The notes beneath the pieces were generated by a model, which saw only the letters and a program-made list of their open reading frames with translations, ran no database searches and had not been told where the DNA came from. Below, one piece after another: positions 1 to 36,602 of a DNA stretch of 36,602 nt. The stretch is from positions 1-36,602 of the forward strand of contig JABLXA010000023.1 of NCBI GenBank assembly GCA_013178415.1. Reading direction: 5' to 3'. The stretch's first letter is position 1. The number at the start of each line of letters is the position of its first letter. The DNA is from Bacillota bacterium (GTDB lineage: Bacteria; Bacillota; SHA-98; Ch115). A program made the translations under genes and the position numbers.

Positions 1-52
1 CTCCCCATTCTGGGGGTTTGTATGATACAATTTCATTGGCGGCTCCCTCCTT

Positions 53-412
53 TTGTTGTCTACCTCTGTTTTACCACAGAGGGCCGGGAGTCGCCAGTTC
101 AATTTCTACAAAATTCGGGACATCCTCGCTTCAATGGCTACACATGGTGTTTTCCAGTCATTCGTTATGGTATCTGCACAAACACTACTGCAGACTGAAA
201 CGGATAAGAGTTATCTTGGACGAGTGGCAGCCGTGTCCCAGTCTTCTTACACACTAGTTGCAATGATGTCTGTTCCAGTTTCCGCTATGCTCTTGGAAAG
301 TATCGGCCCAAGTAAGACACTCCTTCTTCAGGCAGTGGTTGTGCTGATAGCTGGGGTTTTCGCAAGAATAACACTTCCGCGGTGCTCAGGATATATGAGC
401 GCAGTCGGCTGA
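53..412 (+). pseudogene. C-terminal remnant of an MFS transporter
   Basis: The reading frame resembles the last two or three membrane segments of a major facilitator superfamily exporter. It contains the loop motif LGRVAAVSQSS, then a hydrophobic segment, the short linker LLESIGPSKT and a final hydrophobic segment. The match begins around position 120. Upstream there is no start codon with a ribosome binding site and no trace of the other nine or so membrane segments before the window edge, although at most about 50 bases are available there. A complete MFS protein has about 400 residues and only about 100 are represented. It is either the 3' end of a gene that begins outside the window in another frame or, more likely, a decayed copy. 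Family assignment is moderately sure; function as a working transporter is unlikely. Confidence 0.5.
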
Positions 413-1628
413 ATCGGCCTGATGATCGCTTAGACACCGGAAGATGGAATGGCTGTATGGCTCCAGAATTATGGGCGACTCTCCGATAGGGCCCATTCGG
501 CCGCGGCCTCTCGCTACAACGGGCAGAGAACCAATGGCTGGGGTTCTGGCCCTGTGTTCCTGGGCTCGGCTTGCAGTTTTCACTTTTCCGGGAGGGAGGG
601 GCGAGTCAGGGGTAAAGCCTATGGCGAGCTACGTAACCTTTGACTCGGTCCAAGCGGAGGTTAAGACGGGTCATCAATCCAAGGCTAGGTGGATACTATA
701 TGAATCCCGGCATTCGATTAGGAGAAGGTAGTCAGGATGATTAGAAGTTATCTCTACTCTCACAACATGGATTACCATTCATGTTTGAGGTTTACATATA
801 TTTCTTCAATGACCGGTAGATGATCTATCGTGGTGGGGATGAAAGGGAAGTAAGAGACTTGAAGGATATTAGGGCGTAGAGGTGGCTGGCGCTGTAATGG
901 TGGTGAAGGAATAAGACATACGGATGTGGTAATGTACGGTAAATGGACACGGATGTGATAGCTATGGGTCGCCCCGTATTCTACCGCCAGCGCATCCGTA
1001 GTCAGGTGTCAATTCCGGTAAAAACGTCAGCGGGAATACCGGAATAACTGGCGATAATGGAGAAAAAATAGCCCCGGCTTAGACCGGAGCCAATAGCGTC
1101 CGTATGATGACGCAGGAAGTAGAAAGGGCCAAGGGGGAGGAAGGCCTCTTCCCTGGCGATTGTTTCCATTTTCATGCTCAGTCGAAAGGCCGGGCCTGTC
1201 AAATAAGCATGATTGAGCGCTCGCTTTTTCAGAAGAGAATAGAAACGAGCGTTTGATTGGATTTTAGTGATGCGCCCTCATATATGCCGCCCGGCTGAAT
1301 CTGTCTCCAGCATATAGCGCATCTCTCCCGGCCAACTTGCATAGCGTTAGATACGGCCCGCCTCTAAACCCACTCTCCAGCGGTATATCTGCGCACTGTG
1401 CAGGAAGATGCCAGCCTCTGAAATTCAAGATGCCGTTTGGACAAGGGTGGGAAAGGTCGGCTCAGGCATAGTGGTCCTGACAGTGTGACCAATCTGGTCC
1501 ATGAACTGCTTTACCTACATTTCGCATTTAAAAGGGCCGTTTGTTGTTTTCTGGTCCATGATTCGATCGGTTTTGGCATCGCGCTTGGCGCAGTTGCCAT
1601 GTGGGTCCGGTTATCGACGGAGCTGCTC
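413..1628. other. 1.2 kb without a recognisable gene
   Basis: Several open frames of 60-107 codons occur here on both strands, but none has a Shine-Dalgarno sequence at a sensible distance, a recognisable domain or a protein-like composition. I see no RNA gene, insertion-sequence end or long repeat. The stretch lies between an MFS remnant and the hicAB locus, so it is probably eroded accessory DNA. Confidence 0.5.
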
Positions 1629-2090
1629 CTACGTCCTTTCCCTGTATTCTCGGCCATTGGTGTCACCTCTTGCGGAGTCGGGGTAATCGCGAACACCGAG
1701 GTAATCTTTCAGTGCTGTCTGAAGAACACGGGAAAAATTGACCTTCTGCCGTTCCGCTAAATCATTGAGCCATTTCGGCAAGGTCAGGGTTTTCTTTATC
1801 GCCTTGTTTGCCATCTCGTCTCTGACAAGGGGCATCCAGGCTTCAATGAATGCTATGAAGGCGCCTTTGGGAACATCAATTCTCTCCGGGGAAGTCGGCT
1901 CAGGTATGGGGTCACCGTCCTCTTCCATCCCGTATAGATGAAGTTCGAGCGCTTCCTTGGCCATTCGGAGGGCTTCCTCCAAAGTGTCACCTTCGGTGAT
2001 GCAGCCGGGCAGATCGGGGAAGGTTACCGTATAGCCTTTCTCCTTCTTCTCCCCCGGCTCGAAAACGGCCGGGAATATATATCGGTCCAT
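1629..2090 (-). CDS. hicB: HicB-family antitoxin
   Basis: This is the antitoxin partner of HicA. It neutralises the toxin by direct binding and, with it, represses the operon. The N-terminal half is the partial RNase H-like HicB fold, with the signature GYTVTFPDLPGCITEGDTLEEA at about residues 19-40 (split here only by naming). The C-terminal part (about 100-140) reads as a ribbon-helix-helix DNA-binding segment containing KKTLTLPKWLNDLAE, as in longer HicB proteins. The start is the ATG at 2090, eight bases after GGAGG. An upstream TTG at 2111 overlaps the hicA stop but lacks such a site. The protein is 153 residues, normal for the RHH-type HicB class. It follows hicA by 17 bases, so toxin is translated first and antitoxin second, the usual hicAB order. 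Confidence is high. Confidence 0.9.
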   Translation of the reverse strand: MDRYIFPAVFEPGEKKEKGYTVTFPDLPGCITEGDTLEEALRMAKEALELHLYGMEEDGDPIPEPTSPERIDVPKGAFIAFIEAWMPLVRDEMANKAIKKTLTLPKWLNDLAERQKVNFSRVLQTALKDYLGVRDYPDSARGDTNGREYRERT

Positions 2091-2107
2091 GTGCCTAGCC
2101 TCCTTTG

Positions 2108-2314
2108 TCAACAGAGTGCGTCTTCATTGAGACCAGCTTGTCTGAAGATGGTCCTTACCGTCCTGGGGTCCAGGTCTTTCTTGGGATGGGGAACCGTTAC
2201 CTTGCCTGGTTTGGTAGGATGAATCAATTGCACGTGTGAGCCTCTCTGGTTCTTCTCCACCCAACCGTCTTTACGCAATATCTGGAGGATTTCTCTTGAT
2301 GAATAGCTTTTCAC
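2108..2314 (-). CDS. hicA: HicA-family mRNA interferase toxin
   Basis: HicA toxins are small double-stranded-RNA-binding-fold ribonucleases that cleave mRNA in a translation-independent way until HicB binds them. The 68-residue product has the full family pattern: an N-terminal helix with a KDGW motif, the strand RGSHVQLIHP carrying the catalytic histidine (about residue 27), and the segment VTVPHPKKDLDPRTVRTIFRQAG. Translation starts at a GTG at 2314, eight bases after a GGAAGGG ribosome binding site. Its promoter, with an embedded dyad, is at 2341-2370 and is described separately. No mutation of a key residue is visible, so both partners appear intact, unlike the decayed genes around them. 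Confidence 0.92.
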   Translation of the reverse strand: MKSYSSREILQILRKDGWVEKNQRGSHVQLIHPTKPGKVTVPHPKKDLDPRTVRTIFRQAGLNEDALC

Positions 2315-2340
2315 AGACGGTTCCCTTCCTTTGCAGTTTG

Positions 2341-2370
2341 ATTATAATACGTATTCAATATACGTGTCAA
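2341..2370 (-). promoter_or_regulatory. hicAB promoter with operator-like dyad
   Basis: On the minus strand there is a TTGACA box (2370-2365) and a TATAAT box (2346-2341) separated by 18 bp, followed 27 bases later by the hicA start. A perfect inverted repeat, ACGTAT-N5-ATACGT (2349-2365), occupies almost the whole spacer. A dyad in that position would let the HicB ribbon-helix-helix segment block RNA polymerase. Promoter and dyad are seen in the sequence; the regulator is inferred from HicB family behaviour. Confidence 0.8.
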
Positions 2371-2389
2371 GTCCTTTTCAATATACATA

Positions 2390-2590
2390 TTCAAGCGTGG
2401 CAAAGAAGCTCTCCGCAACCGCGTTATCCAAGGCGTCACCGACCGTGCCCATGGGTCCTCGGAGCCCCGTAAGTACCCCGGCTATCCTCGTAAATCGGTA
2501 TGATGTGTTCTATAAGTTCAGCGTCTTGCCATACACACGACACGACGGCCCCCTGGTACGCCACACGTAGTAGCCGCTAGTAGCGAGGCA
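2390..2590 (-). pseudogene. IS3-family transposase (OrfB) remnant
   Basis: Three pieces of an IS3-type DDE transposase lie in different frames. The first, near 2590-2540, reads SGYYVWRTRGPS, the usual start of OrfB. The second, about 2535-2457, contains IYEDSRGTYGAPR, the region just before the catalytic core. The third, 2452-2390, reads MGTVGDALDNAVAESFFATLE, the region around the last acidic residue of the DDE triad (broken here by naming only). The catalytic core between pieces two and three is missing, and at least two frame changes are needed to join them. No terminal inverted repeats were found. The last codons run straight into the hicA promoter region. The element cannot be active. 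Confidence 0.75.
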
Positions 2591-2691
2591 TGGAGCCCTC
2601 GTATCTTGACGCCCCGAGAGTCCGCACCTCCGGGGCCACCTTTGCCCCTGGCTAGTATACTTGAGTACGGGCTTTCGTGAGTTCTCAATTT

Positions 2692-3702
2692 TTAATGAAT
2701 CACTACATGGTATTCTCGCAGCCAAATGTCTATTTGAATCAGATAAGCGAAAAGTTGGGCACCCCCCATGAGCTGGCCGAACCAGGTTGGACCGAATGTT
2801 GATGCATCTGACCAGGCGATAGTGCGGACAACATCTACATTGATCAACTGGAGCAAGGGTGAGGTAGGGTCGTTTAAGATGTCCAGGAGCTGGTTGCGGA
2901 CGGCCGCCAAATAGGTAGGGTTATGTGTCTTTGGGTACGGGCTTTTGCGCCGTTTCAGCACGTCATCGGGTAACACGCCTAAGAGTGCCCGGCGTAGGAT
3001 CCCTTTTGCCTGTTGACCACAATTCTTCATTGACCATGGGATGTTCCATGTATACTCGACTAGACGGTGGTCGCAGTAAGGTACCCGGACTTCAAGGCCA
3101 ACAGCCATACTCATACGATCCTTGCGGTCGAGGAGTGTAGGCATGAAGCGAGTAATATTCAGGTATACCATCTCTCGCATGCGGGCTTCTTGGGGATCCT
3201 CGTCAGGAAGGCGGGGTACCTCTGCAAGGGCCTCCCTATAGCGTTGTGTCACGTATTCCTCCGGCTCGATCCACTCAATCAACTCGGGTGAGAGAAGACG
3301 GACTCGTTCTCTCGTCATTCGCGCCCAAGGGAAGGTATCGGCAACTAGAGCCTCCTGATTATGAAACCATGGATAACCTCCGAAGATCTCATCGGCGCAC
3401 TCGCCTGATAGGGCAACGGTGGTCTCCTTCTTGATCTCACGGGAGAATAGATAAAGGGAGGCATCCACATCTGCCATCCCGGGCAGGTCTCGGGCACGGA
3501 CAGCAGCTGTCAGGGCCTCTATCAACTCAGGTGTATCGATCATAATAGTGTGATGCTGTGTTCCAAGGAAACTCGAGACACGCCCGACCCATGGGGAATC
3601 AGAGTTTTGGCTGGAATGCATGAGGAGTTGGCTGCCGGTCATCGTCCATCGGCACCATCCGATAAAAGCCACGCTAGAGATCCAGTAGTCGATCTTTCGC
3701 AT
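2692..3702 (-). pseudogene. asparagine synthetase (AsnB-type), 5'-truncated
   Basis: The frame covers the C-terminal synthetase domain of glutamine-hydrolysing asparagine synthetase. It contains LSGECADEIFGGYPWF (part of the ATP/aspartyl-AMP site), FMPTLLDRKDRMSMA and LEVRVPYCDHRLVEY, and it has a normal C-terminus. Homology begins near position 3620. Missing are the N-terminal glutaminase domain with its Cys2 nucleophile and the SGGLDSS-type PP-loop that binds ATP, so about 280 of about 615 residues are lost. The nominal ATG at 3702 has no ribosome binding site and sits on the arm of a hairpin. No other frame upstream restores the missing part. Without the PP-loop it should not make asparagine. 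I treat it as a fragment, although the remaining frame is open and little mutated, which points to a recent truncation. Confidence 0.75.
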
Positions 3703-3740
3703 GAAACCCGGCCCACTGCAGTCGATAAGGGCCGGGTTTC
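3703..3740. terminator. 12-bp perfect hairpin downstream of nitroreductase
   Basis: GAAACCCGGCCC (3703-3714) is the exact reverse complement of 3729-3740, with a 14-base loop. It lies 53 bases past the nitroreductase stop on the minus strand, where a terminator would be expected. The T-rich part (TTTC) is at the base of the stem and there is no long U tract, so a terminator role is plausible rather than certain. It also coincides with the break point of the truncated asparagine synthetase frame. Confidence 0.5.
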
Positions 3741-3792
3741 GTATATGGGTTTGAGTCCGGTTCAGAGGCTTGATATGACGCTCGACATAGAC

Positions 3793-4299
3793 TCACATGG
3801 CCCTTCCGAATTGGTCAAGGAAGAAGATCTCGCCTCTATTCTTACGAGGTCGGGCTTGCGGTGTCTCAGCGGGTCTGCCTATGGGCGTCAGCGCGATCAC
3901 CCTCATTTCAGCCGGTATGCCCAGGACCTCTTTCACTTTATCCTCATTGAATGCGCCAATCCAGCATGTTCCATAACCAAGGGAACTAGCTACAATGACC
4001 ATGGTTTGCATGGCTATTGCCACATCAACTGGATACCATTTTTGGCTTTCCGCCGGCACCCCGATCCCTGCTAATATAGCCCCGGCATCTGCCAGCCAGG
4101 TCTGGCCGTTGCATGCATTGGCAACTTCCTTCCTCTTCTCAGGATCCCTGACTATCACGAATCGCCAAGGTTGGCGATTTGCCGCTGAAGGAGCCATCCT
4201 GCCGGCCTCTATGATCTTCGCGAGGTCTTCATCCGATATGTCTTCAGGCCGGAATCTACGTACACTGCGCCTGGCCATGACAGCAGAATACACATCCAT
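3793..4299 (-). CDS. nitroreductase family FMN-dependent oxidoreductase
   Basis: This is a flavoprotein of the nitroreductase superfamily, which reduces nitro groups, quinones or flavins using NAD(P)H; the natural substrate cannot be told. The 168-residue sequence shows the N-terminal RRSVRRF motif (FMN phosphate contact), PSAANRQPWRF at about 37-47 and GYGTCWIGAF around 108-117, with no signal peptide. The length is at the short end of the family (170-220). The ATG at 4299 follows a GGAGAGG site by nine bases. It stands alone: the neighbour downstream is a broken asparagine synthetase and the upstream region is non-coding. A perfect hairpin 53 bases past the stop may end the transcript. Confidence 0.88.
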   Translation of the reverse strand: MDVYSAVMARRSVRRFRPEDISDEDLAKIIEAGRMAPSAANRQPWRFVIVRDPEKRKEVANACNGQTWLADAGAILAGIGVPAESQKWYPVDVAIAMQTMVIVASSLGYGTCWIGAFNEDKVKEVLGIPAEMRVIALTPIGRPAETPQARPRKNRGEIFFLDQFGRAM

Positions 4300-4686
4300 A
4301 ATGGTAATCCTCTCCTTTCTCCCTATCTTAGTTATATCCTATAAAAATATTTCTATAAAGGAGCGCCATTCTCCTGTGCCAGGACGACGGGGCGCGCCTA
4401 AGGAATTAGGCGTTTGCGAGATACAGAGTAGGATTATAGATACGCAAGCTCGAACTCAAAAATCGCGCCTAATGTGCAGGGTATATACAAGAGGCTTGCC
4501 TATGATGCGACTGGACTTTACTGCGACTCTGGAGTTGGCTATCGATATCATGTCAGACAATGCCGCGGGAGCGCTTCAACAGGGCCTTAAGCCAAAGGAG
4601 CGGAGAATCGGGTAACAGTTGATCTTTAGTGAGCAAAGTATGATAAAATCATAAGCAACAATATCTCTACCTTGAGAATAGCTGAG
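4300..4686. other. intergenic region with two small dyads
   Basis: No gene is supported here. Two features are visible. The first is a 7-bp hairpin, CGCCTAA-GGAA-TTAGGCG (4395-4412). The second is the dyad TATGAT-AAA-ATCATA (4639-4653), which overlaps a weak promoter-like arrangement: TTGATC at 4619 and GATAAA 17 bp later. That promoter, if real, would transcribe the structured leader and the regulator gene to its right. Confidence 0.35.
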
Positions 4687-4902
4687 CGCTATTTTCATTT
4701 TTCGTTGGTGCCGCTCCCGCGGCATGGACGACTACCTGAAAATAGCGGTGCCCGCTTCGGGGGTTTTTTCCCTCTGATGGCACTGCCGCAGCAGCATGAG
4801 GGTCTACTGTGAAGATGGCGGCGTCCATTTCGGGGATTTTCGTCCCCTATCTGATTTCATTACAGGACCGCTCTGATGATGACGCCGCAGCAGCATAAGG
4901 GT
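4687..4902 (+). ncRNA. tandem structured leader element, unidentified
   Basis: Two related modules lie ahead of the regulator gene at 4960. Module A has a left part at 4737-4768 and a right part at 4772-4803; module B has 4810-4841 and 4871-4902. The left parts share TGAARATRGCGG and TTCGGGG-TTTT. The right parts share CTCTGATG and GCCGCAGCAGCAT followed by AGGGT. In each module the left and right parts can pair (GTGCC with GGCAC in A; GCGGCGTC with GACGCCGC in B), enclosing a G-run/C-run hairpin with a T-rich loop. Arm 4687-4697 (CGCTATTTTCA) pairs perfectly with 4737-4747 in module A and, allowing two G-U pairs, equally with 4810-4820 in module B, so the two pairings exclude each other. A short CCCG-CTT-CGGG hairpin followed by T6 (4751-4769) could terminate. 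I could not match it to a riboswitch class I know. Confidence 0.5.
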
Positions 4903-4959
4903 TTGTCCCAGCAGGGTTACAGAGATCCATCACATTTTCGGGCTGTATGAATGGGGTGA

Positions 4960-5259
4960 ATGCGTATTTGCACGACTAATGACAAGGAGCGTCGTCTAGG
5001 AGTGATCGGTATAGTCATAGAGGACAGAGAGAAGTCCGCCGCGCAAGTAAATGCACTCCTTTCGCAATATGGTGATATCATCGTCGGGCGGATGGGCATA
5101 CCATATCGAGCGGAAGGGGTATCGGTGATCAGCCTGATCGTGGATGGAACCACGGATGAAGTTGGAGCGTTGACTGGTCGCCTTGGCTCTCTGCCGGGCG
5201 TTTATGTGAAGAGCGCCCTTACGGCGAAGAGGCTGCCTGAGAAGATGGACAGGCTATGA
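4960..5259 (+). CDS. TM1266-type iron-only hydrogenase system regulator (ACT-like)
   Basis: The 99-residue protein matches the small family annotated as putative regulator of the iron-only hydrogenase system (Thermotoga TM1266 type), an ACT/ferredoxin-like alpha-beta fold related to the NikR C-terminal domain. Family hallmarks visible are GVIGIVIEDREKSAAQVN near the N-terminus, YGDIIVGRMGIPYR in the middle and SVISLIVDGTTDEVGALTG after it. It has no DNA-binding segment of its own, so how it acts is unknown; the link to hydrogenase comes from gene neighbourhoods in other anaerobes, and no hydrogenase gene lies in this window. The ATG at 4960 directly follows GGGGTGA with almost no spacing, which is unusual and might reflect control by the structured leader upstream. 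The methyltransferase gene starts 26 bases after its stop. Confidence 0.82.
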   Translation: MRICTTNDKERRLGVIGIVIEDREKSAAQVNALLSQYGDIIVGRMGIPYRAEGVSVISLIVDGTTDEVGALTGRLGSLPGVYVKSALTAKRLPEKMDRL

Positions 5260-5285
5260 ACTAATATGGAGAAGAGGGATTTACG

Positions 5286-6182
5286 GTGATGAATGGGCAT
5301 TCTCCAGATCATCTTGTCGTCATGAGATTATCTGCTAGCACAACTTTATCCTTCTTTATGGAGGATTGCATAAGTGGCATGGTACGGCGCCTTGAACCAG
5401 GCCAGGTTGATGTCGTAGTCACATCGCCTCCATACAATCTCGGCATAGATTACAATACTTACGATGATACCTTAAGCCGCGAGGAATATCTCAAATGGAC
5501 GGAGAAATGGGCTCTTGCGGTAAAGAACGTTCTATCGGATCAGGGCTCATTTTTTCTGAATATAGGCTCTAAGCCCTCTGATCCATGGGTGCCGTTTGAA
5601 GTAGCGGCTACCCTGCGGCCAATATTCCACCTTCAAAATGTCATCCATTGGGTCAAATCCATAGCTATTGAAAAACGGGATGTAGGGGATTATCCGGGAA
5701 TTCTTCAGGATGTGGCTGTAGGACACTACAAGCCAATTAACAGCCAGCGATTTATTAATGACTGTCATGAATACATATTCCATTTCACAAAGCGCGGGGA
5801 TGTATCACTGGATCGCCTGGCCATAGGGGTGCCATATCAAGACAAGACCAATATCGGAAGATGGGATTCAGTAAAGCAAGACTTGCGATGCAGAGGCAAT
5901 GTATGGTTTATTCCGTACAACACGATTCGCAGCAGGAAAACGGAGAGGCCTCATCCTGCTACCTTCCCTCCGAAGCTTCCGGAGATGTGCATCAAGCTCC
6001 ATGGTCTCGATAAGTGCCGACTTGTCATGGACCCTTTCATGGGGCTCGGAAATACGGCTCTAGCTTGTCTTTCATTGGGAAAGAGCTTCATTGGTTTTGA
6101 GTTAGATCCGGAATACTTCAGTATCGCAGTCGAAAATGTGCAGAAAAAGACAAATGAGCTCAGGCTTCCCATGTTTGAATGA
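5286..6182 (+). CDS. solitary DNA methyltransferase (N4-cytosine/N6-adenine, beta class)
   Basis: This is an S-adenosylmethionine-dependent DNA amino-methyltransferase. Catalytic motif IV is TSPPYNLG (about residues 46-53) and SAM-binding motif I is [12 protein letters not shown] near 255-266, followed by [13 protein letters not shown]. The order IV-then-I makes it beta class. SPPY is common in m4C enzymes but occurs in some m6A enzymes too, so the modified base is open. Length (298 residues) is typical. The GTG at 5286, with an ATG next to it at 5289, follows a GGAGAAGAGGG site. No restriction endonuclease or specificity subunit lies nearby, so it is probably an orphan regulator or a remnant of a restriction-modification system. 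It is 26 bases from the upstream regulator gene and ends two bases before the convergent mntR-like gene. Confidence 0.88.
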
Positions 6183-6184
6183 GT

Positions 6185-6661
6185 TCAATCTGTGCTATGC
6201 TGGAAGAGCCAGGCCCTTAGCTCACCTAATTTTTCCCCCTCGGGGTACGTTCCATCTATGCGGGTTTTTCTTAGAGCCTCAATGTAACTTGGGTTCGAAC
6301 GAAAGAAGGCGATGAGATCTCTAAATAGGCACATTGTCACAGGCGTGACATAATGCTCGATGCCCTCAACCTGCCCAGCTACGGTGTCAGGGGGCATCAA
6401 TAGCGACAGAAACTGTTTGAGCGTTTCGTCCCGCCATACAAGGAAATTCCCAATGGCAAGACCTCTTTCAGAGAGGGAGATGTTGCGATACTTTTCATAG
6501 GTTATCATCCCTTGCTCATCCAGCCTCTGCACCATCCTGGTCACGGAGGACGGCTGGACATTCAGGGCCTCAGCCAGATCGACAGGCCTCACATAACCTT
6601 TCTCCTGAAAGATTCGATATATCATCTCCAGATAGTCTTCCATGCTTTCTGTCAGCATCAT
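6185..6661 (-). CDS. MntR/DtxR-family metal-dependent transcriptional regulator
   Basis: The 158-residue protein aligns end to end with MntR. It has an N-terminal winged helix (about 5-65, with VQPSSVTRMVQRLDEQG as recognition region) and a metal-binding dimerisation domain without the SH3 domain of DtxR. Metal ligands can be read by comparison with Bacillus MntR (D8, E11, H77, E99, E102, H103). D9 and E12 are present, as are E99, E102 and H103, but the His77 equivalent is Asp78 (in LVWRDETLKQF). This substitution may change metal choice. The ATG at 6661 follows AGGAGG by seven bases. It is the third gene of feoA-feoB-regulator, 24 bases after feoB, so iron-dependent control of ferrous iron uptake is the likely job. 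Confidence 0.9.
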   Translation of the reverse strand: MMLTESMEDYLEMIYRIFQEKGYVRPVDLAEALNVQPSSVTRMVQRLDEQGMITYEKYRNISLSERGLAIGNFLVWRDETLKQFLSLLMPPDTVAGQVEGIEHYVTPVTMCLFRDLIAFFRSNPSYIEALRKTRIDGTYPEGEKLGELRAWLFQHSTD

Positions 6662-6685
6662 TTGAACACCTCCTTCCCCGTAACC

Positions 6686-8764
6686 TTACCCAAACCACCT
6701 GGCCGCCTGCGCTATTGCGGAGCACAATATGATTCCGATACCTGTCGGTATGATGGCGGATAGCAAGGTCCATCTGAGGCTTCCCGTTTCCTTATAGATC
6801 GTAGACAATGTCGTACCACAAGGATAGTGAAACAAGGAGAATAACATCATATTCATGGCGGTGACCCAGGTCCAGCCATTTGCCGACAGGATGTTTCTAA
6901 GAGAATTCAGGTCCCCGGCTTCCACCATCATGTTATTAGATAGATATCCCATCAACATGATGGGAATGACAGTTTCATTGGCAGGCAGACCTAGCAGAAA
7001 AGCTGCCAATATGAATCCGTCGAGCCCCATTATATGACCCAAAGGATCCAGACGTGTGGCAAGATGAGCCAGGAGACTTGCCCCGCCGATCTGAATATTC
7101 GCCATAAGCCAACTTATAGCCCCGGCTGGGGCGGCTATTGTGACCGCCCGCCATAGTACAAATAATGTTCTATCGAAGACAGACCGTACAATTATCTTGC
7201 CTATCTGGGGCTTTCTAAAGGGAGGAAGCTCAAGCGTAAAGAAAGATGGGACTCCTCTGAGGACGGTTTTTGATAACCCCCAGGAGACGACAAATGTCAC
7301 TCCAGTCCCGATCAGGATAGCCGCTATTACTATCAAGGCCGCCAGAGATATTCTATCATGTGAAACGAGGCCATTTGCAGCAACGAGACTGGCCATAGTG
7401 ATCAATGTTGGAAACCGGCCATTGCATGGCACGAAATTGTTGGTGAGGATGGCAATCAGCCTCTCCCGGGGTGAGTCAATGATTCGACAGGCCATCACTC
7501 CAACAGCATTACACCCAAAGCCCATGCTCATGGTCAGAGCCTGCTTCCCATGGGCGCCTGCGCGCTTGAAGAAATTGTCCAAATTGAAGGCTATGCGCGG
7601 TAGATAACCCAGATCTTCAAGGATAGTAAAGAGCGGGAAGAATATCGCCATGGGTGGCAGCATGACCGACACCACCCATGATACGGTCCTGTAGACTCCC
7701 AGGAGAAGGATTTCATGAAGCCATTTTGGGATGGTTGAATATCTGGCTAGATCGACCAGCCTGTCCTGAAGCGAGAAAAGAATGCCAGACAGGAGGCGCG
7801 ATGGGTAATTCGCTCCACTCACAGTAATCCATAATAGCAGCCCGAAGAGGGCCAGCATTGCCGGAAAGCCTACAACCTTTGACGTGAGGAGGTCATCGAG
7901 GACCTCCTCCAGGCCCTTTTTCCTTCCTTTTCTCAGAGTTACAGCCCGGCTTGCTATGTATTCTGCCCGCCCATATATCGTTGATACTATCCGGTCCCTG
8001 ATGCTCTTTGAATAGTCATCGCTGAGGCACCTGACGGATTCGACGATCCTGTCAAATTCCTTTACCTTGCAAGTATCCCCGAGATGACATCTGATGTTTT
8101 CAATAAGACCTAAATCTCCATCGAGAAGGCGAAGGGCGACCCAGCGGGGGGTGATCCTACCCGGCGATAGAGCGGAAAGGTTCCTCTCCAGATCATTGAG
8201 TATAGATTCAAGGCCTTCGTCATATATGATAGGCTGGGGAGATGGCGAGATTTCACCATCAATGATGTTGTTTACCACATCCTTAAGCTGGGTAAGCCCC
8301 TTTCCAGAACGGGCGATGGTGCCAACGACAGGCGCTCCCAGGTCCTGCGACAATTGGGCTAGATCTATTTTGATGCCTTTACGTTGAGCTTCATCAACGA
8401 GGTTGACACAAACTACAACATTAGGCGTCGCCTCGATTACTTGAAGGACCAAATTGAGATTCCGTTCAATACATGTGGCATCGACTACCACGATCACCAC
8501 TGCGGGATTTGAAAAGCAGAGGAAGTCCCTGGCTATCTCTTCTTCCTGGGAATTGGAGAGCAAGGAATATGTACCTGGGAGATCAACGAGAGTTATTCTT
8601 TTCTGCCGATGTATATAGTGGCCTGTACTCAAGGCCACTGTCTTGCCCGGCCAATTGCCTGTGTGCTGGTGCAGCCCGGTTAGAGCATTGAATATAGTGC
8701 TTTTCCCGGTGTTAGGGTTGCCCGCTAGAGCCACCAGGGCTCTATTGTTTCCAGAAGGTCCCAT
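6686..8764 (-). CDS. feoB: ferrous iron transporter FeoB
   Basis: FeoB is the inner-membrane ferrous iron transporter with an N-terminal G domain. The G motifs are in place: GNPNTGKST (15-23), the switch-I region with T42, DLPG (61-64) and NLVD (121-124). A helical guanine-dissociation-inhibitor region follows to about residue 270. The C-terminal half holds the paired Gate motifs and eight or so membrane segments, including FFPLFTILEDLGYLPR, MGFGCNAVG and LPANETVIPIML. The product is 692 residues, normal to slightly short for the family. I chose the ATG at 8764 because a GGGAG site lies nine bases before it; an ATG at 8773 touches the same site. No FeoC is visible. The gene is coupled to feoA upstream and the MntR-like gene downstream. 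Confidence 0.96.
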   Translation of the reverse strand: MGPSGNNRALVALAGNPNTGKSTIFNALTGLHQHTGNWPGKTVALSTGHYIHRQKRITLVDLPGTYSLLSNSQEEEIARDFLCFSNPAVVIVVVDATCIERNLNLVLQVIEATPNVVVCVNLVDEAQRKGIKIDLAQLSQDLGAPVVGTIARSGKGLTQLKDVVNNIIDGEISPSPQPIIYDEGLESILNDLERNLSALSPGRITPRWVALRLLDGDLGLIENIRCHLGDTCKVKEFDRIVESVRCLSDDYSKSIRDRIVSTIYGRAEYIASRAVTLRKGRKKGLEEVLDDLLTSKVVGFPAMLALFGLLLWITVSGANYPSRLLSGILFSLQDRLVDLARYSTIPKWLHEILLLGVYRTVSWVVSVMLPPMAIFFPLFTILEDLGYLPRIAFNLDNFFKRAGAHGKQALTMSMGFGCNAVGVMACRIIDSPRERLIAILTNNFVPCNGRFPTLITMASLVAANGLVSHDRISLAALIVIAAILIGTGVTFVVSWGLSKTVLRGVPSFFTLELPPFRKPQIGKIIVRSVFDRTLFVLWRAVTIAAPAGAISWLMANIQIGGASLLAHLATRLDPLGHIMGLDGFILAAFLLGLPANETVIPIMLMGYLSNNMMVEAGDLNSLRNILSANGWTWVTAMNMMLFSLFHYPCGTTLSTIYKETGSLRWTLLSAIIPTGIGIILCSAIAQAARWFG

Positions 8765-8780
8765 ATGCAGCATCTCCCTA

Positions 8781-9044
8781 TCAGGATATGGGCTTTATAT
8801 ATATGTCGCGAATGTCATCTCTGCGGAGCGCGATCGTAGCCCCTCGAATGCTGAAGGCAACAGGGTCGTTTACAGGGCTCTTTCGGACCGCCTCGATCTT
8901 AGTGCCAGGGACTAACCCTAAGTCCAGCAGGCGACGCCGAACAGCTCCTGTTACCCCTACGGAGATCACTTCCCCCCGCAGGCCAATGGGGAGATCGCTC
9001 AGCGGAAGGAGTTTATGTCTGGTTTCACTGCTTTCACTGCGCAT
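8781..9044 (-). CDS. feoA: FeoA, SH3-like ferrous iron transport accessory protein
   Basis: FeoA is a small cytoplasmic SH3-fold protein needed for FeoB-dependent iron uptake. The 87-residue product has the typical pattern: LSDLPIGLRGEVISVG at the start, then RRRLLDLGLVPGTKIEAVRKSP and the closing strand with SIRGATIALRRDD. The ATG at 9044 is eight bases downstream of AGGAGG, an excellent site. It heads the feoA-feoB-regulator operon; feoB starts 16 bases after its stop. Nested inverted repeats lie 30-70 bases upstream and are described separately. Confidence 0.94.
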   Translation of the reverse strand: MRSESSETRHKLLPLSDLPIGLRGEVISVGVTGAVRRRLLDLGLVPGTKIEAVRKSPVNDPVAFSIRGATIALRRDDIRDIYIKPIS

Positions 9045-9074
9045 TCTCGATTCCTCCTACTTCCACAGCAAAAT

Positions 9075-9111
9075 GTCCTGGAAGGAATAATTCCTGACTC
9101 AGGACCAGGAC
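9075..9111 (-). promoter_or_regulatory. nested dyads upstream of the feo operon
   Basis: A 13-bp palindrome, AGGAAT-A-ATTCCT (9083-9095), is nested within an outer inverted repeat GTCCTGG (9075-9081) / CCAGGAC (9105-9111), and a third dyad CCTGA-C-TCAGG overlaps both. The position, 31-67 bases upstream of the feoA start, suits a metal-regulator operator. Alternatively the outer repeat, followed by ATTTTG on the minus strand, could terminate a transcript reading the small frame just upstream. I see no clear -35/-10 pair. Confidence 0.4.
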
Positions 9112-9302
9112 TATTCTCTACTTTGTCGGAGAACAAAGAGTTTGCTGTAAGGCAAGAATTCTGCTAATAGGGTATGATCTACACCGAATGTTTGACACTT
9201 CTTCATGATGATAGCCCGGCATTCACATGCCAAGGAACTGGAGTCGTGGAATATGGGATCGAACATGACATTTGCGTAGCCAACATTATGGTCCCATGGC
9301 AC
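9111..9302 (-). CDS. possible small protein, unrecognised
   Basis: A 63-codon frame starts at a GTG and ends immediately before the dyads upstream of feoA. The predicted peptide has a CEC pair and a further Cys (ACECRAIIMKKCQTFG) and a hydrophobic C-terminal part (LLAEFLPYSKLFVL). Its composition looks protein-like, but the ribosome binding site is weak (GAAAG next to the start) and I recognise no family. It might be a small cysteine-bearing protein co-transcribed with the feo genes or a chance frame. Confidence 0.25.
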   Translation of the reverse strand: MPWDHNVGYANVMFDPIFHDSSSLACECRAIIMKKCQTFGVDHTLLAEFLPYSKLFVLRQSRE

Positions 9303-9398
9303 CTTTCATGAATGCGGAATACAACTGGCTCTTACGGGCCCGGCCCTAAGATTCAAGATGATCACCTATCAATCGGGATCAGGGGAGGAATTTCCGGC

Positions 9399-9497
9399 AT
9401 GAGTACCGAAAGAACGGTTATAGATTTTGAGAATATAGTTTGGTTTCTCGGGATGCTGGGACTTGCGATATTCTTCGTCATGACGCCATCTAGCTGA
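9399..9497 (+). CDS. 32-residue single-span membrane peptide
   Basis: This short frame begins at the ATG at 9399, eight bases after a strong GGGGAGGAA ribosome binding site. It encodes a polar N-terminus of about 12 residues with both charges (STERTVIDFEN), then one hydrophobic span (IVWFLGMLGLAIFFVM) and a short polar tail. The shape is that of a small single-pass membrane protein. No family is recognised. It lies 125 bases ahead of the C26 amidohydrolase gene on the same strand and could share its transcript. The good ribosome binding site and clean membrane profile make it more likely real than not. Confidence 0.5.
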   Translation: MSTERTVIDFENIVWFLGMLGLAIFFVMTPSS

Positions 9498-9621
9498 TGA
9501 TGGTATTACCTGACGAAGCCAGACCGCGGCAGATGTTAGGGCGATGGTCGGAATGATAGAAGCCTGGCGGGAACAGACGCCGGTTTTCCAGGGGATGCAG
9601 GAAGGGTGTAAGTCAATTGAA

Positions 9622-10488
9622 ATGAGCGACATGTCTTATCATCCACTCATTGGTATCTCCTGTTCTTTTGAACGACGGGACTCGCAAGATCCCGGGAGGG
9701 ACCGGTTTTTTCTCAATGCCGATTATGGTCGCGCCATCACGGCTGCTGGCGCCATTCCCGTGATCATTCCACATGTGTCGCCGGAAGACAGGGACGGTGA
9801 TGCTCTGAAGGAGCATGTAGATATGATTCTTCAGCGCTTGGATGGTATTTTGCTTTCCGGAGGGGGAGACATTGATCCAGCCTTCTATGGCGAATCTCGC
9901 CATCCGAGGTGCGGCTCCCCTGATAAGATGAGAGATGAACTAGAATTGCTTCTTGCTAGGCGGGCTGTCTCTCTGGATCTGCCCTTGCTGGCTATATGTA
10001 GAGGTATACAGGTATTGAATGTAGCTTTTGGTGGTACCCTGTTTCAGGATATACCAGACCAGATTTCGGGGGCAAGCAGGCATGACTTCGCCGGAACCGG
10101 ATCACGCGAGGATAGAGCCCATAGGGTCAGGGTTATGCCGGGTTCTCTTTTAGGAAAGATCCTGTCATGTATGGAAGAGTCCAAAGATCCCGGAATGTAT
10201 CTCATGATAGAGGTGAATAGTTTCCACCACCAGGCGGTAAAGCGGCTAGCTCCAGGATTCAATGCAATTGCATTTTCGGAAAAGGATGAGATAATAGAAG
10301 CGATCGAAGCCAGAGACAAGCAGTTTTGCCTGGGGGTCCAGTGGCATCCTGAGGCCATGACTAAGTCGAATGAGCCTGCAAGGCGTATCTTTGAGGCCTT
10401 CGTGCGGGCCGCCACGGCTTTCGGACGCAACAGACAAAGGAGGAAGGAGAATAGCCGCGGGGCATCCCGCGGAGTTGCTGCATCTTGA
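9622..10488 (+). CDS. C26-family gamma-glutamyl amide hydrolase (PuuD-like)
   Basis: This class I glutamine-amidotransferase-fold hydrolase is like gamma-glutamyl-GABA hydrolase (PuuD), which releases glutamate from gamma-glutamyl amides; the real substrate is not known. Visible are PLIGISC at the N-terminus, LSGGGDIDPAFYG (oxyanion region), the nucleophile in LLAICRGIQ (Cys about residue 126) and QWHPE (His about residue 241). Length (288 residues from the chosen start) is slightly above the usual 240-260 because of a basic C-terminal tail. The start is uncertain: the ATG at 9622 best fits the family N-terminus, but the frame stays open to an ATG at 9544 and neither has a well-placed ribosome binding site. 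Its stop overlaps the start of the CsoR-family gene (TTGA), so the two are translationally coupled. Confidence 0.88.
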   Translation: MSDMSYHPLIGISCSFERRDSQDPGRDRFFLNADYGRAITAAGAIPVIIPHVSPEDRDGDALKEHVDMILQRLDGILLSGGGDIDPAFYGESRHPRCGSPDKMRDELELLLARRAVSLDLPLLAICRGIQVLNVAFGGTLFQDIPDQISGASRHDFAGTGSREDRAHRVRVMPGSLLGKILSCMEESKDPGMYLMIEVNSFHHQAVKRLAPGFNAIAFSEKDEIIEAIEARDKQFCLGVQWHPEAMTKSNEPARRIFEAFVRAATAFGRNRQRRKENSRGASRGVAAS

Positions 10489-10754
10489 AAGACGATGAAC
10501 TCTGTCGTGATCTTATTTCCAGGATGAAGAAAATCGAGGGGCAGGCCCGGGGCATACAGAAGATGATCGCCGAGGGTCGAACCTGCAGCGATATCATTGT
10601 ACAACTGAGCGCGATGAAATCAGCCATCGATCAGGTGGCAGTCAGCATCCTTGCCAGGTATATGGCGGACTGTCTGGACAGAGAAAGAGCCCAGGGCAAG
10701 GATATCAAAGCTGCGCTGGAGGAATTCCTGCCTGTCTTTCGGAAATTCTCTTGA
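10485..10754 (+). CDS. CsoR/CstR-family repressor lacking the metal-binding histidine
   Basis: CsoR-family proteins are all-helical tetrameric repressors that sense Cu(I), Ni, formaldehyde or persulfides. The 89 residues match throughout (RMKKIEGQARGIQKMI then LSAMKSAID). In copper-sensing CsoR the ligands are Cys36, His61 and Cys65. Here Cys34 and Cys63 are present at the same spacing, but the His position is Tyr59 (ARYMADC). Two cysteines without the His is the pattern of persulfide-sensing CstR, so sulfide stress sensing is a reasonable inference. The start is a TTG at 10485 overlapping the upstream stop by four bases, with GGAG ten bases before it. Targets are unknown; no operator was identified. 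A sulfur-transfer gene sits 9 kb downstream. Confidence 0.88.
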   Translation: MKDDELCRDLISRMKKIEGQARGIQKMIAEGRTCSDIIVQLSAMKSAIDQVAVSILARYMADCLDRERAQGKDIKAALEEFLPVFRKFS

Positions 10755-10872
10755 AGATCGGATGGGTCGCGACTGCGGCTTCAGGGGGATGTCGTGCCGA
10801 GGCAGCTGTCCCGCAGGAATTGATCATAGGCAAAATCAGCTAGATTTCGGCTAAAAGGCAAGGAGGTACCTG

Positions 10873-11940
10873 GTGCATATGAGTGATCGTTCTTACAAAA
10901 TAGCAGTCATCCCCGGAGATGGGACAGGCCCTGAGGTTATACGAGAGGGACTCAAGGTCCTCGCAGAGGCTGCGCGCAAGTGTGGCTTTTCAATTGAAAC
11001 CAGGATGTTCGATTTTGGAGGAGAAAGATATCTCAAAACTGGAGAAACCCTTACAAATGCGGATATCGAGGAGCTCAGGCGGTATGATGCCATCTACCTT
11101 GGCGCCATCGGACATCCCGACGTCAAGCCGGGCATACTCGAGAGAGGCATTCTATTGAGATTGCGGTTCGAGCTGGACCAGTACATAAACCTCAGGCCAA
11201 TCAAATTATATCCTGGAGTAGATTCACCCCTTAAGGATAAAGGGCCGGAAGAGATAGATTTTGTTGTGGTGCGTGAGAATACAGAAGGTCTCTATGCGGG
11301 GGCCGGCGGTGTGCTCAAGAAGGGCACTCCTGACGAAGTGGCGGTGCAGGAATCCATCAATACTCGCAAGGGCGTGGAGCGGTGTATCCGATACGCCTTC
11401 GAATACTGCCGCAAACGAGATAGAAAGAAAACCCTGACCCTCTGCGGCAAGACCAATGTTCTTACTTATGCCTTTGACCTGTGGGAGAGGACGTTCCATG
11501 AGGTAGGCGCCGAATACCCGGACATCAAGCGCGAATATGCCCATGTTGATGCCATCTGCATGTGGATGGTGAAAAATCCAGAATGGTTCGATGTGATCGT
11601 GACAGATAACATGTTCGGCGACATCATCACTGACCTGGGGGCTATGATCCAGGGCGGCATGGGAATTGCGGCAGGTGGCAATCTAAATCCCGGCGGCATA
11701 TCCATGTTCGAACCTATAGGAGGGTCAGCGCCTAAATACACCGGCAAGAACGTGATTAACCCCCTTGCTGCCATAAATGCAGGGGCAATGATGTTAGATT
11801 GTCTGGGGGAGACAGAGGCGGCTCAGATGATCGATAGATCGATCGCTACAGTTTGCCAGAAGTATCTCAAAAGCCTTTCTGCAGGCAAAATGGGATACTC
11901 TACGACAGAGGTCGGAGACCTTGTTGTGGCGAATCTATAA
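10873..11940 (+). CDS. isocitrate/isopropylmalate-type beta-decarboxylating dehydrogenase (LeuB-like)
   Basis: This is an NAD(P)-dependent decarboxylating dehydrogenase of 2-hydroxy acids. Typical elements are the N-terminal VIPGDGTGPEV, the substrate-arginine segment RLRFELDQYINLRP (about 95-108), the catalytic Tyr in ENTEGLYAG, the catalytic Lys in CGKTNVL, metal-binding Asp in DNMFGDIITDLGAM, and GSAPKYTGKNVINP for the cofactor. LGAIGHPDVKPGILERG and the overall pattern fit 3-isopropylmalate dehydrogenases, but no leuA, leuC or leuD is adjacent, so homoisocitrate, tartrate or isocitrate remain possible substrates. The protein has 355 residues, the normal length. The GTG at 10873 lies six bases after AGGAGG; an ATG at 10879 is the alternative. 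It may be transcribed alone. Confidence 0.9.
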   Translation: MHMSDRSYKIAVIPGDGTGPEVIREGLKVLAEAARKCGFSIETRMFDFGGERYLKTGETLTNADIEELRRYDAIYLGAIGHPDVKPGILERGILLRLRFELDQYINLRPIKLYPGVDSPLKDKGPEEIDFVVVRENTEGLYAGAGGVLKKGTPDEVAVQESINTRKGVERCIRYAFEYCRKRDRKKTLTLCGKTNVLTYAFDLWERTFHEVGAEYPDIKREYAHVDAICMWMVKNPEWFDVIVTDNMFGDIITDLGAMIQGGMGIAAGGNLNPGGISMFEPIGGSAPKYTGKNVINPLAAINAGAMMLDCLGETEAAQMIDRSIATVCQKYLKSLSAGKMGYSTTEVGDLVVANL

Positions 11941-12119
11941 TAGAATCCTATACCGACCTCGATGGCTGTTACAGAGTACAGGATTTGAGACTCGATTGGA
12001 CCGGTATGTAATGAAGCAGGGGGTTGATAAAGCGATCTCGGTGGAGAAAAGAGGGATATAAGACAGGTAAATGGCCGGACCGGCTGCAATTTCAGCGTCA
12101 AAAGCCTCATAAATCTGAC

Positions 12120-12148
12120 TTGCCTGCCCCATAGGCGGGGCGTATAAT
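12120..12148 (+). promoter_or_regulatory. sigma-A-like promoter of the ABC exporter pair
   Basis: TTGCCT (12120-12125) and TATAAT (12143-12148) are separated by 17 bp, about 30 bases before the first possible start codon of the exporter operon. The 200 bases between the dehydrogenase stop and this box hold no gene. Confidence 0.65.
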
Positions 12149-12176
12149 CATTCCATAGCTGGATGCATTTTCACTT

Positions 12177-14042
12177 TTGGGTACAGCTGACGCGCAGACC
12201 TGGCGCATACCGGGATGGCAAGGTGACGCTATTTTGCAGCCGGTTACTTTACGGCTTTTGAGATATCTCCGGCCGTACCGTCTTAGAATGCTCCTGGTGC
12301 TCACATCTCTTTTCGCTTCGATTGGGGTCGGGATGATAGGTCCATGGCTCACAAAGCAGCTCATTGACCGGATCATCGTGCAGGGCAATCATTCCTTGCT
12401 TATTCCACTTGTTTTCAGCCTCCTAGGTGTCACAATTCTCCGGGGTGTTTTCAATTACCTCACATGGTATGGCAGGGAAAAGATAGGCCAGCTTGTGGTC
12501 TTTGATCTCCGAGAAGAACTTTACCGCCACCTTCACAGGCTTTCGTTTTCTTACTATGATAAAGCGCGAACCGGCCAGCTGATGTCCCGTTTGACGGGGG
12601 ATGTCGACCAGACCAGGGTTCTCCTGTCCACAGGGTTCACGGACTTGGCAAATAGCGTGGTTACATTCTGCGGGGTATTCGTCATGCTCTTGAGCCTTGA
12701 CTGGCGTCTCACTCTCGTTTCACTTGCCGCAACTCCGCTTCTTTTATGGGAGGTAATGAAGGTCCATAAGAGACTATTTCCTGCGTGGCTGGCCTTCCAT
12801 CAGCGGATGGCTGCCCTTACGACGGTATTGCAGGAGAACATCACGGGAGTCAGGGCAGTAAAGGCATTCGCCCGGGAGAACTACGAAATAGAGAAATTCG
12901 AGCATGAAAACCGCTCTGTGATGGAACAGCAGCTTGGCCTATCGCGGATATGGCGGACATCATTCCCCTTCATGGATTTTCTCTCAGGATTGAGCTGGAC
13001 TCTCCTCATCTGGTACGGAGGAAGGGAGGTCATCCTCGGGAGAATCACTCTGGGAACGCTTGTCGCTTTCAATGGTTACTTGTGGAGCCTAATATGGCCT
13101 ATCAGGCATCTGGGCTGGTTGGTGAATGTATTGGGTCAGGCCCAGACTGCTGCAAAGCGTATTTTCGAAATACTTGATTCCCCGCCGGCGGTAGAAAGCA
13201 GGAAAGATGCAATTGTCCTTCGAGATATGAAGGGGCATGTGAGATTTGAGAATGTCTCCTTCAGCTATGGCGATGGCCCTCCGATTTTGAAGAACATAAA
13301 CCTGGAGGTAAAGCCAGGAGAGACAGTTGCTATATTGGGCGAGACGGGGTCCGGCAAGACCTCTCTCATCAGTCTCATACCAAGGTTTTATGATGTAACC
13401 GCAGGCCGGGTGACTGTGGACGGCCATGATGTTAGGGATCTCGATCTCAAGAGTCTAAGGAGAAATATAGGCATCGCTTTGCAGGAGACTTTCCTGTTTT
13501 CTGCCAGCATAAGGGATAATATCGCTTATGGAAAGCCTGACGCCTCTGATGAGGAGATCATACGAGCCAGCAAGATCGCGCAGGCCCATGATTTCATCAT
13601 GCAGCTTCCTGAAGGATATGACACTGTTGTGGGCGAACGGGGTGTGGGGCTTTCTGGTGGCCAGAAACAGCGCGTCGCCATCGCAAGGGCTATACTAACA
13701 GATCCTGCCATTCTTCTGCTGGACGATTCTACTTCGAGCGTGGATATGGAAACCGAACGTCATATTGAAGAGGCTCTCAAGGAAGTCATGAAGGGTCGCA
13801 CTACCTTTGTAATTGCCCATCGGCTCTCGACCATCATGAATGCCGATCATATTATAGTGCTCAAGGACGGAGAAATCGTCGAGGAAGGTACGCATGAGGA
13901 ATTGCTCCGCGCCAATGGCGTTTATGCGGAGATATATCAGATCCAGTTCAAGGACCAGATGAAAGGACTGGATATTGAGAGTCTAGTTTTCGGGGATAGA
14001 TCATGCCGAGCGGAGGGTGTATATGCCACGTCAAATAGATGA
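12177..14042 (+). CDS. heterodimeric ABC exporter subunit, degenerate ATPase site
   Basis: This is a multidrug/lipid-type ABC half-transporter with an N-terminal six-helix membrane domain (about 20-330) fused to an ATPase domain. Walker A is GETGSGKTS (near 388), the signature LSGGQKQR (near 491) and Walker B LLLDDSTSS (near 514), followed by a normal switch histidine in IAHRLST. The residue after Walker B is Asp instead of the catalytic Glu, while the signature is canonical. The next gene shows the opposite pattern, so the two form an asymmetric heterodimer as in TM287/288 and BmrCD. The start is uncertain: TTG at 12177, or TTG at 12234, which has AAGGTG eight bases before it. The next gene overlaps its end by 20 bases. 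Confidence 0.93.
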   Translation: MGTADAQTWRIPGWQGDAILQPVTLRLLRYLRPYRLRMLLVLTSLFASIGVGMIGPWLTKQLIDRIIVQGNHSLLIPLVFSLLGVTILRGVFNYLTWYGREKIGQLVVFDLREELYRHLHRLSFSYYDKARTGQLMSRLTGDVDQTRVLLSTGFTDLANSVVTFCGVFVMLLSLDWRLTLVSLAATPLLLWEVMKVHKRLFPAWLAFHQRMAALTTVLQENITGVRAVKAFARENYEIEKFEHENRSVMEQQLGLSRIWRTSFPFMDFLSGLSWTLLIWYGGREVILGRITLGTLVAFNGYLWSLIWPIRHLGWLVNVLGQAQTAAKRIFEILDSPPAVESRKDAIVLRDMKGHVRFENVSFSYGDGPPILKNINLEVKPGETVAILGETGSGKTSLISLIPRFYDVTAGRVTVDGHDVRDLDLKSLRRNIGIALQETFLFSASIRDNIAYGKPDASDEEIIRASKIAQAHDFIMQLPEGYDTVVGERGVGLSGGQKQRVAIARAILTDPAILLLDDSTSSVDMETERHIEEALKEVMKGRTTFVIAHRLSTIMNADHIIVLKDGEIVEEGTHEELLRANGVYAEIYQIQFKDQMKGLDIESLVFGDRSCRAEGVYATSNR

Positions 14043-15810
14043 GGAAGATGAGGCGTATCAACGCCCATTCGATCAAAAGCAATTTATTCGCCTTCTTCGC
14101 TATTTGATCCCGCACAGGATCAGGGTAGCGTATGTCATCGTCCTTGTTATAGTGGCAGGATTTGTAAACCAGGCGACACCATACTTGATGAAGATTGGAA
14201 TAGACACGTATATAAAGTCAATGGATCTGAGAGGCCTCAATCTATTGGCAGGACTTCTCTTGGCATGCAATGTCACCGGTTGGATTGCCGCTTATCTCAG
14301 GACCTATCTCATGGCCTATATAGGTCAGAATGTGTTATATACTATGCGGCAAGAACTCTTCACGCACATACAATGGCTTTCATTCAGGTTCTATGATTCG
14401 CGGCCCGCTGGCAAGATCATAGCTCGCATCACAGGCGATGTGGGAACTCTAAATGACCTTATCACAAATGGCATCATAAATATCGTGGCTGATTCCGTAA
14501 ACCTCGTCATAATAGTGATTGCGCTCCTTTCAATGCATGTCAAGCTGGCTCTTCTCTCCTTCTGTATCCTGCCATTTATGGCTATATGGGCTCTTCGCCT
14601 GAGGCCCAGGATCCGGCTCCTTTGGAGGATGGTGCGCGCCAGGATTTCGGCCATAAATGCGAATCTCAACGAGAGTATCCTGGGCATGAAGGTGACTCAG
14701 GCGTTTGTCAGAGAAGACCGCAATCTTGAGAACTTCAGAGACCTGCTCAAGAAGAACCTTGATACCTGGATGAAAGCAATATCCCTTAACGTAATTTTCG
14801 GTCCCGTGGTCGAGGTCATCGGCACCATTGGAACATGTGTCGTGATCTGGTATGGGGTAAGGGAAATAGCAAGCGGGCGAATGACGGTGGGCATGATAAT
14901 GGCATTCTTGAGTTACCTTGGAAGGTTCTGGGCGCCCGTTAGCACTCTCACTAACTTCTATGGTCAGGTACAGGCAGCAATGGCGTCATCAGAAAGGGTT
15001 TTTGAATTTCTGGATACCCGACCCGAGATAGAGGAGAAACCGGGCGCCGTTGCGCTCCCGCCAATCAAGGGGGCTGTCAATTTCGAGCATGTATCATTTG
15101 GCTACGAGCCGGGCCAGGTGGTATTAAAGGATTTTTCTCTTTCTGTGAGACCCGGCGAGACCATCGCCCTAGTAGGACCCACAGGGGCAGGCAAGACTTC
15201 CATAGTCAACCTTCTTAATCGCTTCTATGATCCAACTGAGGGGCGCATCACCATCGACGGGTATGATATTCGTGATGTCACTCTAAAATCCCTGAGAAGT
15301 CAGATCGGCATCGTGCTGCAGGACACGGTCCTCTTCTCTGGGAGCATCGAGGACAATATCCGCTATGGCAAGCTAGATGCTTCGATGGAGGAGATAGAAG
15401 AGGCAGCGCGCATCGCCAATATTCATGATTTCATAATGCAGCTTCCTCAGGGATATAAGACAGAGATCGAAGAACGGGGTTCCAAACTGTCAGTTGGTCA
15501 GAGACAGCTCCTTTCTCTGGCCAGGGCGGTGTTGGCAAATCCCAGGATACTTATCTTAGATGAGGCAACATCCAATATAGACGCGCGCACTGAGATGCTG
15601 CTGCAGGAGGCCATCGAGCGTGTTTTAAAAGGTAGGACCTCTTTTGTGATCGCTCACCGGCTCTCCACGATACGGAACGCGAACCGGATCGTGGTGATTG
15701 AAAATGGCCGGATCGCTCAGATGGGAACCCATGAGGAACTCATAAATACCCCCGGCATATATCGGGATCTATCTCTCTCCCAGGTTCGCGAGCAATCTCT
15801 GGCGGTTTAG
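14023..15810 (+). CDS. heterodimeric ABC exporter subunit, catalytic ATPase site
   Basis: This is the second half-transporter of the exporter. A polar, acidic N-terminus (EEDEAYQRPF) precedes six membrane helices (about 35-320) and the ATPase domain. Walker A is GPTGAGKTS (near 385) and Walker B LILDEATSN (near 510) with the catalytic Glu, while the signature is altered to LSVGQRQL (near 489). Combined with the upstream subunit, one composite site is complete (this Walker B plus that LSGGQ) and one is degenerate. The ATG at 14023 is five bases after GGAGGG inside the end of the previous gene, so the subunits are translationally coupled. The substrate cannot be inferred. No regulator sits next to the pair. 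Confidence 0.94.
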   Translation: MPRQIDEEDEAYQRPFDQKQFIRLLRYLIPHRIRVAYVIVLVIVAGFVNQATPYLMKIGIDTYIKSMDLRGLNLLAGLLLACNVTGWIAAYLRTYLMAYIGQNVLYTMRQELFTHIQWLSFRFYDSRPAGKIIARITGDVGTLNDLITNGIINIVADSVNLVIIVIALLSMHVKLALLSFCILPFMAIWALRLRPRIRLLWRMVRARISAINANLNESILGMKVTQAFVREDRNLENFRDLLKKNLDTWMKAISLNVIFGPVVEVIGTIGTCVVIWYGVREIASGRMTVGMIMAFLSYLGRFWAPVSTLTNFYGQVQAAMASSERVFEFLDTRPEIEEKPGAVALPPIKGAVNFEHVSFGYEPGQVVLKDFSLSVRPGETIALVGPTGAGKTSIVNLLNRFYDPTEGRITIDGYDIRDVTLKSLRSQIGIVLQDTVLFSGSIEDNIRYGKLDASMEEIEEAARIANIHDFIMQLPQGYKTEIEERGSKLSVGQRQLLSLARAVLANPRILILDEATSNIDARTEMLLQEAIERVLKGRTSFVIAHRLSTIRNANRIVVIENGRIAQMGTHEELINTPGIYRDLSLSQVREQSLAV

Positions 15811-15929
15811 GGTTGCCCCGGGTGGCGCTAGAACTGAGCCGCTGAGTCGATGGCTACTCGATTGCTTGCGAGCAGGAGCCTGGGGCATTCGAGGCGATTG
15901 GGCGATCAGCGATGAGGCGATTCGGGCTA

Positions 15930-15958
15930 TTGACTCATGGCAATATGCATGATACAAT
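15930..15958 (+). promoter_or_regulatory. promoter of tRNA-Glu
   Basis: TTGACT (15930-15935) and TACAAT (15953-15958) are spaced 17 bp apart, with the mature tRNA starting 28 bases after the second box. Confidence 0.75.
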
Positions 15959-15986
15959 GTTTTTGTCTCAAGGGTAGAGGAATTGT

Positions 15987-16062
15987 GGCCCCGTCGTCTA
16001 GTGGCCTAGGACATCGCCCTCTCAAGGCGGTGACACGGATTCGAATTCCGTCGGGGCCACCA
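15987..16062 (+). tRNA. tRNA-Glu (anticodon CTC)
   Basis: The 76-base gene folds as a cloverleaf. Acceptor strands GGCCCCG and CGGGGCC pair perfectly, the anticodon loop is CT-CTC-AA between CGCC and GGCG, and the T arm ACGGATTCGAATTCCGT has a normal TTCGAAT loop. The discriminator is A and the CCA end (16060-16062) is encoded, as is common in Bacillota. It reads GAG codons. A consensus promoter stands 28 bases upstream. No second tRNA is adjacent. Confidence 0.95.
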
Positions 16063-16206
16063 TTTTTGTGTACACGGGCGCTATTTTCAAGGCCGCCCCG
16101 CATTGCCTGGCGTTGAGGAATAGCATTTCGTCCCTTGCCTATGGTATGATATTGGTGGCGTGTTTATTGGCTGTCTCATCTTTGATTCTGCAGGGGGCGA
16201 TCTAAA

Positions 16207-17274
16207 ATGGATGCATCTTGCGCAATTTACCTGCAGGGGAGGAGGCGCCTCGCTGGAAGCCCGAAAAATGCTACCAGGTATCGACGGGGGCCTACCAGAT
16301 ACGCTTTTTGCATCACCTTCCTACTCCTTATCCTGCTATCCCTCGTTGACTGCTCCATTGTTCTTGGATGGAATGGGCATGAGACAATTACGCTCTACGC
16401 CCTGCGTAATGTGCCCGAGCTCTCCAGATTTTCGCGGATCATGCCAAAATCGTATAGCTATGAAGATATAGACAAAGACAAGTATAACCCGAAGTTTGAG
16501 ATCAAGTATGTCGCTGGAGAGGGAATGGGCCCTCTATCCGCGCTGCAGATCCTTACGAGTTATGCTTCTGAGCCTGACTGGGATCTGGATACCGGTCTCA
16601 GCATCCACCCTCTTCAGGCGTTGACCGGTGGCAGCCAGGGCTGGCGCCATCAGCGTTATCTGTTGTTTAACGGGCTCGTAAGGGTAGGAGCTGCGCCCCA
16701 GCGTGCCGCTCATTTCTATGAACTCTCGCTAGAAGCTTACAAACGCGGCGATTTCTACTGGGCATTTCGCTTTCTGGCGCGTGCGCTGCACTATGTTCAA
16801 GACTGTGGCCAGCCGCTTCATTCACTTCCTATCCCGGAGCGAGATTTGATATCGCGGTACAAACTGAATATGGAACGCGTACAGAATATAGGGAAGAACG
16901 TTCATTATAATCTAGAAGCATTTATTCGCTATCACCTGAACTCAAGGACGCCTAAGCTTATGCAGGCCATCGAGGGTAAGAATTATCCTGAGATAGACGA
17001 TGTAAGACAGGCCGCGTCAGAACTGAATGAGATTGCGCGGGGTTACGCCGAGAGACAATACCGCCTGACGATTGAGATTTGGCCCCGACTTGAGGAAAAC
17101 CGGGAGATCAATCTCGGATGGGGCGATTTCACTGGGGCCGGGCCAAAGGAAAAGGTAGATGACCTCCTGGACATCGTAGCGAAGACGCTGCAAGAAACGG
17201 CCTACTATTCACGTGGCCTTATCTACAAGTTCTTTCATGACATAAGTCAGGTTGGTCAAGGGCCATCTGTTTAA
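16207..17274 (+). CDS. secreted or membrane-anchored phospholipase C/S1-P1 nuclease-fold protein
   Basis: The 355-residue protein begins with about 30 residues rich in basic amino acids, then one hydrophobic stretch (FLLLILLSLVDCSIVLG) and WNGHETI. The stretch looks like an unusually long signal peptide or a membrane anchor. A Trp-x-x-x-His close after such a segment and the later motif ALHYVQDCGQPLHS (about residue 195-208) are hallmarks of the zinc-dependent phospholipase C / S1-P1 nuclease fold, in which Trp1, several His and Asp bind three zinc ions. Similar proteins in Clostridia are often annotated only as hypothetical or PLC-like. The ATG at 16207 follows AGGGGGCG. The fucosidase gene starts 46 bases downstream, so the two may be co-transcribed. 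Fold is fairly sure, substrate unknown. Confidence 0.72.
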   Translation: MDASCAIYLQGRRRLAGSPKNATRYRRGPTRYAFCITFLLLILLSLVDCSIVLGWNGHETITLYALRNVPELSRFSRIMPKSYSYEDIDKDKYNPKFEIKYVAGEGMGPLSALQILTSYASEPDWDLDTGLSIHPLQALTGGSQGWRHQRYLLFNGLVRVGAAPQRAAHFYELSLEAYKRGDFYWAFRFLARALHYVQDCGQPLHSLPIPERDLISRYKLNMERVQNIGKNVHYNLEAFIRYHLNSRTPKLMQAIEGKNYPEIDDVRQAASELNEIARGYAERQYRLTIEIWPRLEENREINLGWGDFTGAGPKEKVDDLLDIVAKTLQETAYYSRGLIYKFFHDISQVGQGPSV

Positions 17275-17320
17275 CAGGTTATTCAAGGTTTCTCAGCCTA
17301 GTAAGGAGGGAGAGAAAGAC

Positions 17321-18529
17321 ATGGAAGATAGGGAGCGAGAGCGACGGCTGAAATGGTTTCGAGAGGCGCGGTTTGGCATGTTCATCCATTGGGGCCTATA
17401 TTCCCAGTTGGGGCGTCACGAATGGGTGATGAATCGGGAACGGATTCCAATTGAAGAATATGAGAAGTTGGCTTCAACGTGGAAGCCGAAGCCAAATGCT
17501 GCGCGAGACTGGGCGAGGCTCGCGAAGCAGGCCGGTATGCGGTATATGGTGATGACTACCAAGCATCATGAAGGATTCTGCCTTTTCGACTCAAAGCTCA
17601 CCGACTACAATGCAGCAAAATGCGGCCCTGGCAGGGATCTGGTGGCCGAATTTGTTGAAGCAGCAAGGGCCGAGGGACTGAGAGTAGGGTTCTATTATTC
17701 TCTCATGGACTGGCATCATCCTGATGGAGCTAGATGCAAGAAAGATGAAGCTGCGCGACGCCGCTTCGTGGATTACATACATGGTCAGGTACGGGAACTT
17801 TGCACAAATTATGGAAAGATAGATGTTATGTGGTATGATGTTGCCTGGCCTCTCGATGCCGAGGAATGGGAATCAGCAAAGATGAATTCCATGGTGCGCC
17901 AACTGCAGCCAGACATTGTGATTAATAACCGCTCTAAATTGCCAGAGGACTTTGACACCCCAGAGCAGCATATAACCCCATCCAAGGGCGATCGAGCCTG
18001 GGAGTCATGCATGACTTTCAATGATAGCTGGGGCTACACGCCCATTGATAAGAATTATAAAAGCGCCTGGCACGTGGTTTCTATGCTTCGCCAGGTGGCC
18101 GCAGGTGGCGGAAATCTCCTTCTCAACATTGGTCCGGGGCCGGATGGGAGTGTCCCCGAAATCTGTGAAAGAGAACTTCTCAAGGTAGGAGAATGGTTGC
18201 GAAAATATGGCCCTGCTGTCTACGAGGCGACTGACCCGATGGAACAGGAGTGGATGATAACCGGCGCATTTACCCGTAAAGGTGACACTCTTTATTTCCA
18301 TTGTAATCGTTGGCCAGGCAAGGAGTTGGCTATTGGCGGCCTGGTATGCAAGGTGCTCAAAGCGAGGTTTATGAATGGCCCGGAGATTGAGTTCACTCAG
18401 GCGCGCGATAGGCTTGTCCTGCGCGGATTGCCGGAGGAGCCGCTAGATCCATTGGCCACCGTGATAGAGTTGGAGGTGGAAGGTCCGCCCCGCCAGGTAC
18501 TAGGTCCGGGCTGTGTGCTGCTAGAATAG
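17321..18529 (+). CDS. alpha-L-fucosidase, glycoside hydrolase family 29
   Basis: This retaining glycosidase removes alpha-L-fucose from glycans. The 402-residue protein has the family landmarks: RFGMFIHWGLYS at the N-terminus, MVMTTKHHEGFCLFDS (about 68-83), GFYYSLMDWHHP, and the nucleophile Asp173 in IDVMWYDVAW. GGGNLLLNIGPGPDGS follows near 265. A small C-terminal beta domain completes it. No signal peptide is visible, so it probably acts in the cytoplasm on imported oligosaccharides. I chose the ATG at 17321 because AAGGAGGG lies ten bases before it; the open frame extends 23 codons further upstream into the previous gene. No sugar transporter or other glycosidase lies nearby, so its role in a pathway is not evident here. 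Confidence 0.93.
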   Translation: MEDRERERRLKWFREARFGMFIHWGLYSQLGRHEWVMNRERIPIEEYEKLASTWKPKPNAARDWARLAKQAGMRYMVMTTKHHEGFCLFDSKLTDYNAAKCGPGRDLVAEFVEAARAEGLRVGFYYSLMDWHHPDGARCKKDEAARRRFVDYIHGQVRELCTNYGKIDVMWYDVAWPLDAEEWESAKMNSMVRQLQPDIVINNRSKLPEDFDTPEQHITPSKGDRAWESCMTFNDSWGYTPIDKNYKSAWHVVSMLRQVAAGGGNLLLNIGPGPDGSVPEICERELLKVGEWLRKYGPAVYEATDPMEQEWMITGAFTRKGDTLYFHCNRWPGKELAIGGLVCKVLKARFMNGPEIEFTQARDRLVLRGLPEEPLDPLATVIELEVEGPPRQVLGPGCVLLE

Positions 18530-18613
18530 GGAGGGATCCGTTTTTGCTCCGGCCCCCACGCAACATGTAAGGAATATGGAAGCTGGCGCCGGCATGATGA
18601 GATTATCGAGAAA

Positions 18614-19183
18614 TCACCTGAAAGGATGTGATACCTCGGATATTTCCAGGTTAATGAGGTACTGTTTGAGTTCCAACCCTCCTCCATATCCAGTGAGGGA
18701 TCCATCCTTACCCACCACCCGGTGGCAGGGCACGATAATGGGGACAGGGTTTGCGGCATTGGCGGCGCCCACGGCTCTAACCGCCCTTGGGCTGCCGATT
18801 TCGCTGGCGACCCGCGCATAGGAGGCGGTAGAGCCATATGGTATCTGCCTTACGTACTCCCAAACCCTGCGCTGAAAGGCGGTTCCCCTCAGATCAAGGG
18901 GCACTGAGAAAAGGGTGAGTTTATGGGACAGGTATGAACGGATTTCATACTCAGCACGTGAATTGTGATCCTGCGGGGCGCCTTGCAGTCTATGCTTCGG
19001 CTGTTGTATGATGTTCTTCGGTCCGAAGATCTTATATAACCATGTGAAAAAACTCTCCTGCGGTTCAGTCGGCAGCAGCAATCGAACGACCCCGGCATCG
19101 GTAGATGCCACAAAGAATACCCCAAGCGGAGTTTCGAATGCGGTATATATGGCTACATTTCGAGATTGCGACCCAGTATTCAT
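18614..19183 (-). CDS. ogt: methylated-DNA-protein cysteine methyltransferase
   Basis: This suicide repair protein transfers the methyl group from O6-methylguanine in DNA to its own cysteine. The C-terminal domain holds the active motif VPCHRVVGKDG with nucleophile Cys153, preceded by the helix-turn-helix with RVASEIGSPRAVRAVG. The N-terminal ribonuclease-H-like domain (about 10-90) is present but weakly conserved and contains extra residues around 45-75. The ATG at 19183 follows a GGGGG site by seven bases and gives 189 residues; the open frame continues 64 codons further upstream without family similarity. It converges with the fucosidase gene, 84 bases away, and is divergent from arsR. Confidence 0.92.
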   Translation of the reverse strand: MNTGSQSRNVAIYTAFETPLGVFFVASTDAGVVRLLLPTEPQESFFTWLYKIFGPKNIIQQPKHRLQGAPQDHNSRAEYEIRSYLSHKLTLFSVPLDLRGTAFQRRVWEYVRQIPYGSTASYARVASEIGSPRAVRAVGAANAANPVPIIVPCHRVVGKDGSLTGYGGGLELKQYLINLEISEVSHPFR

Positions 19184-19364
19184 ATAGATTCCCCCTCTCT
19201 GCCTTCCATTCCCACTATTCTCCATAGATTTTATTTTTACCTTCACCCAAAAGGATGATTTTTGGGGGTACGCGTGGTGACATGCTGACCGAGACCGAGT
19301 CATGACTACGAATGCTGCATTCAAATGTCGCCCCAAAATGTCGATGCCGCCGAGAGATGTTACA

Positions 19365-19407
19365 TTGACATTCATTCATATATCCTAATATAATGATTGA
19401 TGGATGT
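19365..19407 (+). promoter_or_regulatory. arsR promoter with imperfect dyad
   Basis: TTGACA (19365-19370) and TATAAT (19389-19394) are 18 bp apart, a near-perfect sigma-A promoter. An imperfect inverted repeat, ACATTCATTCATA (from 19368) against the reverse complement of TGATTGATGGATGT, brackets the -10 box. An ArsR-family dimer bound there would block transcription, so autorepression of arsR and the downstream sulfur-transfer gene is likely. Confidence 0.75.
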
Positions 19408-19419
19408 TTGGAGGTAGCC

Positions 19420-19719
19420 ATGATGGAAAATATACGCAGAGATTACGAAAGGGCACGGGAGGGCGCGGATCTACTAAAAGTCCTCGCGCACCCTGTCCGG
19501 CTGTGCATAGTAAGAGGCCTTCTCGCAACAGGCGAATGTAATGTAAAAAAGATGCAGGAATGTCTCGATTCCCCGCAATCCACTATTTCTCAACATCTAG
19601 GGAAACTACGTGCTGCAGGGATACTTGAAGGACGAAGGGCCGGGGTTGAAATATATTACCGGCTCATAAGCGAGGACGCAAGGAAGGTTGTAGAGGCCTT
19701 GTTTGACGGAGATCATTAA
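19420..19719 (+). CDS. ArsR-family transcriptional repressor, candidate persulfide or redox sensor
   Basis: This 99-residue winged-helix protein has LLKVLAHPVRLCIVRGLL in helix 1-2 and SPQSTISQHLGKLRAAGILEGRR as the recognition helix and wing. Cysteines are at 29, 40 and 48. The ArsR metal motif CxC is absent; C40 and C48, seven residues apart, lie just before the recognition helix and could sense thiols or a metal. Given that the next gene is a sulfur-trafficking fusion, persulfide sensing in the manner of SqrR/BigR is a reasonable guess, but the cysteine positions do not obviously match those proteins. The ATG at 19420, five bases after GGAGG, is the right start because an upstream in-frame ATG lies inside the promoter. 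Confidence 0.88.
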   Translation: MMENIRRDYERAREGADLLKVLAHPVRLCIVRGLLATGECNVKKMQECLDSPQSTISQHLGKLRAAGILEGRRAGVEIYYRLISEDARKVVEALFDGDH

Positions 19720-19747
19720 GTATAAAGGCAAGTATAAAAAAGGGCTG

Positions 19748-22399
19748 GTGAATTTCGTGGCTAGAAAAGTTCTTATAGTTGGTGGGGTCGCAGGTGGGGC
19801 GAGCGCTGCAGCTCGGCTGCGAAGACTCGATGAACAAGCGGAGATCATCATATTTGAACGAGGGGAGTATATTTCATACGCTAACTGCGGTCTTCCATAT
19901 TACATTGGCGGGATCATCAAGGAGCGCAAGAACCTCCTCGTGCAGACGCCCGAGACTATGAAGGCCCGATTCAACATTGACATAAGGACTCAAAATGAGG
20001 TAGTAAAGATCGATAGGGGGAAAAAGCAGGTCCTGGTCAGGGATCTCAAATCTGGGAAAGAGTATTCTGAGACTTATGACACGCTCATATTATCGCCAGG
20101 GGCCAGGCCAATCAGACCCAAATTTCCGGGCATCGAACTCCCTAACATTTTCACCCTCAGGGATATACCAGATACGGACCACCTCAAGGAATTCATAGAT
20201 CTCAGAAGACCACAAGCCGCTGTAGTCGTGGGGGGCGGTTTCATAGGCCTTGAGATGGCCGAGGGCATTCACGCGAGAGGAGTAGCTGTATCGATAGTTG
20301 AGATGGCGCCCCAGGTGATGGATCCGCTCGATCCGGAGATGGCTGCCATTGTTCACAATCACCTCCGAGAAAAGGGGGTGAACCTATTCCTGGGAGATGG
20401 CGTGGAAGGCTTCTATCAGGATGATCGCAGCACAAAACCGGCTGATAGGGCTGGGGCCAATGGAGTTCCAGGCGCTGCGGATGCCGACGCCGGTATCGCT
20501 CATAAGACAATGGTCAGACTTTGCAGCGGACGGCAGATCGAGGCTGATATGGTGCTCCTGGCCATCGGAGTCAGGCCGGATATCTCGCTGGCGAAAGATG
20601 CGGGCCTTTCCATAGGGGAACGCGGTGGCATCGTGGTAAATGAGTATCTCCAGACCTCCGATCCGGATATTTATGCCATAGGAGACGCGATAGAAGTCAT
20701 TGACTTCGTGACTGGAAGAAGGATGCCGGTCCCCCTGGCAGGTCCGGCCAACAAACAGGGACGTATTGCGGCTGACAATATTTGTGGGAGAAGACAAAAA
20801 TACTCCGGAACGCAGGGAACGGCTATAGTCAAGGTCTTCGATCTCACTGTGGCGACAACGGGCAGCAATGAAAAAACCTTGAGAAAGCTGAACCAGCCTT
20901 GTGCAAGCATCATTATTCACCCTGCTTCACACGCCAGCTACTACCCTGGCAGCATTCCCATGTCACTGAAGGTGGTCTTCTCACCTGACGGCAAGCTCCT
21001 CGGGGCGCAGGCGGTAGGGCGTGAAGGTGTAGACAAGAGGATCGACGTGCTGGCCACCGCGATACGCTTTGGCAAGAGCGTCTTCGACCTCCAGGAGCTT
21101 GAACTTGCCTATGCGCCACCTTATTCCTCTGCAAAAGACCCCGTAAACATGGCGGGATATGTTGCGGGCAATGTGGTGAATGGGGATGTAGAGGTTGCAA
21201 GCTGGGATGCGATCGCGTCAATAGATAGGGAAAAAACCGTTCTCCTCGATGTGAGGGAGCCTTTCGAATGCCAGATGGGGGTCATCGAGGGGTCCATCAA
21301 CATACCACTTGGGCAACTCCGTGGGAGATTGCAGGAAATCCCCAGAGGAAAGGATATCGTCGTATATTGTCAGGTGGGGCTTAGAGCCTATATCGCATGC
21401 AGGATCCTCATGCAGCATGGATTCGAAAATGTGAAGAATCTAAGTGGCGGGTGGAGAACATATAGCGCAGTAATGAAGGATCAGAAAGCGCGCAAGGAGC
21501 AGTGGGCAAATAGAAAGCTTTCGTGTGACGACGCCTATGAAAAGGCGGGCGATAGAGGCTCCGGTAAAACAGAGGATGATTCAGACAGAACGGGTGATGG
21601 TCTCTATAGCGCGAATGGCGGGGCGGACGCGTCCGGGCGCGGCGATGGCGGCATTCCACAATCTGGTAAGATAGTCACAATTGATGCCTGCGGGCTTGCA
21701 TGTCCCGGTCCCATCATGCAGACATATACAGCCATGAAGGAGCTTTCGAACGGGGATATACTCGAGGTTCACGCTACTGACCCGGGATTCTTGAATGACA
21801 TAGATGCCTGGTGCAAACAGACAGGAAACAGACTCATAGCCACCAGCGAGAACCCAAGAGGGTTTGTGGTCCGCATACAGAAGGGGCATGGGGATGCCAG
21901 GCCGGGGGCGGAGATACCTGCGGCAGAGAAGAATGATAAGACCATCATCGTTTTCAGCGGTGATCTGGATAAGGCTATCGCATCTTTCGTCATCGCGAAT
22001 GGCGCTGCCGCTATGGGGCGGAAGGTGACGATGTTCTTTACCTTCTGGGGCCTCAACATTCTGCGGAAAGAGAAAGGGGTGCCTGTGGCCAAGGGATTCA
22101 TGGACAGGATGTTCGGTCTCATGATGCCGCGGGGCAGCAAGCGCCTCGGGTTGTCGAAGATGAACATGTTGGGCATAGGACCTAAGCTCATACGGGACAC
22201 AATGGAAAGAAAGAACATAGCCTCCCTTGAAGAGTTGATGGCCCAGGCCAGGCGGGCGGGTGTAAGGCTTATAGCTTGCCAGATGACTATGGACGTTATG
22301 GGCATTAAGAAGGAAGAACTCATCGATGGCGTTGAAATTGGGGGAGTGGCGACATATCTGAATGCGGCAGAGAATTCTAATCTGAATCTCTTTATATAG
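19748..22399 (+). CDS. CoA-disulfide reductase/persulfide reductase fused to rhodanese, TusA and DsrE domains
   Basis: The 883-residue protein has four domains. Residues 1-455 are a FAD/NAD(P)H disulfide reductase of the CoA-disulfide reductase class, with VGGVAGGASAAAR for FAD and the redox cysteine in SYANCGLPYYIGG (about Cys47). Residues 480-575 are a rhodanese with LLDVREPFE and the active cysteine in VVYCQVGLR (about 539). A disordered linker rich in Gly, Asp and Lys follows. Residues 640-712 are TusA with CGLACPGP (Cys about 651). Residues 729-883 are a DsrE/DsrF-like domain with its cysteine in LIACQMTMDVMG (about 843). All four sulfur-carrying cysteines are present. The likely job is reducing or relaying persulfide sulfur in the cytoplasm. 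A GTG at 19748 or 19757 starts it, just after the arsR stop. Residues about 225-245 form an unusual Ala/Gly/Asp-rich loop. Confidence 0.93.
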   Translation: MNFVARKVLIVGGVAGGASAAARLRRLDEQAEIIIFERGEYISYANCGLPYYIGGIIKERKNLLVQTPETMKARFNIDIRTQNEVVKIDRGKKQVLVRDLKSGKEYSETYDTLILSPGARPIRPKFPGIELPNIFTLRDIPDTDHLKEFIDLRRPQAAVVVGGGFIGLEMAEGIHARGVAVSIVEMAPQVMDPLDPEMAAIVHNHLREKGVNLFLGDGVEGFYQDDRSTKPADRAGANGVPGAADADAGIAHKTMVRLCSGRQIEADMVLLAIGVRPDISLAKDAGLSIGERGGIVVNEYLQTSDPDIYAIGDAIEVIDFVTGRRMPVPLAGPANKQGRIAADNICGRRQKYSGTQGTAIVKVFDLTVATTGSNEKTLRKLNQPCASIIIHPASHASYYPGSIPMSLKVVFSPDGKLLGAQAVGREGVDKRIDVLATAIRFGKSVFDLQELELAYAPPYSSAKDPVNMAGYVAGNVVNGDVEVASWDAIASIDREKTVLLDVREPFECQMGVIEGSINIPLGQLRGRLQEIPRGKDIVVYCQVGLRAYIACRILMQHGFENVKNLSGGWRTYSAVMKDQKARKEQWANRKLSCDDAYEKAGDRGSGKTEDDSDRTGDGLYSANGGADASGRGDGGIPQSGKIVTIDACGLACPGPIMQTYTAMKELSNGDILEVHATDPGFLNDIDAWCKQTGNRLIATSENPRGFVVRIQKGHGDARPGAEIPAAEKNDKTIIVFSGDLDKAIASFVIANGAAAMGRKVTMFFTFWGLNILRKEKGVPVAKGFMDRMFGLMMPRGSKRLGLSKMNMLGIGPKLIRDTMERKNIASLEELMAQARRAGVRLIACQMTMDVMGIKKEELIDGVEIGGVATYLNAAENSNLNLFI

Positions 22400-22407
22400 A
22401 CAATAGA

Positions 22408-22456
22408 GGATCATACCCGGGGAGGACTGGAGGGGCCCCGTCCCCGGGTATGATCC
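22408..22456. terminator. 16-bp perfect hairpin between convergent genes
   Basis: The arms 22408-22423 and 22441-22456 are exact reverse complements (GGATCATACCCGGGGA), with a 17-base loop that itself contains GGGGCCCC. It starts nine bases after the sulfur-transfer gene stop and lies 66 bases from the end of the convergent rubredoxin-domain gene. No clear U tract follows on either strand, so a bidirectional terminator or mRNA 3'-end stabiliser is the likely role. Confidence 0.7.
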
Positions 22457-22521
22457 TTACCTCGCCCAACTGGCTATAGAAGGTCCCCTGGTTCAGTCAG
22501 GAGGGTAATGTGCCTTCCCTC

Positions 22522-22857
22522 TTAGCCCCACTTGCCCTTATTCATGTGACCTGCCAGCTCTGCCTTGACCATCTGCTGGATGATTTGGGCCTGAGCTTTT
22601 GCATATTCAAATACCTTGACGCATGGAGGATCAAGATTGTCCTTGATGCCTGCCTCAGCTGTCTCAAGCACTCGCTGGAGGTGGGTGAAAAGCTCCATGT
22701 GGAGCTGATTAGTCTTTCGTGATTTGTCTATAAGTGCAGCTGCATCCTGAGGCACTTCCGCGAACTTTTCCTTCGACGCGCCACATTTTGGACAGGACTC
22801 CGGTGCCTCTTCTCCATCATAAACAAACCCACATACAGAACAACGCCATTTCTTCAT
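22522..22857 (-). CDS. rubredoxin-like domain protein
   Basis: The 111-residue protein starts with a rubredoxin-type metal knuckle pair, CSVCGFVYDG and CPKCGASKEKF, which bind one iron (or zinc) through four cysteines. It continues as a helical region (about 38-105) that is rich in Lys, Gln and Leu. This resembles the rubredoxin end of rubrerythrin joined to a short helical domain, but the di-iron ligands of rubrerythrin are absent. Electron transfer in oxidative-stress defence of anaerobes is the probable role. The ATG at 22857 follows GGAGG by nine bases. Its own promoter is at 22936-22964. It is convergent with the sulfur-transfer gene. Confidence 0.85.
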   Translation of the reverse strand: MKKWRCSVCGFVYDGEEAPESCPKCGASKEKFAEVPQDAAALIDKSRKTNQLHMELFTHLQRVLETAEAGIKDNLDPPCVKVFEYAKAQAQIIQQMVKAELAGHMNKGKWG

Positions 22858-22935
22858 CTGGAATTTCCTCCTTTATGTATGTAATCTGCGCTCTGAATCT
22901 CCCACGAACAAAGGGAACATTCATAACCTGGCTTA

Positions 22936-22964
22936 ATATTAACATGGTTTAGTTATCCTGTCAA
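22936..22964 (-). promoter_or_regulatory. promoter of rubredoxin-domain gene
   Basis: On the minus strand TTGACA (22964-22959) and TAATAT (22941-22936) are 17 bp apart, about 80 bases before the start codon. Confidence 0.6.
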
Positions 22965-23081
22965 CAGTTTTTTGTGGAATTATTTCTATACGATTTATAC
23001 TTGATTCTTGCGGAGCGGATCAGCCACCTCCTGCCCTATATTTCATATGGAATGCCTAATGCTCCCGATGGCAAAGTTGAG

Positions 23082-23110
23082 TTGAATACAGATGTTACTC
23101 ATGATAGAAT
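23082..23110 (+). promoter_or_regulatory. candidate promoter of the moxR operon
   Basis: TTGAAT (23082-23087) and TAGAAT (23105-23110) are 17 bp apart, leaving a leader of about 150 bases before moxR. The rest of the 300-bp gap between 22965 and 23265 contains no gene, RNA or strong hairpin that I can see. Confidence 0.4.
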
Positions 23111-23265
23111 CTGGACGGTGCCAGCCAAGGGGTGATTTGCCACGCCCGCTGCATCATCGCCTAAAGCGGCTCGCCTTCCCACTTTTGCTCGCTCATCTAG
23201 TGGGATTGCGGTCTTGAAGGCATGCTGTTCAGAAAATCATAGGACGCTGAAATAGGGGGATTTAC

Positions 23266-24261
23266 ATGTCTACCATAATTCCCAAGCATATGGCGAAATC
23301 TGAAGCGTCTTCATCTCATATTCAGAGCCTCTGTGAAAAGGTGCTCAAGAATATCAATCAGGTAATCATCGGAAAAGAGGATGTGGTGAGACTATTCCTT
23401 GCAGCTATCCTATGCGATGGGCATGTGCTACTCGAAGATGTTCCTGGCGTGGGCAAGACGATGCTGGCAAGATCAATGGCCATTTCCCTGGGCCTTACCT
23501 TCAGGAGGATCCAGTTCACGCCCGATCTCCTGCCTACAGATGTGACAGGCGTGTCTGTCTATAATCAGAAGACTGGCGATTTTGAGTTCAGGCCTGGGCC
23601 GATCATGGCTCAAGTCGTGCTTGCTGACGAGATCAATAGGGCTACCCCCAGGACTCAGGCAGGCCTCCTGGAATGCATGGAAGAACGCCAGATTACAGTA
23701 GAAGGAAAGTCGATGCCGCTTCCGAACCCCTTTCTAGTGATTGCCACGCAGAACCCCATAGAATATGAAGGTACATTCCCCCTTCCGGAGGCACAGCTTG
23801 ATAGGTTCATGTTCAGGATATCCATCGGTTATCCCGACATCCCGCAGGAGGTGGAGATTTTGGAGAGGCAACGCCTCGGCCATCCGATCCGAACGCTCGC
23901 CAGTGTATCCACGCCTGAAGAGCTTAGTGCGGCGCAGGAGGAAGTAAGGGAGATCTTCATCGAGGATTCATGTAAGGAATATATTGTGAAGATAGTGCAT
24001 GGGACCCGAAACCATCGGGACGTTGCCCTGGGTGCAAGTCCCAGGGGATCACTTGCCCTGGCCAGGGGGGCTCAGGCTCTTGCCGCGATGAATGGGCGAG
24101 AATATGTTATTCCTGATGACATAAAACAGCTAGTCATTCCGGTCCTAGCTCACCGGATCGTGCTCAAGCCAGAATCCGCCTTGCGTGGGACGAGTTCATC
24201 AAGCGTATTGCGGGAAATAGTCAATAATACTGAGGTCCAGTTATCTCGCACCAAGGCGTAA
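23266..24261 (+). CDS. MoxR-family AAA+ ATPase
   Basis: MoxR ATPases act as chaperones that help insert metals or assemble protein complexes, usually together with DUF58 and von Willebrand-type partners. The 331-residue protein has Walker A in DVPGVGKTML (61-65 core), Walker B VVLADEINRATPRTQ (Asp122, Glu123) and sensor 1 in ATQNPIEYEGTFPLPEAQLDRF (near 163, named here in one run of the motif only). An arginine-finger region and C-terminal lid follow. The ATG at 23266 is five bases after AGGGGGA. It leads a three-gene operon with the DUF58 and DUF4129 proteins; the next gene begins 23 bases later. Confidence 0.93.
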   Translation: MSTIIPKHMAKSEASSSHIQSLCEKVLKNINQVIIGKEDVVRLFLAAILCDGHVLLEDVPGVGKTMLARSMAISLGLTFRRIQFTPDLLPTDVTGVSVYNQKTGDFEFRPGPIMAQVVLADEINRATPRTQAGLLECMEERQITVEGKSMPLPNPFLVIATQNPIEYEGTFPLPEAQLDRFMFRISIGYPDIPQEVEILERQRLGHPIRTLASVSTPEELSAAQEEVREIFIEDSCKEYIVKIVHGTRNHRDVALGASPRGSLALARGAQALAAMNGREYVIPDDIKQLVIPVLAHRIVLKPESALRGTSSSSVLREIVNNTEVQLSRTKA

Positions 24262-24284
24262 CAGGCTACCCTGGGGGTTATCAC

Positions 24285-25508
24285 GTGCACACATGGAGAT
24301 TCTTTGCTATATTTTTCTTTCTGGTTTTGGCTATTCTTTTCCCCACACTGGTTTTTTATCAGGTGCTTTACCTGATTTTCTTCGCGACTCTCGGTGTCGG
24401 CTATGCATATGCAAGGGCGATCAATGGCCTTGTAGTAAGCGTTGTTCCTTCCACATATAGAATCTTTTGCGGGGAATCCGCTGCTTTGACCATAACAGTC
24501 AGGAACCCATCTTGGTTTCCCATACCCTGGGTGAAACTCGAAGAAGTTGTTCCTCTCGCCCTCGGGTACGGCAAGTCACTGAAGAGGATAATGAGCCTGG
24601 GTCCGAAGGAATCTCGCGCCTGGACCATCACTTTATGGTCGTCGAGGAGGGGAATTTATGTTGTTGGGCCGCTTCAGGTTGAGGCCGGGGACGCCTTCGG
24701 AATGACCATCAGGTCGTGGAGAATTGACCCTATTTCTATGACTGTATACCCCAAGATCGTGAGCATCGGAGAGATCAGCCTTCGTCCAAGGTTACCATAT
24801 AGCTCAATTCGCGCCCATACAGCATTGTTTGAGGACCAGGCGAAACCCATAGGAGTGAGGGATTACCTCCCCCGGGATCCTGTCAACCGGATACACTGGA
24901 AACTCAGTGCTAGAGCAGGAAACCTCCAGGTGAAAGAATATGAACCGACAACTGCCCTTGAAAGCATGGTATTCTTGAACCTTAATGAGGCTGATTATGG
25001 TCTCCATTATGAGGAAACCTATTCGGAACTAGCGATAGAAGTTGCAGCATCCTTGATCGTGGCTATGGGGCGGTTGCGCCAGGCGGTCGGATTAGGGACC
25101 AATGGAGATGCTTCCACTCTGCGGCTTCCCCGGAGAGAAGTTGGTAGTCTCATCGAGGTGCTGGAATTACTTGCTTCCTGTTCCCTGGGGGCGTCCAGGG
25201 ATTTCATCGATCTTATTCGCGAAGGGGCCGGGCAGCTCCCGTGGGGGTCAACTGTATTAATGGTCACTCCTGAGGATACACTGGAGCTCATTCAGACAGC
25301 TATCGGCTTAAGAAGATCAGGACTTGAGCCTGTGATCATCGTTGTGAATCGTAAGCTGTTCAACCCCGAGGCATTAGCGTCCCTAAAACGCATGGGGATC
25401 GGCGCAATCAATATCCAGACAGAGGAGGATTTGAGGGCGTGGGGGATGACATCTCTACTGCCATTCAGGAAGAATCCTGCAATATCAGTCTCCCGGCAGC
25501 GGAGCTAA
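24285..25508 (+). CDS. DUF58 domain membrane protein
   Basis: This 407-residue partner of MoxR has two N-terminal membrane helices (about 5-45), then an immunoglobulin-like stretch and the DUF58 core with DYLPRDPVNRIHWKLSAR (about 195-212), a motif near a von Willebrand A-like fold. The function of DUF58 proteins is not established; they may be targets or adaptors of the MoxR chaperone. A GTG at 24285, seven bases after GGGGG, starts it. The last 70 bases overlap the next gene, so translation of the two is probably coupled. No peptidase or cysteine-rich domain is present. Confidence 0.88.
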   Translation: MHTWRFFAIFFFLVLAILFPTLVFYQVLYLIFFATLGVGYAYARAINGLVVSVVPSTYRIFCGESAALTITVRNPSWFPIPWVKLEEVVPLALGYGKSLKRIMSLGPKESRAWTITLWSSRRGIYVVGPLQVEAGDAFGMTIRSWRIDPISMTVYPKIVSIGEISLRPRLPYSSIRAHTALFEDQAKPIGVRDYLPRDPVNRIHWKLSARAGNLQVKEYEPTTALESMVFLNLNEADYGLHYEETYSELAIEVAASLIVAMGRLRQAVGLGTNGDASTLRLPRREVGSLIEVLELLASCSLGASRDFIDLIREGAGQLPWGSTVLMVTPEDTLELIQTAIGLRRSGLEPVIIVVNRKLFNPEALASLKRMGIGAINIQTEEDLRAWGMTSLLPFRKNPAISVSRQRS

Positions 25509-27073
25509 CCTGGTTGGGGCTCGTTGGAGCGACAGTGGCCATCATTGTCTTTCATCTCGCTATCCTCCCCTTGAGCAAGCATGCTTACCCTTGGCTGCTT
25601 TCACTCTTGATACTACCGGTACTAGCCGCCGGGTTTGCCATCACCAGGGAGGTATTGGAGGGAGGGATAAATCCGGGACTTCGGGTAGTTGAAATATTGT
25701 TGATCGCGATTGTTGTTCGCGTCATGCTGCTGATAAATGCCGATGTGCCATTGTCCAGGTTCCCCCATGAGATCCTATGGTCTTTTTTGCGTCCGAGAAG
25801 GCTCATTTCTCTCGATCAGATTTGGTACACCCTGGGGATATTGCTGTATTATTCTGAGATATGTCAGATAGCAGACAACATGTACCGTGCGCAGAGCTGG
25901 TTTAAGCCGGGGGCGGAGAGAGATAATTTCCTTTTTGAATCGTGCATGCGCGCTGCAAAGCGGCTGCGAGCATGGGGTTTCGTGCCTGGAATCATCACTT
26001 GCGCTACTCTGGCAGTCGACTGGTACATTCGACCGGAGAGTTTCTCCTGGCAAAATGGCTGGTGCCGGCAAGTTTCCATTTTGTCCATCTTTTTGCTTGT
26101 CTCGAGGATATCCCATCGGGCCTATGTCGATCTTCTGGTTGGACGGCTCGAGTGGGACTATGAGGGGATCGATTTCGATACTGACGTAGAATCGGTATGG
26201 CGGAAGTGGCTTTACATCGCATTAGGGACTGGAATTCTTGGGGCGCTGGTTGTCCCCAAGATCACTTCGCCGTTCTCTATCAGGAGCATTATAGAGTTCA
26301 TGAAAAATCATCCCCCGCGGTTGAACTTCTCTCCCCCGCCGAATCTAACGCAGCAGATCCCAGCGTCTCCTCCCCCCAATATGCCTGGACCCGCTGGGCA
26401 GATACCTGAGATTAAAGGATTGGGTTTACTTGCCTGGATGCAGATTATCATAAGTGTATTGTTGAGCGTCATGGCCATCCTGGCCGTGTGCGCGCTTGTG
26501 GGGGCCCTTTTATCCTTTATCCTGCGCACTGAAACAGCTCGTTCGAGACTGATCCCAAGGATTTTGATCAGGTTTTATATTCTGACCCGACTCATTCTTC
26601 TAGAGGGCCTGGGAACAGCGAGGCGTTTCATAAACAGGTCAAAGGTCGGTGGCATTATTTCATCTATCCGCGTCATATTGGCCGGTATCACAAGGTTTCT
26701 GAAACCCGCCACAAGCTTCATATTTGGCGGGAGAAGGCGCTATCAAGATGGGAGGCCAGAGAAGGAAATCTCGACGATCAGGTCGAGGATGTCCCTGGCG
26801 CAAAGAGCAGGCGACACTCTGATCGAAATGTTCATCTCATTGGTGGATCATGCAAGTGCAGCAGGAATAGAACGAAAGCCTTATGATACCGCGCTCGAAT
26901 TTTCTAGCAAGCTCAAGACGAAAATGCCAGAGGTGGCAGAAGACATTGAAACTCTGACTTCCGGGTTCCTAGAATCCCGCTATGGACAGAAGGAAGCCAC
27001 CTCCGGCAGAGTTGGCGCATTGAAGCTGATCTATAGGCGGATCCTGGACAGCCTTCAACGATTGGGCGTATGA
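25439..27073 (+). CDS. multi-pass membrane protein with C-terminal DUF4129-like domain
   Basis: The 544-residue protein has about six to eight hydrophobic spans between residues 20 and 375. A Pro-rich stretch (about 290-325, SPPPNLTQQIPASPPPN) lies between two of them and probably outside the cell. A cytoplasmic C-terminal part contains AGIERKPYDTALEFSSKLK, the pattern of DUF4129, usually found at the end of transglutaminase-like proteins. The transglutaminase domain expected in many moxR-DUF58 operons is not present here. A GTG at 25439 inside the DUF58 gene starts it, with GGAGG twelve bases before; a later start cannot be excluded. Its stop overlaps the end of the convergent MBL-fold gene by 19 bases. 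Confidence 0.75.
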   Translation: MGDDISTAIQEESCNISLPAAELTWLGLVGATVAIIVFHLAILPLSKHAYPWLLSLLILPVLAAGFAITREVLEGGINPGLRVVEILLIAIVVRVMLLINADVPLSRFPHEILWSFLRPRRLISLDQIWYTLGILLYYSEICQIADNMYRAQSWFKPGAERDNFLFESCMRAAKRLRAWGFVPGIITCATLAVDWYIRPESFSWQNGWCRQVSILSIFLLVSRISHRAYVDLLVGRLEWDYEGIDFDTDVESVWRKWLYIALGTGILGALVVPKITSPFSIRSIIEFMKNHPPRLNFSPPPNLTQQIPASPPPNMPGPAGQIPEIKGLGLLAWMQIIISVLLSVMAILAVCALVGALLSFILRTETARSRLIPRILIRFYILTRLILLEGLGTARRFINRSKVGGIISSIRVILAGITRFLKPATSFIFGGRRRYQDGRPEKEISTIRSRMSLAQRAGDTLIEMFISLVDHASAAGIERKPYDTALEFSSKLKTKMPEVAEDIETLTSGFLESRYGQKEATSGRVGALKLIYRRILDSLQRLGV

Positions 27074-27834
27074 AGCAGTTCATATGATACCCCTTGTTCC
27101 ATGATAAAGCTATCAGGGTGCCTTTCGAACTGCTCAAGTGCCTTCACGAACTGCATTGGATCAGCCGTATTCTCTTTGAAGAGCCCATAGTGCATTGGGA
27201 TGACCAATGCTGGACCGATCTTTACCGCGATTTTTGCTGCCTCTTCAGCATTCATGTTGCCCCAACGGCCATTTATGCATATGAACATGATATCCGGCCT
27301 CAGTTCCTTGATTTCCTCGAGTTTTTCACTATACAAGGTATCTCCCGAGATATAGACCTTCATCGGTGAGAAATCCAGCACATATCCCACACTATCTGGA
27401 GTATGTTCCGCATAGGTGGCGGTAATCTGAACATCGGTGAATTCTCTGCACTCGCCCCTGTGAATTTCAACTATCCGATTCTCTGCTACCCCAAGTTGTC
27501 TCATGTGTTCGCAACTCGAGGGTGGGCCGACGAAGACAGAATCTGGCCACCTCGCCAACTCGGGAACCGTCTCAGGGTCGGTATGATCCAGGTGGTCGTG
27601 GGTGCACAGCACCAGGTCCGCCTTGACCTCAGATGGACTTATGACTATGTCGGTCAATCTGGTCAACCCTTCTCTTTTCTCTACGCTATTAGAAAGGTAA
27701 GGATCTACCACCAATCTCTTTCCGGATGGGAGGGAGAAAAGGAATCCGCCCTGGCCTATCCAGACGATGTCAGCTATTTTTCCACTGCCGCTAGAGTTAT
27801 TGACGCCCGGACCGTGACTTCGTATAATCAACAA
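27055..27834 (-). CDS. metallo-beta-lactamase-fold metal-dependent hydrolase (UlaG-like)
   Basis: The 259-residue enzyme has the metal-binding motif THDHLDHTDP (HxHxDH) near residue 80, a second histidine in TYAEHTPDS, the bridging Asp in YISGDTLYS and the last His in VIPMHYG, the pattern of UlaG-type lactonases and related phosphodiesterases. The substrate cannot be assigned; relatives act on cyclic lactones or phospho-esters, and many are uncharacterised. The TTG start at 27834 is nine bases after GGGGGG. The gene is followed on its own strand by the convergent DUF4129 gene end. It is separated by 70 bases from the ABC-2 permease gene on the same strand and could be the last gene of that transcript. 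Confidence 0.85.
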   Translation of the reverse strand: MLIIRSHGPGVNNSSGSGKIADIVWIGQGGFLFSLPSGKRLVVDPYLSNSVEKREGLTRLTDIVISPSEVKADLVLCTHDHLDHTDPETVPELARWPDSVFVGPPSSCEHMRQLGVAENRIVEIHRGECREFTDVQITATYAEHTPDSVGYVLDFSPMKVYISGDTLYSEKLEEIKELRPDIMFICINGRWGNMNAEEAAKIAVKIGPALVIPMHYGLFKENTADPMQFVKALEQFERHPDSFIMEQGVSYELLHTPNR

Positions 27835-27904
27835 TCAGATCGACCCCCCTCAAGATCAGGTTACGTTCCTCTGATTACATCAGCGTTTTGGCTTCCGACC
27901 GGCA

Positions 27905-28714
27905 TCAGCCGCTCCTCTTAAGCTTGCCCGTGCGCATCGCGTGGAGTTCGCCCCAATTGAACACCTTGAGCCCCAGCGGGATGAGCACCACCCCGATGGC
28001 GAAGAGGAGGATCAAGTCGCCTCCAATATCGCGGAGTGAAGCATTGTGAAGCAATGCCGCTCGCGCCGCCCTCAAAGTATAAGTAGCTGGCGACAGGCGC
28101 GAGAGTGGTTGAAGCCATGATGGCAGGACATCCACCTCGTAATAGACGCCCGAGACCAGCAAGATGGCAGCCTCAAGGATATGCGCAGCCTGCGAACCCT
28201 TCTCCGGGGATAGCAATGGCAGCACAGCGGCCATGAGTCCGACTCCGATGAAGGATAGGCTGGAGAGGAGCAGCACCGCAAGCGCCGCCCCCAGATTTGC
28301 GCTTCCGAGATCCAACTTGAATAAGGACACCACTGCTAGCATGACGACCACGGTTCTCACCGCTCCATAGGTCGCGGCGTAGAGACATACTCCGCCAAGA
28401 TATGACAGGCGCTTCATGGGCGCCATGAACGAATATTCGATGGTCCCCTCCCAGCGTTCCCATTGCACAGACTCCGCCACTTCATGAAACAGAACTGAAA
28501 GAAATCCCCAGAGGAGTGCCCCTACGACAAGGTAAAGTACCCTGTCGCCGCCTCCTCCGCCTGCGGGATTGACGCCTATAAATGCTATCGTGAGTGTGTT
28601 CACTACTGTATATACGAGAAATACAATCTCCCAGCCTATGTACCGCTTAATAAGGTTGAAATTTCGCTCGACGAGAGCGTAGCTCCTCCGCGCCTCTCTT
28701 ACAAACTCAATCAC
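27905..28714 (-). CDS. ABC-2 type exporter permease
   Basis: This membrane subunit of an ABC-2 exporter (drug, lipid or polysaccharide type) has 269 residues and six hydrophobic spans, with the ABC-2 signature region SPATYTLRAARAALL near 220-234. A short Gly-rich loop follows the first span (NPAGGGGGDR). The ATG at 28714 overlaps the stop of the ATPase gene by four bases (28711-28714), so both subunits are translationally coupled. The substrate is unknown. Confidence 0.88.
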   Translation of the reverse strand: MIEFVREARRSYALVERNFNLIKRYIGWEIVFLVYTVVNTLTIAFIGVNPAGGGGGDRVLYLVVGALLWGFLSVLFHEVAESVQWERWEGTIEYSFMAPMKRLSYLGGVCLYAATYGAVRTVVVMLAVVSLFKLDLGSANLGAALAVLLLSSLSFIGVGLMAAVLPLLSPEKGSQAAHILEAAILLVSGVYYEVDVLPSWLQPLSRLSPATYTLRAARAALLHNASLRDIGGDLILLFAIGVVLIPLGLKVFNWGELHAMRTGKLKRSG

Positions 28715-29682
28715 TGTAATCCCCCTTCCTGATCGAATTCCTTTAGCTCTTTCCCAGTAAGGGCAAAGAATACATCCTCCAGAGTCACCGCTTCGCCGTT
28801 CTTTGCCAAACTGGCCTTAAGCTGGGCTGGAGTATCCAGCGCCACGAATCTGCCTTGATCGATGATCGCTACCCTATCGCATAACCGGTCAGCTTCCTGC
28901 ATGTCATGAGTGGTAAGGATCACGGTAGTGCCATACTTTTCCCTCACTTCGAGAACATAGTCCTGGACTTCCTTTTTCGACACGGGATCAAGGCCTGTAG
29001 TCGGCTCATCCAGAAGGAGTAGCGCCGGGGATGTCAAGAGCGCTCTGGCGACAGCCACTTTTTGCTGCATCCCTCGAGATAGATCCTCTAATGGCTCATA
29101 AGCCTTGTTTTCGTCAAATCTGAGACGTCTTAGAATATCGATGGCATTCTTTCGTGCCTCGCGGATATCGATGTCATAGAGCCTTGCGGCATAGCTCAGG
29201 TTTTCCATAGCCGAGAGTTTCTTGAAGAAAGCCGCCTCTACTGAGACACGATTTATCAGGCGGCGCACTGCGAATCTTTCTCGCACCACATCATGGCCGA
29301 AAACCCTGATCTCCCCTTCATCGGGCAAGAGCAACGTAGATATGAGCCTGATGAGCGTGGACTTGCCCGACCCGTTAGGCCCCAGGATACCGAATATTTC
29401 ACCGGGGCGAACATCGAATGATACTCCGGCCACAGCTTCCACCAGCACGCTTCTGAGGAAAATGGCGGCCAAAGCTCGCGAGAGCATTGACTTACCGGCC
29501 CACCCATTGACTCCATTGTCGTTGCCGTTGCTAGTGCCGCCGCCATCTCGATTGCCATTGCCATTGGAATCGGATTTGCCAGGAGTCGCGGGCCATTCCG
29601 CGTAGGGCTTTGTTTTCGATCTTGCATCCTTTTTCACGTAAAATAGCTTCCTTGCATTTATACATTCCAGTGCTACCTGCAT
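28711..29682 (-). CDS. ABC-2 exporter ATPase with Asn/Gly-rich insertion
   Basis: This ATP-binding subunit for the permease downstream has Walker A GPNGSGKST (about residue 99-107), signature LSRGMQQK, Walker B LLLLDEPTTGLD and switch His in TTHDMQEADR. At 323 residues it is longer than many partners because of a low-complexity stretch at about residues 36-61 rich in Gly, Asn, Asp and Ser, placed within the N-terminal strand region before Walker A. A 24-residue insertion of this type is not part of the domain core and is probably a flexible loop. The ATG at 29682 follows GAGGT by eleven bases. The C-terminus (EDVFFALTGKELKEF) is typical of the DrrA/NodI-like class. Confidence 0.9.
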   Translation of the reverse strand: MQVALECINARKLFYVKKDARSKTKPYAEWPATPGKSDSNGNGNRDGGGTSNGNDNGVNGWAGKSMLSRALAAIFLRSVLVEAVAGVSFDVRPGEIFGILGPNGSGKSTLIRLISTLLLPDEGEIRVFGHDVVRERFAVRRLINRVSVEAAFFKKLSAMENLSYAARLYDIDIREARKNAIDILRRLRFDENKAYEPLEDLSRGMQQKVAVARALLTSPALLLLDEPTTGLDPVSKKEVQDYVLEVREKYGTTVILTTHDMQEADRLCDRVAIIDQGRFVALDTPAQLKASLAKNGEAVTLEDVFFALTGKELKEFDQEGGLQ

Positions 29683-29724
29683 GTTATACAGACCTCACTT
29701 TCGCGCCCGTGCACGGTGAAGCGC

Positions 29725-29757
29725 GGGCAAAAATAAAGGAGAACCAGGATTTTGCCC
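29725..29757. repeat. inverted repeat GGGCAAAA/TTTTGCCC
   Basis: An 8-bp stem, GGGCAAAA (29725-29732) and TTTTGCCC (29750-29757), encloses a 17-base loop in the gap upstream of the ABC ATPase gene. It could be a weak terminator or a regulator site; no further support. Confidence 0.3.
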
Positions 29758-29801
29758 ACGGCTCTCCAAAATGGATGCATGAAAATATCTTGCACCAAAT
29801 G

Positions 29802-29829
29802 AAAAGGGCCGTGAGCTCTTATGCGGCCC
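29802..29829 (-). terminator. rho-independent terminator of the 41-residue peptide gene
   Basis: On the minus strand GGGCCG (29829-29824) pairs with CGGCCC (29811-29806), followed at once by TTTTCATTT. It lies 24 bases past the peptide stop codon and upstream of the ABC genes, so it separates the two units. Confidence 0.65.
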
Positions 29830-29852
29830 ACGACCCTGCCAAAATCTACCAA

Positions 29853-29978
29853 CTAGGAGGCAGGATCAGGCCGCACATATGCACGAATGCCTTCCTGACG
29901 TCCACAAATGAGCACGCATAGCAATGCGGCAATTGTGGCAATTGCGAGTCGCAACCCGGCGATTAGCGTTCTGATCAT
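29853..29978 (-). CDS. 41-residue peptide with hydrophobic N-terminus
   Basis: A short gene starts at the ATG at 29978, eight bases after a perfect GGAGG site. The product begins with two basic residues around a hydrophobic segment (LRLAIATIAALLCVLICG), followed by a polar tail with Arg and Pro (GIRAYVRPDPAS). This is the shape of a small signal-anchored or secreted peptide. A terminator 24 bases past the stop makes it a complete unit on its own. I recognise no family. Two Cys residues sit in or right after the membrane segment. The complete set of signals makes it one of the better small-gene candidates in the window. Confidence 0.6.
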   Translation of the reverse strand: MIRTLIAGLRLAIATIAALLCVLICGRQEGIRAYVRPDPAS

Positions 29979-29991
29979 TTGCGCGACCTCC

Positions 29992-30493
29992 TTTCTCCTC
30001 TCAAAAGGATCCTCTCATTGTAAAAATCCCAACAATGGATGTATGAGTGACTTCCATTATTGCCAAGTTCAAGTATAAGATATGAGTGGGCGGACGTCAA
30101 GTAAAACCTAACGCGATCTTTTCCGCGGCACTTTCCAGGTGGGCGGCCTTGATGCATATCGGTGTGAGGACTATGCATAGGTATAAGCCATGAACACTGC
30201 ACATCAGAACCTCTGAATCGCCCTAAATGCCAACGGAGAACTCCACGCGTATGCGTCGAGAAGGGGGAAGACTGCCCCAATCTTCTTGACACATACCATT
30301 CCCCGATTCCCCGAGATGAACTTGACGCAGCGGCGAGAATGTGGGAAAATAAAACTGCAACCGTAATTCCGTAATTCCGTGATGCCGGTGAGATGCCTGA
30401 AGTATCTAAATGGCCCCATCGTGATCACAGGGAAGAAGGAGGAGACGCCATTCATCCGCCGACTGTGGTCGGTATTCGTCCGGCGCCATTCTT
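29992..30493. other. 500 bp without a gene
   Basis: No supported coding frame or RNA. Visible details are a short tandem repeat CCGTAATTCCGTAATTCCGT around 30360-30379 and a GGAGGAG purine run at 30435-30441 that looks like an orphan ribosome binding site, about 50 bases before the vapB start. The leader for the vapBC pair must lie here but I see no convincing promoter. Confidence 0.35.
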
Positions 30494-30754
30494 ATGATGA
30501 CAGAGCACACCGAGCGGTTTGAGGTCCGGCTGCGCCCGGATACATATCGGCTCCTAAGGGAGCAGGCGTATAGAAGAGGGGTTTCCATGAGCCATCTCGT
30601 CCGGGAAGTACTGGAACGCGAGTACGGAGCGGATGGCAGAAGGGCTGACCCGGAGAGGCAGCGTGCCATGGAAAGGCTCTTCGAGGTTGATGCGCCAGTA
30701 GCGGATTGGCCCGAGATGGAACATGAAATAGAGAAGGGACGCCTGGCAGAATGA
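30494..30754 (+). CDS. ribbon-helix-helix antitoxin (VapB-type)
   Basis: The 86-residue product has an N-terminal ribbon-helix-helix segment (ERFEVRLRPDTYRLLREQA then GVSMSHLVREVLERE) that would bind operator DNA as a dimer. An acidic, Pro/Trp-containing C-terminus (VADWPEMEHEIEKG) would cover the toxin. Its stop overlaps the start of the PIN-domain toxin gene by four bases (ATGA), the usual arrangement of type II antitoxin and toxin. The start at the ATG 30494 (or 30497) lacks a nearby ribosome binding site, and no other in-frame start codon with a better site is present, so initiation may be leaderless or weak. Confidence 0.82.
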   Translation: MMTEHTERFEVRLRPDTYRLLREQAYRRGVSMSHLVREVLEREYGADGRRADPERQRAMERLFEVDAPVADWPEMEHEIEKGRLAE

Positions 30755-31170
30755 ATGCTCCGGTCTTCATCGATACGAACGTACCTATGTACGCGGCAGG
30801 GCGCCCTCATCCATGCCGTAAGGCCGCACGCGACACCGTCCGGAGGATTGTCGAAGGGGATATCGAGGCATGGACCGATACTGAGGTGTTTCAGGAAATA
30901 CTTTACCGCTACTTCGCTATTGGCGAAAAAACCAAGGGGTTTTCTATCTTTGACTCCTTCATGATAATAATGAAAGGTCGTGTGTTGCCGGTAACAGAGG
31001 CAGACATGGTACTAGCGAGGCGGCTCGCAGATTCGTTTGATACCCTTAGCCCACGAGACCTTGTCCATCTCGCCGTCATGAAAAATCATAGCATAACAAG
31101 GATAATCACGGCCGATGCTGGTTTTGATACGGTGGGTTGGGTGCACAGGCTTGATCTGCTGGCAGAGTAA
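30751..31170 (+). CDS. PIN-domain ribonuclease toxin (VapC-type)
   Basis: VapC-type PIN toxins are magnesium-dependent endoribonucleases that usually cut tRNA or rRNA loops. The 139 residues carry the acidic residues of the fold: Asp8 in FIDTNV, a Glu in VFQEILYRY, and Asp residues in SPRDLVHLAVMKNH and TADAGFD. No key residue appears lost. The ATG at 30751 overlaps the antitoxin stop by four bases, so the two are translationally coupled. The specific RNA target cannot be inferred. The pair is intact and stands in otherwise gene-poor DNA, as is common for mobile toxin-antitoxin loci. Confidence 0.88.
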   Translation: MNAPVFIDTNVPMYAAGRPHPCRKAARDTVRRIVEGDIEAWTDTEVFQEILYRYFAIGEKTKGFSIFDSFMIIMKGRVLPVTEADMVLARRLADSFDTLSPRDLVHLAVMKNHSITRIITADAGFDTVGWVHRLDLLAE

Positions 31171-31886
31171 GTCCGGAAGTGGGCCAAGGATCTCTGTGTG
31201 CCAGTCCTCTACAACGCTTAGCGCTTTTCTCCCGCTCTTCAAAGTGAACCATCCGACGCAGTATGCCCCTGTCACGATCGCGTTCGTCTTCTGTATGGGC
31301 ATGATCTCGCTTCTTGCCGACTAATCCGCGACGTATGATTTACTGCTTTCGTCCCATGGGTGCCCTTACCCCGGTCGTAGGGCGCTCTGTTCGCCTATTG
31401 GTCGCCAACATTGCTAGAAGCATTTTGCGTTCCCGAACCGTTGGCGCCTATGACTTAGCATGGCGGGCGTGACCCTCTACTCGTCCTCTGGCCCGGCATC
31501 CTTTGAAAATCTAGCCTATATAGCTATAACCCCCATCCGCCTGTGGTAGTCTATGCCAATTACCGTAACATGTCTAGAGCGTCCCCGCGGTATGGATAGT
31601 TTCTCACTGGGTGCACATGTTCGTCAAAGGTTGAGGGCTGGGAGGCAATTTGGATTACCTACTCAGCTTAACCCGTTTCCGTCACCGGAAGCGTCCTTGA
31701 AAGGCAAGGCCAGGGCCTGACCGCTGACAGCTGTTGCTGCTCACGCTGTTTGGCCGGAAAAGTCTCGAATTCGCTGACCGGACCACAAGTGTCACCCGGA
31801 CGGCGTTTTGCTGATCAGGCAGCGGACTCGTTCTCGACGGCCACCTTGACCATACAATCATCAATCAAGTTCATCCATGATAGCAA
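31171..31886. other. 700 bp gap with doubtful fragments
   Basis: No gene is supported. On the plus strand near 31220-31324 a frame ends with hydrophobic residues (TIAFVFCMGMISLLAD) that could be a transporter tail, but nothing precedes it. On the minus strand 31853-31668 reads as a 61-codon frame interrupted by TGA at 31815-31817, with several Gln, Pro and Cys residues and no ribosome binding site; I do not recognise it. The region looks like decayed DNA. Confidence 0.35.
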
Positions 31887-32219
31887 CTATTTCATCAGAT
31901 GACGCCATTCCTGCGGGAACCGTTGCAACCACTTTTCTAAGCCATTTCCGGCCCTATATCTCAGGCTTTCGATGTGAAATCCCTTAGGCAGTCTATCATC
32001 AGGCACGAATGAGACCAGGTCCTCGCAAGGGAAACTGCTGCATTCGCCGCAATGCTCATGTCCATGCCCGGCCAGGCATTTCAAGAACCTGCATGTATCA
32101 GCTTTGGCATGGCAGCCTGAGCATTCTTTCGGAAAATGAGGGCATTTGCCGCACCAGTCTCCGCAGGCCCCGACAGCAGCGAGGGATGTGTATGCTGCCT
32201 CACTGAGGCTTTCCTTCAT
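31887..32219 (-). CDS. DUF3795-type cysteine-rich protein
   Basis: The 110-residue protein is packed with cysteines: CGDWCGKCPHFPKECSGC, CRFLKCLAGHG, and HCGECSSFPCEDL, all within residues 19-70. This is the DUF3795 pattern, presumably binding zinc or an iron-sulfur cluster; function is unknown. The rest (about 75-110) is a basic helical tail. The ATG at 32219 is ten bases after AGGAGG. It is the last gene of a minus-strand run with the GNAT-YoaP gene 105 bases upstream. Confidence 0.82.
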   Translation of the reverse strand: MKESLSEAAYTSLAAVGACGDWCGKCPHFPKECSGCHAKADTCRFLKCLAGHGHEHCGECSSFPCEDLVSFVPDDRLPKGFHIESLRYRAGNGLEKWLQRFPQEWRHLMK

Positions 32220-32324
32220 GAAGAAGCAACCTCCTAGATTCTACCCGCAGGTGTGGATGGAGTCTGTCACCCGTTCCGTGGGATCGATGCCTATTCTGGG
32301 ACAACAGACGCAACGCACTACTGG

Positions 32325-33131
32325 TTATAGCCTGGACAGCGCTGACACGATCGCCTCCCGGATGCCCTCTCGTGGCGCCTCGTAGCCCCAGCCGATCTCC
32401 TCGCCCTGCACAAAAATGCCACGGTCCATCTGGTAGCGCAGGAGGGTTTCTCGGTCGTCGGCGCAGAACTCACGTAGCACCACCCTATCGCCGAACTCGG
32501 CTGCCACCTCACGCACCCTGTGCGCCTCGATGTCGCTTGTTTGGCAGAAGGTATTCCAGAAAAGATCCACCGTCACTTTGCCAGGCACAGGAACCAAATC
32601 GTATCGCCGAGAAAGGAGCCGGGGTGGCGGGGGCTCAGGCGCGTCGAATGTCTTCCACAGCACGGCCTCGTCCCGGCGGCGCACGACCGCGCGGTACCCC
32701 AGGTGCTCGAAAAAGGCTGCGGGCATGAACCAGAAATCCCGGTAGTAGGCGATGGTGGCCAGCCCCCCGAAGCCCTGGCGCCGTGCCTCCTCCTCTGCCG
32801 CCTCTATGAGGGCGCGGCCCACACCTTTCCCCTTCACTCTGCCCTGCGCCACCAGGCACGGCAACACGGCCAGGTCCTCGCCCAGTGGGCCCCAAGGCGA
32901 CACAGTGATGGGCATCACGTAGGCAAAACCGGCCAGGTCCCCATCAACCAGGGCCACCTTCACCCGCACGCCGCGGGGGTACATTTCCTCCAGCCACGCC
33001 TGTCGCCGGCGCGCACAGGCATCCATCTCTTCCGATTCGCGCACATGGGTGCATGCGCCCACGTAATAGGCCGCCTCCGCATAGGCCCCCGGCTCCAGGT
33101 CAACAATGTCAACAATGCTAACTCCGGCCAT
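32325..33131 (-). CDS. GNAT N-acetyltransferase with C-terminal YoaP domain
   Basis: This two-domain protein of 268 residues has an N-terminal GNAT acetyltransferase fold with the acetyl-CoA loop VKGKGVGRALIEAAEEEA (about 95-115) and LGYRAVVRRRDEAVLWKTF. From about residue 182 it continues as a thioredoxin-like YoaP domain (VTVDLFWNTFCQTSDIEAHR) with a single cysteine. Proteins of this type are widespread in anaerobes; the acceptor substrate is unknown. The ATG at 33131 follows AGGAGG by eight bases. The base composition is clearly richer in G and C than in the neighbours, which may reflect recent acquisition. Confidence 0.87.
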   Translation of the reverse strand: MAGVSIVDIVDLEPGAYAEAAYYVGACTHVRESEEMDACARRRQAWLEEMYPRGVRVKVALVDGDLAGFAYVMPITVSPWGPLGEDLAVLPCLVAQGRVKGKGVGRALIEAAEEEARRQGFGGLATIAYYRDFWFMPAAFFEHLGYRAVVRRRDEAVLWKTFDAPEPPPPRLLSRRYDLVPVPGKVTVDLFWNTFCQTSDIEAHRVREVAAEFGDRVVLREFCADDRETLLRYQMDRGIFVQGEEIGWGYEAPREGIREAIVSALSRL

Positions 33132-33248
33132 CCCCCACGCCTCCTCTCACCAGCTTCTGTTGGCCGGTCCGGCTAAATCTCTCTCCTCGCAATATTCTCT
33201 ATGTCTTCATATTCTCTACAACTTTGAGTTTTTCCTCTTCCGCCCGGA

Positions 33249-33800
33249 TCAGGCTTTCTCCACCGGGTGACGGAGGACGGTTTTCAACTTCTCCGGTTTG
33301 CTCTTCCTCGGGTCGGACAGATAGATTTCGTGATGTTTGCCATCGCTGCCCAGCCGGCACTTCAGGCCATGGGACCGGATGAAGTCGTCGATCTTGGCTA
33401 TCGTCTCAGGCTCGGTCGAGTAGGGGCCAATGTGCATGGTCTGAACACACAGCCCCTCATCAAATCCTTCAAACTTGGCTTTGTCCACGGGGAGGTCCGG
33501 TTTCTTCGCGGCTAATTCCTGGACGGCCCAGGCGAAAACCTCCCGGGTCACAAATTCAGGCTGGCGGATCATAAGGGTCCACCGCCAGTTATCCCTTTCT
33601 TCAAAGGAAAACCCTCCGCCATCAATCCACCAGAGTCCTTCCAGGGGTGGGACAACATAGTCAAAATATCCTTCTGGCTGCTTGTTCTTCATTTTACTCA
33701 TTTTTATGATGAAAGATAAGCCGTAGAGCAGCTCCACCGCCTGTTGGAACGCTTGATTGCCGTTGGGATCCCCCGTACCGTCCAGCATGATGAAATGCAT
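33249..33800 (-). CDS. GyrI-like small-molecule-binding protein, 5'-truncated
   Basis: The frame aligns with standalone GyrI-like proteins (the SOUL/BmrR effector-binding fold), with GTGDPNGNQAFQQAVELLYG at the start and GLCVQTMHIGPYSTEPETI in the middle. Relatives start 20-25 residues earlier, with a segment of the type KKEYKELYLP, which is absent here. The ATG at 33800 has no ribosome binding site and lies where an attC-like half site begins. It therefore looks as if recombination or deletion removed the 5' end of the gene. It may still produce a shortened protein but is more likely inactive. The rest of the frame is intact. Confidence 0.7.
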   Translation of the reverse strand: MHFIMLDGTGDPNGNQAFQQAVELLYGLSFIIKMSKMKNKQPEGYFDYVVPPLEGLWWIDGGGFSFEERDNWRWTLMIRQPEFVTREVFAWAVQELAAKKPDLPVDKAKFEGFDEGLCVQTMHIGPYSTEPETIAKIDDFIRSHGLKCRLGSDGKHHEIYLSDPRKSKPEKLKTVLRHPVEKA

Positions 33801-33855
33801 AGATGGAACCGTGACCAGTCACTTACACAGCGTCCGCTAAATACGCCGGTTAGTC
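33801..33855 (-). repeat. half attC-like site downstream of the HAD gene
   Basis: On the minus strand this begins with the box GACTAAC (33855-33849, RYYYAAC-like) and continues with CCGGCGTATTTAGCGGACGC, matching the left half shared by the other attC-like sites. The right half (ending GTTRRRY) is missing; the DNA continues instead into the truncated GyrI-like gene. It starts 24 bases after the HAD stop, the normal attC position. Confidence 0.5.
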
Positions 33856-33879
33856 ACTCTCCCACATTGACACTCGAAT

Positions 33880-34443
33880 CTAAGGGCGCTTGGTGTCTTC
33901 TGCGATCCAGCGAGCGGCTTCTAAGACGTCTCGAGCCACGAAATCAGGCTCGATACCAGCCCAGAGGTGTCTATACTCTCCAAGGGATCCTTCGCCTAGC
34001 CCCGTTCGAACCAAGATCGCCTTACATCCAATCGACCGGGCGAGGACCATGTCGCATGCACCAGCGTCTCCCACGAGGTAACATCCCGACAAATCAAGGT
34101 CAAAGTCCTCTTGAGCCCGATGCACCAAACCGGGCAAAGGCTTTCTGCATGTACATCGGTCATTGGATGCATGGGGACAACAGTAGTCCGCGTCAAGATA
34201 CGCCCCTTGCGCTGCCAACTCTCGCTTCAGTTGCTCCATGCGTCTCCCGTAGTCTTCCCACGTGAAGTAGCCTTTGGCAATGTGGCTCTGATTGGTGACC
34301 ACGATCGCGAGCAATCCCGCGTCGTTGAGGAGTCGAATGGCGGCCGCCGTGAAGGGGTAAAAAGCAAAGCTCATGATATCTCCCGAACCCGCTCCACCGA
34401 GCGTGCCCTGGAGGTCAAGAAAGACTGCTATACGTTTGCTCAC
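33880..34443 (-). CDS. HAD-IIIA phosphatase (GmhB-like) with altered DxD motif
   Basis: HAD-superfamily phosphatase resembling D-glycero-D-manno-heptose-1,7-bisphosphate 7-phosphatase. Visible are FLDLQGTLGG at the N-terminus, the threonine motif IVVTNQSHIAKG (about 46-57), a zinc-type loop CCPHASNDRCTCRKP (about 90-104), and VGDAGACDMVLA for the last acidic motif. The nucleophile Asp10 is present, but the general acid two residues later is Gln12 instead of Asp (DLQ in place of DxD). A Gln there is unusual and may alter or abolish phosphatase activity. The GTG at 34443 has AAAGGTGG nine bases before it. The gene forms a cassette with the attC-like sites on either side. Confidence 0.82.
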   Translation of the reverse strand: MSKRIAVFLDLQGTLGGAGSGDIMSFAFYPFTAAAIRLLNDAGLLAIVVTNQSHIAKGYFTWEDYGRRMEQLKRELAAQGAYLDADYCCPHASNDRCTCRKPLPGLVHRAQEDFDLDLSGCYLVGDAGACDMVLARSIGCKAILVRTGLGEGSLGEYRHLWAGIEPDFVARDVLEAARWIAEDTKRP

Positions 34444-34476
34444 ACATCTCGACCACCTTTCGCAGGAAAGCAAAGT

Positions 34477-34565
34477 GGCTAGCGTTCTGGCGTATCAGCG
34501 GCGTCTGTCGCCGCATACACCAGAATGCCAACCCTTCACCGAGTCCGCTGAACGCTTGTTAGAAC
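34477..34565 (-). repeat. attC-like recombination site
   Basis: Minus-strand ends are GTTCTAAC (from 34565) and GCTAGCC (34483-34477). Inside them, AAGCGTTCAGCGGACTC at one end is nearly complementary to GCCGCTGATACGCCAGAAC at the other, with unpaired bases in the manner of attC folded structures. The element is about 89 bp and lies between the gene at 34665-34994 and the HAD gene, which starts 34 bases further on. The second box departs from GTTRRRY in its second base. Confidence 0.7.
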
Positions 34566-34664
34566 GGGATGATCCAACCAAAGCGCTAATGGTCTGTGCC
34601 GCCCCGTAGGGCCTCTGGGTAAGACGTACCGACTACACCTTCTCAATTGGATTACTACAAGTTA

Positions 34665-34994
34665 CTACAAGTTGGCTATTTCCTTAATTGCGGAGACCTT
34701 GTCCTCCTGTAATCCATCAAGTTCGGATTCGTCCAACCAACCTTCTCTTAGCAGTCTAGCGAACACGAAGATAAGAACCGAATACCTATAATCGTACTTC
34801 TCATCCACCTCTCGGCGCTTCTTACTCAAGAAATCGTGCACGCGCCAGACGTCATTAGCGTTAGTGAGTTCGGCCAACATGGCGCTAACGCGCTCTCTGA
34901 TAGCGTCACATTCTCGTTGATACGCACGCTCAAAGGCCTGCCTTGCGATCTTCTTCTCCCGGTTGGACCACTTGAGATCTCTCAGGTCTGTCAT
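34665..34994 (-). CDS. hypothetical cassette protein
   Basis: The 109-residue protein has no recognised domain. It is helical and charged (WSNREKKIARQAFERAYQRE near the N-terminus, named as a feature only), with the segments DVWRVHDFLSKKRREVDEKYDYRYS and FARLLREGWLDESEL. No signal peptide, membrane span or cysteine is present. The ATG at 34994 has AGGA eleven bases before it. It is placed between two attC-like sites, 36 and about 100 bases away, and reads in the cassette direction, so it is most likely an integron-cassette gene of unknown function. Confidence 0.65.
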   Translation of the reverse strand: MTDLRDLKWSNREKKIARQAFERAYQRECDAIRERVSAMLAELTNANDVWRVHDFLSKKRREVDEKYDYRYSVLIFVFARLLREGWLDESELDGLQEDKVSAIKEIANL

Positions 34995-35029
34995 GGTTCA
35001 CCAGTTCCTTTCGGCTCTATCGATCTGTA

Positions 35030-35104
35030 GCTTAGCGGCGCCCGCTTACCGGTCAAGAGTCGGGTTCAATCCCAAACGGAGTCCGCTGAATAAGCTTGTT
35101 GGGC
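35030..35104 (-). repeat. attC-like recombination site
   Basis: The minus strand opens with a perfect RYYYAAC box, GCCCAAC (35104-35098), and the shared AAGCTTATTCAGCGGACTCC, and ends with GCTAAGC (35036-35030), which departs from GTTRRRY in its second base. The flanks are partly complementary and the element is 75 bp. It lies 54 bases past the end of the decayed GNAT gene, the usual position for attC. Confidence 0.7.
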
Positions 35105-35157
35105 CGGCCCCCCGAGTCGTTTCTCATACAGAGCATGGCTTGGCCGGATAATGTAGT

Positions 35158-35605
35158 TCACTCAACTAAATTATAGCTAGCATTTTCGTAGTAACGACAC
35201 AATTTCATATTCTCGCCCCAGCAGTTAAGCCGAACGTATTCCTTATTGTGAGAATCTACTCACCGCTCAGACAACTCTAACGGACTGCGACCGACTTCCA
35301 GCCCCCATATGCACGGCGGATCGCGAGGCGGTGAATATAGCCTGCATCGCCAAGGCGATCGCCCCAGGTCATCTCGTCTTCCCATTGCACCGTTACTGTT
35401 CCAATAGATACCCCGTGATCTTTGCAATATACAACTCCCCACGCTTGGCCTTCTCACTCCACGGGGCCACCCGTTTAAATCGATCAGGTGGCCACCATTG
35501 ATCAATACCCCGAAGATGAAGCCACTCCGCTGCCTTTAGAACGGTCGATATAACGTTATCGAGTTCACTGGAATCGGCTTTCGTCACTTTGACCACGCCC
35601 CGCAT
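35158..35605 (-). pseudogene. GNAT acetyltransferase, broken by two frameshifts and a stop
   Basis: Reading from 35605, the first frame gives an N-terminal GNAT segment (VLKAAEWLHLRGIDQWWPP and RGELYIAKITG). A frame change near 35410 leads to IGTVTVQWEDEMTWGDR and AGYIHRLAIRRAYGG, the beta-4 and acetyl-CoA entry region. A second shift near 35310 leads to LEVGRSPLELSER, followed by TGA at about 35262. The same frame then continues with VRLNCWGENMKLCRYYENAS, the typical GNAT end, up to the stop at 35158. All parts of a complete GNAT are present and in order, so decay came after cassette capture. No active product is expected. Confidence 0.75.
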
Positions 35606-35639
35606 CTAGTCTTCGAACGCAGTCACCAGCCTGATGGTC

Positions 35640-35713
35640 GCCCAACGTTCTCACGTATCAGCAGCGCCGCACCCCCGCCTCCATATCCGCCACCCACATT
35701 CCGGCGGTTAATA
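35640..35713 (-). repeat. attC-like recombination site, partly diverged
   Basis: The minus strand ends with GCTGCTGATACGTGAGAAC and a perfect GTTRRRY box, GTTGGGC (35646-35640), the same end as in the other sites. Its start is TATTAAC (35713-35707), which includes the TAA stop codon of the intact GNAT gene. The left flank (CCGCCGGAATGTGGGTGGCGG) differs from the shared AAGCTTATTCAGCGGAC, so pairing is weaker. It could be a decayed or hybrid site. Length is 74 bp. Confidence 0.55.
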
Positions 35714-36214
35714 TCGGAATTGGTGGCCATGAATAGTAACGCCGCTTTTCCACATTCTACCTCTCTCGGGCATCAGATCGAGAAACATCTCGAGCTGTCC
35801 CAGTAGCGAGAATCCCGCGCGGTAGAAGCAAGCAATTGCCTCGACGTTACGCGCCAATGGTCTGATGCTTAGAAACTGCACACCCCGCTTTTTGGCTTCC
35901 TTTTTGAGCCATTCGATCAACCCGGTGCCTACGCCTTGTGAGCGATACCGGTCACGTACGATCAGGGGCTCGATTTCAGCCTCATAGCCCTCCACCAGCA
36001 GACCAGCTAGCCCCACCACAGTCGAGCCTTTCTCGGCCACCCACGGGCCTATGTGATTCGGCTTTTTCAGGTACTGCTCAAAGTAGATACCGGGATCATC
36101 CCCGCCGATAGAAGGATCGCCATAAATGTCTCGGTGTCGCTGTGTGAGCTCTCGCCACAGCTCCCGACAGGCTTGAAAATCCTCATTCTGGTATTCTCGA
36201 ATAGTAAATGTCAT
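35708..36214 (-). CDS. GNAT N-acetyltransferase (cassette gene)
   Basis: The 168-residue acetyltransferase has the expected GNAT landmarks: FTIREYQNEDFQACRELWRE at the start, GPWVAEKGSTVVGLAGL, then VRDRYRSQGVGTGLIEWLKKEA (the acetyl-CoA loop Q/R-x-x-G-x-G/A is RSQGVGTG, about residues 93-100), and ACFYRAGFSLLGQLEMFLDL near 132-151. The ATG at 36214 fits a GAGGTGGAG site; a GTG at 36223 is the alternative. The acceptor substrate is unknown. Acetyltransferases are common integron cassettes; this one has its stop codon inside the downstream attC-like site and another site 46 bases upstream. Confidence 0.88.
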   Translation of the reverse strand: MTFTIREYQNEDFQACRELWRELTQRHRDIYGDPSIGGDDPGIYFEQYLKKPNHIGPWVAEKGSTVVGLAGLLVEGYEAEIEPLIVRDRYRSQGVGTGLIEWLKKEAKKRGVQFLSIRPLARNVEAIACFYRAGFSLLGQLEMFLDLMPERGRMWKSGVTIHGHQFRY

Positions 36215-36259
36215 TTGCTCCACCTCTGAAGTGGTCTTATGTGTGATTGTCCTTGGCGC

Positions 36260-36350
36260 GCCTAACGTTCTTGCGTATCAATGGCCTCGGTACTCGGTCC
36301 CCAAAAGAACCCTAGGGCGTCACTGCGTCCACTGAATAAGCTTGTTATGC
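36260..36350 (-). repeat. attC-like recombination site
   Basis: The minus strand opens with GCATAAC (36350-36344) and AAGCTTATTCAGTGGACGC and ends with GATACGCAAGAAC and GTTAGGC (36266-36260), a perfect GTTRRRY box. The flanks are complementary over most of their length with a few unpaired bases, and a central region of about 40 bases forms the loop. It is 91 bp. The previous gene fragment stops eight bases before it. Confidence 0.72.
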
Positions 36351-36357
36351 AGTCAGT

Positions 36358-36602
36358 TCACAACAATGCTTTAGCCAAGTCAATAGCCTCCCTGAGGTCG
36401 CGTAGCAAATCGCCATTGACCACAAGGTCCATACTCCCTCGTGCCCAGCTTGGGTGGCAGGGTCACGTCCTCTTCGGACGCTAATCGCCATTTCTCGCTG
36501 GAATCCAGGTCCTCCAGGAGGATCGCTCGTTCTGTGATGTGATACACTTTCAGTGTTGGGACACCTAGCTCCCGCAGCAGCTTATACGCGCCGATTTCAA
36601 CG
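36358..36602 (-). pseudogene. kinase/phosphotransferase-like fragment reaching the right edge
   Basis: From the window edge, one frame gives the N-lobe pattern of an aminoglycoside/fructosamine-type kinase: EIGAYKLLRELGVPTLKVY, AILLEDLDSSEKWRLASEED. It runs to a TGA at 36382-36380 through an unlikely tail. In another frame MDLVVNGDLLRDLREAIDLA leads to the stop TGA at 36360-36358 just ahead of the attC-like site. The two may be a frameshifted gene, or an edge gene joined to a second one. Only part of the gene is in the window. Confidence 0.4.

Follow-up and report, generated by a model that had tools for sequence, protein, structure and literature searches.

Why does a small ArsR-type regulator gene stand directly ahead of a gene that joins four sulfur-handling domains in one polypeptide, and what might the regulator sense? 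We addressed this in a window of 36,602 nucleotides, the whole Bacillota contig stretch that was analysed, in which the ArsR gene is followed after 37 nt by a gene for an 880-amino-acid fusion. The ArsR protein probably represses itself, senses reactive sulfur and switches on an enzyme that collects and reduces sulfur. We give roughly 60% to the fuller reading that the locus is an autoregulated operon for reactive-sulfur disposal, in which ArsR uses thiols to sense sulfane sulfur and represses an enzyme that disposes of CoA-persulfide. It draws on results computed here: the order of the genes, their domains, the cysteines kept by relatives, a discrete family of regulators and an operator whose position follows the operon's first gene. 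The features are as follows.

19365..19370, + strand: −35 element TTGACA, exact match
19376..19403, + strand: predicted 28-bp ArsR operator, from a palindromic motif in 117 family upstream regions
19382-19397, + strand: 16-bp operator core ATCCTAATATAATGAT, over the −10 box, the only exact consensus match in its own genome
19389..19394, + strand: −10 element TATAAT, exact match, 18-nt spacer from the −35 element
19410..19414, + strand: Shine-Dalgarno GGAGG of the ArsR gene, from sequence
19420..19719, + strand: gene for a putative ArsR-family repressor, 99 amino acids (Pfam/NCBIfam, AF2 model, conservation)
19504-19506, + strand: ArsR Cys29 codon, helix α2 (AF2 model)
19537-19539, + strand: ArsR Cys40 codon (ArsR sequence)
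19561-19563, + strand: ArsR Cys48 codon, end of helix α3 (AF2 model)
19757..22399, + strand: CoA-disulfide/persulfide reductase–rhodanese–TusA–DsrE2 fusion, 880 amino acids (domain and PDB matches, alignment)
19766..21133, + strand: CoA-disulfide reductase (CoADR; FAD/NAD) part, residues 4-459 (PF07992, PF00070, PF02852)
19886-19888, + strand: Cys44 codon, CoADR part (SYANC)
21215..21466, + strand: rhodanese domain (RHD), residues 487-570 (PF00581)
21368-21370, + strand: Cys538 codon, rhodanese domain (CQVGLR)
21677..21883, + strand: TusA domain, residues 641-709 (PF01206)
21701-21703, + strand: Cys649 codon, TusA domain (CGLACPGP)
21932..22393, + strand: DsrE2-type domain, residues 726-879 (PF13686)
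22277-22279, + strand: Cys841 codon, DsrE2-type domain (IACQMTMD)

A four-domain fusion enzyme

Pfam places Pyr_redox_2/dimerisation, Rhodanese, TusA and DrsE_2 domains in that order in a single open reading frame, whose GTG start we picked by eye from the Shine-Dalgarno sequence. The initial annotation had described four domains that each keep a sulfur cysteine, and comparison with relatives agrees: the candidate residues, judged from the alignment, are Cys44, Cys538, Cys649 and Cys841, with cysteine in 43, 44, 44 and 43 of 44 fusions, respectively. The front half combines a CoADR domain bearing an active-site-type cysteine with a cysteine-bearing rhodanese C-terminal to it. Against the NCBIfam CoA-disulfide reductase equivalog TIGR03385 the fusion scores 516.9 bits, under the 578.8 cut-off, and so counts as related; the best PDB matches of its CoADR and rhodanese halves are 3icr (8.5e-195), 3nta and 8a56. 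Enterococcus faecalis CoAPR, Bacillus anthracis CoADR-RHD and Shewanella Npsr share these two halves but have no TusA or DsrE2 domain, and the regulator of CoAPR is CstR of the CsoR family, unlike the ArsR found here. A CoADR-RHD paralog elsewhere in the same genome (L002) is 77% identical.

The four-domain architecture itself is known. The annotation rightly expected it in other Firmicutes; it also occurs in single Planctomycetota, Kiritimatiellota and Verrucomicrobiota loci and in Bacteroides fragilis, whose BF638R_0572 has the same CoADR, Rhodanese, TusA and PF13686 domains in the same order (PMC6158253, Table 3). According to the parts of that report covered here, the adjoining BmoR represses itself, as predicted for our ArsR, and binds the promoter, and bmoR deletion lifts expression 50-fold; BmoR differs in being a MarR protein with another operator. 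The same parts contain no sulfur-transfer assay for BF638R_0572. They do report higher diamide sensitivity on loss of the Bacteroides fusion, a phenotype compatible with disulfide stress as much as with persulfide.

Whether sulfur could pass through all four sites inside one protein, as the initial annotation suggested, is a separate matter, compatible with any reading of the sensor. It is quite conceivable, though less likely than not, that there is no internal relay, that TusA and DsrE act with partners outside the protein and that fusion only co-localises or co-expresses the four parts. CoADR-RHD, TusA and DsrE are separate genes behind ArsR at five loci, split operons that speak for the four parts working together and also show that they need not share one polypeptide. 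In E. faecalis CoAPR, CoADR Cys42 and rhodanese Cys508′ come no closer than 26.6 Å in the portion of PMC9405070 considered, so that sulfur could be handed over directly only if the domains moved or CoA carried it. The linker between RHD and TusA varies from 21 to 61 residues across the 44 fusions, which fits independent domains, although long flexible linkers could equally suit a swinging-domain relay. Also speaking for a relay, the four-domain order is retained in 43 of 81 CoADR-RHD loci examined.

An ArsR family and its conserved cysteine pair

The 99-residue regulator matches PF12840/PF01022 and exceeds the NCBIfam HTH_metalloreg cut-off (80.7 versus 55 bits); its score against the BigR model is 80.1 bits versus a cut-off of 155. 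Its AF2 model (pLDDT 94.2) has five helices plus a wing, the top Foldseek match is SqrR 6o8o (TM 0.87), and SqrR, PagR, BigR and HlyU are the closest solved folds. In a search of 398 Bacillota genomes, relatives form a discrete family of 99 loci at 99 bits or more, comprising 32 sequence clusters at 60% identity, with all other matches at 78 bits or less. L193, the next match (78 bits), is a shortened copy of a family member with CoADR-RHD, TusA and DsrE behind it; it is among the 31 lower-scoring ArsRs that served as controls.

The initial annotation drew attention to Cys40 and Cys48. This numbering, from the ATG at 19420, is right, but a further cysteine sits at position 29, and by alignment it is Cys29/Cys48 that forms the conserved pair. 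Cys29 is present in 96 of 99 members and Cys48 in 88; both occur together in 86 and in none of the 31 controls. Of the 13 members that do not have one or both, five carry His at position 48. Cys40 is found in 81 of 99 members and in 11 of 31 controls, which rules out Cys40/Cys48 as the conserved pair. (Alignment A1 has 27 rows, leaving aside L051, a distant ArsR with no Cys29, and L077, with a broken frame; the 29-row count includes both.)

A same-strand CoADR gene lies within 250 bp at 62 of 99 family loci; among the 31 lower-scoring ArsRs this holds for L193 alone. Loci L094-L123 span at most ~1.5 kb per side, with domains behind CoADR out of view. The coupling, which the initial annotation thought little described, is therefore recurrent rather than a local oddity. 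Cys29 and Cys48 are also kept more strictly in CoADR-linked members (59/62 versus 27/37 unlinked; Fisher p 0.004), and a linked member with both exists in 21 of 22 linked clusters at 60% identity; Cys40 has no such bias (48/62 linked, 33/37 unlinked). On these distributions, Cys29/Cys48 is more likely to be the sensing pair than Cys40/Cys48. The remaining 37 loci have diverse neighbours, a few at contig ends, and a Pfam search of 20 genes at 17 of the 37 for a constant partner found none.

The pair, placed by alignment and model, fits none of three cysteine arrangements known from other ArsR sensors, those of SqrR/BigR, of RexT and of the CxC metal sensors. The persulfide-sensing SqrR, BigR and HlyU (SSN cluster 4 in the section of PMC10509353 considered) have the same fold, a dithiol logic like the one proposed here and an operator about as long (ATTC-N8-GAAT, as given in PMC9774250), but SqrR/BigR place their pair in α2 and α5 (SqrR Cys41/Cys107) whereas ours lies in α2 and α3. 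SqrR Cys41 aligns to residue 32 or 33 (R, G), not to Cys29, and Cys107 has no counterpart, as the protein has no cysteine beyond residue 48. RexT, an ArsR protein that senses H2O2 through a disulfide (PMC8960804, in part), likewise has cysteine in α3, but as an adjacent Cys40-Cys41 pair, whereas ours spans 19 residues and two helices. PagR of Bacillus anthracis (2zkz), the PDB sequence that matches the family profile best (2.8e-25), has no cysteine aligned to either position. Helix α3, residues 42-49 in the AF2 model, has Cys48 as its single cysteine and no CxC, the hallmark of the metal-sensing ArsR/SmtB proteins of SSN cluster 1 in the same part of PMC10509353.

A predicted operator over the −10 box

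The initial annotation had placed a dyad on either side of the promoter. The promoter stands (TTGACA-18-TATAAT), but bracketing is ruled out: no inverted repeat of at least 8 bases was found in 19340-19430. The dyad instead lies on the −10 box and is imperfect, with 6 of 8 half-site pairs by eye, and it was recognised only through the upstream regions of relatives. We scored 117 of 123 ArsR upstreams after removing near-copies, using ArsR upstreams of at least 120 nt, fusion upstreams of at least 80 nt and fusions with a recognisable start motif. Palindromic fits of width 18-24 landed on other repeats with scores under that of width 16; the 28-bp fit succeeded when started from the 16-bp site. 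The locus reaches a score of 17.6, where the 99% shuffle level is 10.6; 88 of the 117 upstreams exceed that level and 29 have no site.

Operator position tracks the first gene of the operon. When ArsR is downstream, the operator precedes the fusion in 5 of 5 rows (about 3 independent; L126, L131 and L134 are one genus and one site). Where the gap between ArsR and fusion is at least 60 nt it occurs again before the fusion in 21 of 35 cases, versus 0 of 38 at shorter gaps, and it is found at 3 of 46 fusions with no family ArsR nearby. As far as the letters go, a predicted operator over the −10 box supports a repressor, and the suggestion of a compact regulator–enzyme module is supported. Overall, the observation behind the initial annotation is partly confirmed and its interpretation partly supported.

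The exact consensus ATYNTAATATWANRAT has a single copy in the 3.57-Mb genome, at this promoter, and allowing up to 2 mismatches gives match numbers at background (58/56, against 55/45 for the control). Together these results rule out a wide regulon there; operator control of the paralog L002, with no site upstream, is likewise ruled out. The matrix finds sites ahead of control ArsRs too, in 12 of 31 cases, and ahead of 10 of 436 other genes. It therefore describes a general ArsR-type palindrome, not one specific to this family, which argues for autorepression and is silent on ligand or signal. Two of the 10 matches look like the family site, at L101, where an MGMT frame was started too early, and at L143.

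Candidate signals and related regulators

For the regulation we infer repression, a Cys29–Cys48 switch, persulfide as signal and the direction of sulfur flow. At low sulfane sulfur, an ArsR dimer would occupy the palindrome over the −10 box, blocking its own gene and the co-transcribed fusion. A rise in persulfides or polysulfides would modify or bridge Cys29 in α2 and Cys48 at the end of α3, beside the recognition helix; the dimer would come off DNA and the operon would be expressed. Sulfane sulfur may then be gathered by the DsrE2 and TusA domains, as well as by free partners, and passed to the rhodanese domain and to CoA, and the FAD/NADH-dependent CoADR domain may turn CoA-persulfide into CoASH and H2S.

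Two other signals deserve weighing. It seems improbable that ArsR is a metal or metalloid sensor with Cys29, Cys40 and Cys48 as ligands and that the fusion aids arsenic or heavy-metal stress. The HTH_metalloreg score, the co-occurrence of all three cysteines in 69 of 99 members and the CoADR-rhodanese proteins beside arsR/acr3/arsC in Fusibacter and relatives (in the part of PMC5525254 considered) are in its favour, whereas the CxC of metal sensors is missing, Cys40 is gone in 14 of 62 CoADR-linked members, and the sulfur enzyme is the constant partner of ArsR. The 20 flanking genes sampled at 19 loci with ArsR and CoADR gave no match to an arsenic-gene family and included FeoA as a single iron-related gene (the 19 include L127, whose CoADR gene is 747 bp away and which counted as unlinked). 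A general thiol-oxidation or peroxide sensor that forms a Cys29–Cys48 disulfide, with the fusion maintaining reduced CoA, is somewhat less remote but still unlikely. RexT offers a precedent, its cluster 6 relatives lie near NADH oxidoreductases (PMC10509353, same portion) and the Bacteroides diamide phenotype (PMC6158253) agrees, but RexT's adjacent pair has no counterpart here, and TusA and DsrE, whether as domains or as separate genes, suggest handling of sulfane sulfur rather than of plain disulfides.

There is about an even chance that the family is an undescribed Bacillota ArsR lineage with a thiol switch of its own, formed by a cysteine near the start of α2 and another ending α3 directly before the recognition helix, dedicated to CoA-persulfide disposal in anaerobic Bacillota in place of the MarR (BmoR) or CsoR-superfamily repressor used elsewhere. 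The enzyme type is known; what appears to be new is an ArsR family that recurs across many Bacillota, and in the open-access literature that our search covered, the family appears undescribed. If correct, this would give the ArsR fold one more way of placing cysteines for sulfur or redox sensing, here combined with a predicted operator and a simple target. One could then test, in a system separate from SqrR/BigR, why a dithiol ArsR responds to persulfide rather than to peroxide or metal. Many anaerobic Bacillota, which may meet high sulfide and persulfide levels and whose regulators have received little study, would also have a likely switch for reactive sulfur.

On this reading, the same fused enzyme would have been wired to several unrelated regulator families, ArsR here and MarR (BmoR) or CsoR-superfamily proteins elsewhere. 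Beside some fusions, a CsoR-superfamily gene takes the place of ArsR (L017, L020 and L022), and at L029 a divergent MarR gene does so. A Caldicellulosiruptor operon with TusA and CoA-disulfide reductase is under Rex in the part of PMC8579813 considered, which adds Rex to the regulators of genes of this kind.

A CoADR-linked ArsR family

In the window, an ArsR regulator gene is separated by 37 nt from the gene for a CoADR-rhodanese-TusA-DsrE2 fusion.

19410-19414 (+), Shine-Dalgarno GGAGG of the ArsR gene (sequence)
19420-19719 (+), ArsR-family gene, 99 aa from ATG (Pfam HTH_20/HTH_5)
19757-22399 (+), four-domain fusion, 880 aa (Pfam)
Fusion residues 4-318, Pyr_redox_2 (Pfam)
Fusion residues 356-459, dimerisation domain (Pfam)
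Fusion residues 487-570, Rhodanese (Pfam)
Fusion residues 641-709, TusA (Pfam)
Fusion residues 726-879, DrsE_2 (Pfam)

This coupling, which the initial annotation thought little described, is widespread and not particular to the window. Searching 398 Bacillota genomes with a profile of 27 of the ArsRs coupled to such enzymes uncovered a sharply set apart family (99 loci at 99-150 bits; next match, 78 bits), and we examined the surroundings of all 99 loci, with 31 lower-scoring ArsRs as controls. A same-strand CoADR gene lies 250 bp or less away in 62 of 99 members (window included) versus 1 of 31 controls; that sole linked control, L193, is itself a family member, truncated, with CoADR-RHD (CoADR plus rhodanese), TusA and DsrE behind it. 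At five linked loci with an unfused CoADR-RHD, TusA and DsrE genes come after it in the fusion's order.

The family is also marked by its cysteines. Cys29 occurs in 96/99 members and 0/31 controls, Cys48 in 88/99 and 1/31, and both in 86/99 and 0/31; Cys40 (81/99 and 11/31) showed no trend across the 99 members toward stricter keeping in those linked to CoADR. The Cys29-Cys48 pair is present in 59 of 62 linked versus 27 of 37 unlinked members (Fisher p 0.004); near-copies inflate such per-member counts, and in a check with 60%-identity clusters (32 in total, 22 with linked members) a linked member carried the pair in 21 of the 22. Five family ArsRs with no CoADR gene nearby (L156, L161, L168, L170 and L189) have His in place of Cys48 and may form a side branch that senses metal or has shifted to another signal.

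In an AlphaFold2 model of the window ArsR (pLDDT 94.2), Cys29 lies within helix a2 (25-37) and Cys40 within a short strand (39-41); helix a3 (42-49) has Cys48 at its end, directly before the recognition helix (53-65). No cysteine occurs beyond residue 48. Judging from helix order, Cys29 and Cys48 may be near enough to be bridged. The top Foldseek matches were SqrR (TM 0.87), PagR, BigR and HlyU, none of which shares the cysteine positions; Cys41 of SqrR aligns with residue 32 or 33, not Cys29. Persulfide sensors of SSN cluster 4 are described by a defining a2-a5 cysteine pair (PMC10509353), whereas the window ArsR lacks an a5-side Cys and has its pair in a2/a3. RexT is defined by proximal a3 cysteines (PMC8960804), whereas the conserved pair here is split between a2 and a3, and the a3 CxC reported for cluster 1 metal sensors (PMC10509353) is absent. 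The open-access literature searched yielded no CoADR-coupled ArsR family with an a2/a3 cysteine pair. We rate the family ArsR as a putative thiol sensor of unusual cysteine geometry, serving a known sulfur enzyme.

Predicted operator

Fitting a palindromic model to the 200-nt regions upstream of family ArsR genes (117 non-redundant sequences) yielded ATCnTAATATTAnGAT (log-likelihood 373.9 versus 36.4 shuffled). With the motif widened to 28 bp (ta.TATATt.tAATATTa.aATATA.ta; 693.5 versus 51.8 shuffled), 88 of these 117 regions scored above the 99% shuffle level. The window site overlies the TATAAT box, a predicted repressor position:

19376-19403, predicted ArsR operator, core 19382-19397 (28-bp motif score 17.6)

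Fusion upstreams, which were kept out of the fit, behave as regulation by a family ArsR predicts. All five scored fusions with ArsR downstream bear a site (three are of one genus). With ArsR upstream, an extra site precedes the fusion in 21/35 cases when the gap is at least 60 nt and in 0/38 when it is shorter; with no family ArsR nearby, the figure is 3/46. One of these three, L033 (Clostridium bowmanii DSM 14206), has a family ArsR (L072) on another contig of the same genome. The motif scores before 12 of 31 control ArsRs and only 10 of 436 other genes and is therefore a general ArsR-type predicted operator, which supports autorepression and is silent on the signal.

The window's own genome holds the exact consensus once, at the window site, and no operator site lies upstream of its second CoADR-RHD gene (L002, G000:C12:6817-8586), so a single-target regulator is the simplest reading. 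L002, 77% identical to fusion residues 1-582, also lacks TusA, DsrE and ArsR; in the tree it groups with locus L024, beside the window fusion and locus L014.

The fusion enzyme and the candidate signal

The four-domain fusion is not new: B. fragilis BF638R_0572 has the identical four domains in identical order (PMC6158253). The same source reports that the MarR protein BmoR represses BF638R_0572 through promoter binding, that its expression rises 50-fold in a bmoR mutant and that its loss increases diamide sensitivity; its regulator is thus a MarR, whereas the window's is an ArsR. Four-domain fusions make up 43 of 81 CoADR-RHD loci, of which 80 came from a scan of genome contigs and one is the own-genome paralog. 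Their hosts are mostly Bacillota, in line with the initial annotation's statement that the fusion type occurs in other Firmicutes, with one locus each in Planctomycetota, Kiritimatiellota and Verrucomicrobiota. An ArsR gene adjoins 23 of the 43, including a distantly related one at L051. This ArsR (3593-3910, E 4e-10), 5' of a Kiritimatiellales fusion, lacks Cys29 and Cys48 and possibly represents a separate recruitment to the same enzyme.

The closest solved structures to the fusion are 3icr and 3nta, which we take to be B. anthracis two-domain CoADR-RHD and the Shewanella-type enzyme, and 8a56, E. faecalis CoAPR; the NCBIfam CoA-disulfide reductase model scored 516.9 bits, under its cut-off of 578.8. 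Across 44 aligned four-domain fusions, Cys44 and Cys841 are each present in 43 and Cys538 and Cys649 in all 44, confirming that each domain retains its candidate sulfur-carrying Cys; the rhodanese-TusA linker spans 21 to 61 residues. These kept cysteines and the recurrence of the unfused parts as neighbours support a common pathway. In CoAPR, Cys42 comes no closer than 26.6 A to the other protomer's Cys508' (PMC9405070), so CoA itself or swinging domains must move the sulfur, if it moves at all. A closed internal relay in the fusion is putative.

Sulfane sulfur is suggested as the signal because two-domain relatives of the constant partner clear CoA-persulfide, as reported for E. faecalis CoAPR (PMC9405070), and the extra domains are sulfur carriers. 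It is also suggested because fusions without a family ArsR can have a different regulator: L017, L020 and L022 each have a neighbouring CsoR-superfamily gene whose product retains a conserved Cys pair, and L029 has a MarR gene in divergent orientation. CstR belongs to the CsoR family. It is described as regulating CoAPR in E. faecalis (PMC9405070). Glutaredoxin genes lie immediately 5' of two CsoR-linked four-domain fusions (L020 3687-3932; L022 3639-3914). Given that the L017 and L022 proteins retain His four residues ahead of the second Cys, the copper-type CsoR motif, their ligand may be other than sulfur. A metal or metalloid signal for the family ArsR keeps some weight, since PMC5525254 reports CoADR-RHD genes in the surroundings of ars genes in Fusibacter and its relatives; among the 20 genes flanking ArsR and CoADR at 19 loci, we found no arsenic-gene family and a sole iron gene, FeoA, which argues for sulfane sulfur.

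Other features near the locus

An O6-methylguanine-DNA methyltransferase gene (18614-19375, -) lies divergently upstream of ArsR; its frame extends into the promoter region from the first ATG, and the likely start is further downstream. A convergent gene (22522-22857, -) encodes a small protein that carries a rubredoxin-like (RUBY_RBDX) domain at its N-terminus; Pfam/NCBIfam gave no full rubrerythrin match. Just 3' of the fusion, 22408-22456 holds a perfect 15-bp inverted repeat (GGATCATACCCGGGG ... CCCCGGGTATGATCC; 19-nt loop, no T-run), single-copy in its own genome, which may serve the convergent genes on either side as a bidirectional terminator.

Follow-up and report, generated by a model that had tools for sequence, protein, structure and literature searches.

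A probable decayed integron gene-cassette array lacking an integrase in a Bacillota genome

Organisation of the array

The window analysed here, meaning the whole stretch of DNA under study, is a complete contig (C23, 36,602 bp) of a 3.57-Mb Bacillota draft assembly of 57 contigs, which is rated 100% complete with 2.6% contamination. SpoIVA (TIGR02836) was detected in this genome with 741 bits and, among 14 control genomes, solely in Bacillus subtilis, and its presence places the window genome among the endospore-type Bacillota. The 16S rRNA was sought in the genome and not found. At gathering scores, Rfam returned tRNA alone over the window and is thus no arbiter of attC sites.

The final 3.3 kb of the contig hold a cassette array whose reading direction is that of the minus strand, in the order end gene, site A, GNAT gene, relic B, broken frame, relic C, FRP-family gene, site D, HAD-IIIA gene, half site E and GyrI-like gene (Table 1). 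The GyrI-like gene is the last of the array, with no attC site downstream.

Table 1. Genes and attC-like elements of the array, in window coordinates
Feature	Position	Strand	Remarks
End cassette gene, 3' part	36361..36602	-	Runs off the contig end; phosphotransferase-like by motif only
attC-like site A	36260..36350	-	Sequence complete, GCATAAC...GTTAGGC, GCATAACAAGCTTATTCAGTGGAC...ATTGATACGCAAGAACGTTAGGC; hairpin weakened
GNAT acetyltransferase cassette gene, 171 aa	35708..36223	-	Pfam PF00583, E 1.9e-15
attC relic B	35640..35713	-	Right half GCTGCTGATACGTGAGAACGTTGGGC intact at 35640-35667
Second GNAT-type gene, probable remnant	about 35274..35605	-	Frameshifted, shortened; weak basis
attC relic C	35015..35107	-	GGCCCAACAAGCTTATTCAGCGGAC; left half CCAACAAGCTTATTCAGCGGAC intact, right half decayed
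FRP-family cassette gene, 109 aa	34665..34994	-	Pfam PF18032, E 1.6e-32
attC-like site D	34477..34564	-	Complete, TTCTAACAAGCGTTCAGCGGAC...GCTGATACGCCAGAACGCTAGCC; core GCTAGCC, left arm shortened
HAD-IIIA phosphatase (GmhB/HisB-like) cassette gene, 197 aa	33880..34473	-	NCBIfam TIGR01656 and TIGR01662 above cut-offs
Half site E (attC left half)	about 33820..33855	-	GACTAACCGGCGTATTTAGCGGACGC; direct repeat D1
GyrI-like gene, 5'-truncated	33249..33800	-	Pfam PF06445, E 7.1e-14; 96% identical copy on C16

Several of these genes are broken. Compared with its copy in a second array on contig C16, the end cassette gene has a 494-bp internal deletion and a frame change: in blastn, 36259-36454 corresponds to positions 9525-9720 of the C16 locus L022 (95%) and 36454-36602 to positions 10214-10362 (99%). 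A distance of 148 bp separates this deletion from the end of the contig, where an assembly error is possible. The full copy of the gene gave no Pfam or NCBIfam match. When the two frames that follow relic B were joined with an X at the shift, a sub-threshold Acetyltransf_1 match was obtained (E 0.023), which hints at the probable GNAT-type remnant listed in Table 1. Additionally, half site E is fused to the GyrI-like gene; the junction coincides with the start of homology to the C16 copy (33819), about 25 codons inside the longer reading of the C16 gene, which is itself frameshifted.

FRP-family proteins are best known from cyanobacteria, and Pfam describes the fluorescence recovery protein as a photoprotection regulator; here, the family is encoded by a cassette gene of a Bacillota genome. 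It was found in three of 398 phylum genomes, including G366, which also carries attC sites.

Descent and condition of the attC-like sites

Integron integrases (IntI) were defined in the 398 phylum genomes by TIGR02249 matches above the curated cut-off, and such matches occurred in two genomes only, G310 (482 and 382 bits) and G123 (375 bits). On the 3' side of the G310 integrases, sites with the pattern GCCTAACAAGCGTATTCAGCGGACGCCG...CGGCGCCGCTGATACGGCAGGACGTTAGGC are arranged in tandem. A covariance model, R1, was built from 14 aligned IntI-adjacent attC sites of G310, with no sequence of the window genome included; its structure is that of attC with two extra left-arm bases, and it served as a stand-in for the IntegronFinder model. 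R1 recognised the attC site of a dfrA1 cassette adjoining IntI on a Proteus record (L035, E 0.001), as well as three sites on an IntI-carrying plasmid of the cyanobacterium Kovacikia (L033, best E 5e-5).

Over the whole 3.57-Mb genome, with E values up to 1, R1 gave eight matches on four contigs: C17:25271, C16:70838, C23:36260 (site A), C23:34477 (site D), C16:71525, C16:72545, C54:66 and C23:35015 (relic C). Site A scored 46.7 bits (E 1.4e-8 genome-wide) and site D 40.7 bits (E 6.4e-7), and relic C stood near the threshold, with 20.8 bits and E 0.18 genome-wide, or 21.0 bits and E 1.6e-4 in a local unfiltered scan. In the same type of local scan, relic B reached 13.3 bits (E 0.021); it retains the right-half pattern with two mismatches, and relic C the left pattern with none. 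The extra left-arm bases, at R1 columns 16 and 23, set the cassette direction as the minus strand. Since a model made from IntI-adjacent sites of another genome matches the window sites, the locus is read as an attC cassette array, and sites A to D are, as judged from their sequences, of attC descent beyond chance. The covariance-model check put forward with the original prediction was therefore answered, through the stand-in R1, strongly for A and D and weakly for C, and the repeated boxes that it described are present on the minus strand at A to E.

A strict scan for consensus plus pairing over 33-36.6 kb found no window site, and its looser form did find the G310 sites; the failure of the strict scan was the first sign of erosion. 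Two pattern matches elsewhere were discarded for want of a partner arm: an exact left-box match in one Bacteroidales MAG, a chance match with no right arm, and a right-half match on C48 with three mismatches.

Folding was assessed on the bottom strand as DNA, comparing the expected arm-to-arm pairs with those of 100 shuffles. An arm-to-arm hairpin was recovered for 13 of the 14 G310 sites and all five attC sites from mobile integrons (each equalled by no more than 2 of the 100 shuffles), and the C16a, C16c, C54 and C17 sites of the window genome also passed. Sites A, B, C and D formed no such hairpin: their expected arm pairs were 2.2, 0.1, 5.4 and 0.6, with 34, 87, 23 and 69 of 100 shuffles doing as well, respectively. 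The A-like site on C16 likewise lacks the attC fold. Because the test was also failed by one IntI-adjacent G310 site and by the sites G180_3, G366_1 and G366_2 of relatives, the absence of folding is taken as evidence of decay only where other signs accompany it.

Such signs are the GCTAGCC core and alternative hairpin of site D, the lost right box of C, the reduction of B and E to halves, and the truncated or frameshifted genes. In the R1 alignment, 5 of 23 consensus pairs are broken in site A, 7 in D and about half in C. Measured against RYYYAAC/GTTRRRY, site A deviates once (GCATAAC, GTTAGGC), site D has TTCTAAC and GCTAGCC, relic C has no right box and the left box of relic B is altered, unrelated sequence that extends over the GNAT stop codon having taken the place of its left arm. 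In site D, the terminal spacer contains an inverted near-copy of the right arm (34477-34530, minus strand); the two pair over about 20 bp in an alternative hairpin of -19.1 kcal/mol (z about -3.2), and this arrangement suggests a quasi-palindrome that was likely 'corrected' by template switching. The window sites are thus classed as attC relics by descent and not as working attC sites.

The integrity of the sites had been overstated in the original prediction, in which the decay went unseen. Its four elements and one half are really two near-complete sites (A and D), one degraded site (C) and two halves (the right half B and the left half E). The imperfect complementarity with unpaired bases is weakly true within the R1 alignment, but no arm-to-arm DNA hairpin exists in A to D. 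The spacing of 0-60 bases between a stop codon and the following site holds for A, for B, where the stop overlaps the left edge, and for E (21 bases), but not for D, which starts 100 bases after the FRP stop, nor for C, which is preceded by a broken frame.

Integrase status, related arrays and alternative readings

The window contains no IntI, as the original prediction had stated, and none above the TIGR02249 cut-off was found in the whole genome, where the highest-ranking hits come from tyrosine recombinases that align without the IntI-specific stretch. A match to an integrase C-terminus at C24:5483-5764 was rejected, being a short open frame without the IntI-specific part. An IntI may be located on sequence absent from the assembly. 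The term CALIN, a cluster of attC sites lacking an integron integrase, is defined in IntegronFinder 2.0 and in an archaeal survey (PMC9024848, PMC9668308); it denotes two or more attC sites spaced by less than 4 kb, with no integron integrase nearby. By R1, sites A and D lie 1.7 kb apart with C between them, and no integron integrase is near; the intI gene that, with an adjacent attI, marks a complete integron was found in neither the window nor the genome. Given that the genome has no IntI above the cut-off, the CALIN label fits. The window resembles a CALIN in that small genes stand in tandem and point the same way, with an attC-type site after each and without IntI, but differs in that its sites are mostly eroded past folding, two of them are halves and several cassette genes are broken.

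The same family of sites recurs in relatives. At E 0.001, R1 matched 4 of 17 genomes of the class (the window genome, G180, G366 and G385) and, at E 1e-4 with stricter filters, 13 of 398 sampled genomes of the phylum. In G180, four gene-attC units follow one another cleanly in one orientation, without IntI. G310, from which R1 was derived, carries 14 or more attC sites in tandem and two IntI genes, and is probably Limnochorda pilosa HC45, considering its phylum and the sole complete Firmicutes integron reported (PMC9024848). Its attC family is that of the window (AACAAGCGTATTCAGCGGACG...GCCGCTGATACGGCAGAACGTTRGGC in G310 versus AACAAGCTTATTCAGCGGAC...GCTGATACG-N3-GAACGTTRGGC in the window), whereas its two IntI genes, long intact arrays and folding sites (13/14) set it apart. 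G123 belongs to the same class as the window genome and holds, on one small contig, an intI gene divergent from a minus-strand cassette gene; unlike the window it thus has an integrase, and its contig is too short to show an array. Aligned with IntI1, the G123 integrase (L031 2807-4168, G123:C122) shows 46% identity, and the alignment includes the IntI-specific region. Its C-terminal end gives way to unrelated sequence about 100 bases before the contig stops, through either truncation or an assembly break. No R1 match was obtained genome-wide in G123 at E 0.001, and the stretch after its cassette gene (L031 1968-2033), not an R1 match, is attC-like in our own reading. Among the array genes of relatives, L063 6411-7352 and L064 7178-8902 match the abortive-infection family Abi_C and AAA/AbiEii-type families, which suggests the presence of defence genes among their cassettes.

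Further arrays exist in the window genome. The version on C16 (L022 7729-12735, C16:69728-74734) shares its GyrI gene (96%) and its end gene (95-99%) with the window array and has other genes between them. C54 (L052) matches C16 at both ends (97%) and differs in its middle content. These versions on C16, C23 and C54 are compatible with duplicated arrays in one chromosome as well as with strain variants in a mixed assembly. L022 9055-9091 and window positions 35634-35668 share an orphan right half-site, and the bases after it are also similar; the preceding gene differs in each array, and on C16 an NlpC/P60-like frame reads through it. Just upstream of the C16 array, on the minus strand, lies a MazE-like antitoxin and PIN-domain toxin pair (L022 11616-12339). 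C54 and two places on C16 also share a repeat family with overlapping, shifted, tandem-like matches of 80-94% (L052 1000-1493, L022 3617-4162 and L053 about 15379-15974).

The fact that C16, C23 and C54 are variants 95-99% alike with different intervening genes is what cassette shuffling predicts, and it was considered whether the array is still active, its cassettes being mobile in trans through an IntI on an unassembled piece or in other strains. The ending of C23 and C54 inside cassettes, the sites of C16a, C16c, C54 and C17 that still fold as attC and the IntI of G123 in the same class would agree with this. However, no IntI above the cut-off exists in a genome rated 100% complete, and the non-folding sites and broken genes make it unlikely that the window part is active, even should sites elsewhere be live, so that an active array is regarded as improbable.

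Much less probable are two readings in which the array would not be native or not an array of attC sites at all. Dispersed palindromic repeats, REP or MITE-like, that merely resemble attC could account for the strong alternative hairpin in site D and for copies that are halves; against such repeats, which are very improbable, R1 from IntI-adjacent sites matches these elements and almost nothing else in 3.57 Mb, genes and sites alternate in a single orientation, and the same family occurs in tandem arrays adjoining IntI in G310. The original prediction had itself raised a chimera. In the corresponding reading, the contig end would be foreign, a piece of an integron from Proteobacteria or another group that was misjoined or misbinned with Bacillota sequence. 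A draft assembly in 57 contigs with 2.6% contamination can carry foreign contigs, and the deletion in the end gene lies close to the contig end. For the array, this worry is answered by sites of the same family on C16, on C54 and on C17, where the site lies 25 kb inside a 134-kb contig; moreover, the G+C content at 33-36 kb (0.53-0.55) is within the range of the remaining window (0.47-0.62), and the site family is present in three further genomes of the class. A foreign origin of the contig end therefore has very little likelihood. The R1 matches, the lack of IntI above the cut-off and SpoIVA support the CALIN-like array in a Bacillota genome that had been predicted, and the locus is best read, with a probability of about 0.88, as a decayed integron gene-cassette array without integrase (CALIN).

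Proposed history and significance

The decayed array would have arisen from small genes captured as circular cassettes, each with a terminal attC site whose bottom strand folds to a hairpin. As its anatomy and the IntI-bearing relatives suggest, an integron integrase would then have joined the cassettes head to tail on the minus strand, the source of this enzyme being an integron since lost, one unassembled or one acting from elsewhere. Without selection or integrase, the sites and gene ends appear from their sequences to have been eroded by substitutions and by deletions running through them, with a likely palindrome-correction event at site D. The array is probably no longer mobile.

Integrons have been described as extremely rare in Firmicutes, in which IntegronFinder 2.0 found one complete integron, that of Limnochorda pilosa, along with a few CALINs, and CALINs have been proposed to be degraded integrons (PMC9024848). 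The occurrence in Bacillota is less surprising than the original prediction supposed, since a Firmicutes integron and CALINs had already been reported (PMC9024848); the window array is consequently a further, partly broken member of a known system and not a new system. What is notable is its decay and the recurrence of one site family across the class.

That family, found in 4 of the 17 genomes of the class and in 13 of the 398 sampled from the phylum, versus a full IntI in 2 of 398, tentatively raises a broader picture, rather doubtful at present, of a Bacillota class with its own long-standing integron lineage, in which the attC family is shared and IntI comes and goes. Mainly integrase-less arrays would be served in trans or by strain exchange, and cassette traffic would reach spore-formers beyond the surveys of cultured genomes. 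The locus offers an example of array decay where no integrase is found, and the participation of spore-formers in cassette exchange is now directly testable.
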